A stretch of 64,000 nt of DNA, taken from positions 1-64,000 of the forward strand of contig LADP01000016.1 of NCBI GenBank assembly GCA_000961575.1. The letters are read 5' to 3'. Below the pieces are notes generated by a model. That model did not search any database, was not told the DNA's origin, and was given only the letters and a program-made list of their open reading frames with translations. A program made the translations under genes and the position numbers. Shown one piece after another: positions 1 through 64,000 of this stretch; position 1 is the stretch's first letter, and the number at the start of each line of letters is the position of its first letter. This DNA comes from Peptococcaceae bacterium BRH_c8a (lineage in GTDB: Bacteria; Bacillota; Desulfotomaculia; Desulfotomaculales; Desulfallaceae).

Positions 1-469
1 TGACTACTGACTACTGACTACTGACTACTGACTACTGACTACTGACTACTGACTACTGACTACTGACTACTGACTACTGACTACTGACTACTGACTACTG
101 ACTACTGACTACTGACTACTGACTACTGACTACTGACTACTGACTACTGACTACTGACTACTGACTACTGACTACTGACTACTGACTACTGACTACTGAC
201 TACTGACTACTGACTACTGACTACTGACTACTGACTACTGACTACTGACTACTGACTACTGACTACTGACTACTGACTACTGACTACTGACTACTGACTA
301 CTGACTACTGACTACTGACTACTGACTACTGACTACTGACTACTGACTACTGACTACTGACTACTGACTACTGACTACTGACTACTGACTACTGACTACT
401 GACTACTGACTACTGACTACTGACTACTGACTACTGACTACTGACTACTGACTACTGACTACTGACTAC
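1..469. repeat. Perfect heptamer tandem array, 67 copies of TGACTAC
   Basis: The unit TGACTAC repeats without a single substitution or phase slip through 469 bases, exactly 67 units, and begins at the first base of the window, so the true array is longer. Because 7 is not a multiple of 3, every frame on both strands meets a stop every 21 bases, so the array cannot code. Degenerate blocks of the same heptamer family (TGACTAC/TGACTCC) recur at 17479-17521, 17646-17677, 58020-58045 and 58094-58120. The purity suggests recent expansion or an assembly effect at a contig end. Confidence 0.98.
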
Positions 470-517
470 CTGTAACATTATATATATTATAACGGCTAAA
501 CATGTCAAGTTAAAAAC

Positions 518-555
518 TCGGGTCAGGCTCTCATTCGATTAAGAGCCTGACCCGG
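518..555 (-). terminator. Rho-independent terminator of the selA-selB-methyltransferase-LpdD group
   Basis: A perfect 12-bp stem (519-530 with 543-554) closes a 12-base loop and on the minus strand is followed by a T-rich tail. It lies just past the last minus-strand reading frame of the group. Confidence 0.85.
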
Positions 556-568
556 TTTGGTGTGGTTA

Positions 569-769
569 TTACACTTCTGGCGAAGAATTTTCCAGAGATT
601 CTTCTTCCGCTTCTTCCTCCAGCTCTTTACTTATCGCTGCTTTACTTTTTAGTGATTGATCCTTGGGGCAATCAAGCGAGGCGCAACCGGTTTTGGGGTC
701 GCTGGAGTCGGACAACGGGCTGGAACTGCTTGATTTAAAAGATTTGGACAGATTAATCACCTCCTGCAC
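569..769 (-). CDS. Small Ser/Glu-rich protein of unknown function
   Basis: An ORF of up to 66 codons begins 25 bases after the preceding gene's stop. It is unrecognised. It has a serine-rich stretch near residues 9-22, two cysteines in a CASLDC segment around residue 29, and an acidic C-terminal half with runs of glutamate. The start is uncertain: the GTG at 769 precedes a perfect AGGAGGTGATT, which would instead favour initiation at a CTG near 751, giving about 60 residues. The terminator directly downstream supports transcription with the upstream genes. The low-complexity composition means coding status is plausible but unproven. Confidence 0.4.
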   Translation of the reverse strand: MQEVINLSKSFKSSSSSPLSDSSDPKTGCASLDCPKDQSLKSKAAISKELEEEAEEESLENSSPEV

Positions 770-794
770 TTATTGTACCGTTTACATTGTCGGA

Positions 795-1193
795 TTATGC
801 GGTTGGTGTGGCCGGGTTAAGGTGCAGGTAAATAAACTTGTCCACCAGGTGAGTACATGTTTTGATGATGTTTTCTATTTCCTCTGCTGAAGCTTGATCC
901 ACGTGGATGCCGGCCACCAACACTACAGTACAGTTAAGCGTGGTGGCAATTTTTTCTGCCAGTGGCTTGGCCAACTGATCCTCTTTATGGCCCAGTTCCG
1001 GAATCACGATCGAGTTGCAGCTGATTCCACTGCCACCGGTCAGGCTTGGCCTGGGGTGGCTGATTACAGTGGCACCGATGTGCGGTTTGTCGCCGCCCAG
1101 CAACTGCATAACTACACCGTCCGTGGTGCGGGTGGCCAGTATGCGTATCTGTAGGCCGGGCTTGTCGCTCCTTAAATCCATAGTTTTAATCAT
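795..1193 (-). CDS. LpdD-like (prenylated-flavin chaperone-like) small protein
   Basis: The 132-residue protein resembles the LpdD/gallate-decarboxylase subunit D group, small proteins associated with UbiD-type decarboxylases and proposed to act as chaperones for prenylated-FMN enzymes. Visible marks are the GGDKPHIGA segment near residues 33-41, LGHKED near 67-72 and VAGIHVD near 92-98. Its ATG overlaps the upstream methyltransferase stop by four bases (ATGA), indicating translational coupling. A UbiD-family gene lies 13 kb away (14445-15887), not adjacent. The family assignment is from remembered motif similarity and is moderate; the partner enzyme is inference. Confidence 0.5.
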   Translation of the reverse strand: MIKTMDLRSDKPGLQIRILATRTTDGVVMQLLGGDKPHIGATVISHPRPSLTGGSGISCNSIVIPELGHKEDQLAKPLAEKIATTLNCTVVLVAGIHVDQASAEEIENIIKTCTHLVDKFIYLHLNPATPTA

Positions 1194-2344
1194 TTGGCGT
1201 CACCTGGCTTTTTGGCACCGTCGAGCCCGGTCAACTGCGGCGGCGGTTCCATGTTCTGGCTAAAAATCAGCACTTTAAAAATGTCGCCCATGCCGCCGGG
1301 CATGACCAATTGTTTAATGGCCATAGTTTTTTTCAATATCTCAGGATTGTATGTATAATCATTATGTGCACTGACAGCATCAAGAATGCCCAAGTTGAGA
1401 AGAAACTGCGGCTGGGAAATTAACCCCAGCGGGTGTAACCCGGCTTGTTGGCCCTGGCTGGCCAGCGCGGTGAAGTTAACATGGGCTGTGATATCTTGTT
1501 GACCTACATGCACCAGCGGATCATCAATTAATTTATGATGGTAAAAACAACGCACTGTACCGTTGAACCGGTGCGGGCCATACAGATCCCGGGCCCCGGT
1601 GCCGTAATCAATCAGCAATACAAAACCACGGTTCAAGTACTGCGTCACTTCGGCCAGCCAATCGGCGGCGTACAGATTAACCTCGGCCCTTTGGCCTTCG
1701 GCCAGTTTAACGCCCTGCTTATTAAAGTAGACGCTAATATCTTCTGTGGACGGGTCTGCTAACTGCAGCCTGAAATTGTTTTCTTCGGTCAGGGCTACTA
1801 AAAGTTCCCCGAGTGCGCCATTGCTTTGTTCGACCAGATGCACCGGGAAAGCATCCACCAATTCGTTGGCCAGCACGCAGCCGTTAAAGCCGGCCGGGTT
1901 TATAGCTGCAAAGCTGTCTGGCCACCTAAACCTTGAAGCCGCCTCATGACCGGCCAGTTTTTGCTGTTGCTGTTCTTTAAGTTCGGAGCTGATTTCAACC
2001 AGGTTGTAAGCTACGGCCCGGTAAAAGTCGGGGTAGTCCTTGATGATGGCGTTCATTATGTCGCCGGCCAGTTTGCCGGTACCGGGTCCAAATTCAACAA
2101 TTGACCAGTTTTCAGGTCGGCCGGCCAGCCGCCACATCTCTTCCAACTGGCGTGCGATCATGGCGCCGAACAGTGGGCTGACTGTTGGTGCGGTATAAAA
2201 GTCGCCCCGGCCCCCAATTTTAAGACCGGGTGTAGAATAATACCCGTATTCCGGGTGGTAAAGGGCAAGTTCCATAAACCGGGCGAAGGTAATCGGCCCT
2301 TGGCTGCTAATTTCAGCAGCTATGATTGCCGCTAATTTTGACAT
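1190..2344 (-). CDS. SAM-dependent methyltransferase, MidA/NDUFAF7 family
   Basis: About 384 residues, matching the usual length of the DUF185/Methyltransf_28 family whose mitochondrial member NDUFAF7 methylates an arginine of complex I. The N-terminus has the family signature of a short helical arm followed by YHPEYGYY (near residue 30) and GDFYTAP. The SAM-binding loop is EFGPGTGKLA near residue 84, with a later acidic LIDYGTG motif. The ATG at 2344 is chosen because GGAG sits seven bases upstream; an in-frame ATG at 2365 lacks a ribosome site. It lies 34 bases after selB. The bacterial substrate is unknown, so the link to selenium genes may only be co-transcription. Confidence 0.8.
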   Translation of the reverse strand: MSKLAAIIAAEISSQGPITFARFMELALYHPEYGYYSTPGLKIGGRGDFYTAPTVSPLFGAMIARQLEEMWRLAGRPENWSIVEFGPGTGKLAGDIMNAIIKDYPDFYRAVAYNLVEISSELKEQQQQKLAGHEAASRFRWPDSFAAINPAGFNGCVLANELVDAFPVHLVEQSNGALGELLVALTEENNFRLQLADPSTEDISVYFNKQGVKLAEGQRAEVNLYAADWLAEVTQYLNRGFVLLIDYGTGARDLYGPHRFNGTVRCFYHHKLIDDPLVHVGQQDITAHVNFTALASQGQQAGLHPLGLISQPQFLLNLGILDAVSAHNDYTYNPEILKKTMAIKQLVMPGGMGDIFKVLIFSQNMEPPPQLTGLDGAKKPGDAK

Positions 2345-2378
2345 CTTAACACTCCTATGGGACATTCATTCGATTAAT

Positions 2379-4289
2379 TTATAAAGCCCTGCCGGCCACA
2401 CGCGTGTCACCCACCCGCCGGGTTATTTTAATCCGATCCATATACTCCAGGAGCGGCAGGGTATATTTGCGGGAAGTTTGCAGCAGGTCGCGCATTTCCC
2501 CCAGGGAAAGTTCATTATGCTTGGCCAGGTGCTCCCGGATGGCGGATACGGCTTGCTCAATGGCACGATGGTGAAAATACATGCCGTCGGCAATTTTAAC
2601 CAGCACATTGCGTGCCAGCAGGTAGTTGAGGTACTCCTGGTTGTCACCTTTTAGGCCGGCCCCTTGGGCGGCTTCTTCCCAGGCCGGTGGCTGATACATT
2701 TGACCCACAAAAGATTCCACCAACCGATTGATCATCTCCTGCTGCCCGGGTGTAGGTTGTGGCTTAAAGTCCTTGACGGACACGCTTTGGGATGTTCCAG
2801 ACAATTGGCCTGCCTGTTCCAGGTGCGACAACAGCAGGTTGAATTGTTTACTGTTTAGCTTGGCAAAAAACCGGGAACGCAGTTCCTCCCTGGGGTAGCC
2901 TTCCCGTAACGGAAACTTGCGGTGGTATTCCTCCAGTGCTTGCCGGATGGTTTGTTGCCACCGGGACATAATACCGGCGGCCAGGTAATATAGTTCCCCT
3001 TCTGAGTTGATTAATGATGCCTGGCCGGATGCTACCAGCTCAGCCAACGCGGCAGTAACGGTTTCCTTGTCCATGCCGGTGCCGGCAGCAACTTCGGCGT
3101 TGGTATACAATCGGTCGCCGGTTTCCAACTGTTGCCCGGCCAGTTCGGCCGGAGTGCCCTTTTCGGCAGTAGCCAGGGCTTCCAGCACTTCGGGCCGGTT
3201 TCGCCGGTGCCTGGCGGGTGCCGGGTCGACCACCAGACCGCCGCCCACAGTGCGCATCGGGGAATACGACCTGATTACGAAATGGTCGCTCTTGGCTACC
3301 GCCACCGGGGTTTCCAGTTGCAGTTGAATGTATGCCTCGCTGCCCGGCTGCAGTTCTTCTCGATCCAATAAAATCACCCGGCCCAGGATTTCAGCGGTAC
3401 CCAGGTAAACTCTAACCCTGGCCCGGTGTTTAAGTTCTTTAGGCGCACTGTCCAGCAGCTGCAGCTTGACGTCCAGTCTGTGGGTAGGGCGCAGGCTCCC
3501 GGGTGGGGCCAGTACGTCGCCCCGGTTAACGCTGTCGGTGTCCACTCCGGTCAGGTTCACCGCCACCCGCTGGCCGGCTTGGGCGGTTTCAACCTTCAAA
3601 CTGTGCACCTGCAGGGTTCGCACCCGGGACACCCGTTCCCCGGGGAATAGCTGCAGATTCTCGCCAACATGCAAGGCACCGGAAAGCAATGTCCCGGTGG
3701 CCACGGTGCCAAAGCCGGTCACTGTAAACACGCGATCCACCGGTAACCTGGGTGGTCCGGCAAATTTTCTTTTTTCTGCTCCGACGGTTAATTGGTCGAT
3801 CACTTGCACCAGTTCGTCCATTCCTTCGCCGGTGACAGCGGACACCGCCAGCACCGGGGCGTTCCCCAGTACCGTGCCCTGCAGGAATTCATCCACCTCT
3901 TCCTGCACCATGTCCAGCCACTCTTGATCCACCAGATCCTTCTTGGTGAGTACTACTGCCCCTCTGGCTACCTGCAGCAATTGAATTATTTCCAGGTGCT
4001 CCCTGGTCTGGGGCATGATGCCTTCGTCAGCGGCGATCACCAGCAATACCAGGTCGATGCCGCCCACTCCAGCCAGCATATTTTTAATGAACCGTTCGTG
4101 TCCGGGTACGTCGATGATGCCGGCGTTTAAACCCCCGGGCAGTTTCAGATAGGCAAACCCCAGCTCAATAGAGATGCCCCGTTCTTTTTCCTCTTTCAGC
4201 CGGTCGGTATCGGTACCGGTCAGTGCTTTAACCAGTACGGTTTTACCATGATCAACGTGGCCGGCGGTGCCGATAATGATATGTTTCAA
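2379..4289 (-). CDS. selB: Selenocysteine-specific translation elongation factor SelB
   Basis: SelB is the EF-Tu-like GTPase that carries Sec-tRNA(Sec) to a UGA codon by binding the mRNA SECIS hairpin. The 636-residue protein opens with the P-loop GHVDHGKT (residues 10-17), followed by the switch region with GISIELGFA, the DVPGHE motif near residue 60 and TKKD for guanine recognition. Two beta-barrel domains follow, and the C-terminal third has the winged-helix repeats that bind SECIS RNA. The start codon overlaps the selA stop by four bases. A selenoprotein gene with a matching SECIS-like loop is present in this window (fdhA, 37965-40649). Confidence 0.96.
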
Positions 4290-5725
4290 CCGTCTGCACC
4301 TCCTGCCAGCACCTGGGCCAGTACCTGCACCAGGGCATCTTCTTCACCGGGCCGCAGGGTACGCACGTCCAGCAGCAGCGCGTCGTCCTGCAACCTGCCG
4401 ATTACCGCTGGTTCTGTTTCCCGCAGCCTGGCGGCCAGTTCGGTAACCGTTATGCCCCCGGGCTGTACTGCCACCGCCAGCGACGGCAAATTGGCGGTGG
4501 GTAGCGCACCCCCGCCCACGGCCGAATCAATTTCCAGCACCGTAAAACGCGCTTGGGCACCGGCGGCAACCGTTAATTTTTCGCATAGCCGGGCCGCCAC
4601 CGGCGCCAGCTCGTTCCGCCGGGCTGCCAGCATGGCCAGGGTGGGGACGTTTCGCCTTGCTTCTGCCTGATCCAAATAATCCCGCAGGGTGGCTTCAAGG
4701 GCGGATACGGTGAACTTATCAATCCGCACGGCCCGGGTTAGTGGGTTCTTTTTCATCCGATCCAGGTATTCCTTTTTACCCACGATAATACCGGCCTGGG
4801 GTCCACCCAGCAATTTATCACCCGAGAAGGTTACCACATCGGCGCCGTCTCGTACCACTTCTTGCACCGTTGGTTCGGCGGGTAAATCCAATGCACCGGT
4901 GTTGATCAGTGAACCGCTGCCCAGATCCGACATAACCGGCAGGTTGAAGGCCCTGCCAATGGCAACCAGTTCGGCAGTGCTTGTTTCTTTGGTAAAACCC
5001 ACGATGCGGTAGTTGCTTGTATGTACGTGCAGCAATAGGGCAGTTTCGGTAGTGATGGCATTTTGGTAGTCGTGGGGGTGGGTCTTGTTGGTGGCGCCCA
5101 CTTCGACCAGCCTGGCCCCACTTTGGGCCATCACTTCCGGGATCCTAAAAGAGCCGCCTATTTCCACCAACTGGCCCCGGGAAACGATTACCTCATGCCC
5201 CTTGGCCAGGGTGCCCAGGGCCAGCAGCACGGCGGCGGCGTTGTTATTCACCACCAGCGCGGCTTCGGCACCGGTTAATGCGGTCAGCAAACCCTCTACC
5301 GGGGCGTAGCGGGAGCCGCGCTTACCGGTTTGCAGATCCAGTTCCAGGTTGGAGTAACCGGAAGCAGCTTGATTGATGGCCAGACGGGCCTTGTCGGACA
5401 GCACGGCCCGGCCCAGGTTAGTGTGTAAAACCACCCCGGTAAGGTTAAGCACCCGGCGCAAATTGGGCCGGTTATTGCTTAAGGCCAACCTTGTGGCCCG
5501 GTTAACCATTTCTGCGGTCAAAAAATCTCGGGGCTCTATTCCCGCCGGTAAAGTCAGCCGGCCGGATTTAATCTCGTCCCTGAGCCGGGTGGCAGCCTCC
5601 CTGACGGCGGATAATACCAGCATTCGGGGTATTTTTTGGGCCAGTGATTCGATAGCCGGTTTATTAAGAACCTCGTCCACCGGGGGTATGTATCTGAACA
5701 AACGCGTATAATCTTTGTCGGACAT
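4286..5725 (-). CDS. selA: L-seryl-tRNA(Sec) selenium transferase SelA
   Basis: SelA is a pyridoxal-phosphate enzyme that converts seryl-tRNA(Sec) to selenocysteyl-tRNA using selenophosphate. At 479 residues it has normal family length. The N-terminal domain ([10 protein letters not shown] onward) binds tRNA(Sec), the large PLP fold contains [14 protein letters not shown], and the cofactor lysine lies in [14 protein letters not shown]. The ATG has GGGAGGATAAATA just upstream. It forms an overlapping pair with selB. Neither selD nor the tRNA(Sec) gene selC was found in the window, so these must lie elsewhere. Confidence 0.96.
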
Positions 5726-5839
5726 TATTTATCCTCCCGTATCCACTGTATAAAACATTATATGGTAGTGTTTACCTTTAAGCAAGGTAAAGGTGTAACG
5801 GGTGGGTTATGGGCAATTGATTTGGAATGAACCTAAAGT

Positions 5840-6520
5840 TTATAATTTTATCTTCTTCTTGCCAAAGTTTTCATCTTCAAATTGAGGCAGGCTGGTTTTT
5901 TGTCCGAATATGACCATAATATCACCACCGGTGAGATTGGTAGCAGCGGTTGGCTGCATAGGTTCCCCGTCATGGTACACCAAAAGGATCCAAATACCAA
6001 ACCGGTTGGTGGTATTAAGTTTGGCGATGGTTTTATCAGCGAACCCCGGGCCGACCTCAAGCTGTTCCACGACAAAACCCTGGGGCAGTTCCAGGATGTC
6101 AATTTCTGATTCGGCGGATATGGAGTGGGCCAGGCGGCGGCCCATGTCCCGTTCCGGAAATACAATTTTATCGGCGCCCATCTTTTCCAATACGTTACCT
6201 CTGCGCCGGGAAGAAGCTTTGACGGATACTTTTACTCCGGCTTCTTTTAGAATATTGGTAGCGATTAGCGTGCCTTCAAAGTCCGAGCCCATTGCCAGAA
6301 CAGCTTCATCGAAATTCTTTTCACCAACCAGACGGGCAAACTCATCCTCGTCGTCGGCAACGTCCAGCACCGCTCCGGAAATAATCATATCCCGCACGTC
6401 TTCCAATACTTCTTCGTCCTGGTCAATGGCAAATATATCGTGCCCTCGCTCGAACAATTCTTCAATAACCCCCTGGCCGAAGCGGCCAAGCCCAACCACC
6501 AGGATAGATTTCTTGCGCAT
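5840..6520 (-). CDS. Potassium uptake regulatory subunit, TrkA/KtrA family (RCK domain)
   Basis: The 226-residue cytoplasmic protein has an RCK_N Rossmann fold with the nucleotide loop GLGRFGQG (about residues 10-17), an acidic ribose-binding IDQD near 34-37, and a C-terminal RCK_C domain after about residue 140. Such subunits gate a TrkH/KtrB channel in response to adenine or dinucleotides. It begins 16 bases after the membrane subunit and has an AGGAGGGG ribosome site. The single-RCK length (about 220) matches KtrA rather than the duplicated 450-residue TrkA of enterobacteria. Confidence 0.92.
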   Translation of the reverse strand: MRKKSILVVGLGRFGQGVIEELFERGHDIFAIDQDEEVLEDVRDMIISGAVLDVADDEDEFARLVGEKNFDEAVLAMGSDFEGTLIATNILKEAGVKVSVKASSRRRGNVLEKMGADKIVFPERDMGRRLAHSISAESEIDILELPQGFVVEQLEVGPGFADKTIAKLNTTNRFGIWILLVYHDGEPMQPTAATNLTGGDIMVIFGQKTSLPQFEDENFGKKKIKL

Positions 6521-6536
6521 GGAATTGATTCCCCTC

Positions 6537-7844
6537 CTAGCCGATTAGAATATCTTCCTTCATATAATGTAAACGACGCCTTTCCTTGCCGGCTAATATA
6601 ATGATTACTGACAGGATACCGATACGGCCGACAAACATCAACAGGCCGATTAGTATTTGTCCAAAACCGGACAGCTCTCTGGTTATGCCCATAGAAAGCC
6701 CCACCGTGGCCATAGCGGAAACCACTTCGAACAATACCGGCATAAAAGGCAGTCCCTCGGTCACCATCAGGGTCAGGGTACTTGCAGCAGCTAAGAGGCC
6801 TGCCATTACCGTCACGGTAAAAGCTTTAGTTACACTATCGGGATCGATCTCCCGCTCAAAAAGCACAACCTCTTTTTTGCCTCTGACAATGGCCCAAATA
6901 GCCAGCAGTACGGTCCCGAAGGTGGTGGTTTTGATGCCGCCGCCCACTGAGCCCGGACTGGCCCCAACAAACATCATCAGGATCATCAGGAAAAGGAATG
7001 GTTCCGTCCACCCGGAAATAGATAGGGTGGTGAAACCAGCCGTGCGTGTTGTCGCCTGGAACAGGCTTTGCACCATTTTATCCACCACTGAGAAATCGGC
7101 TAGGCTGTTTTTAAAAGCACTAAGGAAAAAAAATAGTGTACCCACCACGGTTATGGCCCCTGTTACAGAAAGCACCAGGCGGCTGTGCAGGCTTAAACGG
7201 CGCCAATTGCGGTTTAGGAAAAGTTCTTGCAATACAACAAAACCCAGGCTACCCAACTGGATCATCACTATTACCACCAGCACAAAACCGGTGTGGTGGC
7301 TAAATGATTCCAAGCTGTGGCCGGTGATGTCGAAGCCTGCTCCGTTAAAGGCGCTGACAGCATGAAAGGTAATAAAAAACAATCCCCATAACGGGCCGTT
7401 TGACCACGCTTCAGGAAGCAGTATCGCCATCAGTATGCCGCCTATTACCTCCAAGGTCAGGGTAAGGATGAGAATGCCGCGTACCAGGCGCACCACACCG
7501 GTCAGGTCGAAATAGTTGCGGTCCTGGGTTACCAGATACCTGTGCCCCAGTTGGATGCGCATGCCCAGCATGGTTAAAATGATGGTGGCCAATACCATCA
7601 GGCCCAGTCCACCAATTTGCATCAGGATTAAAATAACTGTTTGTCCGAACAGGTTCCAGTGGGTGGCGGTGGTGACTACGGTCAATCCGGTAACTGTCAA
7701 GGCCGAAGTGGCGGTAAACCAGGCTTCTAGCAGGGTGGTAGGTTTATGTGATGCGATGGGTAATAAAAGCAGTATCGTGCCTACCAGGTCGACTAGCGCG
7801 TAGCTTATAATTAGCAGATGACCGGGTTTTATCCTTCTGTTCAT
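6537..7844 (-). CDS. Potassium uptake channel subunit, TrkH/KtrB family
   Basis: The 435-residue integral membrane protein is of the size of KtrB/TrkH subunits, with four tandem M1-P-M2 units. Selectivity-filter segments with conserved glycines are visible, including TSALTVTGL in the first pore loop, FNGAGFDITGHSLESF in the second and TRTAGFTTL in the third; the ASPGSVGGGIKTTTFG stretch is the characteristic KtrB/TrkH intramembrane loop. It precedes the RCK regulatory subunit by 16 bases, so the two make a complete K+ uptake system. No promoter was distinguished in the AT-rich leader. Confidence 0.92.
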   Translation of the reverse strand: MNRRIKPGHLLIISYALVDLVGTILLLLPIASHKPTTLLEAWFTATSALTVTGLTVVTTATHWNLFGQTVILILMQIGGLGLMVLATIILTMLGMRIQLGHRYLVTQDRNYFDLTGVVRLVRGILILTLTLEVIGGILMAILLPEAWSNGPLWGLFFITFHAVSAFNGAGFDITGHSLESFSHHTGFVLVVIVMIQLGSLGFVVLQELFLNRNWRRLSLHSRLVLSVTGAITVVGTLFFFLSAFKNSLADFSVVDKMVQSLFQATTRTAGFTTLSISGWTEPFLFLMILMMFVGASPGSVGGGIKTTTFGTVLLAIWAIVRGKKEVVLFEREIDPDSVTKAFTVTVMAGLLAAASTLTLMVTEGLPFMPVLFEVVSAMATVGLSMGITRELSGFGQILIGLLMFVGRIGILSVIIILAGKERRRLHYMKEDILIG

Positions 7845-7981
7845 GAGGCGCTCCGGGGTATTATAATTTGTATAATTTATATAAATTCAAAAACACTACC
7901 CGGACATACAATACCAGAATTTGTCGATAAAAACAATTGGTTCATTCTATTGGAGATAGGCTTGGGGTTTTCGATTGGGCT

Positions 7982-8045
7982 TGTCATCCTGAGCGTAGCG
8001 AAGGATCTTATCTTTTCGTTCAAGATTCTTCACTTCGTTCAGATT
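7982..8045. repeat. Dispersed palindromic repeat, copy 1
   Basis: TGTCATCCTGAGCGTAGCGA begins the left arm and AGATTCTTCACTTCGTTCAG lies in the right arm. This is an imperfect inverted repeat of the family found ten times in the window. Confidence 0.85.
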
Positions 8046-8049
8046 AAAA

Positions 8050-8077
8050 AGGGGCTGCCTTTACGGCAACCCCTTGC
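8050..8077 (-). terminator. Rho-independent terminator of the ADP-forming acyl-CoA synthetase gene
   Basis: A GGGGTTGCC/GGCAGCCCC stem (one G-U pair) with a TTTAC-size loop lies 16 bases past the stop and has a T run on the minus strand. Confidence 0.85.
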
Positions 8078-8092
8078 AGATTAATGCCAATC

Positions 8093-10255
8093 CTACTCCA
8101 GTACTATCAGTGCGTCGGCGGCACAAGCGCCTTTGCCGCGTGGGTATACAAACAAAGGATTAATATCCAGCTCGGTAATATTGGGGAAGTCCTCGGCCAG
8201 GCGGGCTACCCGTTGAATGATTTCTTGCACCGCTTCGGTGTCCGCCGGGGGTTGGCCGCGCAAACCGTCGAGTATTTTACGTCCCTTTAATTCCGACAGC
8301 ATTTCCTCTGCATCCCTTGGCGATACCGGGACAACCCGCAACGCCACGTCTTCCAGTGCTTCTACAAATATACCGCCCAGTCCGGTAAGCACCGTCGAGC
8401 CGAATACCGGGTCTTTGCCGATGCCGACGATCATTTCGGTTCCCCCGGGCAGCATTTCCTGTACCAACACCCCTTCCAGATTGGCAGCGGGGTTGTGTGC
8501 CAGGGCCGCTTCCATTAACCGGTGGTAACTTTCCCGGACTGCTGCGGGTGAGGAAATGTTTAGCATTACTCCCCCGGTGTCGGTTTTGTGCAGAATATCC
8601 GGGGACATTATTTTCATGGCCACCGGGTAGCCAAGGTCAGCCGCGGCGTTTACCGCTTCCGCTTCGTTGACAGCTATTGTTTCCCTGGTCACCGGTATGC
8701 CGTATGCCTGCAGCACTTTTTTGGCGGTGTACTCGGTTAACCTGGCCCCGGGAGGCAGGTGGCGTAAAATGTCTGCGACCTTTTGCTTGGCCTCAGCCGG
8801 AATAGTCGGTGCCGGCAGGGTGTTGTCTCCCCGGGACTGCAAAAATTCATTATAACCGGCCAGTGACGCCAGGGCCCGAATGGCGAAGTCGGCTTCCCGG
8901 GCCGCGGGTATCAGTTCATCATTCATTAAGTTCAATGCTTCTCGTACCGCCTGCTCAGGTCCCCAAATCAAATTGAATAATGGTTTGGGCGTGCGGTTGC
9001 CAACCCTGATCATATTGTCAAGCCTGATACCTTCACCACCACCTTCACCGTGAGCGGTCCAATAAGTAACTATGACCATATCAACGCCGGGATCCGCAAG
9101 CACCAGGTCGGCGCATTTTTCTAGCAGATTGGGACTGGTCATAATAGCGGAAGTAATATCAACCGGATTGGCGGTAGAAGCAAATTCAGGCAACACTGCA
9201 GCAAGTGCGGCCCTGGTCTTATCTTGTAACGGCACCACTTCCAGGCCGTTTTGGGCGCATTTGTCGGCCAGCATCACGCCGCTGCCGCCCGAAGTGGCCA
9301 GTATAGCCACCCGCCTGCCGCGCGGGATTTTATCTTTTGCGATGATTGGCAGCATTAGATTAAATTCTTCCAGGCTTTCGACCCGGATAATGCCCTTTTG
9401 CTTGAATACAGCGCTATATACTTGCTCCGACCCCACCAGGGCACCGGTGTGGGAGGCGGCGGCCCGGGCGGCCACTTCAGAGCGGCCGGCCTTAATTAAC
9501 AGCACTGGTTTTCCGTTATCTAATGCCAGGTCGGCGGCTTGTAAAAATTTTGCCCCGTCCTTGACCCCTTCCAGGTAGCCGCCAATAGCTTTGGTGTGCG
9601 GGTCGATGGCCATAAAACCCAGGTAGTGTGAGAATTCCAAGTCGGCTTCATTACCGGTACTGACAAAGTGGCTGAAGCCGTAGCCCTTTTCCCTGACCAC
9701 TTCGTAAATAGCGGCTCCAAATCCACCGCTTTGGCTGATAAAACCAAGTAAATCAGGCACCAGCACTCGATCGGGCATTTTGGCCACGGCAAAATTGGCC
9801 ATTAATCGATTGCGGGAACTGAATATACCCATGCAGTTGGGCCCGCAGATGCGCAGTCCGGTTGCCCGGGCCAGATCAGTCATTTTCTGTTGTTCGGCGG
9901 CCCCTTCCGAACCAATTTCAGCAAATCCCGAGGTGAAAATAATTACTCCCTTGACGCCTTTATCTGCGCACTGGCGCAGGGCTGCTATGGTTAACCTGGC
10001 CGGCACTGCGATAATGGCCAGGTCGACAGGGCCGGGAATATCATCTATTGAGGGGTAACAGGGCAAGTTTAACAGTGTTTTGTGTCTTGGATTTACAGGG
10101 TAAATATGCCCTTTATACCCGGCCCGGGTTAGGGCCACCAGCGGTTGGCCGCTAGGTTTGACGGGATTTTCCGATGCACCGATGATGGCAATGGATTGGG
10201 CCAGGAACAAGGGTGTCAGGCTGTCCAGTTCCCGCTTAAAGTCGCTTACTATCAA
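8093..10255 (-). CDS. Acyl-CoA synthetase (ADP-forming), fused alpha-beta subunits
   Basis: This 720-residue enzyme interconverts an acyl-CoA plus ADP and Pi with the free acid and ATP, so it can conserve energy from acetyl-CoA or other acyl-CoAs. The N-terminal alpha part has a CoA-binding Rossmann domain (IAIIGASENPVKPSG, residues 22-36), the two succinyl-CoA-synthetase-like ligase domains and the GPNCMGI segment; phospho-histidine ASHTGAL is near residue 250. The C-terminal beta part (from about 495) is an ATP-grasp domain with KIMSPDILHKTD and the second helix-end GGTEMIVG. A TTG start at 10255 is supported by GGGAGGAA six bases upstream. Substrate range cannot be read from sequence. Confidence 0.9.
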   Translation of the reverse strand: MIVSDFKRELDSLTPLFLAQSIAIIGASENPVKPSGQPLVALTRAGYKGHIYPVNPRHKTLLNLPCYPSIDDIPGPVDLAIIAVPARLTIAALRQCADKGVKGVIIFTSGFAEIGSEGAAEQQKMTDLARATGLRICGPNCMGIFSSRNRLMANFAVAKMPDRVLVPDLLGFISQSGGFGAAIYEVVREKGYGFSHFVSTGNEADLEFSHYLGFMAIDPHTKAIGGYLEGVKDGAKFLQAADLALDNGKPVLLIKAGRSEVAARAAASHTGALVGSEQVYSAVFKQKGIIRVESLEEFNLMLPIIAKDKIPRGRRVAILATSGGSGVMLADKCAQNGLEVVPLQDKTRAALAAVLPEFASTANPVDITSAIMTSPNLLEKCADLVLADPGVDMVIVTYWTAHGEGGGEGIRLDNMIRVGNRTPKPLFNLIWGPEQAVREALNLMNDELIPAAREADFAIRALASLAGYNEFLQSRGDNTLPAPTIPAEAKQKVADILRHLPPGARLTEYTAKKVLQAYGIPVTRETIAVNEAEAVNAAADLGYPVAMKIMSPDILHKTDTGGVMLNISSPAAVRESYHRLMEAALAHNPAANLEGVLVQEMLPGGTEMIVGIGKDPVFGSTVLTGLGGIFVEALEDVALRVVPVSPRDAEEMLSELKGRKILDGLRGQPPADTEAVQEIIQRVARLAEDFPNITELDINPLFVYPRGKGACAADALIVLE

Positions 10256-10276
10256 CTAAATTCCTCCCTGGCTAAT

Positions 10277-10292
10277 GAATGAATGTTCACTC
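10277..10292. promoter_or_regulatory. Possible TetR/FadR-type operator
   Basis: The 16-mer GAATGAATGTTCACTC is palindromic at 12 of 16 positions and resembles the TGAATGA-type half-sites bound by fatty-acid-responsive TetR regulators in Firmicutes. It lies 22 bases upstream of the acyl-CoA synthetase start. No such regulator gene is seen nearby. Confidence 0.35.
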
Positions 10293-10392
10293 TGTAATAA
10301 ACAACATTTTACCACAAAATAGTACCTTTTGCCTATGACGCAAATCGGTAGGCTCTGGCCAGGGAACAAGCGGGAGTTTTGCACTAAATAAA

Positions 10393-10434
10393 AAGGCTCA
10401 AACCTCGGTTAGTATTAATCTCGGTTTGAGCCTT
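10393..10434 (-). terminator. Rho-independent terminator of the menaquinone operon
   Basis: A perfect 12-bp stem AAGGCTCAAACC/GGTTTGAGCCTT with an 18-base loop; the minus-strand 3' side continues into TTTTATTT. It is nearly symmetric and could also act on plus-strand transcripts. Confidence 0.85.
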
Positions 10435-10491
10435 AGAAAAAACCTGGTATAACCAAAGTGCCAAAAGTTAAGTTGGCGATAACCTTGGGAT

Positions 10492-10519
10492 AAGATTCTT
10501 CGCTGCGCTCAGAATGACA
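10492..10519. repeat. Dispersed palindromic repeat, half copy 2
   Basis: Only the right arm (AAGATTCTTCGCTGCGCTCA onward, ending GAATGACA) is present, just downstream of mqnC. Confidence 0.8.
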
Positions 10520-10529
10520 ATGCGCTAAC

Positions 10530-11603
10530 TTAGGAAGTGTATTCTTTTAAGATGGTGTAATCTGTGGCGCGTTGGGCCGGGATAAAGCCGGCATCTTTGA
10601 TACAGCGGTGTATTTCATCCAGGGCGAGGCGGTAGTTTACCCCGGCCGCCCGGACTACGTTTTCCTCCAGCATGGTGCTGCCAAAATCATTAGCCCCAAA
10701 GGACAGGGCTATCTGGGCTATTTTGGCCCCTTGGGTAACCCAGGAGGCCTGGATGCTGGGGACGTTGTCCAGCATAATCCGCGCGACGGCCAGGGTCTTC
10801 AGGTAGTCCACGCCGCCGGCAGTGTCTCCCCCCAAATTGGTGTTACGGGGTTGAAAACTCCAGGGGATAAAGGCGGTAAAGCCGCCGGTGGCGTCCTGTT
10901 GCTCCCGTACCCGCACCAGATGCAGCACCCGCTCGTAGGCTGTTTCCACATGGCCGAACATCATAGTAGCAGTGGTTTTTAGGCCCATTTGGTGGGCGGT
11001 GTCCATGACGTCCATCCACTCGCGCCAGCCTATTTTGTTAGGGCTTATTTTTTTTCTAACCCGGTCCACCAGTATTTCCGCCCCGCCGCCGGGCAGTGAA
11101 TCCAACCCGGCCTCACGCAGGCGGGCCAGCACTTGGGCAACCGGCAGACCGGACAACCGGGACAGGTGGACAATTTCCGGTGGCGACAGCGAGTGGATAT
11201 GAATAACAAAACGTTCTTTGATTTGACGGAACATGTCGGTAAAGAAATCAAGGCCCAAGTCCGGGTGCAGCCCGCCCTGGATTAGCAGCTCGGTACCGCC
11301 CACTGCTATGGTTTCTTCGACCTTGGCGAACAATTCATTTGCACTTAGCACATAGGCGTCGTGATCTTCCGGTCGGCGGTAAAAGGCGCAAAACCGACAC
11401 TGGCACTGGCATACATTTGTATAGTTGATGTTGCGGTCAATAACATAAGTAATCCGTTTTTCCGGGTGCAGGCGCTGCCTGATGGCAGTGGCGGCGGCAC
11501 CCAGTGCGGTCAATTCCCCGCGTTCCAGGAGCGTCGTGCCCTCTTCCACGGAGAGTCGCCGGCCCGCAACTGCTTGGGCCAGCAGGGCAGTTAAATCAGG
11601 CAA
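10530..11603 (-). CDS. mqnC: Cyclic dehypoxanthinyl futalosine synthase (radical SAM)
   Basis: MqnC cyclises dehypoxanthine futalosine in the futalosine route to menaquinone. The 357-residue protein has the radical-SAM cysteines C65, C69 and C72 in a CQCQCRFCAFYR context, the GGTELLIQGGLHPDLGL block, and the ThiH/CofH-like C-terminal region with SLPGGGAEIL. The TTG start is preceded by GGGGTGAATAACA. It is the last gene of the operon, two bases after mqnA. It is distinguished from its paralogue MqnE by the HIHSLSPPEI segment and by CAFYR rather than CAFGR after the last cluster cysteine. Confidence 0.93.
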   Translation of the reverse strand: MPDLTALLAQAVAGRRLSVEEGTTLLERGELTALGAAATAIRQRLHPEKRITYVIDRNINYTNVCQCQCRFCAFYRRPEDHDAYVLSANELFAKVEETIAVGGTELLIQGGLHPDLGLDFFTDMFRQIKERFVIHIHSLSPPEIVHLSRLSGLPVAQVLARLREAGLDSLPGGGAEILVDRVRKKISPNKIGWREWMDVMDTAHQMGLKTTATMMFGHVETAYERVLHLVRVREQQDATGGFTAFIPWSFQPRNTNLGGDTAGGVDYLKTLAVARIMLDNVPSIQASWVTQGAKIAQIALSFGANDFGSTMLEENVVRAAGVNYRLALDEIHRCIKDAGFIPAQRATDYTILKEYTS

Positions 11604-11605
11604 TG

Positions 11606-12445
11606 TTATTCACCCCAGATGTTAAGCTTAATTCGTTCGTCAGTTAAACCGCTTTTATAGGCAAAATCAAAAAATGTAGTCAGAGCCCGGCACTCATCGT
11701 CCCCCAGTTCATGATTAATAGTCTCCAAATAATCATTAATTATTCCGCGGGGTAGTTTGGTGCGCCGGTGCGCTTTTTCCACCAGAGCTGGCCGGTGGTT
11801 CAGTCCCAAGGCTCGGGACTCAAATAACAGGTTGCTAATCCTGCTCATGATGTGCGGCTTGGCTGCGGCCAACGCGGCGTGGGCCACCCATACGGCATAG
11901 ACCATTTTCTCGCCGGTAAAGTCCTTCCAGGCTTCACCCAGGTCGGTCACCAGCAGATCCCGTTTGTCTCGCAGCACTTTCCGGTGGGCGCGCATGGCGT
12001 CGTCACCAATGAGCAGTGCGCCGTCCGAAGCTGCCAGCATGGCGTCCAGGTTTGGTTCGGCCGCAATTATTTCAACTTCTACGTGGTAGTAATGTTCAAA
12101 AAGAACCCGTAACAGGGCTACCGATGTGGCTGAGGATGTAGTTACGCACACTTTTTTGCCTTCCATTTCAATCACCGGTAACTGGCTGAACAGGAGGATG
12201 CTTTCTACTTTACCGTCGGCACTGATGGATAGATTGGGTAGTATGATGCATTGGTCGCTATTCCTGGCGTACTCGATGGATGATATGGGTGTAACGTCCA
12301 GTTCGCCGTTCAAAAACATTTTATTTAAAGTGGCCGGCGTGCCTTTTACCAGTTCCAGATCGTCCACCAGCAAACCATCTTCCAGGGCGTGGTATACAGG
12401 CAGGCAGTTAATGTAATCAACTTGACCGATTCTTAAACGGGTCAC
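11606..12445 (-). CDS. mqnA: Chorismate dehydratase MqnA
   Basis: MqnA removes water from chorismate to give 3-enolpyruvyl-benzoate, the first step of the futalosine pathway. The 279-residue protein has the periplasmic-binding-protein-like fold of the family, with the opening RIGQVDYINCLPVYHALEDG, the TPATLN segment, DVTPISSIEYA near residue 52 and LLIGDDAMR near 145. The GTG start shares one base with the mqnE stop (TAGTG), a coupled junction. Confidence 0.93.
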   Translation of the reverse strand: MTRLRIGQVDYINCLPVYHALEDGLLVDDLELVKGTPATLNKMFLNGELDVTPISSIEYARNSDQCIILPNLSISADGKVESILLFSQLPVIEMEGKKVCVTTSSATSVALLRVLFEHYYHVEVEIIAAEPNLDAMLAASDGALLIGDDAMRAHRKVLRDKRDLLVTDLGEAWKDFTGEKMVYAVWVAHAALAAAKPHIMSRISNLLFESRALGLNHRPALVEKAHRRTKLPRGIINDYLETINHELGDDECRALTTFFDFAYKSGLTDERIKLNIWGE

Positions 12446-13542
12446 TATAAACCCTCCTTCACCACGTTGTAAAGGGTATCTCTTTGTACCGGATAGTAGC
12501 CAGCGTTCTTAATCAAGCGCACCAGTTGTTCCCTGGTCATGGCCTGTTCAGTCTGGGCTCCGGCGTCGTGAGTTATTTTTTCCTCCACTACAGTGCCGTC
12601 CAGGTCATCCACACCGAAGGACAGCGATACCTGGGCCAGTTTGGGGCCCACCATAATCCAGTAGGATTTAATATGGTCAAAATTATCCAGTAACAGCCGG
12701 GCTATCGCCAGGGTCTTTAAATCGTCGTATCCGGTGGTGCCGCTAAGCCCCAGCGGTTCCAGGGCTGTATTTTGAGGATGGAAAGCCAGGGGTATAAAAG
12801 TTAAAAAGCCACCGGTTCGATCCTGCAGTTCCCGCAGGCTGAGCAGGTGGTCGACTCGCTCCTCCAGGGTTTCGACATGGCCGTAAAGCATAGTGGCGTT
12901 GGTGCGCATGCCCAGTTCGTGGGCGGTTTGATGTACGGTCAGCCAGGTGTCCCCGGCAACTTTTTTAGGGCAGATTAATTCTCGCACCCGGGGGGCAAAT
13001 ATTTCGGCCCCACCACCGGGTAGTGAGTCCAGGCCGGCGTTCTGCAAGGCAACCAGTACTTCTCTGTGGGTCATACTATGTTCTCGGGCCAGAAAGTCAA
13101 TTTCCACCGCCGTAAGGGACTGGATAATTACCCCGGGTAGTACCCGGCGGATCCGCTGCAGCATTTCCACGTAATAATCCAGTTTTAATTCCGGGTTCAG
13201 GCCGCCCACCACATGAACTTCAGAAATGTTTTGCCCGGCCGACTGCGCGGCCCGGGCTTCCATTTCGTCCAGGGTCATTTGGTAGGCCGCCGGGTTGTCG
13301 GCCTCCCGGCCAAAGGCGCATAGCTTGCACAGGTTGACGCAAATATTAGTATGATTAATGTGCCGGTTAACGATAAAGTAAGTGCGGTGGCCGTGCTTGT
13401 TCTTGCGAATTTGGTCAGCCATTTGGCCGATGGCCAACAGGTCATTGGATTGGTATAAGTTGATGCCGTCTTCCCGGGTCAGCCGTTGGCCTGCGGCAAC
13501 TTTGGCCGCTATTTCTCCCAGTGCGCCTTTAATATTGAACAT
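12445..13542 (-). CDS. mqnE: Aminofutalosine synthase MqnE (radical SAM)
   Basis: MqnE joins enolpyruvyl-benzoate to adenosine from SAM, giving aminofutalosine. The 365-residue protein carries the radical-SAM cysteines C68, C72 and C75 in CVNLCKLCAFGRE, then the HVVGGLNPEL block and SLPGGGAEIFAPRVR. It is clearly paralogous to mqnC in the same operon but has the MqnE-type spacing and CAFGR. It sits between the ubiA-type prenyltransferase and mqnA, with a 46-base gap to the former. Confidence 0.93.
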   Translation of the reverse strand: MFNIKGALGEIAAKVAAGQRLTREDGINLYQSNDLLAIGQMADQIRKNKHGHRTYFIVNRHINHTNICVNLCKLCAFGREADNPAAYQMTLDEMEARAAQSAGQNISEVHVVGGLNPELKLDYYVEMLQRIRRVLPGVIIQSLTAVEIDFLAREHSMTHREVLVALQNAGLDSLPGGGAEIFAPRVRELICPKKVAGDTWLTVHQTAHELGMRTNATMLYGHVETLEERVDHLLSLRELQDRTGGFLTFIPLAFHPQNTALEPLGLSGTTGYDDLKTLAIARLLLDNFDHIKSYWIMVGPKLAQVSLSFGVDDLDGTVVEEKITHDAGAQTEQAMTREQLVRLIKNAGYYPVQRDTLYNVVKEGL

Positions 13543-13588
13543 TTAACTGATCCTCCTTACCAGCAATTCTTCAGGTATGAGTCTCACC

Positions 13589-14461
13589 TTACCAAAACAT
13601 TGGGAACAGTATGTCCAACAATGTAAAGCAGAACATTACCACACTGAGCATTCCGTTTAAGTTGAAAAAGGCCACCCCGGCCCGGCTCAGATCCTGAGGT
13701 GAAATTAGCCGATGCTGGTACCATAGTAGTGACACCGCAATGGCCAGGCCGGCAAAATAAAGGATCCCCATCTGAAGCATGATGCCCGTGGCCAGGAATA
13801 ACCCCGGTGCCAGCACGTGCAAGAGCGTCGATATCGTCAGGGCTTTGGCCATGCCAAAACGGGCGGGGATGGAGTGAATACCGTATGCTCGGTCAAAATT
13901 AAAATCGTCACAGGCATAAATAATATCAAATCCCGCCACCCAGAAAAGAACCCCCAAACCCAGCACTACCGGGGCCAGGTCTACCCGGTTGGCGATGGCT
14001 ACCCAAGCGCCCACCGGGGCCAGCCCCAGCGCCAGGCCTAAAAACAGGTGACAAGTCCAGGTGAACCGTTTGGTGAACGAATACAGGGACAGTACCGCCA
14101 CTGCGATGGGTGACAGCATAAAGGCCAGCGGCGACAACTGGTAGGCTGCAAACAGCAGCAGAGCAAATGAAAGCAAGGTATAGACCCAAACTTCCCGGGC
14201 CGATAATAGGCCCCGGGGCAGTGCCCGGGTGGCGGTACGGGGGTTTTGGGCGTCAATATGGCGGTCGATGAGCCGGTTTAGGGACATGGCAGCGGTGCGG
14301 GCACCCACCATAGCCAGGGTAATCCAGACCATGTCTGAGCCGGCGGGAACTTGCTTTTCCACAAGCAGCGCACCGACAAAGGCAAAAGGCAGAGCAAAAA
14401 TGGTATGCTCAAAACGGATCATATCCAAAAATACTTTGGTTTTATTAAATGCCGAGTCCAT
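13589..14461 (-). CDS. mqnP: UbiA-family prenyltransferase (menaquinone, MqnP type)
   Basis: The 290-residue membrane protein is a UbiA-superfamily prenyltransferase expected to attach the polyprenyl tail to the futalosine-derived aromatic acid. The first aspartate-rich motif appears as NRLIDRHIDAQNPRT (near residues 62-76) and the second as YACDDFNFDRAYGIHS (near 183-198); the intervening segments form about eight membrane helices. The start lies inside the 3' end of the UbiD gene (17-base overlap). The specific symbol follows operon context, not biochemical evidence. Confidence 0.88.
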   Translation of the reverse strand: MDSAFNKTKVFLDMIRFEHTIFALPFAFVGALLVEKQVPAGSDMVWITLAMVGARTAAMSLNRLIDRHIDAQNPRTATRALPRGLLSAREVWVYTLLSFALLLFAAYQLSPLAFMLSPIAVAVLSLYSFTKRFTWTCHLFLGLALGLAPVGAWVAIANRVDLAPVVLGLGVLFWVAGFDIIYACDDFNFDRAYGIHSIPARFGMAKALTISTLLHVLAPGLFLATGIMLQMGILYFAGLAIAVSLLWYQHRLISPQDLSRAGVAFFNLNGMLSVVMFCFTLLDILFPMFW

Positions 14462-15887
14462 AGCTTTGCCACTTCCTGTTGACCAGTTCTTTAATGTCTT
14501 CAGCCATTACGATGTCACCCGGCCACTGGCGGGTGTGACCTTCTTCCGGCCACTTGGTGGTGGCATCTATGCCCATCTTTGAACCGTAGTGCGGCAGCGG
14601 TGATGAGTGATCCAGTGCGTCCAGCGGCCCGTCGACCATTAATACATCGCGGCGCGGGTCAGTGTTGTTGAATACCCGCCACATCACTTCCGATACATTT
14701 TGCACATTTACTTCGGCGTCTACCACGATAATCATCTTGGCCAGCATCATCAGACCCATGCCCCACAGGGCGCACATTACCTTCTTGGCCTGCCCCGGGT
14801 AGCGTTTATTAATAGAAACAATTACGCAGTTGTGGAAAACTCCTTCCGGAGGCATGTTCATGTCCACAACTTCCGAAAGCTGCATGCGCATTAAGGGCAG
14901 AAAGATGCGCTCGGTGGCCTTGCCCAGGTAAGCGTCCTCCATTGGCGGGCGTCCCACGATGGTGGCGGTATAAACCGGCTTTTTACGCCGGGTGATACAG
15001 GTTAAGTGGAAGACCGGATATTGGTCGGCCAGGGAGTAATAGCCGGTATGATCGCCAAAGGGACCCTCCAGCTTGGTTTCATTAAGGTCGACGTAACCTT
15101 CGAGAATAATCTCCGCCCGGGCAGGTACCTCCAGGTCTACCGTTTCGCACTTCACCAACTCGACCGGTTCCTTGCGTAAAAAGCCCGCCAGCATAATCTC
15201 GTCTATACCGTGCGGCAGTGGTGCCGTGGCGGCATATATAGTGGCCGGATCTGCGCCGATGGCGACAGCTACCGGCATGCGAGAGTTATTTTTGCGATAG
15301 TGTTCAGCAGCATCCTTGTGGATATGCCAGTGCATACCGGTGGTGCGCTCGTCAAAGATTTGCATCCTATACATACCCAAATTACGCCGTCCGGTGATGG
15401 GGTCCCTGGTGAACACCAGGGGCAGGGTAATAAACGGCCCGCCATCCTCGGGCCAGCAGTGCAGTACCGGCAGTTCGGCCAGCGATGGGTTGTCCTTGTT
15501 GATCACTTCTTTGCAGGGGCCTGTTTTGACATGTTTGGGCAAAAAAGAAGACAGCCTGGCCAGTTTGGGCAACGTCTTGAGCTTGTCCATCAGGGTCACC
15601 GGCATTTCCTCAGGCTGAATCATGCTGATTAGTTCTGCACCAATTTGATCCAGTGATTCAACTTCCAGGGCCAGTTGCATCCGTTCTATGGAGCCGAAAG
15701 CGTTGGTGATCACCGGCATGTTATAACCTTTAACGTTTTCAAAAAGCAGGGCGGGGCCGCCCTGTTTGGACACCCGGTCGGTAATTTCGGTGATTTCCAG
15801 GTGGGCGTCCACTTCGGTGGAAATCCTTTTCAAAAGCCCGTGGCTTTCCAGTTTACTAATAAAGGCGTGCAGGTCGGGATAGGCCAA
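14445..15887 (-). CDS. mqnL: UbiD-family decarboxylase (menaquinone, MqnL type)
   Basis: A 480-residue UbiD-family enzyme, expected to decarboxylate the prenylated naphthoate intermediate using prenylated FMN. Family features are the GRRNLGMYRMQ segment with conserved Arg, the MHWHIHKDAAEHYR block, the catalytic E-x(n)-R-x(n)-E region ending EGPFGDHTGYY, and GRPPMEDAYLGKATERIF. Start TTG at 15887 follows GCGGGTGCTAA. It is co-linear with ubiA-type and mqn genes. A UbiX/Pad flavin prenyltransferase is not seen in the window. Confidence 0.9.
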   Translation of the reverse strand: MAYPDLHAFISKLESHGLLKRISTEVDAHLEITEITDRVSKQGGPALLFENVKGYNMPVITNAFGSIERMQLALEVESLDQIGAELISMIQPEEMPVTLMDKLKTLPKLARLSSFLPKHVKTGPCKEVINKDNPSLAELPVLHCWPEDGGPFITLPLVFTRDPITGRRNLGMYRMQIFDERTTGMHWHIHKDAAEHYRKNNSRMPVAVAIGADPATIYAATAPLPHGIDEIMLAGFLRKEPVELVKCETVDLEVPARAEIILEGYVDLNETKLEGPFGDHTGYYSLADQYPVFHLTCITRRKKPVYTATIVGRPPMEDAYLGKATERIFLPLMRMQLSEVVDMNMPPEGVFHNCVIVSINKRYPGQAKKVMCALWGMGLMMLAKMIIVVDAEVNVQNVSEVMWRVFNNTDPRRDVLMVDGPLDALDHSSPLPHYGSKMGIDATTKWPEEGHTRQWPGDIVMAEDIKELVNRKWQSYGLGI

Positions 15888-15912
15888 ATTAGCACCCGCT
15901 TTCTTCTGTTTT

Positions 15913-16680
15913 TTATCCCACCATGCGTTGCACGGTGTTTTCCCTGGAGAAAAGCTCCAGGAGATCTCTGAAGCATTGAGTGTCGATATTACCCGGCAGC
16001 TGATGTAGGTTAACCTCAGCCATCGTGAGGTACTCCTTCACCTGGCCCGACGTTGCGCCTCTTTCCAGCAGGCCGTAAGCCATACCCAGGTTAAGCCCGA
16101 AATTGTAAAGTGTACTTTTGTCATGTTCACCTGCACCGGTCAAATCCGCGCCCAAATATGCGCCACAGGCAAATAACCGGGCTGTTTCCCCTTGTACCAC
16201 TTCCATGTATAATTGTCTGTCGGTAATTTCCATACCAGGGTTGCGCAAGGCATGGATACCACTTTTGTTGATCTGACAAATTAATTCCGCCAAATCCTTC
16301 AAGTAACAAACAATGCCAAATTCACACAGAGTAGTAAAGAACTTACCGTAAAGGTAGTCCCCCACCAGTACGGGGTACTGGAAACCGGCCCGGCTGTCCA
16401 ACGGCCGTTCCTTACCGGAAGAACCCTCTTTAACCTTAGAGTGCACCCGGGAGGCCATAAAAATAAATTGTAATACAGCAGCCAAGGCTACCAGTCGGCC
16501 GGAAGCAGGACCGAACAGACTGCCGGCGCTGATGACGATGCCGGGCCGTAAATTCATGTCCAGGTTGTTAAAATTTAAGGGCACGAACTCGCTTAACTGG
16601 CCGGCCCTAAAACTAAAATTCTTCTTTAGCAAAAGCTGTACTTGCTGTAAATCTTGACTAATATGTTTAAAAATATGCAT
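15913..16680 (-). CDS. Polyprenyl-synthetase-like protein lacking both Asp-rich motifs
   Basis: The 255-residue protein has the fold markers of trans-isoprenyl diphosphate synthases: RPGIVISAGSLFG (45-57), an LAAVLQFIF helix (66-74), VLVGDYLYGKFF (104-115) and an ETARLFACGAYLGA helix. But the first DDxxD site is replaced by HSKVKEG (80-86), and the second DDxxD region reads LNLGMAYGLLER. It is also shorter than the usual 320 residues. It therefore cannot bind Mg-diphosphate in the usual way and may be a non-catalytic partner subunit or scaffold. It is the first gene of the menaquinone operon. Confidence 0.7.
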   Translation of the reverse strand: MHIFKHISQDLQQVQLLLKKNFSFRAGQLSEFVPLNFNNLDMNLRPGIVISAGSLFGPASGRLVALAAVLQFIFMASRVHSKVKEGSSGKERPLDSRAGFQYPVLVGDYLYGKFFTTLCEFGIVCYLKDLAELICQINKSGIHALRNPGMEITDRQLYMEVVQGETARLFACGAYLGADLTGAGEHDKSTLYNFGLNLGMAYGLLERGATSGQVKEYLTMAEVNLHQLPGNIDTQCFRDLLELFSRENTVQRMVG

Positions 16681-16780
16681 TTGCGGGGGGCAACCTCCTT
16701 AGTATTTAAACAATACTGTATTCGGTGCGACACTCTGATTTCCTCCCGCCAATGCACATTTACCCCTATAAAAAAGCAAT

Positions 16781-16816
16781 AACCTTGCTGTTTGTTTGTT
16801 ACAAACGAGCAAGGTT
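16781..16816 (-). terminator. Rho-independent terminator after speD
   Basis: A long stem AACCTTGCT/AGCAAGGTT extended by GTTTGT/ACAAAC with one bulged G, followed on the minus strand by a T-rich run. Confidence 0.85.
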
Positions 16817-16857
16817 TTGCTAGTCCTCACTAAAGCCGGTACTAATAAAAATCCCCC

Positions 16858-17238
16858 CTAGATATTTACGGCTTCCTGCGGCAGGATATCAGGTAATATC
16901 CCTCGCTTCATTTCCTTAGCTGTGAGGTGTTTGGCATGAAACTCTCCAGTCAAAAAGTTACATGCATCCCAAGGATCTACCTTGTCTCCGCATGTAAACA
17001 CATCTACGGCCGCGTAGCCCAGTTCGGGCCAGGTATGGATGGCCAAGTGGGATTCGGAGATGACAACCACTCCGCTGACTCCCTGTGGACTGAACTTATG
17101 GAATGCAACTTCCCTTATTTCGGCGCCTGCTTCCAGCGCTGCGTTTACCATAACTCTTTCTACTTTGTTGACATCATTGAGAATGTCAAAATCGCATCCA
17201 TAAATTTCAGCCAATACATGGCGCCCCAATGGTTTCAT
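16858..17238 (-). CDS. speD: S-adenosylmethionine decarboxylase proenzyme
   Basis: SpeD makes decarboxylated SAM, the aminopropyl donor for spermidine. The 126-residue proenzyme is of the short bacterial class 1B type. Self-cleavage before Ser63 in the SESHLAIHTWPE motif generates the pyruvoyl cofactor; the downstream CGDKVDPW motif with the catalytic cysteine is intact. The gene is alone, bounded by its own terminator and a 440-base intergenic region; no speE is adjacent. Confidence 0.95.
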   Translation of the reverse strand: MKPLGRHVLAEIYGCDFDILNDVNKVERVMVNAALEAGAEIREVAFHKFSPQGVSGVVVISESHLAIHTWPELGYAAVDVFTCGDKVDPWDACNFLTGEFHAKHLTAKEMKRGILPDILPQEAVNI

Positions 17239-17478
17239 TCTAATTATCTTCCCCCTCTTCGGTATTAAATTTTTGACGGTACCGGGAAAATATTACTTCC
17301 TAATGCCAATCAAACTCAATTTTAGCACAAAATCTTTTAATGTCAATAAAATTTTAAGGATAGTCGGCCATTTGACATGATTAAATCTGTTTTAGATGAT
17401 AAATCTTACTAATGCTCAATTTTTCTATATAATATGTTGTTTAGTTGAGCGTTGTACCGGGAATGACGAAAGTATTTA

Positions 17479-17521
17479 GGAGTCAGTAGTCAGTAGTCAG
17501 TAGTCAGGAGTCAGGAGTCAG
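17479..17521 (-). repeat. Degenerate heptamer block (GTAGTCA/GGAGTCA)
   Basis: Six consecutive heptamers of the type AGTCAGT/AGTCAGG read as TGACTAC/TGACTCC on the minus strand. It pairs in inverted orientation with 17646-17677. Confidence 0.85.
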
Positions 17522-17561
17522 AATGCAAAGTTTCAGGAGTTAGAATCAGTCATATTTTGCC

Positions 17562-17622
17562 TGTCATTCTGAGCGCAGCGAAGAATCTTAAGCCCAGATC
17601 CTTCGCTGCGCTCAGGATGACA
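17562..17622. repeat. Dispersed palindromic repeat, copy 3
   Basis: Complete copy with both arms: TGTCATTCTGAGCGCAGCGA on the left and the mirrored TCGCTGCGCTCAGGATGACA on the right. Confidence 0.9.
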
Positions 17623-17645
17623 GCCCATGTCCATTTCATTTCATT

Positions 17646-17677
17646 CTGACTACTGACTCCTGACTCCTGTCTCCTGA
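17646..17677 (+). repeat. Degenerate heptamer block (TGACTAC/TGACTCC)
   Basis: Four to five plus-strand heptamers ending at the stop of the adjacent minus-strand gene; complementary to the block at 17479-17521. Confidence 0.85.
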
Positions 17678-17678
17678 T

Positions 17679-19958
17679 TTAATTCACTTTCGGCCCGGTT
17701 ACCAGGGTGCGGATTACCAGGTACAATAGCGGTGGTGCCCCGAAGATCATGGCGGTGGCGGCGGCTACAACCCCGGAGTCGTTAAAGACCAAGGCTAACA
17801 GGCTGGCGATGACCACACCAATAAAGCCGCGGTATAGCTCGGGGTGTCGGGCATTCAACGACTGCATCACACCCACCGGACGGTAAAACAGGATCGCCAG
17901 GGTGAACAGGCTGGCTAGAAATACCCGGCTCCAAATGGTGTATTTTAACAGTTTTAAATTCATGCTTAGTTTCCGGTGGATGATATTGAAGATTTCGGCC
18001 AGGCCGCCTTTGGCTATCAGCTCGGCGGTACGGCCGATGTGCGATTGATTTTCCACCGGGCGCGACAGGTCGTAAAATATCAGGGACAAAAGTAACAGGC
18101 CGACGGCGCCGGCTGTTTTCAACACCGTCTTGATATTGAACTGCACACCGGCCAACAGCAGCAAGGTGACCAGGAAAGACCCGGCCCCGGCTATGGAACC
18201 GCCTACATTGGTGCCTAATTGCGGGGCGGCAATAATGTATAAGGTGATTAGGTAGTAAGCGCCGATGGCCGGCAGCATCACTTTCCTGTTCAGGGATAAG
18301 CGGGTGGCCAGGGCTGTAGTACCGATAATGGTTGCCCCCAGTAGAATCCCCATATATTCGTTGCCTACCCCGTAAAACCGCGCACCCACTATGGGATCGT
18401 AACCCAGCAGGGAGTTTTTCTGCAGTGGAGCGCCCAGAACCAGATCGGCCATAATGCAAATTGACGTGAGCAAACTGATAAATATAAACGGATCCAACTC
18501 ATTATCGTAATTGCGCAGCCACAGATGAATAAGGGTGGTAATACCGACAGTGACAGCAATTAATTGCACTACCATAATTTGAATGGTGGTATGCGGCAGC
18601 AAGGGCACCAAAAGAAGCGCCAGCGGAACCGACATTACCGTGAGCAGCAGCGGCTTAAGGGCCAGCATTAGTGTTTTTCTTCCCGGGATGAGAATAGCCG
18701 CCAGCGACAGCACTACCAATACCAACTGAGCCAGTACGTAATAACGAAGGGCCGGCGGTCTGGTTTGGTAGTTCAGTTCAAGTTCTTGATAAAGTGAACC
18801 CAGACCGGTCAGGGATTGGGCGCCATCCCCGGGGATAACCTGTAAAGCGCGGCCGGATACCCTGGTCTGCGACTGGATATGCCAATGGTTTAGTACGGTC
18901 GGCGCCAGGTCAAAGTTTTTAATAATCCCGGGCCGCCTGGTAGAAGGTGATGTTAAAAGTCCTGATTCGACGCCTGCACCAAGCATAATTACCGGTGTTA
19001 CGTAGTTGGTAGTCTGTACATTATTGCCCCGGGGGGTGGGAGAAACAATCATGATGCGGTCTTGGGCAAGATTTGCCCGGTTGGCCAAGGTGTTAATAAA
19101 GGCTGCCATTCTAAATATTGTTTCTTGGCGCTTGGCCTGCAGCACGTCATCTGCCAAGTAGTTGCCGATCATTTCCAGCCGTGCTAAATCGCCCAGTTCA
19201 ACCACCGTAAGGCCAGGCCCATCAGTTGGGGACAGCATATTCAATATGGCGCCGTAATCGGTGCGTATATAACCGGGAAACTGGTCATCAAGTTCAATGG
19301 TGCCCGACCCCACGTCACCTTGGGCAACGATCCCGTTGTTATCCATAGCCAGACCTACAGCCGGCCTTTTGGGGTTGCTAGTAATATCCGAATTGCCAAA
19401 AACCCTGACGTTATACCCGCTGTCAAGCAACATGGTACCCAAATAACCGGGCACAGCCGAATAAGCGCTATTGGCGTTTAATTTTTTTACCCTGGCGATA
19501 TCCAAAAGTAGTACGCTGTCTTGCGGTGGCGTTAAGCCTGTGCGGTGCCCAAAAACATCTCTGGCCAGGGAGTTTTGCAATAGCTCGTTATCGTTCATAC
19601 CTCTGGCTGCAGTGCCGTACGCGTTGAGGGGCATGCCGGCACCAATGGAAGCAAATGTACTGTCGGGTACCATGTTGCCGTCCACTCCCGTACTCATCAG
19701 GCCCAGCGCACCGGTTTGGGAAATAGTTTCAAAAGCTGATTTGTTATCGATAATGTCCCGAATAGTCAACCTGTCTACAGCGACAATATAAAAATGTCCG
19801 GGTTCCGGTGGAGATAGCAAGTTTTGCGGATTGGCAATACCCATGCCGTAAACCGGTGGAATTTCAATCGCATCGGTCTTATTGCCGGGCAAAAGGAAGC
19901 AAACAATCAGCGTTACTAATGAGATGGCCAGGATTACCCAAAGGTGAGTTCTCTTCAT
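17679..19958 (-). CDS. Multispanning membrane protein with alkaline-phosphatase-like ectodomain
   Basis: About 759 residues from the ATG at 19958, chosen over 19997 because a GAAGGGCGAG site lies just upstream and it starts a signal anchor (MKRTHLWVILAISLVTL). Residues 30-400 form an extracytoplasmic domain with alkaline-phosphatase superfamily traits: a STFASIGAG segment early and FDLAPTVLNHW late. The usual metal-binding SDHG is replaced by SPTPRGNN, so catalysis is doubtful. The C-terminal half holds about ten membrane helices plus a loop with GARFYGVGNEYMG. No function is assigned; an envelope role is inferred only from topology. Confidence 0.7.
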   Translation of the reverse strand: MKRTHLWVILAISLVTLIVCFLLPGNKTDAIEIPPVYGMGIANPQNLLSPPEPGHFYIVAVDRLTIRDIIDNKSAFETISQTGALGLMSTGVDGNMVPDSTFASIGAGMPLNAYGTAARGMNDNELLQNSLARDVFGHRTGLTPPQDSVLLLDIARVKKLNANSAYSAVPGYLGTMLLDSGYNVRVFGNSDITSNPKRPAVGLAMDNNGIVAQGDVGSGTIELDDQFPGYIRTDYGAILNMLSPTDGPGLTVVELGDLARLEMIGNYLADDVLQAKRQETIFRMAAFINTLANRANLAQDRIMIVSPTPRGNNVQTTNYVTPVIMLGAGVESGLLTSPSTRRPGIIKNFDLAPTVLNHWHIQSQTRVSGRALQVIPGDGAQSLTGLGSLYQELELNYQTRPPALRYYVLAQLVLVVLSLAAILIPGRKTLMLALKPLLLTVMSVPLALLLVPLLPHTTIQIMVVQLIAVTVGITTLIHLWLRNYDNELDPFIFISLLTSICIMADLVLGAPLQKNSLLGYDPIVGARFYGVGNEYMGILLGATIIGTTALATRLSLNRKVMLPAIGAYYLITLYIIAAPQLGTNVGGSIAGAGSFLVTLLLLAGVQFNIKTVLKTAGAVGLLLLSLIFYDLSRPVENQSHIGRTAELIAKGGLAEIFNIIHRKLSMNLKLLKYTIWSRVFLASLFTLAILFYRPVGVMQSLNARHPELYRGFIGVVIASLLALVFNDSGVVAAATAMIFGAPPLLYLVIRTLVTGPKVN

Positions 19959-20099
19959 GTTCTCGCCCTTCCGAAGGCTATGATTATATATTAACATTAA
20001 TTACCGGTTATTAAGGCGCCCATACTAATTCTTCTCCAATGGCTGATAAACCTTTTTCAGGCCCAGTGTCGGTAATAATTACAGTTGATGTCGAAAAAA

Positions 20100-20130
20100 G
20101 AACACGGCCATAAGATTAAAGGCCGTGTTC
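20100..20130 (-). terminator. Terminator after the ferredoxin gene
   Basis: A perfect 10-bp stem GAACACGGCC/GGCCGTGTTC with an 11-base loop and T-rich minus-strand tail. Confidence 0.85.
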
Positions 20131-20152
20131 AATGAAGCAAGAAAGCTATTTT

Positions 20153-20341
20153 TTAATTAATTAAAATTGCATCTGTAGGACAGCTTTCGGCGGCTTCAGA
20201 TGCTTGACTTCCCAATTCGTCGGGTACTTCCTCCATAATGGCGTGTGCCTTTTCTTCATCGTTCCAATCAAACACTTCAGGGCAAACATCGATACAGGCT
20301 CCGCAGCTGATGCAAAGCTCTTGGTTTACTTCTGCCTGCAA
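20153..20341 (-). CDS. Single-cluster [4Fe-4S] ferredoxin
   Basis: A 62-residue acidic ferredoxin. Cluster cysteines are C10, C13 and C16 in CISCGAC plus the later CP near residue 54 (SCPTDAI); a further C20 (VCPEVF) is also in place, the pattern of Thermotoga/Desulfovibrio-type monocluster ferredoxins. It is a soluble electron carrier and has no co-directional neighbour, so its partner is unknown. A CCGGAGGTGG-type site precedes the ATG. Confidence 0.93.
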   Translation of the reverse strand: MQAEVNQELCISCGACIDVCPEVFDWNDEEKAHAIMEEVPDELGSQASEAAESCPTDAILIN

Positions 20342-20395
20342 TTATTCCACCTCCGGCGTAATAAGTTCAAAAACATTACATTGAGGACAGCACGT

Positions 20396-20529
20396 GTGTC
20401 CCCTGTCATAAGTTGGGGACATTCCTTGACCCCCAAGCTTTGACCCTTAAGCTGAGGTGTGTCCCCTGTCATAAGTTGGGGACATTCCTTGACCCCCAAG
20501 CTTTGACCCTCAAGTTAAGGTGTGTCCCC
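20396..20529. repeat. 63-bp tandem direct repeat with internal palindrome
   Basis: Two complete 63-base units (20396-20458 and 20459-20521) and the start of a third. Each contains GTCCCC...GGGGAC, a short palindrome, then CATTCCTTGACCCCCAAGCT. The units differ at only a few positions. GGGGACA/TGTCCCC motifs of the same type recur at 30614-30667. No gene lies in 20342-20686 apart from this repeat. Confidence 0.9.
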
Positions 20530-20686
20530 TTTCCTTATATTTTGGCTGTATTGCTAGAAAATTATGCCCAGGAAAAAGATGCCCAATAATTAAGATTGTC
20601 ATTCTGTGGGCTCCCTTCCTGCCGTTGGGTTTGTCGTTGACAATTTTTGCTTTAGGGTAAATAATTATTATGAGGGGGTGTGTCTT

Positions 20687-21199
20687 GTGTCGCAGGATGC
20701 CGCACAAAGTACCAAAAGAAAATGGTTATTGTTCATGATCTTTGCGCCAGGGATTTTTCTTATTCTTTACTGGGCGTCCCTAAGGTACAACCCCCCTGCC
20801 GCAGACGGTGTGGAGATGCCCCAAACATATGTTGAGCTGGGCGAGCGGGTACAGTTGGATGGTACTGGGTACCGGGTTTACCAGGGTACTAAATTGTTTT
20901 CCGAACGGGTTGAATTGCCAAATAACCTGGCCATCGCCGAACCCGGCCGGGTTTATGTGGGCCTTGGTTTAGAGGCTGATAGTGGTAAGTTGCCAGGGGA
21001 GATTAAAGTTATTGACACCCTTGGCAGCATGTATGCACCTCTGGATGTAAAAAGGGACGTAGTGGCCAGCACTTTTGGCTTAACCAATGACGATCACGAC
21101 GTGTTTATGTTTAAGGTAAGTTCCAAGGCGGAAAATTTTTATTTTTTAATTGGTGACCATAAGCAGGCCTGGAGGTTTGCCAACACGTACCGAGAATAA
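20687..21199 (+). CDS. Membrane-anchored protein of unknown function
   Basis: A 170-residue protein starting at GTG 20687, preceded by GAGGGGGTG. One N-terminal membrane helix (about residues 14-32) follows a short basic segment, and the rest is expected outside the cell: a beta-rich domain with VELGERVQLDGTGYRVYQGTKL and GRVYVGLGLEAD. No family recognised. It is followed 34 bases later by an XRE-type regulator, and all three downstream genes run in the same direction. Confidence 0.65.
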   Translation: MSQDAAQSTKRKWLLFMIFAPGIFLILYWASLRYNPPAADGVEMPQTYVELGERVQLDGTGYRVYQGTKLFSERVELPNNLAIAEPGRVYVGLGLEADSGKLPGEIKVIDTLGSMYAPLDVKRDVVASTFGLTNDDHDVFMFKVSSKAENFYFLIGDHKQAWRFANTYRE

Positions 21200-21233
21200 A
21201 GAGCATTTAAATAATAGCCCAAAGGAGCATAAA

Positions 21234-21695
21234 ATGGGGTATAAATCCATCGGCAAACGGTTGCAGATGGCCAGGGAAGAAGCGGGCTTCAATCAGGAAC
21301 AGTTGGCGGCCAGAATTGGCTGCTCCCAATCGACCCTGTCTAATTATGAAAAGGGCAAGCGCAGAGTTTACCTGGCTCAACTAGAAAAAATTGCCTGGGT
21401 GCTTAATAAGCCCATTGAGTATTTTTTGCAGCCGGTGAATAACTATGCGGACGAGATAAATTCAATACGGACTGCTGAACATATCAATGACCAGCCCCTT
21501 AGCAAAGCACTGGATAAAATCCCGTCTAGCCATCAAAGTAGGGATGTTCAATCTCACCTATCCGGAGTGCGGGATGAGCCTGTAGCTGAGGATGAGTTAC
21601 TGCATTCTTTTCGCTCCCTCTCGCCCCAGGGCCAAAAACTGGCCCTTAACTTTATTGACTGGCTTAAGACCAAAGAGGTGAACAGGAATGGTTGA
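21234..21695 (+). CDS. XRE-family transcriptional regulator
   Basis: The 153-residue protein begins at ATG 21234 behind AAAGGAG. Residues 5-60 form a helix-turn-helix of the Cro/C1 type, with QEQLAARIGCSQSTLSNYEKGKR as the recognition core. The C-terminal half has a linker and the segment LSPQGQKLALNFIDWLK, typical of SinR-like small regulators. Its last eight bases overlap the acyl-CoA dehydrogenase start, so the two are translated together, suggesting it controls this operon. Confidence 0.85.
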   Translation: MGYKSIGKRLQMAREEAGFNQEQLAARIGCSQSTLSNYEKGKRRVYLAQLEKIAWVLNKPIEYFLQPVNNYADEINSIRTAEHINDQPLSKALDKIPSSHQSRDVQSHLSGVRDEPVAEDELLHSFRSLSPQGQKLALNFIDWLKTKEVNRNG

Positions 21696-22830
21696 TTTTA
21701 GTCTCACTCCCGAGCAGGAGCAGTTGATTGAGGAAACCAGAGCGCTTGCTTTGAAACACATAATTCCGATTGCCGGAAAACTTGATCACGCCGGGGACGA
21801 CCATTTTGATTTCGGGCCGGTACAAGTTCTGGCCGGCAACAATTTATTGACGCCCAATGTGCCTCGTGAATTCGGCGGCCGGGGGCTAAATCACTTGGCC
21901 ACGTCACTGGTGGCAGAAGAACTGGGAGCAGCCTGTGCCGGTGTGGCCACGGTGATGCTGGCTAATATGCACGCCGCTACACCGATTATATTAGCTGGCT
22001 CGCCAAAGCAGAAGCAAACATTTTTGCCCTTACTGACTGCCAGTCGGCCCAACTTGGCTGCGCTGGCGCTAACGGAACCGGAGGCCGGTTCTGATGTGGT
22101 GGCCATGTCGACGGTGGCGGTAGAAAAGGATGGTTTATGGGAAATTAGCGGGGAAAAGGAATTTGTCATCAACGGAGGGATAGCCAGTTTTACCACCCTT
22201 TTTGCCATGACAGACAGCCGAAAAGATAAAGCGGGCATGGTGGCGGTGATTATACCACAGGACGCACCGGGGTTTAAAGTTGGGGCGGTGCGTAACAAGA
22301 TGGGTATTCGTTATGCCCGGACAACCAGACTGCTGTTTAATCAAACACCGGTACCCGTTGACCTGGCTATTGGGCCCAAGGGAACCGCATATCTTTTCTT
22401 AATGCAGACATTTGATCGCGGCCGGGCTATTTCAGGGGCCGTAGGAGTGGGCATAGCTAGGGCTGCCTATGAATTTGCGTTGGAATTCAGTAAACAGCGG
22501 CATCAGTTTGGCCGGCCTATTTTTTCCCACCAGGCTGTATCTTTTGCCCTGGCGGAAATGGCCACCAGAATTGAATCTGCCCGTCTGATGGTGTGGAAGG
22601 CGTGTTGGTTGATAGACCATGATTTGGATTATACGATGGCCTCGTCTATGGCGAAAATTGCGGGCAGTCAGGTAGCCCAGTATGCTACTGCGCAAGCTAT
22701 GGATATTTGCGGGGGGCGGGGCTATTTAAAAGACTTTCCTCTGGAAAAGTATCTCCGTGATGCTCGGGCCTTGTCCCTGTTGGAGGGAACCAACCATATC
22801 CAGAAGGCGGTTATTGCTTCCCAATTATAA
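21688..22830 (+). CDS. Acyl-CoA dehydrogenase
   Basis: The 380-residue FAD enzyme oxidises acyl-CoA to enoyl-CoA in beta-oxidation or amino-acid catabolism. Visible signatures are the ALTEPEAGSDV block (about residues 130-140), GEKEFVINGG, the C-terminal QLFGRPIFSHQ-like QFGRPIFSHQAVSF, and ICGGRGYLKDFPLEKYLRDAR; the catalytic glutamate is in LLEGTNHIQ near residue 371. No electron-transfer flavoprotein genes are adjacent. It is overlapped by the XRE regulator gene and followed by a strong terminator. Confidence 0.93.
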   Translation: MVDFSLTPEQEQLIEETRALALKHIIPIAGKLDHAGDDHFDFGPVQVLAGNNLLTPNVPREFGGRGLNHLATSLVAEELGAACAGVATVMLANMHAATPIILAGSPKQKQTFLPLLTASRPNLAALALTEPEAGSDVVAMSTVAVEKDGLWEISGEKEFVINGGIASFTTLFAMTDSRKDKAGMVAVIIPQDAPGFKVGAVRNKMGIRYARTTRLLFNQTPVPVDLAIGPKGTAYLFLMQTFDRGRAISGAVGVGIARAAYEFALEFSKQRHQFGRPIFSHQAVSFALAEMATRIESARLMVWKACWLIDHDLDYTMASSMAKIAGSQVAQYATAQAMDICGGRGYLKDFPLEKYLRDARALSLLEGTNHIQKAVIASQL

Positions 22831-22847
22831 AAAACAAAATAAATTAA

Positions 22848-22888
22848 AAGGGGACTTACCAATTCTAAAGATGGAAAGTCCCCTTTTT
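22848..22888 (+). terminator. Terminator of the acyl-CoA dehydrogenase operon
   Basis: A 10-bp stem AAGGGGACTT/AAGTCCCCTT with a T run after the right arm. Confidence 0.88.
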
Positions 22889-22919
22889 ATAGAAGCTTTT
22901 AGAATTTGAATTTAATAAT

Positions 22920-23264
22920 TTAGGCGCTTAATTTGTAAACTTCCTTTTCTGCAATATGATACTCGGTATTGCAATTGAAGCAGTTGTAATAGCCAATGTC
23001 TTGCAATGTGCGGTCAGAGTGTCCGCAGTTTGGGCAGGTAAATGTCCTGACATCAAAAAATTTACCACAGAGCAGCATAAAGAATCCAACCACTCCGGCG
23101 GTCGCTCCGCCAATAGCGCCGGCGAATCCCCAGGGCGCTCCAGCGACAACGGCGATCATCCAGGTGGCAAACCCCACAATTAACAAGACGGAAACAAAAG
23201 CCAGGAGCCTTGAAAAGATTAGAGATAATTCCTGACAGTTGTCTTTTAGCCGTGGACTGGCCAT
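22920..23264 (-). CDS. Small membrane protein with C-terminal zinc ribbon
   Basis: 114 residues from the ATG at 23264, which has AGGAGGGAGA six bases upstream. Two membrane helices (about residues 20-42 and 48-68, the second glycine- and alanine-rich) are followed by a soluble zinc ribbon with CPNC near residue 77 and CFNC near 95. No family is recognised; the gene is alone and convergent with the acyl-CoA dehydrogenase. Confidence 0.7.
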   Translation of the reverse strand: MASPRLKDNCQELSLIFSRLLAFVSVLLIVGFATWMIAVVAGAPWGFAGAIGGATAGVVGFFMLLCGKFFDVRTFTCPNCGHSDRTLQDIGYYNCFNCNTEYHIAEKEVYKLSA

Positions 23265-23360
23265 AAGCAATCTCCCTCCTCGAAACAATAATTATGCTAC
23301 AATTAATTATATAAGTTATATTCTTCTGCATCAATCCCATTTATCCTTCAGGCCAATTAG

Positions 23361-23418
23361 TATCTCCTAAAAAAGTCTTGGTGACGCAATCTTCCGATAA
23401 CACCAAACCCCAACCTGT
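23361..23418. repeat. Short derivative of the MITE-like element
   Basis: TCTCCTAAAAAAGTCTTGG at the left matches the left end of the 49485-49714 element and AACACCAAACCCCA at the right matches its right inverted repeat, with most of the interior missing. Confidence 0.6.
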
Positions 23419-23420
23419 AC

Positions 23421-24545
23421 TTATAGATAAATACGCGGTACTCGGGTATTAATCATACAAAAAACTTCATAAGCAATGGTGCCTATTTTAGCAGCTAGGT
23501 CATCTGCCCTAATTTCTGCACCGTTTTGGCGACCCAAAAGGACTACTTCTTCTCCCGGTACCACGCCGGGTATGTGTCCTACGTCAACCATGAATTGATC
23601 CATGCAGACCCGGCCGATTACCGGTGCCCGCTGACCCCGCACCAGCACCTCTCCCCGGGATGATAATAACCGGCTGTAACCGTCGGCATAGCCGGCAGGG
23701 ATAGTAGCCACCACTGTTTGGCTCGGTGTAACATAGCTGACCCCGTAACTAACACCGGTACCAGCCGGAACATTTTTTACATGGGCTACCAAGGCTTTAA
23801 CCGACATGGCGGGCTTTAGAGAAACCTTGCTTATTTTAACTTCGTGCGACGGGTAAGCGCCATACATGGCAATACCGGCCCGAACCATGTCCAGGTTTGT
23901 CTCGGGTAGATCGATGATGGCCGCGCTGTTGGCGGCGTGCCGGTAGCGAAAGGTAAGGCCGTTGACGGTCAAACTTTGGAGCAAGGTGCTGAATTTAAGC
24001 CACTGTGTCATGGTGTAATCTTTATTTTCGCTGTCGGCAGCGGCGAAGTGGGTAAAAATGCCTTCTAATTCCAGGCCAGGCAATGAGGCGATGGAAAGGA
24101 TATCTCGCACTGCATCAGTATCTGCACAGCCAAATCCCAACCTGCCCATTCCGGTGTCGACCTTGATATGTACAACGGCTTTTTTCCCTTCCCGGGTAGC
24201 TATGGCAGATAATTCCACAGCTGTCTCATAGTCGTATACGGTTTGAGCCAGGCCGTTGTGCAGCAGGGTCGGGTAGTTTGCCGGTGGGGTATAACCAAGG
24301 ACCAACACCGGTGCTTCTATGCCCGCCTGCCGTAGTGTCTCCCCTTCAGCCACCCGGGCAACTCCCAGGTAACTGGCACCGTTTTCCAGGGCGGTGCGGG
24401 CCACCTGGTTGGCTCCATGACCATAAGCATTGGCTTTTACCACTGCCATCAGCCTGGTGTCTGGTGCTATAACGCCTGCCAACTGCCTGACATTATGCGC
24501 AATGGCTTGCAGGTCAATTTCCGACCATACCGGTACATGGGACAT
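23421..24545 (-). CDS. alr: Alanine racemase
   Basis: Alr interconverts L- and D-alanine for peptidoglycan. The 374-residue enzyme has the PLP lysine K37 in [11 protein letters not shown] and the second catalytic residue, a tyrosine, in [11 protein letters not shown]; the C-terminal [13 protein letters not shown] is typical. The ATG at 24545 is chosen because GGAGG lies upstream, whereas the in-frame ATG at 24563 has no site. It is downstream of ald, nnr and acpS in the common Firmicute cell-envelope gene order, but a palindromic repeat lies between ald and alr. Confidence 0.95.
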
Positions 24546-24592
24546 GATTGCCCAAACCTCCATAATTATAAGAACATAAATGCTGCTGTTAA

Positions 24593-24654
24593 TGTCATCC
24601 TGAGCGTAGCGAAGGATCTGGGCTTTAAGATTCTTCGCTGCGCTCAGAATGACA
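24593..24654. repeat. Dispersed palindromic repeat, copy 4
   Basis: Complete copy with both arms, between alr and ald. Confidence 0.9.
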
Positions 24655-24715
24655 GGCTTAACGACATCACGCTGTACTACTTCCTAATTTAACGGTATAA
24701 CATATTTTTTAATGC

Positions 24716-25831
24716 TTAGTCCAGTGCTTTTTCCAAGGTGCAGTATTCCATATTATGTGCTTGGGCCACCGGGTCGCAAGTGAGCTTCCCGCCCATTGTA
24801 TTTACTCCCTTGGCCAAAGCCGGGTTTTTCATAATGGCGGCCGGGAAACCCTTATTGGCCAGTTCAATAACGTAGGGCAGCGTGGCGTTTGTTAGCGCGA
24901 AAGTGGATGTGCGGGCCACTGCACCCGGTATGTTGGCCACTGCGTAATGAATTACCCCATGTTTTTCGTAAATTGGGTTGCTGTGGGTGGTGACCCGGTC
25001 AATGGTTTCCACCGAACCGCCTTGGTCAATAGCCACGTCCACTATAACCGATCCTGGTTTCATTTTTTTAACCATTTCCTCGGTAACCAGATGGGGCGCC
25101 TTGGCTCCGGGCACCAGTACCGCGCTGACCAATAAGTCAGCGAATTGTACTGCCGACTCGATGTTAAAGCTGTTGGAAACCAGTGTTTTAATCCGTGGCC
25201 CGAAAATATCGTCCAGGTAGCGCAGGCGCTCCGCGTTTTGATCAATAATTGTTACCTGGGCACCCATTCCGCTAGCCATTTTAGCAGCATTAATACCTAC
25301 TATGCCCCCGCCGATAATTACAACGTCGGCAGCAGGTACTCCCGGCACGCCGCCCATCAGGACACCCTTGCCGCCCTGTGGTTTTTCCAAGAACCGGGCG
25401 CCAATTTGCACGGCCATGCGACCGGCTACTTCGCTCATGGGGACCAACAGTGGCAAAGATCCGTTATCTTGTTGAATTGTTTCGTAAGCGATACCGATAA
25501 TTTGTTTTTCTAACAACATTTTGGTTAATTCCGGTTCCCGGGCTAGATGGAGGTAGGTAAATAGGATTTGTCCCGGACTGAAAAGACCGTATTCCTCTGG
25601 CAGCGGTTCTTTGACTTTGAGGATCATTTCCGCACTGGCAAAAACTTCTTCCCGGGGCACGATATTGGCACCGGCCTGCTGATACGCCTGGTCTGTGATG
25701 CCGCTGCCCAGTCCGGCTCCCTGTTCTATAAGTAAAATGTGCCCATACTTGACCAGCGTTTGCACACCGGCCGGGGTAACGGCCACCCGGTCTTCATTAG
25801 ACTTGATTTCTTTAGGTATCCCGATTTGCAT
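24716..25831 (-). CDS. ald: Alanine dehydrogenase
   Basis: The 371-residue enzyme interconverts alanine and pyruvate plus ammonia with NAD. Key features are the [10 protein letters not shown] opening, the catalytic lysine region [10 protein letters not shown] near residue 75 and the Rossmann loop [17 protein letters not shown] near 170-186, then [11 protein letters not shown]. It sits between nnr and alr on the same strand, so alanine supply and racemisation are linked. It may also aid germination or reductive growth, but this is inference. Confidence 0.95.
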
Positions 25832-25865
25832 GTTATGATACTCCTATTCTAAAAATGGATTTGTT

Positions 25866-27425
25866 TTAGCCTATTTCGTTTTCTAATTCCTTAATTATTC
25901 CCGGTAATTGTTCCAAGATGTCTGTGGCCAGCATTCCGGCCATGCCCTGCTGCTCGGCGGCGGCGTCACCGGCGCGGCCATGCAGGTAAACCCCTGCTGC
26001 TGCCGCGCTGCCGGCGGTCATTCCCTGGGCCATTAAGCCGGCAATCAGCCCGGTTAGCACGTCACCGGTGCCGCCGCTGGCCATACCGGGGTTGCCGGTA
26101 CTGTTTATGTATATTGAACCGTCCGGTTCTGCAATTACCGTGCCTGCGCCTTTTAACACCACGATGGTGTTCCACTCCACAGCCTTTTTAGCCGTCGTTG
26201 CTAACCGATTGTTTTGCACCTTGTCGATACTAATGCCGCAAAGGCGCGCCATTTCACCAGGGTGAGGTGTTAGTACAAGATCCGATTTGACCAGTCGAAA
26301 CAGCTCGGTTCGCCCGGTCATGGCGTTTAAACCATCGGCATCCAGTACGCAGGGCTTCTCTATTTTCAATAATAATTCCCTAACCAGTGCTTTGGTTTCA
26401 TTGCTGCCGCCCAAACCGGGCCCCAGAGCAATTACGTCGGTGTTAACAGCCCGCTCGGTGATCATGTCCAGCGCGGATTTGTCCAAGGTGCCGTTATTTG
26501 TCTCCGGCAGCGGAAATGTCATTACCTCGGTCAACTTGGTTTCGACAATGTTATGGATGCCTGCAGGCACCCCCAGGGTGACCAAACCCGCTCCGGAACG
26601 GGCTGCCGCTTGGGCTGCCAACACAGCGGCGCCCGACATGCCTCTAGACCCGGCGATCAGGAGCACGCGGCCGAAGTTGCCTTTGTGTTCCCTGCCCTCC
26701 CGGCGGGGCCAGTCTCCGCATACCAACTGTTTGGTTATTAGGTTTCTTTTGGCTTGGTTATCGGCCAGCAGGGCAGCAGGTATGGAAATATCCGCTATGT
26801 GCAACTTACCTACATAAAGTCTGGATTCCGGTAGTACCAGCCCGATTTTAGGCAGAGCGAAGGTTACGGTATAGCTGGCCCGGATACAGGGGCCGTTGAC
26901 CCGCCCGGTATCTGCTTCCAGGCCGGATGGTATATCAACGGCAACCACGGGCTTGCCACAGGCATTGATGGCTTCAATAAACGTAGCCATTGGTTTTTGG
27001 ATCGTGCCTTTAAAACCGGTGCCATAAAGGGCATCAACTACCAGGTCGGCATTCATCAGCGCCAGGCGAACCAGGTTAATGTCATTACTCTTGGTGAGTG
27101 GAAACACTTTCTGCCCTGTCTTGAGCCAGATATTTAAATTAACCTGGGCATCACCGCTGATTTGCTCCTGTTCGGCAGCCAGGAAAACCTGTACCTGGGC
27201 ACCCATATTGAGCAGGTGCCTGGCCACCACAAATCCGTCTCCACCATTGTTGCCTTTACCCGCAAAGATAACCGCATGCTTACCGGCCGGATCCCCCAGC
27301 ACGTCAGTGACTGCTTTAACCACCTGCAGTCCGGCGTTTTCCATGAGCACGACACCTGGAATGCCAAACTCACTAATGGCCAGGCGGTCTATGCTACCCA
27401 TCTCACTAGCGGTCACAAGTCTCAA
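25866..27425 (-). CDS. nnr: Bifunctional NAD(P)H-hydrate epimerase / ADP-dependent dehydratase
   Basis: This 519-residue repair enzyme restores damaged NAD(P)H hydrates. The N-terminal domain (about 1-215) is a YjeF_N epimerase with GKGNNGGDGFVVARHL. The C-terminal ribokinase-like domain has the ALGPGLGG and STGNPGMASGGTGDVLTG motifs that bind ATP or ADP. Start TTG at 27425 follows AGGAGGTGAAATAAG. It begins just two bases after the acpS stop, so both are co-transcribed. Confidence 0.95.
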   Translation of the reverse strand: MRLVTASEMGSIDRLAISEFGIPGVVLMENAGLQVVKAVTDVLGDPAGKHAVIFAGKGNNGGDGFVVARHLLNMGAQVQVFLAAEQEQISGDAQVNLNIWLKTGQKVFPLTKSNDINLVRLALMNADLVVDALYGTGFKGTIQKPMATFIEAINACGKPVVAVDIPSGLEADTGRVNGPCIRASYTVTFALPKIGLVLPESRLYVGKLHIADISIPAALLADNQAKRNLITKQLVCGDWPRREGREHKGNFGRVLLIAGSRGMSGAAVLAAQAAARSGAGLVTLGVPAGIHNIVETKLTEVMTFPLPETNNGTLDKSALDMITERAVNTDVIALGPGLGGSNETKALVRELLLKIEKPCVLDADGLNAMTGRTELFRLVKSDLVLTPHPGEMARLCGISIDKVQNNRLATTAKKAVEWNTIVVLKGAGTVIAEPDGSIYINSTGNPGMASGGTGDVLTGLIAGLMAQGMTAGSAAAAGVYLHGRAGDAAAEQQGMAGMLATDILEQLPGIIKELENEIG

Positions 27426-27427
27426 AC

Positions 27428-27805
27428 TTATTTCACCTCCTGGCGCACTGCGGTAGCGAAAGCCACGGCCCGCCCGCGGTCGTGCGCAATTGACAGTAGT
27501 ACAACGGAAATTTTTTCGGCCCCGGCATGTTGTTCGGCCCTGCCGGACAGGGTGACCTGAACCGGGTGGCCTCCGCCGCCCGTCACTTCTACGTCGTGCC
27601 AGGCCGTTAACCCGGTGCCCAGGGCTTTGAATACCGCTTCTTTGGCGGCAAAACGCGCAGCCAGGCAGGGCCAGGGGTCACGGCGACGCATGCAAAAGCT
27701 GATTTCCCGACGGGTAAAGACCCGGTTTAAGAATCGGTTTCCCCCTCTTTCCGCCGCCCGGGCCACTCTGGCTATTTCAATAATATCGGTACCGATGCCT
27801 GCCAC
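27428..27805 (-). CDS. acpS: Holo-[acyl-carrier-protein] synthase
   Basis: AcpS transfers 4'-phosphopantetheine from CoA to the acyl carrier protein. The 125-residue protein has GIGTDIIEIARV at the N-terminus with the Mg-binding Asp and RFAAKEAVFKALG in the middle, the family's two hallmark blocks. Start is GTG at 27805. It is the first gene of the acpS-nnr-ald-alr series. Confidence 0.95.
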   Translation of the reverse strand: MAGIGTDIIEIARVARAAERGGNRFLNRVFTRREISFCMRRRDPWPCLAARFAAKEAVFKALGTGLTAWHDVEVTGGGGHPVQVTLSGRAEQHAGAEKISVVLLSIAHDRGRAVAFATAVRQEVK

Positions 27806-27909
27806 TAAAATAACTACTCACATCCATAAATAAGATATTAGGGAATGCTAACTTCTTATTTTACTTTTACCATTAAATTCAACTACCTGTTAATTCAACG
27901 TTGAAAATG

Positions 27910-27983
27910 AAAAACCTGCCTTGCAACAAGTAAAATGCATCTGTCCTAATTGCATTATACTTATTGCCAGTAAGCAGGTTTAA
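27910..27983 (-). terminator. Long imperfect hairpin, likely terminator of the lytTR operon
   Basis: The arms AACCTGC...TAAAATGCA and TGCATTATACTTATTG...GCAGGTT pair with several mismatches; the minus strand continues GCAGGTTTTTCATTTT. Confidence 0.55.
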
Positions 27984-28020
27984 AATACTCAGAAAAAACT
28001 TTTAAGCTGGTTGTAGTGGG

Positions 28021-28216
28021 CGCGGCGCTCCGGTGATATCGCTCCGCTCTCTCTTGCAATTCTTATTGTTGTGGTTGGAGAAGGTTATTGTTACCGCATG
28101 GTATAAACTGCTTAACCGTTTGGCTACGCCCTAAGCAGCCATGAATTCGGGGCTATGACGGGCTAATCTACGCACTCAGGTGCACCGTTCGCTCCGGATA
28201 TCACCGGATCGCCGCG
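28021..28216. repeat. Element with 20-bp terminal inverted repeats
   Basis: CGCGGCGCTCCGGTGATATC on the left and its near-exact complement on the right (one mismatch) bracket 156 bases with no ORF. It could be a small non-autonomous mobile element or an RNA structure. Confidence 0.55.
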
Positions 28217-28288
28217 AGAGCTGATTTTTCATTTTCTGCTGGTGCGCGTTAGCGGCATGGTTGTCTACCTAGAAAATAGACTGGCAAA

Positions 28289-28316
28289 TGTCATCCTGAG
28301 CGTAGCGAAGGATCTT
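28289..28316. repeat. Dispersed palindromic repeat, half copy 5
   Basis: Left arm only (TGTCATCCTGAGCGTAGCGA onward), next to the lytTR gene. Confidence 0.8.
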
Positions 28317-28346
28317 GTCTTTCATCCCACCTCTGATGTAGGCGTT

Positions 28347-29120
28347 TTAGAAACCGAGGATTTTTCTCAGTTTTTTAGCTTGGGCCCGGCTGACCGGGAC
28401 TTCACTGTTTAACTTGTCTTCCACTACCAGATTGTAAGTGCCGTTGAAAAAGGGTACTATCTCCCTAACTTTGTGCAGGTTTACCAGGTAACAGCGGTGG
28501 GTGCGGAAAAACACCTGCGGGTTAAGCCTGGCTTCCAGTTCTTTAAGTGTAAAGCGGGTTAACAGTTTATCATTATGGGTTTTAATATATATATAGTCCT
28601 GTTCAGTGAAGGCAAAGAAAATATCCGACTCGGCTACCAGCACGGTCTTGCCCTGTTTTTCTGCCGGAATGCGGTCGATTTTAATTGTCGATGGATCAAC
28701 TTTGTTTTTGCCGGTGGCTGGTTTAACTTCTTCTCCGTTGTCCGGCGGTGTTTCCTGGTAGGATTTGACCACCTTGTCTATAGCTTTTTTCAGACGGGCC
28801 GGCTCTACCGGCTTAAGCAGGTAATCCACCGCGTTTACTTCAAATGCCTGGACCGCATATTCGTCGTAGGCGGTAACAAAAATAACATGTGGCTGTTTGG
28901 GCAGTTCCTGAATGGCGGCACCCAGTTCCAAACCGGTCATGCCAGGCATGGATACGTCCAAAAATAGTACCTGATAGTCCAGGGCCTTAATCAAGGCCAA
29001 TGCTTCTTGTGCGTTTGTGGCCTCCCCTACTATTTCCACATCGCTAAAGCTGCTTAAAAGAAAACGCAGTTCCTGGCGGGCCGGGTATTCGTCATCGACA
29101 ATCAATGCCTTAAGCTTCAT
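28347..29120 (-). CDS. LytTR-family response regulator
   Basis: The 257-residue regulator has a receiver domain (MKLKALIVDDEYPARQE start, phospho-acceptor Asp in VLFLDVSMPGMTG) and a C-terminal LytTR DNA-binding domain with the family block FFRTHRCYLVNLHKV. The ATG at 29120 is chosen because GAGGAACTGG lies upstream, leaving an 11-base overlap with the kinase gene. It pairs with the LytS-type kinase; the adjacent acsA gene carries the same motif upstream as the kinase itself. Confidence 0.93.
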   Translation of the reverse strand: MKLKALIVDDEYPARQELRFLLSSFSDVEIVGEATNAQEALALIKALDYQVLFLDVSMPGMTGLELGAAIQELPKQPHVIFVTAYDEYAVQAFEVNAVDYLLKPVEPARLKKAIDKVVKSYQETPPDNGEEVKPATGKNKVDPSTIKIDRIPAEKQGKTVLVAESDIFFAFTEQDYIYIKTHNDKLLTRFTLKELEARLNPQVFFRTHRCYLVNLHKVREIVPFFNGTYNLVVEDKLNSEVPVSRAQAKKLRKILGF

Positions 29121-30432
29121 GTACCAGTTCCTCCTTTTTTGCAGTGGAGCACACCAGTGGAATTCGAACGTATATCGAAGTGCCTTCCCCGGGGACGCTG
29201 ACAATACGCAAACCGTATTCTTCCCCGAACAAGCCTTTTAGCCGCTCATGCACGTTGCTTAACCCCACCCCGTTTCCGGAACCGAAACCTGGTGTAAGTA
29301 CTTTCGTTTGCAGCGCAGGGTCAATGCCTACTCCGTCGTCCCTAATGACAATTAACATTTCGTGATCGTGCTTGCGTACCGTTATTTGCACCGTACCCTG
29401 ACCTGGTTTGGGCAAAATACCGTGCTTGATAGCGTTTTCCACCAGCGGTTGAATGGTTAGCACAGGGATCTTGTATTCCAGGAGTTCCTCATCTATTTCT
29501 CTGACCACCCTGAGTTTATCCCTAAATCTGGCCCGTTCCAGGATCAGGTAAGTATTAAAGTATTCAATCTCCTCTTTAAGGGTGTTAAAGTGGCCGTGAC
29601 GTTTTAAAGCATGGCGGAAAAATGAAGCCAGCCGAATTAAAAGGCGTCTGGCAGTCTCCGGATTGGTGCGGCTGAACATAATAATGGTGTTTAGCGTGTT
29701 GAACAAAAAGTGCGGGTTAATCTGGGCCTGCAGTGCATCCAGTTCGGCTTTGGTGACCAGTTGAGCCTGCCGATCCAGTTCAGCCAGTTCCATTTGCATG
29801 CCCAGAAGTTGGGCCACCCCCACCGCCAGCTTTACCGTGGCTGGAGACATATCACCCTGCTGAGTGCGGTAGAGCTTGACGGTACCCATTACTTCGCCTT
29901 TGCATTTTAACGGCACTACCACGGCAGACTGCAGCGGACAATCGGCCACCGGGCAATCCAGCCCGTAGTTGTCCTGGATTACTTTCATTTCGCCGGTTTT
30001 AATTACTTCGCGGGTGGCTATGGTCATGATCGGGCCCCCGGCTTTATGATGGTCGGAACCGGCGCCAATGTAAGCCAGCACCCTTACCCGGTCTGTGATG
30101 GCAACTGCAGCCACATCAGCAATTTTACGAATTATTTCGGCAGTATTACTAGCAGTTTCCTCGTTTAGTCCTCGCCGCAAAAACGGCAGAGTTTGGTTGG
30201 CTATCTGCAGAGTAGGGTCAAGAGGTTCGTCTGCGTAACTGGTATACGATCCGCTGCGGTCGGTAATGGTAACCACGGCAATAAATAAAGGGGCCAGGCC
30301 GGTGACGATAAACAGCGATACTCCATACCAAAGTTCAGGCTGCCAAAAATAAACCAGTGTCAGGGCGGGGATGTTAAAGACAAGCCACAAGAGCAACAAC
30401 TTTTTGGTCGTGCTCTTCCAGTTCATGGCCAC
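29110..30432 (-). CDS. LytS/YehU-type sensor histidine kinase with GAF domain
   Basis: The 440-residue kinase has two N-terminal membrane helices (about residues 10-29 and 35-57), a GAF-like sensory domain (about 90-210) with cysteines in CPVADCPLQ, the His-kinase motif QAQINPHFLFNTLN with phospho-His, and a HATPase_c domain with DDGVGI and GVGLSNVHERL. Gene order kinase-regulator is intact. The stimulus is unknown; the cysteine-rich GAF segment could sense redox or a small metabolite, which is conjecture. Confidence 0.9.
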   Translation of the reverse strand: MAMNWKSTTKKLLLLWLVFNIPALTLVYFWQPELWYGVSLFIVTGLAPLFIAVVTITDRSGSYTSYADEPLDPTLQIANQTLPFLRRGLNEETASNTAEIIRKIADVAAVAITDRVRVLAYIGAGSDHHKAGGPIMTIATREVIKTGEMKVIQDNYGLDCPVADCPLQSAVVVPLKCKGEVMGTVKLYRTQQGDMSPATVKLAVGVAQLLGMQMELAELDRQAQLVTKAELDALQAQINPHFLFNTLNTIIMFSRTNPETARRLLIRLASFFRHALKRHGHFNTLKEEIEYFNTYLILERARFRDKLRVVREIDEELLEYKIPVLTIQPLVENAIKHGILPKPGQGTVQITVRKHDHEMLIVIRDDGVGIDPALQTKVLTPGFGSGNGVGLSNVHERLKGLFGEEYGLRIVSVPGEGTSIYVRIPLVCSTAKKEELVHEA

Positions 30433-30488
30433 TCCTCCCTTACACAGTGATAAATTTTAATTTTTCAAAAAAATTGGTCGATTATATA

Positions 30489-30520
30489 ATTATTCGACGG
30501 TTTAATTACTATTCCTGCAG
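30489..30520. promoter_or_regulatory. Two-part motif upstream of lytS, shared with acsA
   Basis: TATTCGA, 13 bases, then ATTCCTGCAG, ending 57 bases before the kinase start. The same two blocks with identical spacing occur upstream of acsA at 32875-32906. Confidence 0.5.
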
Positions 30521-30559
30521 TACGGAATAAATATCAAAATACTGTAAAATAAAAAATAC

Positions 30560-30612
30560 CGGGGTTTGGTGTTACCTCCAGGATGCAACTCGCCATTATA
30601 CTTGCTTAGCGG
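30560..30612. repeat. Fragment of the MITE-like element
   Basis: GGGGTTTGGTGTTACCTCC and ACTCGCCATTATACTTGC match the left interior of the 49485-49714 element. It lies in the lytS-acsA intergenic region. Confidence 0.5.
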
Positions 30613-30613
30613 T

Positions 30614-30667
30614 CAGGGGACACACCCGCTGAAGTTCGGGTATTTCTTTAAAGTCCGGAATGTCCCC
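30614..30667. repeat. GGGGACA/TGTCCCC inverted pair
   Basis: GGGGACACACC and GGAATGTCCCC face each other over about 35 bases; the same pair of blocks is in the 63-bp repeats at 20396-20529. Confidence 0.45.
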
Positions 30668-30716
30668 AATTTATATTCGCCTTCGGGTTATTTTTGAGGG
30701 TAACGAGTTAATAAAA

Positions 30717-30737
30717 GGGGAGCGATTAACGCCCCCC
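30717..30737 (-). terminator. Terminator of acsA
   Basis: An 8-bp GC stem with one G-U pair and an ATTAA-size loop, followed by TTTTA on the minus strand, 40 bases past the acsA stop. Confidence 0.6.
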
Positions 30738-30776
30738 TGCAATATACTAAGTGCTCATTTAAAGCATTTACCGCTT

Positions 30777-32750
30777 TTACTGGCGGTTCTTAATCAGGCC
30801 GTCGACGACGGCAGGGTCGGCCAGGGTGGAAGTGTCACCCAGAGTCTCAATTTCCCCGGCTGCCACTTTGCGTAAAATCCGGCGCATAATCTTTCCGCTT
30901 CTGGTCTTGGGCAGACCTGGCGAGAAGTGAATCTTGTCCGGAGTGGCAATGGGGCCAATCTCCTTGCGGACGTGGGCCACCAGCTCTTTTTTGAATTCGT
31001 CGGTGGGCTCAATGCCCTCTTTTAAGGTGACGTAGGCGTAAATACCCTCACCCTTGATATCATGCGGGTAGCCAACCACGGCGGCCTCGGCCACCTTGAA
31101 ATGCGCCACCAACGCGCTTTCCACTTCGGCCGTTCCCAGGCGGTGACCGGATACGTTAATCACGTCATCAACCCGGCCCATCAGCCAAAAGTAACCGTCC
31201 TCGTCTTTACGTGCTCCGTCACCAGTGAAGTAGTAGCCCGGGTACTGTACGAAATACGTATTCTTGAAACGGTCGGCGTCGCCGTAAACACCGCGCATGA
31301 TGCCGGGCCAAGGCTTGGTTACTACCAGGTAACCGCCCTCGTTGGCATCGGCTTCGCTGCCGTCCTGGCGTATAACTTTGGGATTGACCCCAAAGAACGG
31401 CAGGGTTGCCGAACCCGGCTTGGTGGGAACCGCCCCGGGCAGCGGGGTAATTAAGATGCCGCCGGTTTCGGTCTGCCACCAGGTGTCAACGATGGGGCAG
31501 CTTTCCTTGCCAATGACCCGGTGGTACCACATCCAGGCTTCCGGGTTAATCGGCTCACCCACTGTGCCAAGCAGGCGCAGCGAGCTTAAATCCCTGCCCT
31601 CGGGCCACTTTTCGCCGTCACGCATCATGGCGCGGATGGCGGTGGGAGCAGTATAGAAAATATTTACCCCGAATTTCTCAACTATTTCCCAGAACCGGTC
31701 GGGCTGCGGGTAGTTGGGCACGCCCTCGAACATTAATGAAGTTGCCCCGGCCGACAGTGGGCCGTAGACGATGTAGCTGTGACCGGTAACCCAGCCGATG
31801 TCCGCCGTGCACCAGAATAAGTCCTGATCTTGGTAATCGAAAATATATTTAAAGGTTGTAGTTACATAAGTAAGGTAACCCCCGGTGGTATGCATAACAC
31901 CCTTGGGTTTGCCGGTGCTTCCGCTGGTGTAAAGGATGAAGAGCGGGTCTTCGGATTCCATATGCTCGGGTTCACAATGCTTGTTGGCGCCGTCCATTAG
32001 TTCGTGCCACCACAGATCTCGGCCTTCCACCATGTTGCAATCCTGATCTACCCTCCGGACTACTACGCAGTTTTTAACATCCGGGCAGTTTGACATGGCT
32101 TGGTCCGCGCTGTCTTTGCTTTTAAGCAGTTTACCAGACCGGTAACCGTAGTTGCAGGTAATTACTGTTTCGGTTTTGCAGTCTTGGATCCTGTCCTTTA
32201 GTGCGTCCGGGCTGAAACCGCCGAAAACGATACTGTGAATGGCGCCTATTCTGGTGCAAGCCAGCATGGCAATGGCTAACTCGGGAATCATGGGCAGGTA
32301 AATGGTTACCCGATCGCCACGCTTAACTCCGAGCCCTTTAAGCACATTGGCAAATTTACTAACTTCATGGTGCAGTTGCGCATATGTGTATGTCCTAACT
32401 TCTTCCTTCGGCTCACCCTGCCAAATGATGGCCGCCTTGTTTTTCCGCCATGTTTCCAGGTGGCGGTCCAGGCAATTGTAAGATACATTAAGTCTGGCGC
32501 CCCGGAAGTAGTTAATAAAAACATTTTCAGTAAAATCGTACTCTTCCACTGCATCCCATTTTTTAAACCAGCTGATGTGTTTCTGGGCCATATCCGCCCA
32601 GAATTGTTCGGGTTGCTCAACGGATTTACGGTACATTTCGTCCCGTTGCTCCCGGGTTTGAATCCGGGCTTGTTGAGAAAACTCTTCTGATGGACTAAAA
32701 ATCCTGTTTTCTGTCATTAAACTCTGCACATTACCTTTTTCACTAGACAT
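30777..32750 (-). CDS. acsA: Acetyl-CoA synthetase (AMP-forming)
   Basis: AcsA activates acetate to acetyl-CoA via acetyl-AMP. The ATG at 32750 has AGGGGGGGAAAAT upstream, giving 657 residues. Motifs are [19 protein letters not shown] (nucleotide binding), the WWQTETGGI block, [21 protein letters not shown] and the acetylatable lysine in [11 protein letters not shown] near the C-terminus. A LytTR two-component system lies just downstream and shares a promoter motif with it, and a second paralogue sits upstream on the same strand. Confidence 0.93.
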
Positions 32751-32874
32751 ATTTTCCCCCCCTGGTTTTGTAAAAACTGGCACTGCTAACTACGGGCGCA
32801 TAAAAAAATTTTTCTTTTTGCTTTTCTCTCTAGGTGAAATTCTAAATATTCATAAAATTAGCTATTGTTTGAAT

Positions 32875-32906
32875 ACTATTCGATATCATCAAAGCAATTC
32901 CTGCAG
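32875..32906. promoter_or_regulatory. Two-part motif upstream of acsA, shared with lytS
   Basis: TATTCGA, 13 bases, then ATTCCTGCAG, ending 125 bases upstream of the acsA start. It matches the spacing of the motif at 30489-30520. Confidence 0.5.
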
Positions 32907-32949
32907 AAACAATTTATTTTTTCTGAATTTTTAATAAATGCACAAAATA

Positions 32950-32976
32950 AAAGCGTGCAACTTAATTGCACGCTTT
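32950..32976 (-). terminator. Second terminator downstream of the acs paralogue
   Basis: An 11-bp stem AAAGCGTGCAA/TTGCACGCTTT with TTTTATTTT on the minus-strand 3' side. Confidence 0.75.
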
Positions 32977-33027
32977 AGAGTCATATAATGGCACTAACCC
33001 GAACTTGGATTTGCTAAAGCAGCCTCA

Positions 33028-33073
33028 AAAAGGGGCAGGTATCTTTTCGTATTACAAGATACCTGCCCCTTTT
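33028..33073 (-). terminator. Terminator of the acetyl-CoA synthetase paralogue
   Basis: A perfect stem of about 17 bp (AAGGGGCAGGTATCTT and its complement) with a 10-base loop, starting 12 bases past the gene's stop. Confidence 0.9.
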
Positions 33074-33084
33074 AAAAGTTTTAT

Positions 33085-35112
33085 TTAATCCTGAACCTGT
33101 TTGCGAATCTGTTCAACGATTTCGGGATTTGATAATGATGTTACATCACCCACGTCCGCACGGTTGGAAATGGAGGCCAAGATGCGGCGCATAATCTTGC
33201 CGGAACGGGTCTTGGGCATGTCGGGTACAATAAATACTTGACGCGGCCTGGCAATTTTGCCGACCACCGTTGAAACAGCCCCGGAAATCTTGGCGGCCAG
33301 TTCCTGGCTGGCTTCGTAGCCGGGTTTAAGCGACACATACAAATCGGGTACTACACCCTTAATTTCATCCTTGGCAGCGATAACCGCTGCTTCGGCAACT
33401 TCCTCCACCGTAAGGGCGGCAGACTCGATTTCCTTGGTGCCCAGGCGGTGGCCCGCCACATTAATTACATCGTCGATGCGGCCCAGGATGCGGACATACC
33501 CGTCGGCAGCCATTACCGCCGCGTCACCGGCCATGTATGGCCAATCCCGCCAATCCTTGCTATTTGGGTCTTTGCAATATCTTTCAAAATATGTGGCTAC
33601 GTACCGATCCCGGTCCTTCCAAATAGTCTGCATCAGACCCGGCCAGGGATTTTTGATGCATATATTTCCGGCCTTGCCCGCACCGGCCGGAATTTCGTTG
33701 CCATCATTATCTAAGATAATCGGGTGGATCCCGGGTACGCCCGGGCCGGCACTGCCCGCCTTCATGGGGCTGAGGGCCGGTATGGTGCTACATAAAAATC
33801 CTCCGGTTTCGGTCTGCCACCATGTATCTACGATGGCGGCTTTTCCTTTGCCGACCACTTTGTAATACCATTTCCAAACCTCGGGCTCAATAGGTTCCCC
33901 GACGGTGGTCATGTGCTTAAATTTATAGTTATACTTGGCCGGCTCATCCGGGCCCGCTTTTCTAAGCCCGCGGATGAGGGTCGGTGAAGTGTGGAAAATA
34001 TTCACGTCAAGTTCTTCTGCGATTCTCCAAACTCGTCCTGCATCAGGGTAGGTGGGCAGCCCTTCGTAAATTACCGAGCTGGCGGCAATAGCCAGGGGAC
34101 CGTAAACAATGAATGAATGGCCGGTAATCCAGCCGATATCGGCCATGCACCAGTAAACGTCTTCCGGGTGGATATCTTGAATAACCTTGGACATCCAAGC
34201 CACATAAGCCAGGTATCCGCCGATGCTGTGCTGCACCCCTTTGGGCCTGCCTGTTGACCCACTGGTGTACATAAGGAAAAGAATACCTTCCGCCGGCATT
34301 GGTACGGGGTCTACTCTTACTCTGACGTATTGCTTTAGCAAATCGTTCACGAAATAATCCCGGCCTTCAACCATAGGCGACGCAGAAGCGTACTTGCCGG
34401 GATAGCGCTGCCAGACTAGCACTTTGTCAACTTCTTGGCCTTCTTTTAGGGCCACTTCGACGGCTACATCCCCAATGGACTTATGATCCAGCAGTTTGCC
34501 GTTACGGTAATAACCATCGATGGTGATTAACACCCGGCTCTCGGAATCCCATATTCTTTCACCGCACGCCTGGCCGCTGAACCCGGCAAAAACCTGGGAG
34601 TGGATAATGCCCAGACGGGCACAGGCCAGCATGGTAATAGGGAGTTCCGGGGTCATCGGCAAGTGCAGGGTAACCCGATCGCCAGCTTTGAGTCCGCAAA
34701 AATCTCTTAACACAGCGGCGGTCTCATTGACTCTTTGGTACAGTTCTTGATAAGTCATGTGTACAACTGGCTCATCTTCAGGTTCCGGGACGAAATGAAT
34801 GGCTGTTTTATTTTTATATTTGGCCAGATGCCGGTCAACACAGTTATAACTGGCGTTTAATTTGCCGCCCACAAACCAATTCCAACAAGGGGCGTCACTG
34901 GTGTCCAAAGTGGTGTGCCAGTACTGATCCCAATCAAGCAGATCCGCAAATTCTTTAAAGCATTCCGGAAACTTATCCAAGCTAAACCTATCGAATACGC
35001 CGGGATCGGTCATGTTAGCCTGGCCAATAAATTCGGCAGGCGGATTAATATTATCTTCATCTTGCCAGTGAACTGCATAGTGGGCGCCGCTACCATTTTC
35101 TTTTTCGGACAC
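33085..35112 (-). CDS. Acetyl-CoA synthetase-like acyl-CoA synthetase (AMP-forming)
   Basis: The 675-residue paralogue of acsA keeps the same architecture: an N-terminal ACS domain, [30 protein letters not shown], an adenylate-binding GDAAVMAADGYVRILGR, and [11 protein letters not shown] with the regulatory lysine. Differences from acsA in the acyl pocket cannot be judged by eye, so acetate or propionate are both possible. Its own terminator and long leader make it a separate transcription unit from acsA, and the lytS/acsA motif is not found upstream of it. Confidence 0.9.
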   Translation of the reverse strand: MSEKENGSGAHYAVHWQDEDNINPPAEFIGQANMTDPGVFDRFSLDKFPECFKEFADLLDWDQYWHTTLDTSDAPCWNWFVGGKLNASYNCVDRHLAKYKNKTAIHFVPEPEDEPVVHMTYQELYQRVNETAAVLRDFCGLKAGDRVTLHLPMTPELPITMLACARLGIIHSQVFAGFSGQACGERIWDSESRVLITIDGYYRNGKLLDHKSIGDVAVEVALKEGQEVDKVLVWQRYPGKYASASPMVEGRDYFVNDLLKQYVRVRVDPVPMPAEGILFLMYTSGSTGRPKGVQHSIGGYLAYVAWMSKVIQDIHPEDVYWCMADIGWITGHSFIVYGPLAIAASSVIYEGLPTYPDAGRVWRIAEELDVNIFHTSPTLIRGLRKAGPDEPAKYNYKFKHMTTVGEPIEPEVWKWYYKVVGKGKAAIVDTWWQTETGGFLCSTIPALSPMKAGSAGPGVPGIHPIILDNDGNEIPAGAGKAGNICIKNPWPGLMQTIWKDRDRYVATYFERYCKDPNSKDWRDWPYMAGDAAVMAADGYVRILGRIDDVINVAGHRLGTKEIESAALTVEEVAEAAVIAAKDEIKGVVPDLYVSLKPGYEASQELAAKISGAVSTVVGKIARPRQVFIVPDMPKTRSGKIMRRILASISNRADVGDVTSLSNPEIVEQIRKQVQD

Positions 35113-35698
35113 AGTACCAAACCTCCTATCTCTTGTTATAAATAAAGGTAAGAACAGATTAACTAGCGCTTAAAATTCTAAAAAATTAGAACCTCGAACC
35201 TCTAACTTCGAACTTCGAGAATAAGACGGCACTAGTATTATGTAATCGTGCACCTTTCACAAAAGCTTGACAAGGATTGAGGTGTGCTATTAGTTTATGG
35301 ACAAGGCTTTTGTGCCGCTGCACTACCAGATGTCTGTGCTAATTTGTTTGTACCTGGTTTTAAGCCGAATGAATTCATTTTGAATTGACCTTAGCCCGCA
35401 ATATTAGTAAAAGACCAATTTTTACAAGCGGCGGTTGCTCCCCCCCTTTGATCAGGACATCAATGTGTCCCGTAGATACTGTAACCCACAGTATATTTGT
35501 AGTACATTCACTTTACTTATAGTACATCAAAATATTCTGAAAATTAAGAAATTTATTGTTAGTTAGCAGAAATAAGTCTTAAAGTGTAGTATAGCTATTT
35601 GAATGGTCAAGCATTAGAGTATATATCCATATATAAACAAAATTCCTATAATTTTTACATGCCTAAAAGAAAAGGCCCTTGTGTAGAAGGGCCTTTCT
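35113..35698. other. Gene-free AT-rich region upstream of the acs paralogue
   Basis: No gene is visible. It holds CGAACCT/CGAACTT direct repeats (35190-35219), an inverted repeat ACTGTAACCCACAGT (35478-35492), TAGTACAT twice with a 20-base offset (35500 and 35520), and the terminator at 35671-35696. Confidence 0.6.
35671..35696 (-). terminator. Terminator of the HEAT-repeat gene
   Basis: AAAGGCCCTT/AAGGGCCTTT stem with a six-base loop, immediately after the stop codon; T-rich minus-strand tail. Confidence 0.85.
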
Positions 35699-36319
35699 TT
35701 AACGAAACAGTTCTGCAATTTTATATTTAATTAAGTGTTTGTTTTCATAAGCCTGGAATTCACTGTAGTCTTTTTTAAGCAGTTCTTTTTTATCGGCCGG
35801 AATAGCAGCCTTTATCTTGAGCAGGGCCCATAGGGCCAACCCTCTTTGCTGGGTCTCGGACACCCCGAGAAGGTCATGCAGCAACGGAATGTAATCATCA
35901 ACCAATGCTGGTTTTACCTCCCCGATTCTGCCCAGGGCCCAGATGATACCCCGGATTAAAGAGGGATCCTCCCGGAAGGAAACAAGAATAGATACAAATT
36001 CATTATAAATATCCGGTCTGTTACGGATCACTTCCCCTACCGCTTCAGGTGACGCCCAACCCGAACCACCAGATTCATCGTTAAGGGCCCACAATAACCG
36101 GCGGATAATTTCCCTGGCCCGCTCCGGTTCGGTAATTGAAATTTGCTTTGTCAAAAGCCCCAGGCACTCCACAGCACGCCAACGTAACAATTCATCCATA
36201 CTATAAAGAGTATTAATCAATGCGGCTATTACCTGACCGGTATACCTGGTGCCTATTTCTAGAATGGTATCGTAGTTTCCGTTGCTAAGAGCTTCCTGTA
36301 CCTGTTTTTTTAGCCTCAA
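35699..36319 (-). CDS. HEAT-repeat protein of unknown partner
   Basis: About 206 helical residues. Repeats of the ALGRIGEVKPALVDDY type (near residue 145) and LRWRAVECLGLL (near 45) are HEAT/PBS-lyase-like. Start is set at TTG 36319, which has GGGGGA seven bases upstream; an upstream TTG at 36337 lacks a site. Such proteins act as scaffolds in sulfate reducers and other anaerobes, but no partner is visible here. It is divergent from the HD-GYP gene and shares its 120-base intergenic region. Confidence 0.75.
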   Translation of the reverse strand: MRLKKQVQEALSNGNYDTILEIGTRYTGQVIAALINTLYSMDELLRWRAVECLGLLTKQISITEPERAREIIRRLLWALNDESGGSGWASPEAVGEVIRNRPDIYNEFVSILVSFREDPSLIRGIIWALGRIGEVKPALVDDYIPLLHDLLGVSETQQRGLALWALLKIKAAIPADKKELLKKDYSEFQAYENKHLIKYKIAELFR

Positions 36320-36438
36320 AATATATTCCCCCGGCAATAAATTTTGGAAAAATTATGGTGCATAAAGCAGGACTACCAAAGATTGTGTCGAAACAAACCT
36401 AAAAATGTGGTATACGGAATTATAAGGATTGAATACCA

Positions 36439-37545
36439 ATGCGTAAAGTTTCGGTGGATAGGTTAAAATCGGGCATGAAAGTTGGCCGCTCCGTAATCAA
36501 TACCAACGGACAAATTCTGCTTGCCCACGGCATCATTTTAAATGAAAAATTTATCAAAAGGTTAGCCCATTTGGGCATTCCGGCTGTTTATATTGATGAC
36601 GGGTTTCTATCTGATATCCAGGTTGAGGATGTTGTTTCCGAAAGAACCAGGTACCAGGCTATAGAACTGACTAAAAAAGTCTTCCAAGATTTCCAATATA
36701 CCAGAAGCCTTACCGGACTGGAAAAAGTTGAAAACGCAGTGGGAGTGCTAATTAAGGAATTGCTTGACAATGATACACTAATGGTTAATCTAGTAGATAT
36801 TCGCGGTTTAGATGAGTATACATTCGGTCACTCGGTAAATACTTGCATTTTGGCTGTAATTACAGCTATCCACATGGGGTACAATGAGAAAAAGCTGCAC
36901 CTGTTGGCGATGGGAGCAATTTTGCATGATTTGGGTAAGATTCTTGTGCCCCAGGAAATTTTAAACAAGCCGGGTAAACTTACGGATGAAGAATTTGAAG
37001 TAATCAAAACACATTCCGAGTTTGGCTACCGGTTGCTTTCAGCAAACAAGGACTTCAATTCAATTTCTTCTACGGTAGCATGGCAGCACCACGAGCGATA
37101 TAACGGTTCCGGATATCCTCAAGGCCTGGCGGGTAACCGGATTCACGAGTTTTCTTTCATTGTAGGTGTGGCTGATGTTTATGATGCCCTGACTGCCGAC
37201 CGGGTTTACCGTAAGGCCCATCCACCACATGAAGCTTTTGAGATGCTGTCCGGTACAGGGGATTACCTGTTTGATTATGAGGTGGTAAAAGCGTTTTTAT
37301 ATCACGTAGCCGCTTACCCGGTGGGCAGCCTGGTTAGGTTAAATAACCGGCAAACCGGGGTAGTCCTTGAAAACAGACCCGGTTATCCCCTGCGTCCAAA
37401 GTTGAAAATTTTGTTCAACGTCCAAGACGAACCAGAATTAAACCCCTATGAGCTAGACCTGGGTGTGCACCCAAACTTTAGTATTATCAATGTAATTGAA
37501 GAAGATGACGTGCTTGATGTTTATAAGAAAAAGATTTGTACGTAA
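36439..37545 (+). CDS. HD-GYP domain cyclic-di-GMP phosphodiesterase
   Basis: The 368-residue protein hydrolyses cyclic di-GMP. The metal-binding HD dyad is H163-D164 (HDLGKI) and the GYP motif is at 225-227 within HHERYNGSGYPQ; the later ADVYDALTADRVYR is standard. The N-terminal 90 residues resemble the small regulatory domain before many HD-GYP domains (MRKVSVDRLKSGMKVGRSV). AAGGA lies ten bases before the ATG. No output partner is adjacent; a second c-di-GMP protein begins at 61324. Confidence 0.92.
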   Translation: MRKVSVDRLKSGMKVGRSVINTNGQILLAHGIILNEKFIKRLAHLGIPAVYIDDGFLSDIQVEDVVSERTRYQAIELTKKVFQDFQYTRSLTGLEKVENAVGVLIKELLDNDTLMVNLVDIRGLDEYTFGHSVNTCILAVITAIHMGYNEKKLHLLAMGAILHDLGKILVPQEILNKPGKLTDEEFEVIKTHSEFGYRLLSANKDFNSISSTVAWQHHERYNGSGYPQGLAGNRIHEFSFIVGVADVYDALTADRVYRKAHPPHEAFEMLSGTGDYLFDYEVVKAFLYHVAAYPVGSLVRLNNRQTGVVLENRPGYPLRPKLKILFNVQDEPELNPYELDLGVHPNFSIINVIEEDDVLDVYKKKICT

Positions 37546-37615
37546 TTTTTTAATCATAATCTTAATATTAGTCCTAACCTAACCCTAATCCTAATAATTA
37601 AGCTATAGTTTTTAG

Positions 37616-37641
37616 AAAAACCTTTTACCTAAAAGGTTTTT
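37616..37641 (+). terminator. Terminator of the HD-GYP gene
   Basis: AAAAACCTTTT/AAAAGGTTTTT stem with a four-base loop, followed by T residues. Confidence 0.85.
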
Positions 37642-37686
37642 TTCTTTTTATACATTGTTAGTCAACCCAAAATCCAGATAGCATCA

Positions 37687-37749
37687 TGTCATTCCGAGCG
37701 AAGTGAGGAATCTTGAAAGATAAGATCCTTCGCTACGCTCAGGATGACA
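37687..37749. repeat. Dispersed palindromic repeat, copy 6
   Basis: Complete copy (TGTCATTCCGAGCGAAGTGA left arm, ending GGATGACA). Confidence 0.88.
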
Positions 37750-37778
37750 GCAGAAAGACTATTTTTCAGTTAGCATCA

Positions 37779-37840
37779 TGTTATTCCGAGCGAAGTGAGG
37801 AATCTTTCTTAAGATCCTTCGTTAACGCTTAGGGCGATCA
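37779..37840. repeat. Dispersed palindromic repeat, copy 7 (decayed)
   Basis: Degenerate adjacent copy, TGTTATTCCGAGCGAAGTGA left arm, ending GGGCGATCA. Confidence 0.7.
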
Positions 37841-37918
37841 TAGTTGAATTTCAGTTTTTTAGTGCTTCGTCAGGTGGTGGTGTAAAACCTGCGCGATGGC
37901 TTAAAAAGCGGCATAAAA

Positions 37919-37951
37919 AAATGGCCGCAACCTCTCAGGTTCCGGCCATTT
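37919..37951 (-). terminator. Terminator of the fdh operon
   Basis: AAATGGCCG/CGGCCATTT outer stem with an inner AACCT/AGGTT stem and a T-rich minus-strand tail, 14 bases past the fdhA stop. Confidence 0.85.
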
Positions 37952-37964
37952 ATGACATAAAGCT

Positions 37965-40649
37965 TTAACTAACTTTTTCAATGCTTACCGAACAAACTTT
38001 AAGCTCCGGTATTTTGCAGATCGGATCCTTCATTGAGTTGGTTAATTTGTTGATCGGCACTTCCGGGAAATGGAATGATGTGAAAACCATACCCGGTGGC
38101 ACTACTTCAGTAAGGTTGGCTTTAACTTCCACCTGGCCGCGGCGGGATTTCACCCGTACCATGTCTCCTTCAGCAATATTCAGTTTGCAGGCGTCCGCTG
38201 GATTAATTTCCAGGGACTCGGTGCCGTAGTGTACTTCCAAGGCCCCGGTGCGCATTGTCATGGTGCCGGTGTGATAATGGTAATAACGACGCCCGGTGCT
38301 CAGCACAAAGGGATACTCCTGGTCAGGCAATTCCGCCGGGGGTATATATTCGACAGCGCTAAAGTTACCGATGCCCCCCACAAACTTGTCTTTGTGCAGG
38401 TATTGTGTACCCGGGTGATCAGGTGTCGGACAGGGCCACTGGAGGCCCCCCTCTTCCAGGCGGTCATAGGAGATCCCGGCATAGGAAGGGGTTACTGAAG
38501 CCAGTTCGTCAAATATTTCAGCAGTCGAGTTGTAATCCATAGGATAACCCATCGCTGTTGCCACGTCACTGACAATTTGCCAGTCGGCTCTGGCATTACC
38601 TACAGGATCTATGGCTTGGCGTACTCGCTGCACTCGACGCTCGGTATTGCTAAAGGTACCGTCCTTTTCGGCAAAGCTGGTTGCCGGCAGTACCACGTCG
38701 GCCAGTCGGGCGGTTTCGGTGAGGAAGATATCCTGCACCACCAAGAAATCAAGCTTCTCCAGAGCATGTACAACATGGTCGGCATCAGGGTCAGACAGTA
38801 CCGGGTTTTCACCCATAATGTACATGCCCTTTACATTTTTACCGGCGGCGTCCAGCATATCGCCAACGGTCAGGCCGGGTTTGGCGGGCAGGTCGTTAAT
38901 GCCCCAGGCCTTGGCATACTTGGCCCGGACTTCGTCCGAAGTCACGCTTTGGTAACCGGTGAATACACCCGGCAGAGCACCCATGTCGCAGGCACCCTGG
39001 ACATTGTTCTGGCCCCGCAGCGGATTGACACCGCTATTGGGTTTGCCGATATGGCCGCATAGCATAGCCAGGTTAGCCACCGCGAACACGTTATGGGTGC
39101 CGCAGATGTGCTGCGTTAGGCCCATAGTGTAAAGAATGGAGGCGTTTTTAGCGTTGGCATAGCCCCGGGCCACTTGTTTCATGGTATCCGCCGGGATACC
39201 GGTTAATTCTTCCACGTGCTCCGGCGTATATTTGGCCACAGTTTCTTTAAGCGCTTCGAAACCCTTGGTTCTGGTGTCTACAAATTCCTTATTGTATAGA
39301 CCCTCATTAATGATCACATTAGCCATAGCATTTAACATGGCAATATCCGAGCCGGATTTTAACTGTAGGTGCACTTGGGCCAAATCCGCCATACCGGTGC
39401 GCCGTGGGTCGGCTACCACCAGGGTGGCCCCTTCGCGCTTGGCCTTTTTAACCTGTAACGCTATTACCGGGTGGGTTTCCGTGGTATTGGTGCCGATGGC
39501 CAGGATAAAGTCAGCCCCGGCTATTTCGGCAATACTGTTGGTCATTGCTCCGCTGCCAAATGCAGTCGCCAGACCGGCGACAGTGGGAGCGTGTCAGAGA
39601 CGGGCGCAGTGGTCGATATTATTGGTACCGAACACCACACGAGTTAACTTTTGCAACAGGTAATTATCTTCATTGGTGCACCGGGCGGAACTTAATACAG
39701 CCAAAGCGTCGGCTCCATTTTCACGCTTGATACCGCCCAGCTTTACGGCTACCAGGCCGATGGCTTCTTCCCAGGTTGCCTCTACCAACTGGCCATCTTT
39801 TCTTATCAGCGGTTGCTTTAGCCGGTCGGGATGATGAATGAAGCCGTATCCAAAGCGTCCTTTAACGCACAGGGCGCGCCCGTTGGCGTCTCCATCACAG
39901 GAAGTAACACCCACCACCCGGTTGTCTTTAACATTTAATTCAAAAGAACAGCCGGTACCGCAATAGGGGCAGGTAGTCTTGACCTTTTTAACTTCCCAGG
40001 TGCGGGCCGCCGCGCGTAGGCCTTTTTCCTGCAGGGCACCTACCGGGCAAACCGCCACGCAGTTACCGCAGAATACACAGTTCGAATCAGAGAGCGGTGT
40101 GTCCATAGAAGTAGCAACTTTGGTGCGGAAACCCCGGTAAGCAAAGTCAATAACATTGTTACCCTGAATTTCGTCGCACATGCGAATGCACTTGCCGCAC
40201 AGGATGCACTTATTCATGTCCCTTATAATGAATGGATTTTCATCCTCAATTTCAAAAGCATGTTTTTCTCCGACAAAACCTGCCTCACGTACCCCATACA
40301 TATATGCGTAGTCCTGCAGGCGGCAGTCGCCGTTTCGGCCGCAGGTTAGGCAATCTTCGGGGTGGTTGGCTAACAATAGTTCCAATATAGTTTTACGAGA
40401 TTCAATGACCGCCGGGGAATCGGTGTGTACCACCATGCCGTTCTTGGCCGCGGTGGCACAGGAAACGGTAAGGTTTTTGGCCTTCTCCACCTCTACGGCG
40501 CAGATGCGGCATGAACCGGGTCTGGTAAGCTCCGGGTCGTAACAAAAAGTGGGAATAAAGAACCCCAGCTTTTCTGCCGCCTGCAGTATGGTGGTTCCCT
40601 GAGGCACGGTCACCTCGATCCCGTTAATGGTCAGGGTGACTTCAGCCAC
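37965..40649 (-). CDS. fdhA: Formate dehydrogenase catalytic subunit, selenoprotein (Sec352)
   Basis: One 894-residue molybdo/tungsto-bis-PGD enzyme read through an in-frame TGA at 39594-39596. The context CARL-Sec-HAPTVAGL matches the E. coli FdhH active site (CARV-Sec-HGPSVAGL). The N-terminal part carries a [2Fe-2S] domain, a His-Cys3 cluster (HPEDCLTCGRNGDC), two [4Fe-4S] sites (CILCGKC, CVFCGNC) and the cofactor-proximal CPYCGTGC cluster, so electrons can pass to NuoE/NuoF-like partners. GTG start has AAAGGAGG upstream. It is the last gene of the operon. Naive gene calling would split it at residue 352, and would place a false start at 39545. Confidence 0.95.
39547..39593 (-). promoter_or_regulatory. 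SECIS-like RNA hairpin 3' of the fdhA UGA
   Basis: Twelve bases after UGA the mRNA folds GUCGCC-GGUCU-GGCGAC (39581 to 39565). GGUCU is the loop motif recognised by E. coli SelB in fdhF. A lower stem GCUCC/GGAGC can extend it. selB is in the same window. Confidence 0.85.
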
Positions 40650-40738
40650 TGGTGCTAAGCCTCCTTTGAATGCGATTTCTCTTTATCTTGAATATCATTT
40701 ATTTAGCTTTAAAGTCATTGTTATGAATACACGGATCC

Positions 40739-40805
40739 TGTCATTCTGAACGAAGTGAAGAATTTTGCTTGAAAGATAAGATCCTTCGCTACGCTCAGGA
40801 TGACA
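40739..40805. repeat. Dispersed palindromic repeat, copy 8
   Basis: Complete copy between fdhA and the 309-residue Fe-S gene (TGTCATTCTGAACGAAGTGA left arm). Confidence 0.88.
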
Positions 40806-40831
40806 ACCCTAAAGAGTATTTTATGGGTAGA

Positions 40832-41761
40832 TTACTTACGCTCAAGATTATTTATTTTGGCCAGCACCTGATCCAGGCCCAATGCTTCGGCCCATGAAAC
40901 TTCAACGAACTGCCCGTCTCGCTTGATCTGCGGTTTAACAGGTTCTTCGCAGTGCAGCAGTTCCAGCCCTAAACGCCCTTTCAGGCATAGTGGCCGGCCC
41001 TCGGCGGGTGTGCCGGGTGTAACGGCTATAACCTTGTTGTTTTTGACATTAAGCTCAAATGAACACCCTTTTTCGCAGAAGGTGCAGATAATGTCCTTTT
41101 TCTCAATTTCCCAGGTGCGGCCTTTACCGGCCAGGGATTTGATGGTTAAGGCACCTACGGGGCAAACAGTTACGCAACGCCCACAATAGACACAGTCGGA
41201 ATCACCCAGGGTAACATCCATAGGTGGGGCCACCTTGGTATTAAAACCACGGTGAGCAAAGTCAATTACGTTGCGGTCTGCTTCGGCACAGGTGCGCACG
41301 CATTTACCACACAGGATACATTTTTTCATGTCCCTAATAATGTATGGATTATCATCCTCTATATCATACTGATGTTTCACGCCGGTAAACCCGGCCTCCT
41401 TGACGCCGTACTGGAACGCGTAATCCTGCAGCTTGCAGGCTCCGTTCTTATCGCAAGTCAAGCAATCCATAGGGTGATTAGCTAAAATCAGTTCCAGGAT
41501 GGTTTGTCTCGCTTCCACCACCGCCGGGGACTCGGTTTGCACCTCCATACCCTCTTTGGCAACAGTCATGCAGGAAGGGCTTAACTTCTTGCTGCCCTTG
41601 GTTTCCACCACGCAAATACGGCATGACGCCACCCCTGGCAGGGAGGGTTCGTGACAGAAGGTGGGGATGGAAATGCCAATGCTTTCAGCCGCCTCAAGGA
41701 TGGTGCTGCCGGCAGGCACGGTAACTTTTTGCCCGTTGACCGTCAGTGTTATGGTTGACAT
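40832..41761 (-). CDS. NuoG/FdhA-N-terminal-like Fe-S electron-transfer protein
   Basis: 309 residues. It repeats the N-terminal arrangement of FdhA: [2Fe-2S] (CHEPSLPGVASCRIC), His-Cys3 (HPMDCLTCDKNGAC), two [4Fe-4S] sites (CILCGKC, CVYCGRC) and a CTFCEKGC cluster. It then stops about 20 residues into the molybdopterin region (VSWAEALGLDQVLAKIN). The two align closely, so it looks like a duplicate of the FdhA front end lacking the catalytic domain. It probably acts as an electron conduit in the complex, although decay is possible. Confidence 0.8.
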   Translation of the reverse strand: MSTITLTVNGQKVTVPAGSTILEAAESIGISIPTFCHEPSLPGVASCRICVVETKGSKKLSPSCMTVAKEGMEVQTESPAVVEARQTILELILANHPMDCLTCDKNGACKLQDYAFQYGVKEAGFTGVKHQYDIEDDNPYIIRDMKKCILCGKCVRTCAEADRNVIDFAHRGFNTKVAPPMDVTLGDSDCVYCGRCVTVCPVGALTIKSLAGKGRTWEIEKKDIICTFCEKGCSFELNVKNNKVIAVTPGTPAEGRPLCLKGRLGLELLHCEEPVKPQIKRDGQFVEVSWAEALGLDQVLAKINNLERK

Positions 41762-41794
41762 AATATCACTCCTTTTACCCCCACTTTAAGCGGC

Positions 41795-43744
41795 TTATTT
41801 TTTAAATATGGAACCAAATTTACATTTTTGAATACAACTACCGCACTTGATACATTTTTCAGTGTCAATGGTATGCGGCTTTTTCTTTTCACCAGTGATG
41901 GCTCCTGCGGGACAGGCTTTGGCACAGGCGCCGCACCCGGTGCATTTTTCTTCGTCAATAAAGAAAACCAGCAGGTTGGTGCAAGCCCCGGCGGGACAAC
42001 GCTTGTCAAATATATGCGCTTCGTACTCGTGTCTAAAATATTGTAATGTTGAAAGCACGGGGTTGGGGGCGCTTTGGCCCAGTCCGCACAGCGAGGTGTT
42101 TATAATCACCCTGGACAGGCGTTCCAACTTCTCAATGTCGTCGGGTTCCCCGTCCCCTTCGCATATTTTGGTCAGAATTTCCAACATGCGCATCGTACCC
42201 TCGCGGCACGGGGTGCACTTGCCGCAGGACTCGTTTTGGGTAAACTTAAGGAAGTACCTGGCAATGTCCACCATACAGGTGGTGTCGTCCATTACCACCA
42301 GGCCGCCGGAGCCCATCATGGCCCCTACTTTGCCCAGGGAGTCGTAATCAACATGCAGATCCAGTTGGTCTTCCGGCAGGCAACCGCCGGAGGGACCACC
42401 GGCCTGAACGGCTTTAAACGGCCTACCATCAGGGACACCGCCGCCGATATCAAATAGAATTTCACGCAGGGTGGTGCCCATCGGTACTTCAACCAATCCG
42501 GTGTTGTTAACCTTGCCGGTAACCGAGAATATCTTGGTACCCTTGCTGTTATCGGTACCTATTGATGCATACCAATCTCCGCCTTTTAGCAATATTGGTG
42601 GCACATTGGCAAATGTTTCAACGTTATTTAGGGTGGTGGGCTTTTCCCAGAGGCCTTTATCGGTGGAACGCCCCACCTTGAACTTGGGCATGCCCCTGTT
42701 GCCCTCGATGGATGTCATTAGCGCGGTGCCTTCACCGCAAACAAATGCACCGGCACCGGCTTTTATTTTAATATGAAAATTAAAGCCGGAATTTAAAATA
42801 TTATCACCAAGTAACCCGTACTGTTCGGCCTGGGCAATAGCAATTTTAAGCCGGCGAATAGCCAGTGGATACTCCGCCCGGACGTAAATGTATCCTTCGT
42901 CCGAACCGGTGGCAAAGCCGCAAATGGCCATCCCTTCCAGCACAGCATGGGGGTCACCTTCAAGAACGCTGCGGTCCATGAACGCGCCCGGGTCACCTTC
43001 ATCAGCGTTACAGATAACGTACCGCTTATCAGTAATTTTGGCGTTGAGGGCACCTTGCCATTTCACACCGGTAGGGAACCCGGCGCCGCCCCGGCCACGC
43101 AGGCCGGATTTTTTAACTTCATCCACTGTCTCTTGGGGGGTCAGGTTGAAGATTGTTTTGGCCAGGGCCTGGTAACCGTTCTGAGCGATGTATTCTTCGG
43201 TGTTTTCCGGGTCAATGTGCCCGCAGTTGTGCAGTACCAGGCGGTTCTGCCCGGCGTAAAAGGGTATTTCGGGGTATGTTTTGGCTGCTTGCCCGGTGGT
43301 CGGGTCGACATATAACAGCCTTTCAACAATGCCGCCTTCGACAATGTGTACCTGGACAATTTCTTCAATGTCGTCTATGGTTACCTGGCGGTAAAAAACT
43401 TTTTCAGGTTCAAAAATTACAATCGGTCCCTGTTCGCAAAACCCGTGACAACCGGTGGTCTTAACTTTAATCTTTTCGTCTAAACCCCTCTTTTTTAACT
43501 CCTGATCCAATAAGTCAGCTAGTTTGACCGAACCGGATGAAGTGCAACCGGTACCGGCACAGAGCAATATTTCTTTATTCCCTTTTTCCAGCTTTAGCAA
43601 AGACAGGTGATCCAGTCTTTGTTGCTTACAATTTTCGTCATCATGGCATATCGGGCCTTGGGTGCGACATGTTACGTAATCTTGACAAGGTGTCTGCGGG
43701 CTATGCTGACATTTGTCGCAGCATTTTTCCATCAAGTTATTCAT
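41795..43744 (-). CDS. NADH-oxidoreductase flavoprotein subunit, NuoF/HydB family
   Basis: 649 residues, longer than plain NuoF because it adds an N-terminal thioredoxin-like [2Fe-2S] domain with CAGTGCTSSGS and CHGFCEQGP and a C-terminal pair of [4Fe-4S] sites (CTGCGACAKACP, CIKCGSCIQKC). The NADH-binding loop GLRGRGGAGFPTG, the FMN region and the NuoF [4Fe-4S] motif ESCGKCTPCREG are intact. This domain order is that of HydB/HndC in bifurcating hydrogenases and formate dehydrogenases. It makes NAD(P)H the electron partner of formate oxidation. Bifurcation itself is not shown by sequence. Confidence 0.9.
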   Translation of the reverse strand: MNNLMEKCCDKCQHSPQTPCQDYVTCRTQGPICHDDENCKQQRLDHLSLLKLEKGNKEILLCAGTGCTSSGSVKLADLLDQELKKRGLDEKIKVKTTGCHGFCEQGPIVIFEPEKVFYRQVTIDDIEEIVQVHIVEGGIVERLLYVDPTTGQAAKTYPEIPFYAGQNRLVLHNCGHIDPENTEEYIAQNGYQALAKTIFNLTPQETVDEVKKSGLRGRGGAGFPTGVKWQGALNAKITDKRYVICNADEGDPGAFMDRSVLEGDPHAVLEGMAICGFATGSDEGYIYVRAEYPLAIRRLKIAIAQAEQYGLLGDNILNSGFNFHIKIKAGAGAFVCGEGTALMTSIEGNRGMPKFKVGRSTDKGLWEKPTTLNNVETFANVPPILLKGGDWYASIGTDNSKGTKIFSVTGKVNNTGLVEVPMGTTLREILFDIGGGVPDGRPFKAVQAGGPSGGCLPEDQLDLHVDYDSLGKVGAMMGSGGLVVMDDTTCMVDIARYFLKFTQNESCGKCTPCREGTMRMLEILTKICEGDGEPDDIEKLERLSRVIINTSLCGLGQSAPNPVLSTLQYFRHEYEAHIFDKRCPAGACTNLLVFFIDEEKCTGCGACAKACPAGAITGEKKKPHTIDTEKCIKCGSCIQKCKFGSIFKK

Positions 43745-43765
43745 ATTAAGAACCGGACCTCCTTT

Positions 43766-44293
43766 CTACTTATATTCTTCAAGTACATTAACCGCCTGCT
43801 CCGGCTTTAGCTTGCCGTGGGTATCTTCGTTCACTGAAATTACCGGCGCTAAACCACAGGCACCGATGCAAGCAACCGTTTCCAGGGTATAACGCAGATC
43901 CTGACTGGTCTGGTTGATCTCGAGGCCGGTCAGCTCCTTAATCGAATCCAATACCTTGGCCCCGCCCCGTACATGGCAGGCAGTACCTTGACAAACCCGA
44001 ATAATGTTGCGGCCGCGTGGTTTTAGGTGAAACTGGGCGTAAAATGTAACCACTCCGAAGGTTTTACTAAACGGAACACCTTGGGATGCGGATATCTGCT
44101 TCATGGTATCGGCAGACAAAAAACCAAAAATCTCCTGCGATTCCTGTAGCAGCGGTATTAACGCTCCCTTTTTCCCCTTAAACTTGTTTAGCAACTCTCC
44201 AAATTCTTTTTGTTTCTCGTCATCGTTTTGATGACCGCAATTACATGCTGCCAAATCTGTCTCTCCCCCTTCCTGGTATTTACGCAGAGCCAT
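43766..44293 (-). CDS. NADH-oxidoreductase 24 kDa-like subunit, NuoE/HydC family
   Basis: The 175-residue thioredoxin-like subunit has the [2Fe-2S] ligands CQGTACHVRGG and CIGACGLAP, the pattern of NuoE and HndA. An N-terminal extension has CNCGHQ. It is the first gene of the operon, 21 bases before the NuoF-like gene. Its leader (44294-44522) contains a 12-bp direct repeat CTTTARCGAACC at 44339 and 44424. Confidence 0.9.
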   Translation of the reverse strand: MALRKYQEGGETDLAACNCGHQNDDEKQKEFGELLNKFKGKKGALIPLLQESQEIFGFLSADTMKQISASQGVPFSKTFGVVTFYAQFHLKPRGRNIIRVCQGTACHVRGGAKVLDSIKELTGLEINQTSQDLRYTLETVACIGACGLAPVISVNEDTHGKLKPEQAVNVLEEYK

Positions 44294-44522
44294 AAAGCCC
44301 TTTAAGAATCCCCTGTGCTAAAGAAACGTAGGCAAATCCTTTAACGAACCGAAGGATACTGAAAAATTCCAGTCAGTGTCGTTCGCCTTTGCTATTTATC
44401 ATATTAATAGCATTTTTGGTGGTCTTTAGCGAACCAGCTCTTTTTTTGGTTATCCTTCTTGTGGCAATGCATTTTTTGGCGCAAAGTTTTGATAATAAAT
44501 AGTTTTCCGTCAACGTTTAATA

Positions 44523-45107
44523 CTATTTGATGTTGGCCCGTAAGTCCAGCACCCGCTTTTCGGTGACCAGCAGATGTACCGGCAAGTCGTGTTCGCCGGG
44601 ATATACGTTGGGTTTAATTTGCATCTCATAGGCCAGAGCGGCGTACAAACAATCCGGTTTGGTGTTGAGCAGGAAGCGGTCGTAAAAACCGCCGCCGTAA
44701 CCCAAACGGTTACCGGCGGTGTCGAAGGCAACACCAGGCACAATAACCAGGTCAATTGTCCCCGGATCTACCGGTCGTACGCATTCGGGTCGTGGTTCGA
44801 GGATGTTCCAAGCCCCGGGTGCCAGATCGTCGGGATAGTTTAGCACCTGTGACGGAGTTAATTTTTTGTTGGCCACGTCGGTTATCGGCACAACAACCGT
44901 TTTACCCCGGTTCAGGGCGTCCCTGATGATGGCCTCTGTTTGCACTTCGTTGCGAAAATCAACGTAGGCCATTATCGTACCTGCCCGGAGATATTCCTCA
45001 AGTTTAATTAAGCGGCTGGCTACAGCAGAGCTATTATCTTTTATTTTCTCCGCCGCAAGCCTGTTCCGGGCGACAATTACACTTTTTCTTAATTCGTTTT
45101 TAGACAT
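44523..45107 (-). CDS. 5-formyltetrahydrofolate cyclo-ligase
   Basis: The 194-residue enzyme uses ATP to convert 5-formyl-THF to 5,10-methenyl-THF. The GYGGGFYDRFL motif (near residue 145) and the opening KNELRKSVIVARNRL are typical. The ATG at 45107 has GGGAGGATTT upstream. It is alone on its transcript, between the fdh operon and the ACT-domain gene. It feeds one-carbon pools that formate dehydrogenase also touches, but the proximity may be fortuitous. Confidence 0.92.
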   Translation of the reverse strand: MSKNELRKSVIVARNRLAAEKIKDNSSAVASRLIKLEEYLRAGTIMAYVDFRNEVQTEAIIRDALNRGKTVVVPITDVANKKLTPSQVLNYPDDLAPGAWNILEPRPECVRPVDPGTIDLVIVPGVAFDTAGNRLGYGGGFYDRFLLNTKPDCLYAALAYEMQIKPNVYPGEHDLPVHLLVTEKRVLDLRANIK

Positions 45108-45204
45108 AATAAATCCTCCCAAAAATCAGGTTCAGAAAAATTTTTGGTTTCCCACAAGAAGAACTTTTTACCTTTAGATTTATATTTCTCCGGTATAAAA
45201 ATAA

Positions 45205-45226
45205 ATCCTTCCTAGGTTGGAAGGAT
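45205..45226 (-). terminator. Terminator of the ACT-domain gene
   Basis: ATCCTTCC/GGAAGGAT stem with a six-base loop and a T-rich minus-strand tail. Confidence 0.75.
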
Positions 45227-45297
45227 ATGAACATTAATTCATAATTCAATAATTACTATTATTGACAAATATCGGGGTTTGATGCTGTTAGAGGATG

Positions 45298-45729
45298 CTA
45301 CAGTGTGTACACCCGGTTGCCGCCTAGTATATTGACATTATTTTTTTGCAGCACATCGATGGCTTCATCGATTAGTTCCACCCGGAAAACAACCAGGGCT
45401 GCATTGGTGGCTTTTTGGAGGAAGGCGTAAAGGTATTCGATATTAATACCCCTTTGCTGCAATATTTCCATTATCCTGGCTAACCCACCCGGCTCGTCAC
45501 CTACTTCCACCGCGATTACGTCGGTGGTGCTGACAGTAAAGCCCGCTTCTTTAAGGGCCTGGTAGGCTGAATCTGGGTCGTTGACGATTAAACGCAGAAT
45601 CCCAAAGTCGGTGGTATCTGCTATGGATAGGGCCCTGATATTAATATTTTGTTCACCCAACACCCGGGTAACCTGGGCCAGGCGTCCTGATTTGTTTTCC
45701 AAAAAAACGGATATTTGTTTAACTTTCAT
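45298..45729 (-). CDS. Tandem ACT-domain protein
   Basis: The 143-residue protein contains two ACT domains: [32 protein letters not shown] and a second beginning [20 protein letters not shown]. Such proteins bind amino acids, and genes of this type commonly sit beside phenylacetate-CoA ligase (paaK) and indolepyruvate oxidoreductase in Firmicutes and archaea. paaK is directly upstream, but a palindromic repeat separates the two. The ligand is unknown, perhaps an aromatic amino acid. Confidence 0.85.
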
Positions 45730-45797
45730 GCGATTTTCTCTCCTTCTAAAGCACTAAGTTGAAAATAAGTTACTACACAGAAAATCGATTCTAGTGC

Positions 45798-45854
45798 TGT
45801 CATCCTGAGCGTTAGCGAAGGATCTTAAGATTCTTCACTTCGTTCAGAATGACA
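45798..45854. repeat. Dispersed palindromic repeat, copy 9
   Basis: Complete copy between paaK and the ACT-domain gene. Confidence 0.88.
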
Positions 45855-45875
45855 TAATGCTGACTCCTGTTTTTT

Positions 45876-47174
45876 TTACAATTCCCGCTTATCGATTACA
45901 CGCTTGGCTTTGCCTTCGCTGCGCGGGATAGTGCGCGGTTCCACAAACTTAAGGCGCGCTGAGATGCCCAGTACACTTAAAATGCGGCCCCGTATTTTAT
46001 TTTCCAAGTCCTCCAGGGCTCGAATTTTATCCGAAAAGAACTTATCGTTTAATTCCACCCAAATTTCCAGGTTGTCCAGCGAGCCTTTACGATCGACCAC
46101 CAACAGGTAGTGCGGTTCGGTATCGCCAAACTCCAATAATACGCTTTCGATTTGGGACGGGAATACGTTGACACCACGAATGATGAGCATATCGTCGGTG
46201 CGCCCGGTAACCCTTTGCATCCGCACGAATGTTCGCCCACAACCGCAGGTATCCTCATTTAGCACGGTGATGTCCCGGGTGCGATACCTGATGATAGGCA
46301 GGGCTTCCTTGGTCAGTGAAGTGATTACTAATTCCCCCGGTTGGCCGTAAGGTAGTTGTTTACCGGTTTCGGGATCGATAATCTCCGCCAAGAAGTGATC
46401 TTCAAATATGTGCATACCCTTTTTCTCCGGGCATTCCATGGAAACGCCCGGCCCGATAACCTCGCTGAGGCCGTATATGTCAAGAGCTGTAATATTTAAT
46501 TTTGCTTCCAACTGCTCCCGCATGCGCTCACTCCAAGGTTCGGCGCCAAATATGCCCACCCGTAGTTTCAGATTTTGCAGGTCGATTCCAGCATTGTGTA
46601 TCTCTTCACCCAGGAAAAGAGCGTAAGATGGGGTGCAGGTAAGGATGCTGGTGCCGAAATCCTGCATTAGCATCAGTTGACGGGCAGTATTGCCCCCCGA
46701 AATCGGAACCACTGTGGCACCCATGCGCTCAGCGCCGTAATGGACACCGATACCGCCGGTAAACAGGCCGTATCCGTATGCATTTTGTAACACGTCTTTT
46801 TTGCTGCCACCAGCCATGACTATAGCACGGGCCATCAGGTCGGCCCAGGTGTTGATATCTTTTTTAGTATAACCAACCACAGTTGGTTTGCCGGTAGTGC
46901 CGGAGGAGGCGTGCAGCCTGACCACCTCGTCCATAGGAACGGTGAATAAACCGAAGGGGTAATGATCACGCAGATCCTGTTTCACTGTAAAAGGCACTTT
47001 TTGTAGGTCGGCCAGTGATTTTACATCGCCGGGTTGTATCCCTGCCGCATCGAATGCTTGGCGGTAGAAAGGAATTTTGTCGTAAACACGCTGCAAGGTT
47101 TGCTGCAGCCGTTGTAACTGTAATTCTTCCAGTTTGTCTCTGGTAATGGTTTCATATTCTTCTTGCCAGTACAA
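45876..47174 (-). CDS. paaK: Phenylacetate-CoA ligase
   Basis: PaaK activates aryl-acetates such as phenylacetate with ATP and CoA. The 432-residue protein has the adenylate-forming motif [28 protein letters not shown], and the FRMEETRG-like [10 protein letters not shown] segment with the C-terminal [21 protein letters not shown]. It has the family's typical short length. Start TTG at 47174 follows AAAGGGGTAAAGCG. It is compatible with fermentation of aromatic amino acids via indolepyruvate oxidoreductase, which is not in the window. Confidence 0.93.
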
Positions 47175-47453
47175 CTCGCTTTACCCCTTTCGATATTCGC
47201 GCTTTTAAAAAAGAATAGCATAACTTGGATATAAAAAAAAGAGTTTTTAGTCGTAAATAGAAGTGTTAGTGCTGAGCAAGCATGAATAAACCCAAAATTT
47301 AAGATCTCTGCGACAGATTTATTTTGTTAGAGTCAGCAGAATTATGTCGAACCGTACAACCCGCTAAAAATGGGCGTTCGACAAAAAACGTCATTCGCAA
47401 ACATAAATTATCACCCACAGGATAAACCCTTCTCAATAAAGTTATTAACAGAC

Positions 47454-47471
47454 TTATCCACATTATCCACA
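47454..47471 (+). promoter_or_regulatory. Two adjacent perfect DnaA boxes
   Basis: TTATCCACATTATCCACA is two abutting copies of the consensus TTATCCACA. Confidence 0.7.
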
Positions 47472-47628
47472 GCAGTCAATTTGTTAATGCTCTACAATAT
47501 TACTATAGCGAGCAAAATACAGGTATTCAGATATATAATTTTTTTGCCTGTTCAGGCACATTGTTGTGTTTTATAAGCATAAATTGTAAATATATTCCAT
47601 ACGGTGCTTGGTGTGGTGTGGGTATATT

Positions 47629-47637
47629 TGTGGATAA
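47629..47637 (-). promoter_or_regulatory. Perfect DnaA box, opposite orientation
   Basis: TGTGGATAA, the inverse of TTATCCACA, 158 bases from the adjacent pair. Confidence 0.6.
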
Positions 47638-47650
47638 AAGTTATTAAGAC

Positions 47651-48673
47651 TTAATAACGGTCTTGGCCCAGGGGCAGGCCGGGAACGGCATTTAAGGACA
47701 GGGGCGCAAAATCGCCGCGCCGGTATTTGTAATAAGCAGCGCAGGCAATCATAGCGGCGTTATCTGTACATAATACCAGGGGTGGATTAATAAGCCGTAA
47801 ACTGTTATCAATCGCCCGGGCACTCAGTTGCTCCCGCAGCAATTTGTTGGCCGCAACGCCGCCGGCCAGCATGATAGTTTGGGTATCGTGGCGTTTGGCA
47901 GCGACAAGTGTTTTATCCACCAGCACGTCAACCACTGCCTGGCGAAAACTGGCCGCTACGTCAGCGTGATTGACAGCCTCCCCCCTTTGTTGAGCCCGAT
48001 GCAGGTAATTGATTACCGCCGTTTTTAGGCCGCTAAAACTAAAATCAAGGCTATCCTTTTCAAGATAAGACCGGGGCAGGGTAATCGCGTGCGGGTCACC
48101 GGTTTCGGCAAGCTTGTCCACCAGCGGGCCACCCGGGTAGCCCAGACCGAGCACTCTGGCAACTTTATCAAAGGCTTCTCCGGCGGCATCGTCACGGGTG
48201 GCACCAAGCAACTTATATTGTCCTGGCCCGTGCATCAGTAATAAATCAGTATGCCCGCCGGAAACCACCAGGCAAATCAGGGGAAAACCCGGATCTGGCT
48301 CTACCAGCAGGTTGGCAAACACATGCCCTTCCAGATGGTTAACCCCCACCAGAGGTATGTCCAGACCGAAAGAGATTGACTTGGCCGCCGCCACCCCTAC
48401 CAGCAGAGCGCCCACCAGGCCCGGCCCGTAGGTTACCGCCACGGCATTAAGGTCGGCAAAATTTAACCCGGCCTGATCCAGAGCTTCTTGGATGACATTG
48501 TTTATTAACTCCAGGTGTTTACGTGAAGCCACTTCAGGCACCACGCCGCCAAATTTACTGTGAATATCTACCTGGGAGGAAATGACATTAGACTTGATTG
48601 CACGACCGTCAACCACCACGGCCGCTGAAGTTTCATCACAAGATGTTTCGATACCCAGAATTATTACACTCAT
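47651..48673 (-). CDS. tsaD: tRNA N6-threonylcarbamoyladenosine synthase subunit TsaD
   Basis: TsaD (Gcp/Kae1) transfers threonylcarbamoyl to A37 of ANN-decoding tRNAs. The 340-residue protein has GIETSCDETSAAVV at the N-terminus, the metal-binding HLEGH, and LAGGVAANKLLREQL. The ATG at 48673 is chosen because GGAGG lies upstream; an in-frame TTG at 48691 overlaps that site. TsaB, TsaC and TsaE are not in the window. Confidence 0.95.
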   Translation of the reverse strand: MSVIILGIETSCDETSAAVVVDGRAIKSNVISSQVDIHSKFGGVVPEVASRKHLELINNVIQEALDQAGLNFADLNAVAVTYGPGLVGALLVGVAAAKSISFGLDIPLVGVNHLEGHVFANLLVEPDPGFPLICLVVSGGHTDLLLMHGPGQYKLLGATRDDAAGEAFDKVARVLGLGYPGGPLVDKLAETGDPHAITLPRSYLEKDSLDFSFSGLKTAVINYLHRAQQRGEAVNHADVAASFRQAVVDVLVDKTLVAAKRHDTQTIMLAGGVAANKLLREQLSARAIDNSLRLINPPLVLCTDNAAMIACAAYYKYRRGDFAPLSLNAVPGLPLGQDRY

Positions 48674-48773
48674 TACTAGCCTATCCTCCAATCTGTTTTA
48701 GCATTTGACGTATTGACCGCTGGTTCTTGATCTGCGTAATATGTAAAATCAAGTTCTGTAAAGGGTGTTAGGA

Positions 48774-49484
48774 TTGCATGTTACTTTTCTCAGTTACAAT
48801 ATCAGGCACTGCCGGGGTACTGGCGGCAGGGTGTCCCTTGCTGCGGTGGCCGCATCTATTACCGGCACCGGGGCCGATGTGGTGGGGTTGCAGGAGGTGG
48901 ATAAGTTTAACCCCCGCAGCTGTTTTGTCAACCAGGCGCGCAAACTGGGCGAGCTAACAGGTATGAGTGCGGTGCTGGGCGCCAACTTTAATTTGCTGGG
49001 GATTGCCGAATTTGGTAATGCAGTGCTTACCCGTTATCGGGTAATGGATGAGCAAAATTTTCCCCTGCCCGGGCGGGGAGAAAAAAGGGGACTGCAAAGG
49101 ATCGAAATATGTACGGGTACCGGTAGCATCGCCTTTTATAACACCCACTTGGGCTTGGACAAAGATGAACGTCGCCATCAGGTAGAGCGAATTTTGACCA
49201 TCACCAAAGACGAAAAGATGCCCCTGGTGCTGGCCGGAGATTTTAATGCCCTGCCCCGGGCAACTGAAATACAGGAACTAAAAAAGGTATTTGCACTATC
49301 TGATCCGTCAGGTTCCTATCCTACATTTCCAGCACAGCAACCGCAGCACAAAATAGATTACGTGTTTTTTTCCCCCCACTGGCTGCCGTTAGCATACCAG
49401 GTTTATTATAGTGAAGCCTCGGATCACCTACCGCTGGCTGTAAAGCTGCGCCTCGTTGGAGACAATCCGACAATAACTATTTAG
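48774..49484 (+). CDS. Endonuclease/exonuclease/phosphatase-family protein
   Basis: About 236 residues of the EEP fold. Hallmarks are SYNIRHCRG near the start, LQEVDKF for the metal-binding Glu, the LAGDFNALP active site near residue 158, and a C-terminal SDHLPL histidine block. The start is uncertain: TTG at 48774 fits the family start and has AAGGGTG upstream, while a GTG at 48765 is possible. Substrates could be nucleic acids or phospholipids. The gene ends exactly where a MITE-like element is inserted. Confidence 0.85.
   Translation: MHVTFLSYNIRHCRGTGGRVSLAAVAASITGTGADVVGLQEVDKFNPRSCFVNQARKLGELTGMSAVLGANFNLLGIAEFGNAVLTRYRVMDEQNFPLPGRGEKRGLQRIEICTGTGSIAFYNTHLGLDKDERRHQVERILTITKDEKMPLVLAGDFNALPRATEIQELKKVFALSDPSGSYPTFPAQQPQHKIDYVFFSPHWLPLAYQVYYSEASDHLPLAVKLRLVGDNPTITI
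49477..49484. repeat. Target-site duplication, left (CTATTTAG)
   Basis: CTATTTAG is repeated at 49715-49722 and contains the stop codon of the upstream gene. Confidence 0.6.
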
Positions 49485-49714
49485 TGTCTCCTGAAAAAGT
49501 CTTGGTAAGGGGTTTGGTGTTAATCTCCGGGTTACTACTCGCCGTTATGCTTGAGCGAGCTCGTTCGTCCTCGGGCGCCGGAGAACTCGCGCCCTGCGGG
49601 CGCTCAGACATGCACCGGCGCTTTTCCTCGGACTCTCACGCTCTTTGATTTAAGCTCCTACGTAACCCTCCGATTAACACCAAACCCCAGTTATGCTTAG
49701 TTTTTCAGGGGACT
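49485..49714. mobile_element. 230-bp MITE-like element with long terminal inverted repeats
   Basis: The left end starts TGTCTCCTGAAAAAGTC and the right end, read inward on the other strand, starts AGTCCCCTGAAAAA; both continue into GGGGTTTGGTGTTAATC, so the inverted repeats span about 50 bases each. There is no ORF. An 8-bp direct repeat CTATTTAG flanks it. Shorter relatives are at 23361-23418 and 30560-30612. It is probably moved in trans by a transposase not in the window. Confidence 0.8.
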
Positions 49715-49722
49715 CTATTTAG
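49715..49722. repeat. Target-site duplication, right (CTATTTAG)
   Basis: Second CTATTTAG copy; it overlaps the Sir2 stop codon on the minus strand. Confidence 0.6.
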
Positions 49723-50480
49723 GTTTTTACCGTCGGTGGTAAACCAAGTTCGGCCAAGATATCTGTAAACACCCGCCCGGCGTTCTCGTTAATGACCACG
49801 GCGGCGGCATCGTCCAGCGGTGTTGGAGTGCGGTTAATGATTACAAATTGCCTCGCCACTTCGGGCAAACCGGCCACCGGGTAAACGGTGAGGCTGCTGC
49901 CGACCACTAACATTAACTGGCATCCGGAAATAACCTGGGTGGCCTGATAAAAGTCCTCGTTCATTTTATCTTCAAATAAAACTACGTTGGGGCGTAAAAT
50001 ATCCGAGCACTTCAGGCAACGTGGCGGGTTTTCTCCGGATCGAAACTTTTCTACCAACTGTTCAAAGGGATAGCCATCGCGACAACTCATGCAGCGGGCG
50101 GTGCGCAAATGGCCGTGTACTTCCCAGACCCTATTGGACCCTGCTTTAACGTGCAGGCCGTCTATATTTTGGGTAATTACGCCCAACAGCAGGTTTTGTT
50201 TTTCCAACTGGGCCAAAGCGAAATGCGCGGGGTTGGGACAGGCGTCGCAATAAGCAGTCCAGCGTTCCAGGTTCGTTTTATAGAAGCCGGCCGGATCACT
50301 GCGCAAGGCTGAAAGACTGGCTGCTTTAATCGGGTCGAACTTTTCCCATAAACCTGTGCCCGGGCTACGGTAATCCGGGATACCGCTTTCGGTGCTTATT
50401 CCTGCCCCCGTAAGGGCCAGGGTCTTGGTGGATTCTTTAATCAACCGGGCGGTGAGTTTTATCTTTTCATAGTATTCCAC
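49719..50480 (-). CDS. NAD-dependent protein deacylase, Sir2 family
   Basis: Sirtuins remove acetyl or succinyl groups from lysines using NAD. The 253-residue protein has GAGISTESGIPDYRSP, TQNIDGLHVKAG and the HGH catalytic histidine, plus a zinc site of two CxxC pairs (CMSC, CLKC). GTG at 50480 has GGAGGG seven bases upstream. It could reactivate acetylated acetyl-CoA synthetases encoded here, which carry the conserved PKTRSGK lysine, but this is inference from known AcsA biology. It is convergent with the EEP gene. Confidence 0.93.
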   Translation of the reverse strand: MEYYEKIKLTARLIKESTKTLALTGAGISTESGIPDYRSPGTGLWEKFDPIKAASLSALRSDPAGFYKTNLERWTAYCDACPNPAHFALAQLEKQNLLLGVITQNIDGLHVKAGSNRVWEVHGHLRTARCMSCRDGYPFEQLVEKFRSGENPPRCLKCSDILRPNVVLFEDKMNEDFYQATQVISGCQLMLVVGSSLTVYPVAGLPEVARQFVIINRTPTPLDDAAAVVINENAGRVFTDILAELGLPPTVKT

Positions 50481-50721
50481 AACAGAACCCTCCAAATAAA
50501 TAAATAATCAAAAACAGTTTTAGCTTCTAATGATACAATTATCTTTTATACATTTGTTCATGTCAACGGCAAGGCCCGTGAAAACATTGCGCGAGCATGG
50601 CGCCGGTGCATGTGGTTTACTTAAGGTTACAGTGTTAAATAGTTTTAACAACAAAGTGTAAATAAAAGTAACGTTTTTGTGATGTTTACGTCTTTATTAA
50701 TCCCTAGACACTGATTTGGGG

Positions 50722-50738
50722 GTGGTATATATATTGCA
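50722..50738 (+). promoter_or_regulatory. Sigma-54-type promoter candidate
   Basis: TGG-8 bases-TTGC, i.e. GG and GC separated by exactly ten bases, 69 bases before the acetoacetyl-CoA synthetase start. A sigma-54 activator gene is not adjacent. Confidence 0.45.
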
Positions 50739-50806
50739 TATTAATAAAGGATTACGACCAATCAATGGACAAATAGAGCTATACATAAACAAGGAGGAGT
50801 TCAACA

Positions 50807-52759
50807 ATGAACAAACCGCTTTGGACACCATCAGATGAGCGGGTGCGCAATGCTAATATGACCGGTTTTATTAATTTTGTTAACGACAGGAATGGTAAAG
50901 ATTTTAACGGGTATGCCCAATTATATGACTGGTCAATAACCAATACCTCGGATTTTTGGGCTGCGGTGTGGGATTTTTGCGGCGTCAAGGCCTCGCACCC
51001 CTGGGATGAAGTGGTGGTTAACCGGGAGAATATGCAAAGTTCCCGCTGGTTTACCGGAGCCAAACTAAATTTTGCCGAAAACCTGCTGCGATACCGGGAT
51101 GAACGTACAGCCCTGATTTTTAAAGGTGAAGTTAATGAACCGGTAAGGCTTACCTACGCCCAGCTCTACGACCAAGTAGCCCGCCTAGCCCGGTCTCTGC
51201 GCAACCAAGGGGTCACCGTTGGCGACCGGGTGGCCGGTTTTATGCCCAATATGTCTGAAACAATAATAGCCATGCTGGCCACAACCAGTATTGGAGCTAT
51301 CTGGTCATCCTGTTCACCAGATTTCGGGATTAAAGGGGTACTCGACCGGTTTGGTCAGATCCAACCCCGGGTTTTAATTACCGCCAATGGTTACTTTTAT
51401 AATGGTAAAACCTTTAACTGCCTGGATCGGGTGCAAAGCATCCTGAATGAAATACCTTCGATAGAAAAAGTAGTAGTAGTACCTTATACCGAGGATGCGC
51501 CTGATTTATCCGGCTTGCCGGGTGCTGTGCTGTTCAATGATTTCCTGGCGCCGGAAAACGGACTGGAAATTGAGTTTGAACAACTGCCCTTTGACCACCC
51601 GCTATATATTATGTACTCTTCCGGCACCACCGGGGTGCCCAAGTGTATTGTACACGGAGCGGGCGGTACGCTGATTCAACATTTGAAGGAACTGGTACTA
51701 CACACTGACCTGAAGCGAGATGACACTATCTTTTATTTCACCACCTGCGGGTGGATGATGTGGAACTGGTTGGTTAGTTCGCTGGCAGTGGGTGCTACTG
51801 TGTTGCTGTATGACGGATCTCCTTTTTACCCCGGTCCGGAAACGATGTTCAAACTAGTTCAGGATGAAAAGGTTACCGTGTTCGGTACCAGTGCCAAGTA
51901 CTTGGCGGCTGTGGAGAAGGAAGGCGTCAAGCCCCGGGAAATATTAGATCTGTCACCCCTTAAGGCCATTCTTTCCACGGGTTCGCCCCTCTCAGTGGAG
52001 AGCTTTGAATTCGTGTACCGGGACGTCAAGGATGACCTTTGCCTGTCATCTATATCCGGGGGTACTGATATTGTTTCCTGTTTTGCCCTGGGCAACCCCA
52101 TTGCACCTGTTTACGCGGGTGAACTGCAGTGCCGTGGCCTGGGCATGAACGTACAGGCCTTCAATAACCAGGGCCAGCCTGTTTTTAACCGCAAGGGTGA
52201 ACTGGTTTGTTTATCAGCCTTCCCTTCGATGCCTATCTATTTTTGGCAAGACGAGGACGACAAAAAATATACCAAGGCCTATTTCAGCGTCTACCCCAAC
52301 GTGTGGCACCACGGGGATTTTATAGAAATTACCGATAACGGCGGGGTTATTATTTATGGACGTTCAGACGCCACGCTAAACCCCGGCGGGGTACGGATCG
52401 GCACCGCCGAGATCTACAGGCAGGTGGAATCGCTGGAAGAAATTAAGGACAGCCTGGTAATCGGGCAAAACTGGGATAACGATGTGCGGGTGATCCTATT
52501 CATCAAATTGGCCGAGGGAGTGGAGTATAACGATGGGTTGGTGAAAAAAATCAAGAAGACCATCAGAGAAAACACCACCCCCAGGCACGTGCCGGCCAAG
52601 GTCATTCCGGTGACTGACATCCCGTATACTATTAGCGGCAAAAAAGTAGAAATGGCGGTGCGCAGTATTATTCACAACGAGCCGGTGGAAAACCGTGATG
52701 CGCTGGCCAACCCCGGTGCCCTTGACTTGTACCGGAATATTGAGGAACTGCAGAGTTAG
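50807..52759 (+). CDS. Acetoacetyl-CoA synthetase
   Basis: The 650-residue AMP-forming ligase activates acetoacetate (or short keto/acyl acids) with CoA. It is the ACS-superfamily type with YSSGTTGVPKCIVHGAGG, the TCGWMMWNWL block, GGTDIVSCFALGNP, and a C-terminal ISGKKVEMAVR with the lysine. AAGGAGGAG lies eight bases before the ATG. A sigma-54-like promoter 69 bases upstream suggests control by an enhancer-binding activator. A strong terminator follows. Confidence 0.9.
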   Translation: MNKPLWTPSDERVRNANMTGFINFVNDRNGKDFNGYAQLYDWSITNTSDFWAAVWDFCGVKASHPWDEVVVNRENMQSSRWFTGAKLNFAENLLRYRDERTALIFKGEVNEPVRLTYAQLYDQVARLARSLRNQGVTVGDRVAGFMPNMSETIIAMLATTSIGAIWSSCSPDFGIKGVLDRFGQIQPRVLITANGYFYNGKTFNCLDRVQSILNEIPSIEKVVVVPYTEDAPDLSGLPGAVLFNDFLAPENGLEIEFEQLPFDHPLYIMYSSGTTGVPKCIVHGAGGTLIQHLKELVLHTDLKRDDTIFYFTTCGWMMWNWLVSSLAVGATVLLYDGSPFYPGPETMFKLVQDEKVTVFGTSAKYLAAVEKEGVKPREILDLSPLKAILSTGSPLSVESFEFVYRDVKDDLCLSSISGGTDIVSCFALGNPIAPVYAGELQCRGLGMNVQAFNNQGQPVFNRKGELVCLSAFPSMPIYFWQDEDDKKYTKAYFSVYPNVWHHGDFIEITDNGGVIIYGRSDATLNPGGVRIGTAEIYRQVESLEEIKDSLVIGQNWDNDVRVILFIKLAEGVEYNDGLVKKIKKTIRENTTPRHVPAKVIPVTDIPYTISGKKVEMAVRSIIHNEPVENRDALANPGALDLYRNIEELQS

Positions 52760-52764
52760 GTTTA

Positions 52765-52791
52765 TGTCATTTTGAGCGTAGCGAAGAATCT
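52765..52791. repeat. Dispersed palindromic repeat, half copy 10
   Basis: TGTCATTTTGAGCGTAGCGA left arm only, just after the acetoacetyl-CoA synthetase stop. Confidence 0.75.
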
Positions 52792-52800
52792 AGTAAAAGC

Positions 52801-52832
52801 AAGGGCCGGGAAGAAATAATCCCGGCCCTTTT
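52801..52832 (+). terminator. Terminator of acetoacetyl-CoA synthetase
   Basis: AAGGGCCGGGA/TCCCGGCCCTT perfect 11-bp stem with an 8-base loop and T residues after it. Confidence 0.88.
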
Positions 52833-52876
52833 AACACTCGGTCAGATACAAAGAAACATGCTTATAAGCCTTGTGG

Positions 52877-53155
52877 TTAATTACTACAGCCTGGATTATT
52901 ACCTCCCGGATTACCCTGGGCCTGGCTGAGCATTAACTCCAGCAGGCGCTCGAACTGCACATTAAGAAGGTCGTTCACCGGCGTCCCGGTTTCGGCGGAT
53001 CTTTTTTCAATGATCCGCAGTTGGCGCATCAAATATCCTTCAATGATGGATTCGATAACCTGTTCTTCGGTGCGGCCGGTTTGGCGGGCCAACTCGCCGA
53101 CCATAGCGGTGGTTTTTTCAGTAAACTCTAACGAAAAATCACTATCATTGCTCAC
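52877..53155 (-). CDS. Small protein of unknown function
   Basis: 92 residues starting GTG 53155. It is predicted mostly helical, with an amphipathic region EEQVIESIIEGYLMRQLRIIEKR (near residues 29-52) and a Gly/Asn-rich C-terminus. No family is recognised. It follows the zinc-ribbon gene on the same strand, so the two may be co-transcribed. Confidence 0.6.
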   Translation of the reverse strand: MSNDSDFSLEFTEKTTAMVGELARQTGRTEEQVIESIIEGYLMRQLRIIEKRSAETGTPVNDLLNVQFERLLELMLSQAQGNPGGNNPGCSN

Positions 53156-53185
53156 GAATAAGTAACCCCATTTCAGTTGTGCTTA

Positions 53186-53593
53186 TTAGTCTACTACTTT
53201 GCGGCCACAGTTGCTGCAAAATTTAACATCTTCCTCTAACTCGCTGTTACATTCCGGACAGACCGCAGGTTTAGGCTGCATGGATTCAATTTGATCCTCC
53301 AGGTCTTTTAGCTCAATTTCAAGCTGGCGGGTGGATTCAATTAACCTGTTTAGTTCGTCACCGGTGTCTTCTCGACCTTGTTGCTTTTGATAATAAAGTG
53401 CGCCGATTCCGGCCAGGTTATTTTCCATTTCTTTTTCCATTTTACGCAACTCGTGCTTCATCTTGGTCACTTCTATTAAATCGGACGATTTTCTGGTCAA
53501 ATCCCGGGCTCTGTCACCGGCTATTTCGCCGAAATCCCTGGCCCGGCTGCCAACACTCTTGGCGCCTTCGGCAATTCTTTGAATAAAACCCAT
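53186..53593 (-). CDS. Coiled-coil protein with C-terminal zinc ribbon
   Basis: 135 residues from ATG 53593, chosen because GGAGGTGA lies six bases upstream. A long helical coiled-coil segment (about residues 35-110) ends in the zinc ribbon CPEC...CSNCG. It resembles small zinc-ribbon proteins of Firmicutes with no known role. It is divergent from the DUF2889-like gene. Confidence 0.75.
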   Translation of the reverse strand: MGFIQRIAEGAKSVGSRARDFGEIAGDRARDLTRKSSDLIEVTKMKHELRKMEKEMENNLAGIGALYYQKQQGREDTGDELNRLIESTRQLEIELKDLEDQIESMQPKPAVCPECNSELEEDVKFCSNCGRKVVD

Positions 53594-53744
53594 TTTCAAT
53601 CACCTCCAAAGATAATTTTATCAATCGCTTCATCAAGTAACAATCCCACTGAGGCCAATTTTATCAAAACAATGAAAAATATTTTAACATTAAAAAACAA
53701 CTGTTTAACTTTTTCAAGTATAATAGGGACAAAGGAGTGAGGAT

Positions 53745-54569
53745 GTGAGAAATACCCTGCAGCGTCACTGGTTTACAATGGTACGCCGGTCTCGGACCGA
53801 TGGCTTGCTGGACGCGCAGACTGTTTATCGCGGTACAGACGGTGAATGCGCCGCTTTGTTACTGGTGGAACCGGGTACCCTAAAGGTTGTTGCCGCTACC
53901 TGGGAAAGCTATGCACCGGAAGTAAAAACCGTTGAAGTTAAGGGACTTGTCGGTGTGGAAGCGTATTTTAAATGCGGCCCGGTGCTAAAGGAAACACTTA
54001 CGGGTCTGGGGAAATTTACCCGCTCCCTGTTTGCTGAAACTGTACGAGGGATTATTCAGGCCGAAACTTTTTTGCTGGCGGAGCGAGGGTTTGCATCACC
54101 GTCGGCATATAGTCATTACTGGGAAAAATTTTATGCTGGTTCATGTCGATATTACAGCAACTTGGAACGGATTAGCAATAAATGGGACGAGTATGCCGGA
54201 ACCGATAGGCTAACCAGTTTATTTAACCGCTTTAAATCGCAAAATGTATATATAGATGAAAAACATGGATACCGGGTAGCCGGTATGTTGAGCGATTCTT
54301 TCCACGAGTTAAGTGTCGACCTTGCGTTGGATCCAGACCTGTTGGTGACCAAAGCAAATGGCGTGATGCTGCGGGTACCGGATAACGTTTGTTGCGAGGC
54401 TGTGGCATATATCAATGAATTGCCCGGACGCCGGTTGGACGGCCTGAGGAAAAAGCAGGTTGCCGACCTGTTGGGTGCGGGCGAAGGTTGTGTACATCTG
54501 ATTGATCTTGTTCATGATGCAGTGGAGAGCGTAAAAATCGAACAACTAAAAGGGGATGGTAAAAACTAA
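53745..54569 (+). CDS. DUF2889-like protein of unknown function
   Basis: 274 residues starting GTG 53745, with AAAGGAGTGAG upstream. The C-terminal CVHLIDLVHDA (near residues 250-260) matches the conserved block of DUF2889 proteins, and an early MVRRSRTDGLLDAQTVYRGTD region is consistent with it. A TATAAT box sits at 53719-53724. No reaction is known for the family. Two small genes follow in the same direction. Confidence 0.65.
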   Translation: MRNTLQRHWFTMVRRSRTDGLLDAQTVYRGTDGECAALLLVEPGTLKVVAATWESYAPEVKTVEVKGLVGVEAYFKCGPVLKETLTGLGKFTRSLFAETVRGIIQAETFLLAERGFASPSAYSHYWEKFYAGSCRYYSNLERISNKWDEYAGTDRLTSLFNRFKSQNVYIDEKHGYRVAGMLSDSFHELSVDLALDPDLLVTKANGVMLRVPDNVCCEAVAYINELPGRRLDGLRKKQVADLLGAGEGCVHLIDLVHDAVESVKIEQLKGDGKN

Positions 54570-54635
54570 CAACTTTATTTAAGAGTAAAAATTTGTTTTT
54601 GAGGTAAAATACGGTAAATTTGAGGTGATGTTAAA

Positions 54636-54833
54636 ATGGACAATAAAAAAATGGATTATCGGGTAAACTTTACTGAAAACAATAAATTACTCAGTATTGA
54701 AATAACCTGCTGCGATAAGCATATAGGCGAAATCAGATTCAAAAACGGCGAATCTAAGAAATGCCCGGAATGTGGGGTTACCCACGCATTAAGAATTCAG
54801 CACAATCACTTTCACCTGTCCCGCAAATATTAA
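54636..54833 (+). CDS. Small zinc-finger-like protein
   Basis: 65 residues starting ATG 54636 with GAGGTGATG upstream. Paired cysteines occur in TCCDKH (near residue 24) and KCPECG (near 43), followed by a histidine-rich QHNHFHL tail. It could bind a metal. No family is recognised; it lies 66 bases after the DUF2889-like gene. Confidence 0.65.
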   Translation: MDNKKMDYRVNFTENNKLLSIEITCCDKHIGEIRFKNGESKKCPECGVTHALRIQHNHFHLSRKY

Positions 54834-54858
54834 TTTGGGTGTTTGAGGAGGGAAGCGG

Positions 54859-55002
54859 GTGACCGATAAAGGCACAACCGGGAAAGGCGACGCGGATAAG
54901 GAAGATGCCAACGACTACTTCTTTAAGCCGTACCGAATTAAGCCGGTGGAAGTCTATGCCGAGCCTGGACCGGGTGGTTGCACCAAGGAAAAGACAAACT
55001 GA
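54859..55002 (+). CDS. Very small hydrophilic protein
   Basis: 47 residues starting GTG 54859, preceded by GAGGAGGGAAGCGG. It is charged, with DYFFKPYRIKPVEVYAE in the middle and a single cysteine near the C-terminus. It lies 25 bases after the previous small gene and ahead of a clear terminator, supporting translation. No homologue is recognised. Confidence 0.5.
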   Translation: MTDKGTTGKGDADKEDANDYFFKPYRIKPVEVYAEPGPGGCTKEKTN

Positions 55003-55010
55003 TACCGCCA

Positions 55011-55041
55011 AAGGGGTGAACTGGTTTTTGGTTCACCCCTT
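55011..55041. terminator. Bidirectional terminator between convergent small genes
   Basis: AAGGGGTGAAC/GTTCACCCCTT stem with a nine-base loop between convergent genes. Confidence 0.82.
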
Positions 55042-55043
55042 AT

Positions 55044-55331
55044 TTATTGCCCGCTGTTAACCAGGGCTATGGCCTTGGAAGTAAGTACAACGGGAAACAT
55101 GCGGATATGACCGGGCCTTAAAAAAGTGGCCGGCAAAAAGGAACCGGTAGAAATAAAATGATTATTCATCAAAAACCTGACAAGTTCGATTGCTTCTTCC
55201 TCAGTTAGTTCAAGTTTATCCATAACCTTACCCATGACGTCTTCTAAGAAGAAGGAGCATTTTTGAGCCTGGTGCATTTCGCGTAGTATTTCTTCCAGTC
55301 GTTTTTGTTCCAAGCTGCTAATAGAGGTCAT
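55044..55331 (-). CDS. Small helical protein of unknown function
   Basis: 95 residues. The ATG overlaps the GerW gene stop by four bases (ATGA) and has GGGAGG upstream, so it is coupled to gerW. It has an N-terminal charged helix (EQKRLEEILREMHQ) and a basic C-terminus. Unrecognised. Confidence 0.65.
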   Translation of the reverse strand: MTSISSLEQKRLEEILREMHQAQKCSFFLEDVMGKVMDKLELTEEEAIELVRFLMNNHFISTGSFLPATFLRPGHIRMFPVVLTSKAIALVNSGQ

Positions 55332-55633
55332 AATTTCGGTACCTCCCTTAGGTCTGTGTCAATCAGTTCATCTAAAACGCTGCTCAGCTCTTCCACTGTG
55401 CCCTGCCTTTGTAGGGAATAAACCTGTGTGGATTCACCGTGTATCGCCACAATAGCCACCGGGTTTAACAAAAAACCTCCTCCACCGCCATTGGTGTCGG
55501 AAAACTTTCCGTAACCGGCAGTTACTGATATTACCGGCACCAGGGTGGTGCCACCCACTTTAAGGGGTTCGCCAAGCACAAGTTTCCCGGCCAATAGATT
55601 ATCGAAACCGTTGCTATCTTGTTCCGGCGTCAA
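55328..55633 (-). CDS. GerW (YtfJ)-family sporulation protein
   Basis: 101 residues from TTG 55633, which has GGGAGG separated from it by a run of T. The family's GGGGGFLLNPVAIVAIH block and the LGEPLKVGGTTLVPVISVTAG segment are present. YtfJ/GerW proteins are involved in spore germination or coat formation, which supports a spore-forming host. An upstream TTG at 55714 lacks a ribosome site. It is translationally coupled to the next gene. Confidence 0.82.
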   Translation of the reverse strand: MTPEQDSNGFDNLLAGKLVLGEPLKVGGTTLVPVISVTAGYGKFSDTNGGGGGFLLNPVAIVAIHGESTQVYSLQRQGTVEELSSVLDELIDTDLREVPKL

Positions 55634-55741
55634 AAAAAAACCTCCCTGTGGTAGTTGCTCCTCCTGAGTAGTGTTAGCCGGTGGGTTTACGGTACCTATG
55701 GCGTAGTATACCAATATTTTAATGTATTGTAAAATTGCGTG

Positions 55742-57517
55742 TTATCTTGGCCAACCTGCTTTTCTTACCGGCACTAAAACTTTTTTGTCCTTTACCGACA
55801 TTATGCCCGCGGGCGAGAGCCGTATGGCCGGCAGATGGGTGGCTGAAAGAAATAACAGGGTATAAAGTAAATCGTGATGCCGATGGCCGCGCTGGGCCAG
55901 CAGTTTATATAGATACCCGCATCTGTCAACCAGTTGGTCTAATGGCTGGGGACTCATAATCCCCCCCAGCGGCAGCGGTAACTCATAAATGAATGTCCCT
56001 TTTTCCGCGATTACAATACCGCCTCCCAAGTCTAACATCCGGTTGGCTGAGCGCAACATTTCCGACGGGTTTTGGCCAAGTACCAGGATATCTCCGGTAA
56101 TGGTGCTGGTGCAAGCCATCCCTTCCAAATAGTCGGCAAAGCCGGCTATGATGCCGGTGGTTACCCACCCTCCTGCCCTACCGAACAGAGCGGCGTAGAC
56201 CAGCCCTGCTTCATTACTAATATCCAGTACTCCGTTGCGCGACGGTAAAACGCAATCCTGGCGCCGGGTAATTACCGGGTTAACCAACTGCATTAACGGA
56301 AATGGTTCGTCCTGGGCGGGCGGGGTCATGTCCCGGGGGGTAAGTCCGTTCAGGGAACCGGTTACCGGCTTAACACCGTAGTCATGCCAATTGGGCGAGG
56401 CCAATTTAGTCAGCAGTTGACCGTTTTCCGCCACCTGCTTCCCTTCGGCAATCACCCTTACCGGCGTGGGGTTATTGATATCTTCCAGGAACAGTATATC
56501 GGCCAGGCGTCCCGGAGCGATGCCGCCTAATTCATCATCCATGCGATAATAGGTGGCGGGGTTTAGGGTAGCCATGCGGTATGCTTCAACCGGCGGCACT
56601 CCTTCTTCAATGGCCAGACGAAGCAAGTGGTCGGTGAAACCCGCCCCCATATATGGTGGTGTAACTCCGTCGGTGGTTATCATAGCCCGGTTAAGGTCAA
56701 TACCGGCATCAAGCAAACTTTTCAGCAGTACGGGCAAATCCTGACGTAATGAACTATGCCTTAATGTAGCATACATGCCCAGGCGTAAACGGCGCAGGGC
56801 CTCCTCCCCGCTGATGCTTTCATGGCAGGCTGAGACGCCGGCGGCGGCCAGTGCGTTTAGCGTTTCCACTGAGGCACCGGGAGCGTGTCCCTCTACTCTT
56901 TTACCACGAGAACCCGTGGCTATTATATTGTCCAACATCTGCTCTCGCCCGGCCAGCAGTGATGGCCAATCGGTGAGTTCACCGACCTGTTTGGTGGCGG
57001 TCAATTCCAAAAGCGGTTCCAGCAAATGGGGCTCAAATAAGGCTGCCCGTTTACTGGAATAGGTCTGCGGATCCAAGCGGATGCTTAACAGCATTTTAAC
57101 CGGCCATTGGTCAAACTCACGCCAAAGTAGAGCCAATTGCTGTGGTCCCATAAGCATGAAAAAGAATAGGTTATCGCAAACCATAGTGGTTGTGCCCAGG
57201 GCCAGCACTTGTTCCGCCAGGGTTGCCGGGGTATAGGTATGAAAGGGATGGGCATGGGGCTCGATATAGCCGGGACAAAGATACAGGCCGCCGGCCTCTA
57301 CCACCGTGGTTTGATGACCCACCATTTGCTCAGCCGTACCCACGTAAGCAATGTGCGCTCCCTTGACGGCGATATTAACTTTTTGCAGTTCGCCGGTATA
57401 AACGTTAATTAACGTACCGTTTTTAATGTATAAATCTGCTTCAGCTTCCCCCCTGGAAGTGCGGATTAAATCGTAGAGTGTATTCCTGTTCAGTGGCCTA
57501 ATTTTGTGTTCGCGCAT
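55742..57517 (-). CDS. Adenine-deaminase-like amidohydrolase (diverged)
   Basis: 591 residues with the Ade architecture: a metal-binding PHAHP, GHAPGASVETLNALAAAGVSACHESISGEEALRRLRLG, and a C-terminal domain. However, the usual HVHIESS loop is replaced by HAHPFHTYTP, and the TDD segment is TTDGVTPPYM. The catalytic set is therefore altered and the substrate may not be adenine. GAGGTGACATC precedes the ATG. It is divergent from a small zinc protein gene. Confidence 0.75.
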   Translation of the reverse strand: MREHKIRPLNRNTLYDLIRTSRGEAEADLYIKNGTLINVYTGELQKVNIAVKGAHIAYVGTAEQMVGHQTTVVEAGGLYLCPGYIEPHAHPFHTYTPATLAEQVLALGTTTMVCDNLFFFMLMGPQQLALLWREFDQWPVKMLLSIRLDPQTYSSKRAALFEPHLLEPLLELTATKQVGELTDWPSLLAGREQMLDNIIATGSRGKRVEGHAPGASVETLNALAAAGVSACHESISGEEALRRLRLGMYATLRHSSLRQDLPVLLKSLLDAGIDLNRAMITTDGVTPPYMGAGFTDHLLRLAIEEGVPPVEAYRMATLNPATYYRMDDELGGIAPGRLADILFLEDINNPTPVRVIAEGKQVAENGQLLTKLASPNWHDYGVKPVTGSLNGLTPRDMTPPAQDEPFPLMQLVNPVITRRQDCVLPSRNGVLDISNEAGLVYAALFGRAGGWVTTGIIAGFADYLEGMACTSTITGDILVLGQNPSEMLRSANRMLDLGGGIVIAEKGTFIYELPLPLGGIMSPQPLDQLVDRCGYLYKLLAQRGHRHHDLLYTLLFLSATHLPAIRLSPAGIMSVKDKKVLVPVRKAGWPR

Positions 57518-57636
57518 GATGTCACCTCGCCACGATTATATCACTCGCCTGACTTAACACAAAATTAAGGTATCAAAATCGCCCAAAATGTCAATTCTTA
57601 TTGTACAATAGGACAAGGGATGTGGGTGATCCGAAC

Positions 57637-58020
57637 ATGCAAACAGCTAATGTACTTGCTTTTCCAACCCCGGAGGATCAAAATGTAATCAGGACTGCAG
57701 TGGAGACGTTTCTTTTCACCCAAACGGGCACAACCAGGGAATTAATGTTGAAAACTATCCGGGCTGTGCTTGACCGGTACAGGATTAGCCGGTTTAGTTT
57801 TGCCGATTACTATGTTTGCGTAACCAGAGAACCAACCTGGTCTGTGGTGAGGGCCAAGCATATCATCGAAGGGGAAAAATGCCCGGGCTGTAGTCAATAC
57901 ATATACCTCGTCAAAGGTCACGTGCGCATACTAAGCATCGAAGAGCTGCCGCGAAGACACTACGTTACCTACGGTTGCCGCTGCGGCCGGGTTTTTGGTA
58001 AGTGGGAGTCGGCTTTTTAA
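57637..58020 (+). CDS. Small protein with C-terminal Cys-rich zinc-binding segment
   Basis: 127 residues starting ATG 57637, preceded by GTGGGTGAT. The C-terminal half carries KCPGCSQ and YGCRCGRVFG, a likely zinc ribbon, after a helical N-terminal half. No family recognised. A TACAAT box near 57604 could serve it. A heptamer-repeat composite begins right after its stop. Confidence 0.65.
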   Translation: MQTANVLAFPTPEDQNVIRTAVETFLFTQTGTTRELMLKTIRAVLDRYRISRFSFADYYVCVTREPTWSVVRAKHIIEGEKCPGCSQYIYLVKGHVRILSIEELPRRHYVTYGCRCGRVFGKWESAF

Positions 58021-58045
58021 GGAATCAGGAATCAGGAGTCAGGAG
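58020..58045 (-). repeat. Degenerate heptamer block, minus orientation
   Basis: GGAATCAGGAATCAGGAGTC and continuation, right after the stop codon; inverted relative to 58094-58120. Confidence 0.8.
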
Positions 58046-58093
58046 AAAATCAAAATGAAGGCACCTACTATAAACATATTTTCGGTATTCTTC

Positions 58094-58120
58094 ATTCTGA
58101 CTACTGACTACTGAATTCTG
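58094..58120 (+). repeat. Heptamer block TGACTAC, plus orientation
   Basis: Two perfect TGACTAC copies and partial units, facing the block at 58020-58045. Confidence 0.8.
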
Positions 58121-58156
58121 TTTACTAAATATTATAGATCGACCGGAGGTTGTAAC

Positions 58157-59668
58157 ATGCTTTATAAAAGCACCAGGGGCGACAATCACCAGGCATTATC
58201 TGCCGAGGCTATCAAGCGGGGCATTGCACCTGACGGTGGGTTATTTATCCCTACCGATCGGATTTTATTTTCCGCCGACGACATTTACGCCCTAGCGGGT
58301 ATGGATTACCGGGCCAGGGCGGCTCGGATACTGGCCCCGTACCTGTCCGATTTCACTACGGCAGAAGTTTCGGAATGTGTAGGATTTGCGTACAGCGACA
58401 AGAATTTTGACCACCCGGCAGTGGCTCCGCTGGTTGAATTGGAACGAGGCCTGGCGGTGTTGGAGTTATGGCACGGCCCTACCTGCGCATTTAAAGACAT
58501 GGCTTTGCAAATACTTCCTCACTTATTGGTTAAATCAATGGCTAAGACCGGTGAAGACGCTGGCATATTGATTCTGGTAGCAACATCGGGCGATACCGGT
58601 AAGGCTGCCCTGGAAGGTTTTAAGGATGTACCCCGCACGGCCATAACTGTTTTTTACCCTGCCCAAGGAGTCAGCGAGGTGCAAAGGATGCAAATGGTGA
58701 CCCAGGCAGGCAATAACGTCGGGGTGGTAGCGGTGCAAGGTAACTTCGACGACAGCCAGAGCGGGGTCAAGGATATTTTTGCCGATCAAGCCATGTCCGA
58801 TGTGATTGCCGAACGGGGTTTTAAGTTTTCCTCGGCCAATTCCATCAACTGGGGCCGTTTGGCGCCGCAGATAGTTTACTATTTCTCTGCTTACGCCGAC
58901 CTATTGGCCAATGGACGCATCAAGCCCGGCCAGGCGGTTAATTTCGTGGTGCCCACTGGAAATTTCGGTAATATTCTGGCCGGGTTTTACGCCCGCCAGA
59001 TGGGTTTACCGGTACACCGGTTAATTTGCGCCGCCAACGAGAACAACGTGCTTACCGATTTCATTCGTACCGGTGTTTATGACCGGGTCAGGGACTTTAA
59101 AACCACCATTTCCCCTTCCATGGATATTCTTATATCCAGTAACCTGGAACGCCTGTTGTTTGAATTGACCGGCCATGATGCGTTCCGGATTAGGGAGTGG
59201 ATGTCCCAACTTAAGCTGCAAGGCCGTTATGCGGTGGATACCGGCACCAGGGAAAAAGTGCAGCAATTATTCTGGTCTGATTTTGCCAGCGACGATGAAA
59301 CCGGACATTCCATCCGGGAAACACACCGCCGTTACGGCTACGTAGTAGATACTCACACGGCAGTGGGCTTACATGTTTATGATAAATACCGGGGTGCCAC
59401 CGGGGACGACACGCCAACCGTTGTCCTTTCCACCGCCAGCCCGTTTAAGTTCAACGCCAGCGTTACCAAAGCCCTTTTAGGGGCTAATGAAATTTTGGGT
59501 AAAACCGAGTTTGAACTGCTGCAAACTCTTTCCGCATTCAGTGGGATGCCCATACCCAGGGGATTACGGGATTTGCAAAACCAGCCGGTGCTGCATGAAA
59601 CAGTGGTTGAACGTGAACAAATGCCCCAAAGTGTTATTGCTTTTGTAAACAAGCTAACCGGTGCATAA
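58157..59668 (+). CDS. thrC: Threonine synthase
   Basis: ThrC converts O-phosphohomoserine to threonine with PLP. The 503-residue enzyme is of the class with GPTCAFKDMALQ (PLP lysine near residue 114), ATSGDTGKAAL and the VVPTGNFGNILAG block. CGGAGG lies seven bases before the ATG. It is a single gene; hom and thrB are not in the window. Confidence 0.95.
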   Translation: MLYKSTRGDNHQALSAEAIKRGIAPDGGLFIPTDRILFSADDIYALAGMDYRARAARILAPYLSDFTTAEVSECVGFAYSDKNFDHPAVAPLVELERGLAVLELWHGPTCAFKDMALQILPHLLVKSMAKTGEDAGILILVATSGDTGKAALEGFKDVPRTAITVFYPAQGVSEVQRMQMVTQAGNNVGVVAVQGNFDDSQSGVKDIFADQAMSDVIAERGFKFSSANSINWGRLAPQIVYYFSAYADLLANGRIKPGQAVNFVVPTGNFGNILAGFYARQMGLPVHRLICAANENNVLTDFIRTGVYDRVRDFKTTISPSMDILISSNLERLLFELTGHDAFRIREWMSQLKLQGRYAVDTGTREKVQQLFWSDFASDDETGHSIRETHRRYGYVVDTHTAVGLHVYDKYRGATGDDTPTVVLSTASPFKFNASVTKALLGANEILGKTEFELLQTLSAFSGMPIPRGLRDLQNQPVLHETVVEREQMPQSVIAFVNKLTGA

Positions 59669-59719
59669 TTGATCAAGCCAATGTACAGTGCTGCGGCAGG
59701 GATTAGCAGGTGGTGAAAA

Positions 59720-59887
59720 ATGAGTAGAACCTTTTTACCAATGATGCTTTCGGTTTTTGCGTCAGTGGCAGTATATTATCTGCTGGCCACCAGGACACCT
59801 TTATCAGAGAACCTGAGTATGGCCGCCGGAGTAACTGTGGGTGTCATAGGCGCGGTAACAGCCACAAGGATCTTTAAACGCAAATAA
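59720..59887 (+). CDS. Small membrane protein
   Basis: 55 residues starting ATG 59720, behind CAGGTGGTGAAAA. It has two membrane helices: PMMLSVFASVAVYYLLA and SMAAGVTVGVIGAVTATRIF. It ends with a basic KRK. Too short to classify. The ribosome site is good and the upstream gene is co-directional. Confidence 0.6.
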   Translation: MSRTFLPMMLSVFASVAVYYLLATRTPLSENLSMAAGVTVGVIGAVTATRIFKRK

Positions 59888-59948
59888 AAAGCTGAGCCAT
59901 GCTTGCGGTACATTACTGTGCCGGTGTTTATTGATTGGAGGTAATGAC

Positions 59949-60494
59949 ATGGAATATCTGGTAAACCAAACGCGGATTATGTTTATACGCGGGGACATTA
60001 CCGCACAAGATACTGAAGCCATTGTCAATGCCGCGAATTCCAGTCTACTGGGCGGCGGAGGCGTTGATGGGGCAATCCACCGGGCGGGCGGCCCGCAAAT
60101 CTTGGCCGCATGTAAAAAAATCAGGGCAACCAAGGGTTTATGCCACCCCGGCGAGGCCGTAATCACAACCGGTGGCAACCTGCCTGCCGACCACGTTATC
60201 CATACCGTGGGCCCAATCTGGCGCGGGGGTAATCACGGTGAACCAGACCTGCTTAGCAGCGCCTACCGCAATAGTTTGGCATTAGCCCGGGAAAACGGGT
60301 TGCGAAGCATCTCTTTTCCTTCCATCAGCACGGGAGCTTACCGTTACCCCAAAGAAAAAGCAGCGTTAATTGCCGTCGGTGTAATTAGTGCATTTGCTGC
60401 CGCCAATGGTAAACCCGAAGAAATAAGAATGGTGTTATTTAGCGACCAAGACTTACAGGTTTACATTGCTGCTTGGAAAAAAATCGCATTATAA
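59949..60494 (+). CDS. Macrodomain protein (O-acetyl-ADP-ribose deacetylase-like)
   Basis: The 181-residue macrodomain hydrolyses O-acetyl-ADP-ribose or ADP-ribosyl ester bonds. Key motifs are the opening GDITAQDTEAIVNAANSSLLGGGGVDGAIH (near 15-45) and SFPSISTGAYRYP (near 130-142). The ATG at 59949 is preceded by GGAGGTAATG. It is functionally related to the Sir2 product in this window, since sirtuins release O-acetyl-ADP-ribose, but the genes are 10 kb apart. Confidence 0.93.
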   Translation: MEYLVNQTRIMFIRGDITAQDTEAIVNAANSSLLGGGGVDGAIHRAGGPQILAACKKIRATKGLCHPGEAVITTGGNLPADHVIHTVGPIWRGGNHGEPDLLSSAYRNSLALARENGLRSISFPSISTGAYRYPKEKAALIAVGVISAFAAANGKPEEIRMVLFSDQDLQVYIAAWKKIAL

Positions 60495-60612
60495 GCGGTT
60501 GTCATCAGACTATAGTCCCATTGTTTTGGGCCTTGTCACTCATTTACAAGCCCAACTAAATGCTCAATAATATTAGTAGAGTAGAAAATGTTTAGTGAAT
60601 GGGACTAACAAC

Positions 60613-60813
60613 ATGAGATTAAACGAGGTGCGTGAACGATTAATTTCATACGGCTACCATCCCGACGAGGTGGAATATGCCCTGGTGGAAATCTTGCTTT
60701 ATAAAAGCGCTGATTTAATTAACACGGCAGATATCAGGGTATTACTTAGCATGCTGCAGGAAAAGTTGGAAATAACCAGAGCTGAGTCCCGGATTAAGAT
60801 GTTCTCCGGCTAA
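60613..60813 (+). CDS. Small protein of unknown function
   Basis: 66 residues from ATG 60613 (an upstream in-frame GTG at 60595 is an alternative). It is helical with a RLISYGYHPDEVEYALVEILLY stretch. No family is recognised; both possible starts have weak ribosome sites. A terminator follows. Confidence 0.5.
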   Translation: MRLNEVRERLISYGYHPDEVEYALVEILLYKSADLINTADIRVLLSMLQEKLEITRAESRIKMFSG

Positions 60814-60847
60814 ATAACATGGAAAATCATGAGTAAGATTTCAGGCG

Positions 60848-60872
60848 CACCCTAAGACAGCAGGGTGTTTTT
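60848..60872 (+). terminator. Terminator after the small protein gene
   Basis: CACCCT/AGGGTG stem with an eight-base loop and five T residues. Confidence 0.7.
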
Positions 60873-61002
60873 ATATTTTGCGGTTTGGATTATGTTCACT
60901 TCTTGACGCTTTGGTACATCTGTGCTACCATTATCAATGCGGCGTAACTTACTTTTAGCTTTTGGGGTAAACTGTTGCAGCACGGCAACAAAAATAAAAT
61001 TA

Positions 61003-61088
61003 GCGGGCGTGGCGGAACGGCAGACGCGCTGGACTTAGGATCCAGTGGGAGTGATCTCGTGGAGGTTCAAGTCCTCTCGCCCGCACCA
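61003..61088 (+). tRNA. tRNA-Leu (anticodon TAG)
   Basis: Acceptor arms GCGGGCG and CGCCCGC pair, with a discriminator A and encoded CCA. The anticodon stem CTGGA/TCCAG holds loop CTTAGGA, anticodon TAG. The long variable arm is class II, as expected for leucine. Confidence 0.95.
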
Positions 61089-61090
61089 AG

Positions 61091-61122
61091 AAAAACCGGG
61101 GCTTTTATAGCTTCCGGTTTTT
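61091..61122 (+). terminator. Terminator after tRNA-Leu
   Basis: AAAAACCGG/CCGGTTTTT stem, just after CCA. Confidence 0.85.
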
Positions 61123-61323
61123 ATTATTAAAACAAACTATTGCAACCAGCCTTAGTGTTTTTTTTTGCGCAGGGATATGAATTATTTATTACTTCTGGCA
61201 CTTTATTTAAAGGATTTTGTATATACATGTAGAATTTACCACGATACTCCATATGTCAGAAATAAGCTTTACTGGATAGAAAAAGGCCAAATTAACGTTA
61301 CTGACCCGGAACTAGGTGAAAAA

Positions 61324-64000
61324 ATGGATCAGGACAAATCGTATATAAAAAATACATCAAACATCCTTATACTGGTTTTTGTAGTGGCGCTTTATTATAT
61401 AAGCCATGTTAATTATTTGTTTTTTCATGCTGCCGCCGAGTTATTTAGCATTATTATTGCCTTTAACATATTCATTATTGCGGTTAACACTTACCGTGTT
61501 GCTCAAAATAGCTTTTTCATGCTGCTGGGTATCGCTTATGGTTTTGTAGGCGGTTTTGATTTGCTGCATATGCTGGCTTATCAGGGAATGGACGTTATCG
61601 GAGCCGCCGGGGATGACGCTCATTTGAAGTTATGGATTAGCGCCAGGTATCTGGGCAGTACAGCACTGCTGATGGCGGTGCTGTTACATAGGAAAAAACT
61701 GAATCTATACCTAATTGCCGGGTTCTATACTTTTGTGTCTGCTATTTTAGCAGCTTCCTTTTTTATATGGCCTCTATTCCCCGCCAACGGCGTTGCTGGT
61801 CTGGGGTTACCCTTGTTTTTAAGAATTAGTGAATTTTTCATCTCGTGCATTTTGGTGGCGGCTCTGGTTCTGATAACTCAAATTAAGAAGGTATTCCACA
61901 AACATGTTTTCTGGTTTGTTGTTCTTTCTCTCGTGGCTACTTTGCTTGCGGAAATATTCTTTGCCTTTAATACTGTCATGTACGGTTGGTTAGATGTTTC
62001 TGGCCACTTGCTAAAGCTGGTATCTTTTTATTTTATGTATCAGGCGCTTGTGGTCACAAGCCTGTCGGAACCGCAAAAACTTTTGTTTTATGAACTGGCC
62101 CAGACCAAGAACAAATCCCTTAAAGTAAATGAACAGTTGGTTAAAGAAATAAAGAATCATAAACAAACAGCCAAACTGCTGCAGCGCGTAAATAGGGCCC
62201 TTAAGGTGTTAAGTGAATCCAACCGGGTTATTGCCGGCGCCAGTAACGAATCTGAGTTAATTAATAATATTTGCCGGGTCATTGTTGAGGTGGGTGGTTA
62301 CCACTCGGCCTGGGTTGGTTACGCGGAACAGAACAGGGAAAGAACAGTCCGCTCGTTTAATCATGGCGGCCTCGTGGGCGACCGGTATTCCGACCTGGTT
62401 ATATCATCCGGGTCAAATCCGGAATTAAACTCTGGCTCAACCGCGGTGGTTGGCACGGTACCGGCCGGGTTAATGAAAGAAAAGCAAAAAGACTTCGGCA
62501 TTAATTCCTGGCAAAGCCAGGCCAGGCGTAATCCCAGGTCTGAGTTTACCGTGCCGCTGGTTTTGGATAATCAGATACTCGGTTCGATTAATATTATCGC
62601 GGCCGAGCCTGAAGCCTTTAACGAGGTGGAGAATGAACTACTGACCAAATTGTCTCAAAACCTAGCTTATGGAATAAACATGCTTCGATCACGGGCGGAG
62701 AAAAAGAAAGCCGAAGAAGCATTGCGGGAGAGCGAAGAAAAATTCAGGCTGCTGTTTCATAACGCCAATGATGCCATATTTTTATTATCGGTAGACGAAT
62801 CCCCATATCGCTTCCTGGAAGTTAATGATGTTTCCTGTCGGAAATTTGGTTATGGCAGGGATGAATTCCTGGAAAGAACAATTGAAGAGATTGTCTTTAA
62901 TAAAGAACTTAGGGCTTTTAAAGAATACCTTGCCGAATGCCTTGAAAAAGGACACGCCACATACGAACTGAATGTTACTTCTAAAGAGGGCCAAAAAATT
63001 CCTATTGAGGCCAACGGCCACTTGTTTAATTTAAAGGATCGGCAAGTTATGCTATCAATAGCCCGGGATATCACCGAACGCAAACAAGCCGAAGAACAGT
63101 TGCGGTTTATCAGCCTGCACGACTCTCTTACCGGGCTTTCGAACCGGGCATTCTTTGAGCGGGAGATGAACCGCCTGGAAAACAGGCGCCAGTACCCGGT
63201 GGGTATCATCATGTGCGATGTGGATGGCTTAAAGCTGGTCAACGATACTCTGGGCCACGATGCAGGTGACACGCTGCTGGTGAATGCAGCCAAGGTAATT
63301 AAGCAGTGTTTCCGCGAGGGTGATACGGTGGCCAGGATTGGCGGGGATGAATTTGCAGTGCTGCTCACCGATGTGGACACTGCTGCTGTTGAAGTGGCTT
63401 GTAAAAGGATTCGGGATGCTTTCGCCGGTTACAATGAAACAAACCCTGAACTTCCGCTAAGCATATCCGTTGGTTCGGCCGTAAGCGGCAGTGCCTTTAT
63501 CAAAATGCTGGATCTTTTTAAGGAAGCTGATAACAATATGTATCGTGAAAAGCTGCACCGGCGGCAAAGCGCCAGAAGTTCCATCGTCAACACTTTAATT
63601 AAAGCTTTGGAAGAAAGGGATTTTATTACCGGCGGCCATGCCGAACGTTTACAGGATCTGGTTGCCAATTTGGCTTCTACCATCGGACTGAAACAGCGGT
63701 TAACTGATTTGCGGCTTCTGGCTCAGTTCCACGACATTGGCAAAGTAGGTATTCCAGACCGGATATTATTTAAACAGGGCCCTTTGACTACTGAAGAAAC
63801 TAAGGAGATGCAGCGGCACAGCGAAATTGGTTATCGGATTGCGCAATCCGCGCCCGAACTACTTCCTATTGCCGAATGGATTTTAAAACACCATGAATGG
63901 TGGAATGGTAAAGGATACCCCCTGGGGCTCAAAGGGGAGCAGATTCCCCTGGAGTGCCGCATATTAGCTATTGCAGACGCGTATGACGCCATGACCAGCG
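61324..64000 (+). CDS. Membrane GAF-PAS-GGDEF-HD-GYP c-di-GMP protein (partial, cut by window end)
   Basis: About 892 residues are visible and the reading frame continues past the window. A MASE3-like N-terminal region with about seven membrane helices is followed by a GAF domain, a PAS domain, a GGDEF domain and an HD-GYP domain. The GGDEF motif is intact (673-677) and the HD dyad lies at 803-804 (HDIGK) with GYP at 864-866, so both synthesis and breakdown of cyclic di-GMP are possible. ATG 61324 is chosen for AGGTGAAAAA upstream; an in-frame ATG at 61177 has a poorer site. Confidence 0.9.
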   Translation, partial: MDQDKSYIKNTSNILILVFVVALYYISHVNYLFFHAAAELFSIIIAFNIFIIAVNTYRVAQNSFFMLLGIAYGFVGGFDLLHMLAYQGMDVIGAAGDDAHLKLWISARYLGSTALLMAVLLHRKKLNLYLIAGFYTFVSAILAASFFIWPLFPANGVAGLGLPLFLRISEFFISCILVAALVLITQIKKVFHKHVFWFVVLSLVATLLAEIFFAFNTVMYGWLDVSGHLLKLVSFYFMYQALVVTSLSEPQKLLFYELAQTKNKSLKVNEQLVKEIKNHKQTAKLLQRVNRALKVLSESNRVIAGASNESELINNICRVIVEVGGYHSAWVGYAEQNRERTVRSFNHGGLVGDRYSDLVISSGSNPELNSGSTAVVGTVPAGLMKEKQKDFGINSWQSQARRNPRSEFTVPLVLDNQILGSINIIAAEPEAFNEVENELLTKLSQNLAYGINMLRSRAEKKKAEEALRESEEKFRLLFHNANDAIFLLSVDESPYRFLEVNDVSCRKFGYGRDEFLERTIEEIVFNKELRAFKEYLAECLEKGHATYELNVTSKEGQKIPIEANGHLFNLKDRQVMLSIARDITERKQAEEQLRFISLHDSLTGLSNRAFFEREMNRLENRRQYPVGIIMCDVDGLKLVNDTLGHDAGDTLLVNAAKVIKQCFREGDTVARIGGDEFAVLLTDVDTAAVEVACKRIRDAFAGYNETNPELPLSISVGSAVSGSAFIKMLDLFKEADNNMYREKLHRRQSARSSIVNTLIKALEERDFITGGHAERLQDLVANLASTIGLKQRLTDLRLLAQFHDIGKVGIPDRILFKQGPLTTEETKEMQRHSEIGYRIAQSAPELLPIAEWILKHHEWWNGKGYPLGLKGEQIPLECRILAIADAYDAMTS

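Follow-up and report, generated by a model that had tools for sequence, protein, structure and literature searches.

A conserved DnaA-box cluster 3' of tsaD, away from oriC, as a probable DnaA-holding site in a Peptococcaceae bacterium

We begin by considering the DnaA-box clusters that have been described away from oriC. The closest is the gcp/ydiF cluster of Bacillus subtilis, which lies between the converging gcp and ydiF genes, holds 10 sites and is given in PMC4447404 as a top DnaA-binding site, with a Kd of 0.15 uM with ATP-DnaA and a 16-fold preference for the ATP form at 55 nM. The same source reports that DnaA regulates several genes adjoining its B. subtilis clusters, and the removal of six clusters outside oriC is reported to cause early initiation in this species (PMC5295017, PMC13220808). 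The datA locus of Escherichia coli is also a DnaA-box cluster away from oriC and was regarded in early studies as a sink for DnaA. It is described as needing IHF and promoting ATP hydrolysis (PMC5295017, PMC13220808). DARS1 and DARS2 of E. coli are likewise non-coding DnaA-box elements away from oriC, whose activity is the reactivation of ADP-DnaA. PMC13220808 states that B. subtilis lacks IHF, datA and DARS.

The DNA analysed here, called the window below, is a 64,000-nucleotide stretch of Peptococcaceae bacterium BRH_c8a. The features of the gap between tsaD and a paaK-like gene are collected in Table 1; both genes lie on the minus strand and are therefore co-directional, with 476 bp between them. 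A sequence-only reading had picked out three perfect DnaA boxes in this gap, two of them abutting and the third inverted, and had put the chance expectation at roughly half a copy in 64 kb. The three exact matches to TTATCCACA are indeed there, on the strands and at the spacing claimed (from 47471 to 47629), and the computed expectation is 0.49 copies per 64-kb window (sd 0.73). With up to two mismatches allowed, the gap holds six box-like sites, three perfect and three weak. The 3' end of tsaD is the anchor of the cluster, and the neighbour on the paaK side varies among relatives.

Table 1. Features of the tsaD-paaK gap and its two flanking genes, in positions of the window
Feature	Position	Strand	Remark
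Conserved core block GTTATTAACAGACTTATCCACATTATCCACAG, 32 bp	47441..47472	+	holds DnaA boxes 1 to 3, all in one orientation, with start-to-start distances of 12 and 9 bp
Box 0, weak TCACCCACA	47411..47419	+	
Box 1 TTATTAACA	47442..47450	+	two mismatches to TTATCCACA
Box 2, perfect TTATCCACA	47454..47462	+	
Box 3, perfect TTATCCACA	47463..47471	+	abuts box 2
AT-rich element between the arms, tsaD-strand reading TATTTTGCTcgcTATAGTAATATT	47496..47519	-	family alignment (16 members), by eye
Weak outer box ATACCCACA	47617..47625	-	12 bp from outer perfect box
Outer inverted box, perfect TTATCCACA	47629..47637	-	156 bp from core, adjoins tsaD stop
Spo0A-box core TGTCGAA	47345..47351	+	matches TG[TA]CGAA
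Spo0A-box core TGTCGAA (TTCGACA on +)	47377..47383	-	matches TG[TA]CGAA
tsaD (gcp), tRNA t6A synthesis	47651..48670	-	NCBIfam TIGR03723, 446.7 bits against a cut-off of 296.1
paaK-like phenylacetate-CoA ligase	45876..47174	-	TIGR02155, 619.4 bits, slightly below the cut-off of 646.3

The number of boxes alone is only mildly unusual, because at least three exact copies anywhere in 64 kb are reached in 3 of 100 shuffles; what counts is their clustering. The whole draft genome (4,174,027 bases in 48 contigs) contains 57 exact copies of TTATCCACA and 29 of the reversed control word. The three closest pairs of exact boxes in the genome are all at the tsaD site, the next closest pair being 1285 bp apart; of 20000 simulations that placed 57 positions at random, 1 brought three starts into a span of 175 bp. 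In being a cluster of several DnaA boxes outside oriC, and in lying 3' of gcp (= tsaD), the site resembles the gcp/ydiF cluster of B. subtilis.

Other contents of the gap were considered. An RNA element was rejected, no Rfam family being matched at E up to 1 in 46900-48000, and so was a promoter or terminator as what the gap contains, the promoter-like sites numbering 2 (2.3 expected in shuffles) and the terminator-like sites 1 (0.5 expected). The AT-rich element between the arms appears in the family alignment as TATTTTGCT-like, in the form TATTTTGCT...ATAGTnATATT. Outside the gap, nested inverted repeats at 49472-49727 (one pair of 27-nt arms matches at 89% across a spacer of 126 nt, another pair of 27-nt arms at 78% across 202 nt) resemble a small mobile palindromic element, and a short palindrome at 45814-45839 sits within a TGTCATCCTGAGCG...GAATGACA stretch that resembles a dispersed repeat.

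The next question is whether the cluster is conserved at this place. The tests that are free of motif choice are those that start from tsaD, and for these we sampled, from TsaD, the loci of the best 30 of 41 relatives and of 27 further genomes out of 149 of the phylum, together with 20 distant genomes hand-picked to spread over families. In the 400 bp past the tsaD stop, at least two boxes with at most one mismatch are found in 30 of these 30 relatives (best 30 of 41) and in 20 of the 27 phylum genomes; before the tsaD start the corresponding counts are 0 of 30 and 2 of 27. Among the distant genomes, 13 of 20 have at least three boxes in the 950 bp at the tsaD 3' end and 1 and 3 have them in the next two intervals, while for at least two boxes the counts are 13, 5 and 5. 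Shuffles that keep the dinucleotides give, on average, 0.24, 0.22 and 0.75 loci with at least two boxes for the 30 relatives, the 27 phylum genomes and the 20 distant genomes respectively. The tsaD 3' flanks that have no cluster amount to about 14 of 77.

The core block itself, with its rigid spacing, is carried with 0 to 4 mismatches by all 30 relatives (best 30 of 41) and with at most 8 mismatches by 17 of the 27 further phylum loci. The 481-bp gap, used as a DNA query, found matches in 35 of 41 genomes; most of them span a stretch of 67 bp, and a genome often has two. In these 35 the core was matched, at one or both loci, over 62-100% of its length with 88-100% identity. The position of box 1 is occupied in some other genomes by TTATTCACA, TTATACACA or TTATGCACA, and ACCCACA at -28 from the core, which is box 0, is the top enriched flanking 7-mer of the tsaD-type blocks (27 of 57 representatives). 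A strict form of the block pattern is found in 98 of 398 phylum genomes and its reversed form in 0. In the subset of 149 genomes, 31 have the core 18-308 bp after tsaD. Because the loci L046-L127 were selected by the block pattern, a conserved core is built into that set.

Orientation is conserved as well. The core and tsaD are on opposite strands in all 64 deduplicated loci examined, and in every one of the 30 relatives (best 30 of 41); in the distant set, 66 of the 77 boxes are opposite tsaD too. The sequence-only reading had named a lack of conservation in sister strains as a refuting result, and the comparison within genus, family, order and phylum gave no such refutation. This conservation makes it close to certain, as far as sequence conservation can speak, that this is a functional DnaA-binding cluster. 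The gap query gave no DNA match in six of the 41 genomes (G016, G020, G021, G030, G031, G035). Five of these (G016, G020, G021, G031, G035) are near-complete genomes of the same order, and the element is therefore dispensable there. Records titled Candidatus Aerophobetes, which are metagenome bins, carry the block 3' of tsaD in L080, L088 and L091 and elsewhere in L114. If the names of the bins are correct, the block is either older than the phylum or was transferred. A record titled Sumerlaeota (L098) is a contig of G064, which is filed in this phylum.

We return to the comparison with B. subtilis. The window cluster is smaller than the gcp/ydiF cluster, with three perfect and three weak boxes, and contains a rigid 32-bp block; it also lies upstream of a co-directional gene, paaK, and not between two gene ends. 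Converging ends are a trait of the gcp/ydiF locus and not of all B. subtilis clusters. The protein YdiF we take to be an ABC-F protein, and two Bacillus-like genomes, G143 and G176, likewise have an ABC-F gene that converges with tsaD. The interval contains 4 boxes in G143 and 9 in G176 (at most one mismatch), of which 3 and 6 are opposite tsaD. In G176, the abutting boxes TTATCCACT-TTATTCACA followed by G are close to the core, and a 12-bp pair is present as well. The window cluster thus occupies the same locus as the B. subtilis gcp cluster. The two probably share an ancestor. The sequence-only reading had proposed a DnaA titration or regulatory site of the datA/DARS type. Its first part is supported by conservation, in 30 of 30 relatives (best 30 of 41) and in many distant genomes; for the second part, the B. 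subtilis clusters offer a closer comparison than datA or DARS.

A more specific kinship with datA or DARS would make the site a nucleotide-switching platform, at which a looped complex changes the ATP or ADP form of DnaA. A loop would be possible given the inverted arms, since 10 of the 16 family members have a tsaD-sense box at a distance of 154-158 bp from the core. The other 6 members differ in this spacing or have no such box, and among the 30 relatives (best 30 of 41) a tsaD-sense box with at most one mismatch between the stop and the block is found in 21 and not found in 9. The absence of IHF, datA and DARS from B. subtilis, as stated in PMC13220808, also speaks against such a platform, and we consider it very unlikely.

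The sequence-only reading had also placed the boxes outside any recognisable oriC, which is right: dnaA is on another contig, C8, flanked by dnaN and, in the other direction, by rpmH, rnpA, yidC and jag, names that we assign from gene order and sequence. The genome's own DnaA is intact and NCBIfam-confirmed. The gaps of this dnaA-linked oriC (L005 8393-8616 and 9949-10246) have one perfect box, fewer than the tsaD site, and also hold three boxes with one mismatch. An oriC in this phylum would be expected to adjoin dnaA/dnaN, and the tsaD site does not; in 102 loci with the block or near it (L046-L127, L225-L244), dnaA and dnaN gave no strong match, the one weak match being at 23% in L121.

A relic or secondary replication origin had been suggested for the site. 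The cumulative GC skew of the window is lowest near 48-50 kb, together with a change of gene direction, on a contig (C7) whose chromosomal position is unplaced in the draft, and this minimum and the AT-rich DNA between the box arms would fit an origin. The chromosomes that are available as single contigs speak against it. In these genomes (G009, G013, G022, G039) dnaA is less than 2 kb from the start of the sequence. In G013 the skew is positive in the 9 stretches sampled from 0 to 1.96 Mb and negative in the 11 from 2.16 Mb on (one stretch has a G+C of 0.17 and is perhaps partly masked), and the tsaD site, at 2.198 Mb, is at the switch from plus to minus opposite dnaA. In G022, 10 positive stretches from dnaA to mid-chromosome are followed by 10 negative ones. 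The turn from minus to plus that is typical of an origin was not seen at the equivalent sites of G013 and G022, in 20 stretches each. With dnaA and oriC on C8, and with no strong dnaA or dnaN match at the block loci, a relic or secondary origin is rejected on gene context and skew, and we regard it as extremely improbable.

The same gene context separates the site from the basal unwinding system of oriC, which consists of DnaA boxes, a spacer and DnaA-trios. Tandem DnaA boxes are common to both. The tsaD site, however, is away from dnaA, and the bases after its boxes, where DnaA-trios are expected, vary among loci. On the conservation of these bases, an origin-unwinding module was rejected.

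We turn our attention to a second copy of the block. In the draft genome it is at C21:140989-141049 (about 4990-5050 of L026, minus strand), with one mismatch, between comFC and csp-hpf-secA, and it carries a Spo0A-box core at +68. A scan of 84,980 species genomes with the strict pattern gave 52 stretches, of which 24 are after tsaD, 19 have comFC, csp, hpf or secA in the locus, 2 more are placed by flagellar neighbours in what is probably the same comFC/csp region, and 7 are elsewhere. At the second site the strand of the block is that of csp, hpf and secA in all 38 readable loci. Blocks at other places were seen in L083, L085, L086, L094, L097, L114, L121, L227 and L228, some of them near sigH-like, murT-like, glyS-like and murC-like genes (by eye), and in the related genomes G123 and G157 near a DUF1294-like gene; they are possibly transfers of the element.

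Of 42 csp-type loci, 29 carry TTCGACA at +66 to +69, counted from the first base of the core; 2 have it at +57/58, and 11 lack it there. It is the top enriched 7-mer of all at these loci, in 30 of 39 representatives where 0.23 are expected, the representatives having been chosen by ungapped identity, a weak filter. Csp-type loci fetched later have it at +67 to +69 in 11 of 15, a set in which L239 repeats L098 (same contig) and three come from one genus. The composite of the block and the Spo0A-box core recurs in many families, and we found no description of such a composite in the literature, among the matches listed. The Spo0A-box consensus is TG[TA]CGAA according to PMC4285127, and TTCGACA is a putative Spo0A site by virtue of this consensus, with which the window cores at 47345 and 47377 also agree.

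These cores raise the thought that Spo0A may compete with DnaA at the blocks, or assist it, and would in this way couple replication to the entry into sporulation. The near-fixed position of TTCGACA at the csp-type loci, the two cores beside the window block and a Spo0A gene in 17 of 18 genomes would fit, and B. subtilis Spo0A is reported to bind oriC and to inhibit the binding of DnaA there (PMC4285127). At tsaD, however, only 13 of 64 loci, the window included, have a core within 150 bp, and the 17 genomes with Spo0A include five relatives that have no block match. A junction of this kind is quite unlikely to be what the blocks are for. Loss of the block in step with loss of sporulation was rejected, Spo0A being present in these five near-complete blockless relatives. 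The Spo0A boxes that adjoin the window block suggest, from their sequence, an added role.

Control of transcription is another reading, in which DnaA would regulate a neighbouring gene as it does at sda and other B. subtilis promoters: paaK in the case of the window block, csp-hpf-secA in that of the second. The window block lies upstream of paaK, and at many csp-type loci clear sigma-A-like promoters can be made out by eye in the interval that separates the block from csp. Spo0A-box cores are near both blocks, and regulation of several genes adjoining its clusters is reported in PMC4447404 for B. subtilis. The block, however, tracks the 3' end of tsaD while the far neighbour varies (paaK, an ACT protein, 5-formyl-THF ligase, radical SAM and others), and in the Bacillus-like loci and B. 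subtilis the cluster has a gene end on either side. The csp promoter is at a varying distance from the second block, the block stays where other genes have been inserted before csp (L093, L078), and the promoter-like sites of the window gap are no more numerous than in shuffles (2 against 2.3). We consider this reading unlikely.

The explanation that we prefer, with a probability of about 0.6, is that the site is the local version, in the Desulfotomaculum group, of a cluster outside oriC, conserved 3' of tsaD in much of the phylum, that holds DnaA away from oriC, by analogy with the B. subtilis clusters. What is observed is a set of rigidly spaced, co-oriented boxes opposite tsaD and a weaker inverted arm; place and orientation are deeply conserved, and nothing ties the site to dnaA. 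According to this model, DnaA, probably in its ATP form as at the B. subtilis gcp cluster, would bind boxes 2 and 3 first and then extend over boxes 1 and 0, perhaps as far as the inverted arm. Each copy of the site would hold several DnaA molecules, keeping the DnaA available at oriC low until enough has accumulated, and the copying of the site soon after initiation would add binding capacity and delay the next round.

The positions of the two blocks bear on this timing. The csp block is 131-666 kb from dnaA in 7 genomes and the tsaD block 267-2196 kb in 10 genomes (some lengths are rounded in both), and in all six genomes with both placed (G009, G013, G022, G039, G150, G087) the csp block is the nearer one; it might serve as the early-duplicated partner. 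The tsaD site is at 0.82 (G009) and 0.90 (G013) of the half-chromosome from oriC, so that it would be copied late in these two genomes and make a poor early sink. A gene for YabA is present in all 6 genomes examined for it, which means that other controls of DnaA exist and counts against the titration reading.

A wider form of the model, which we offer tentatively and think doubtful, takes the blocks at tsaD and at comFC/csp-hpf-secA as a two-site control of DnaA throughout the phylum that predates the split between the Bacilli and Clostridia types and may reach the Aerophobetes. The Spo0A box at csp would then let Spo0A set how much DnaA is held, tying replication to sporulation.

DnaA-box clusters outside oriC are known mostly from two model species, and the role of those in B. 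subtilis is a matter of debate. Should the tsaD cluster be one and the same element throughout the phylum, selection has kept it in its place for far longer than the regulation of a single species would require, which argues for a core role. The block at csp-hpf-secA, with its Spo0A box at a nearly constant distance, would offer a concrete case in which a connection of the initiator with the sporulation regulator can be tested outside oriC. The arrays beside tsaD in many distantly related members of the phylum suggest an old and little-studied control of the timing of chromosome copying.
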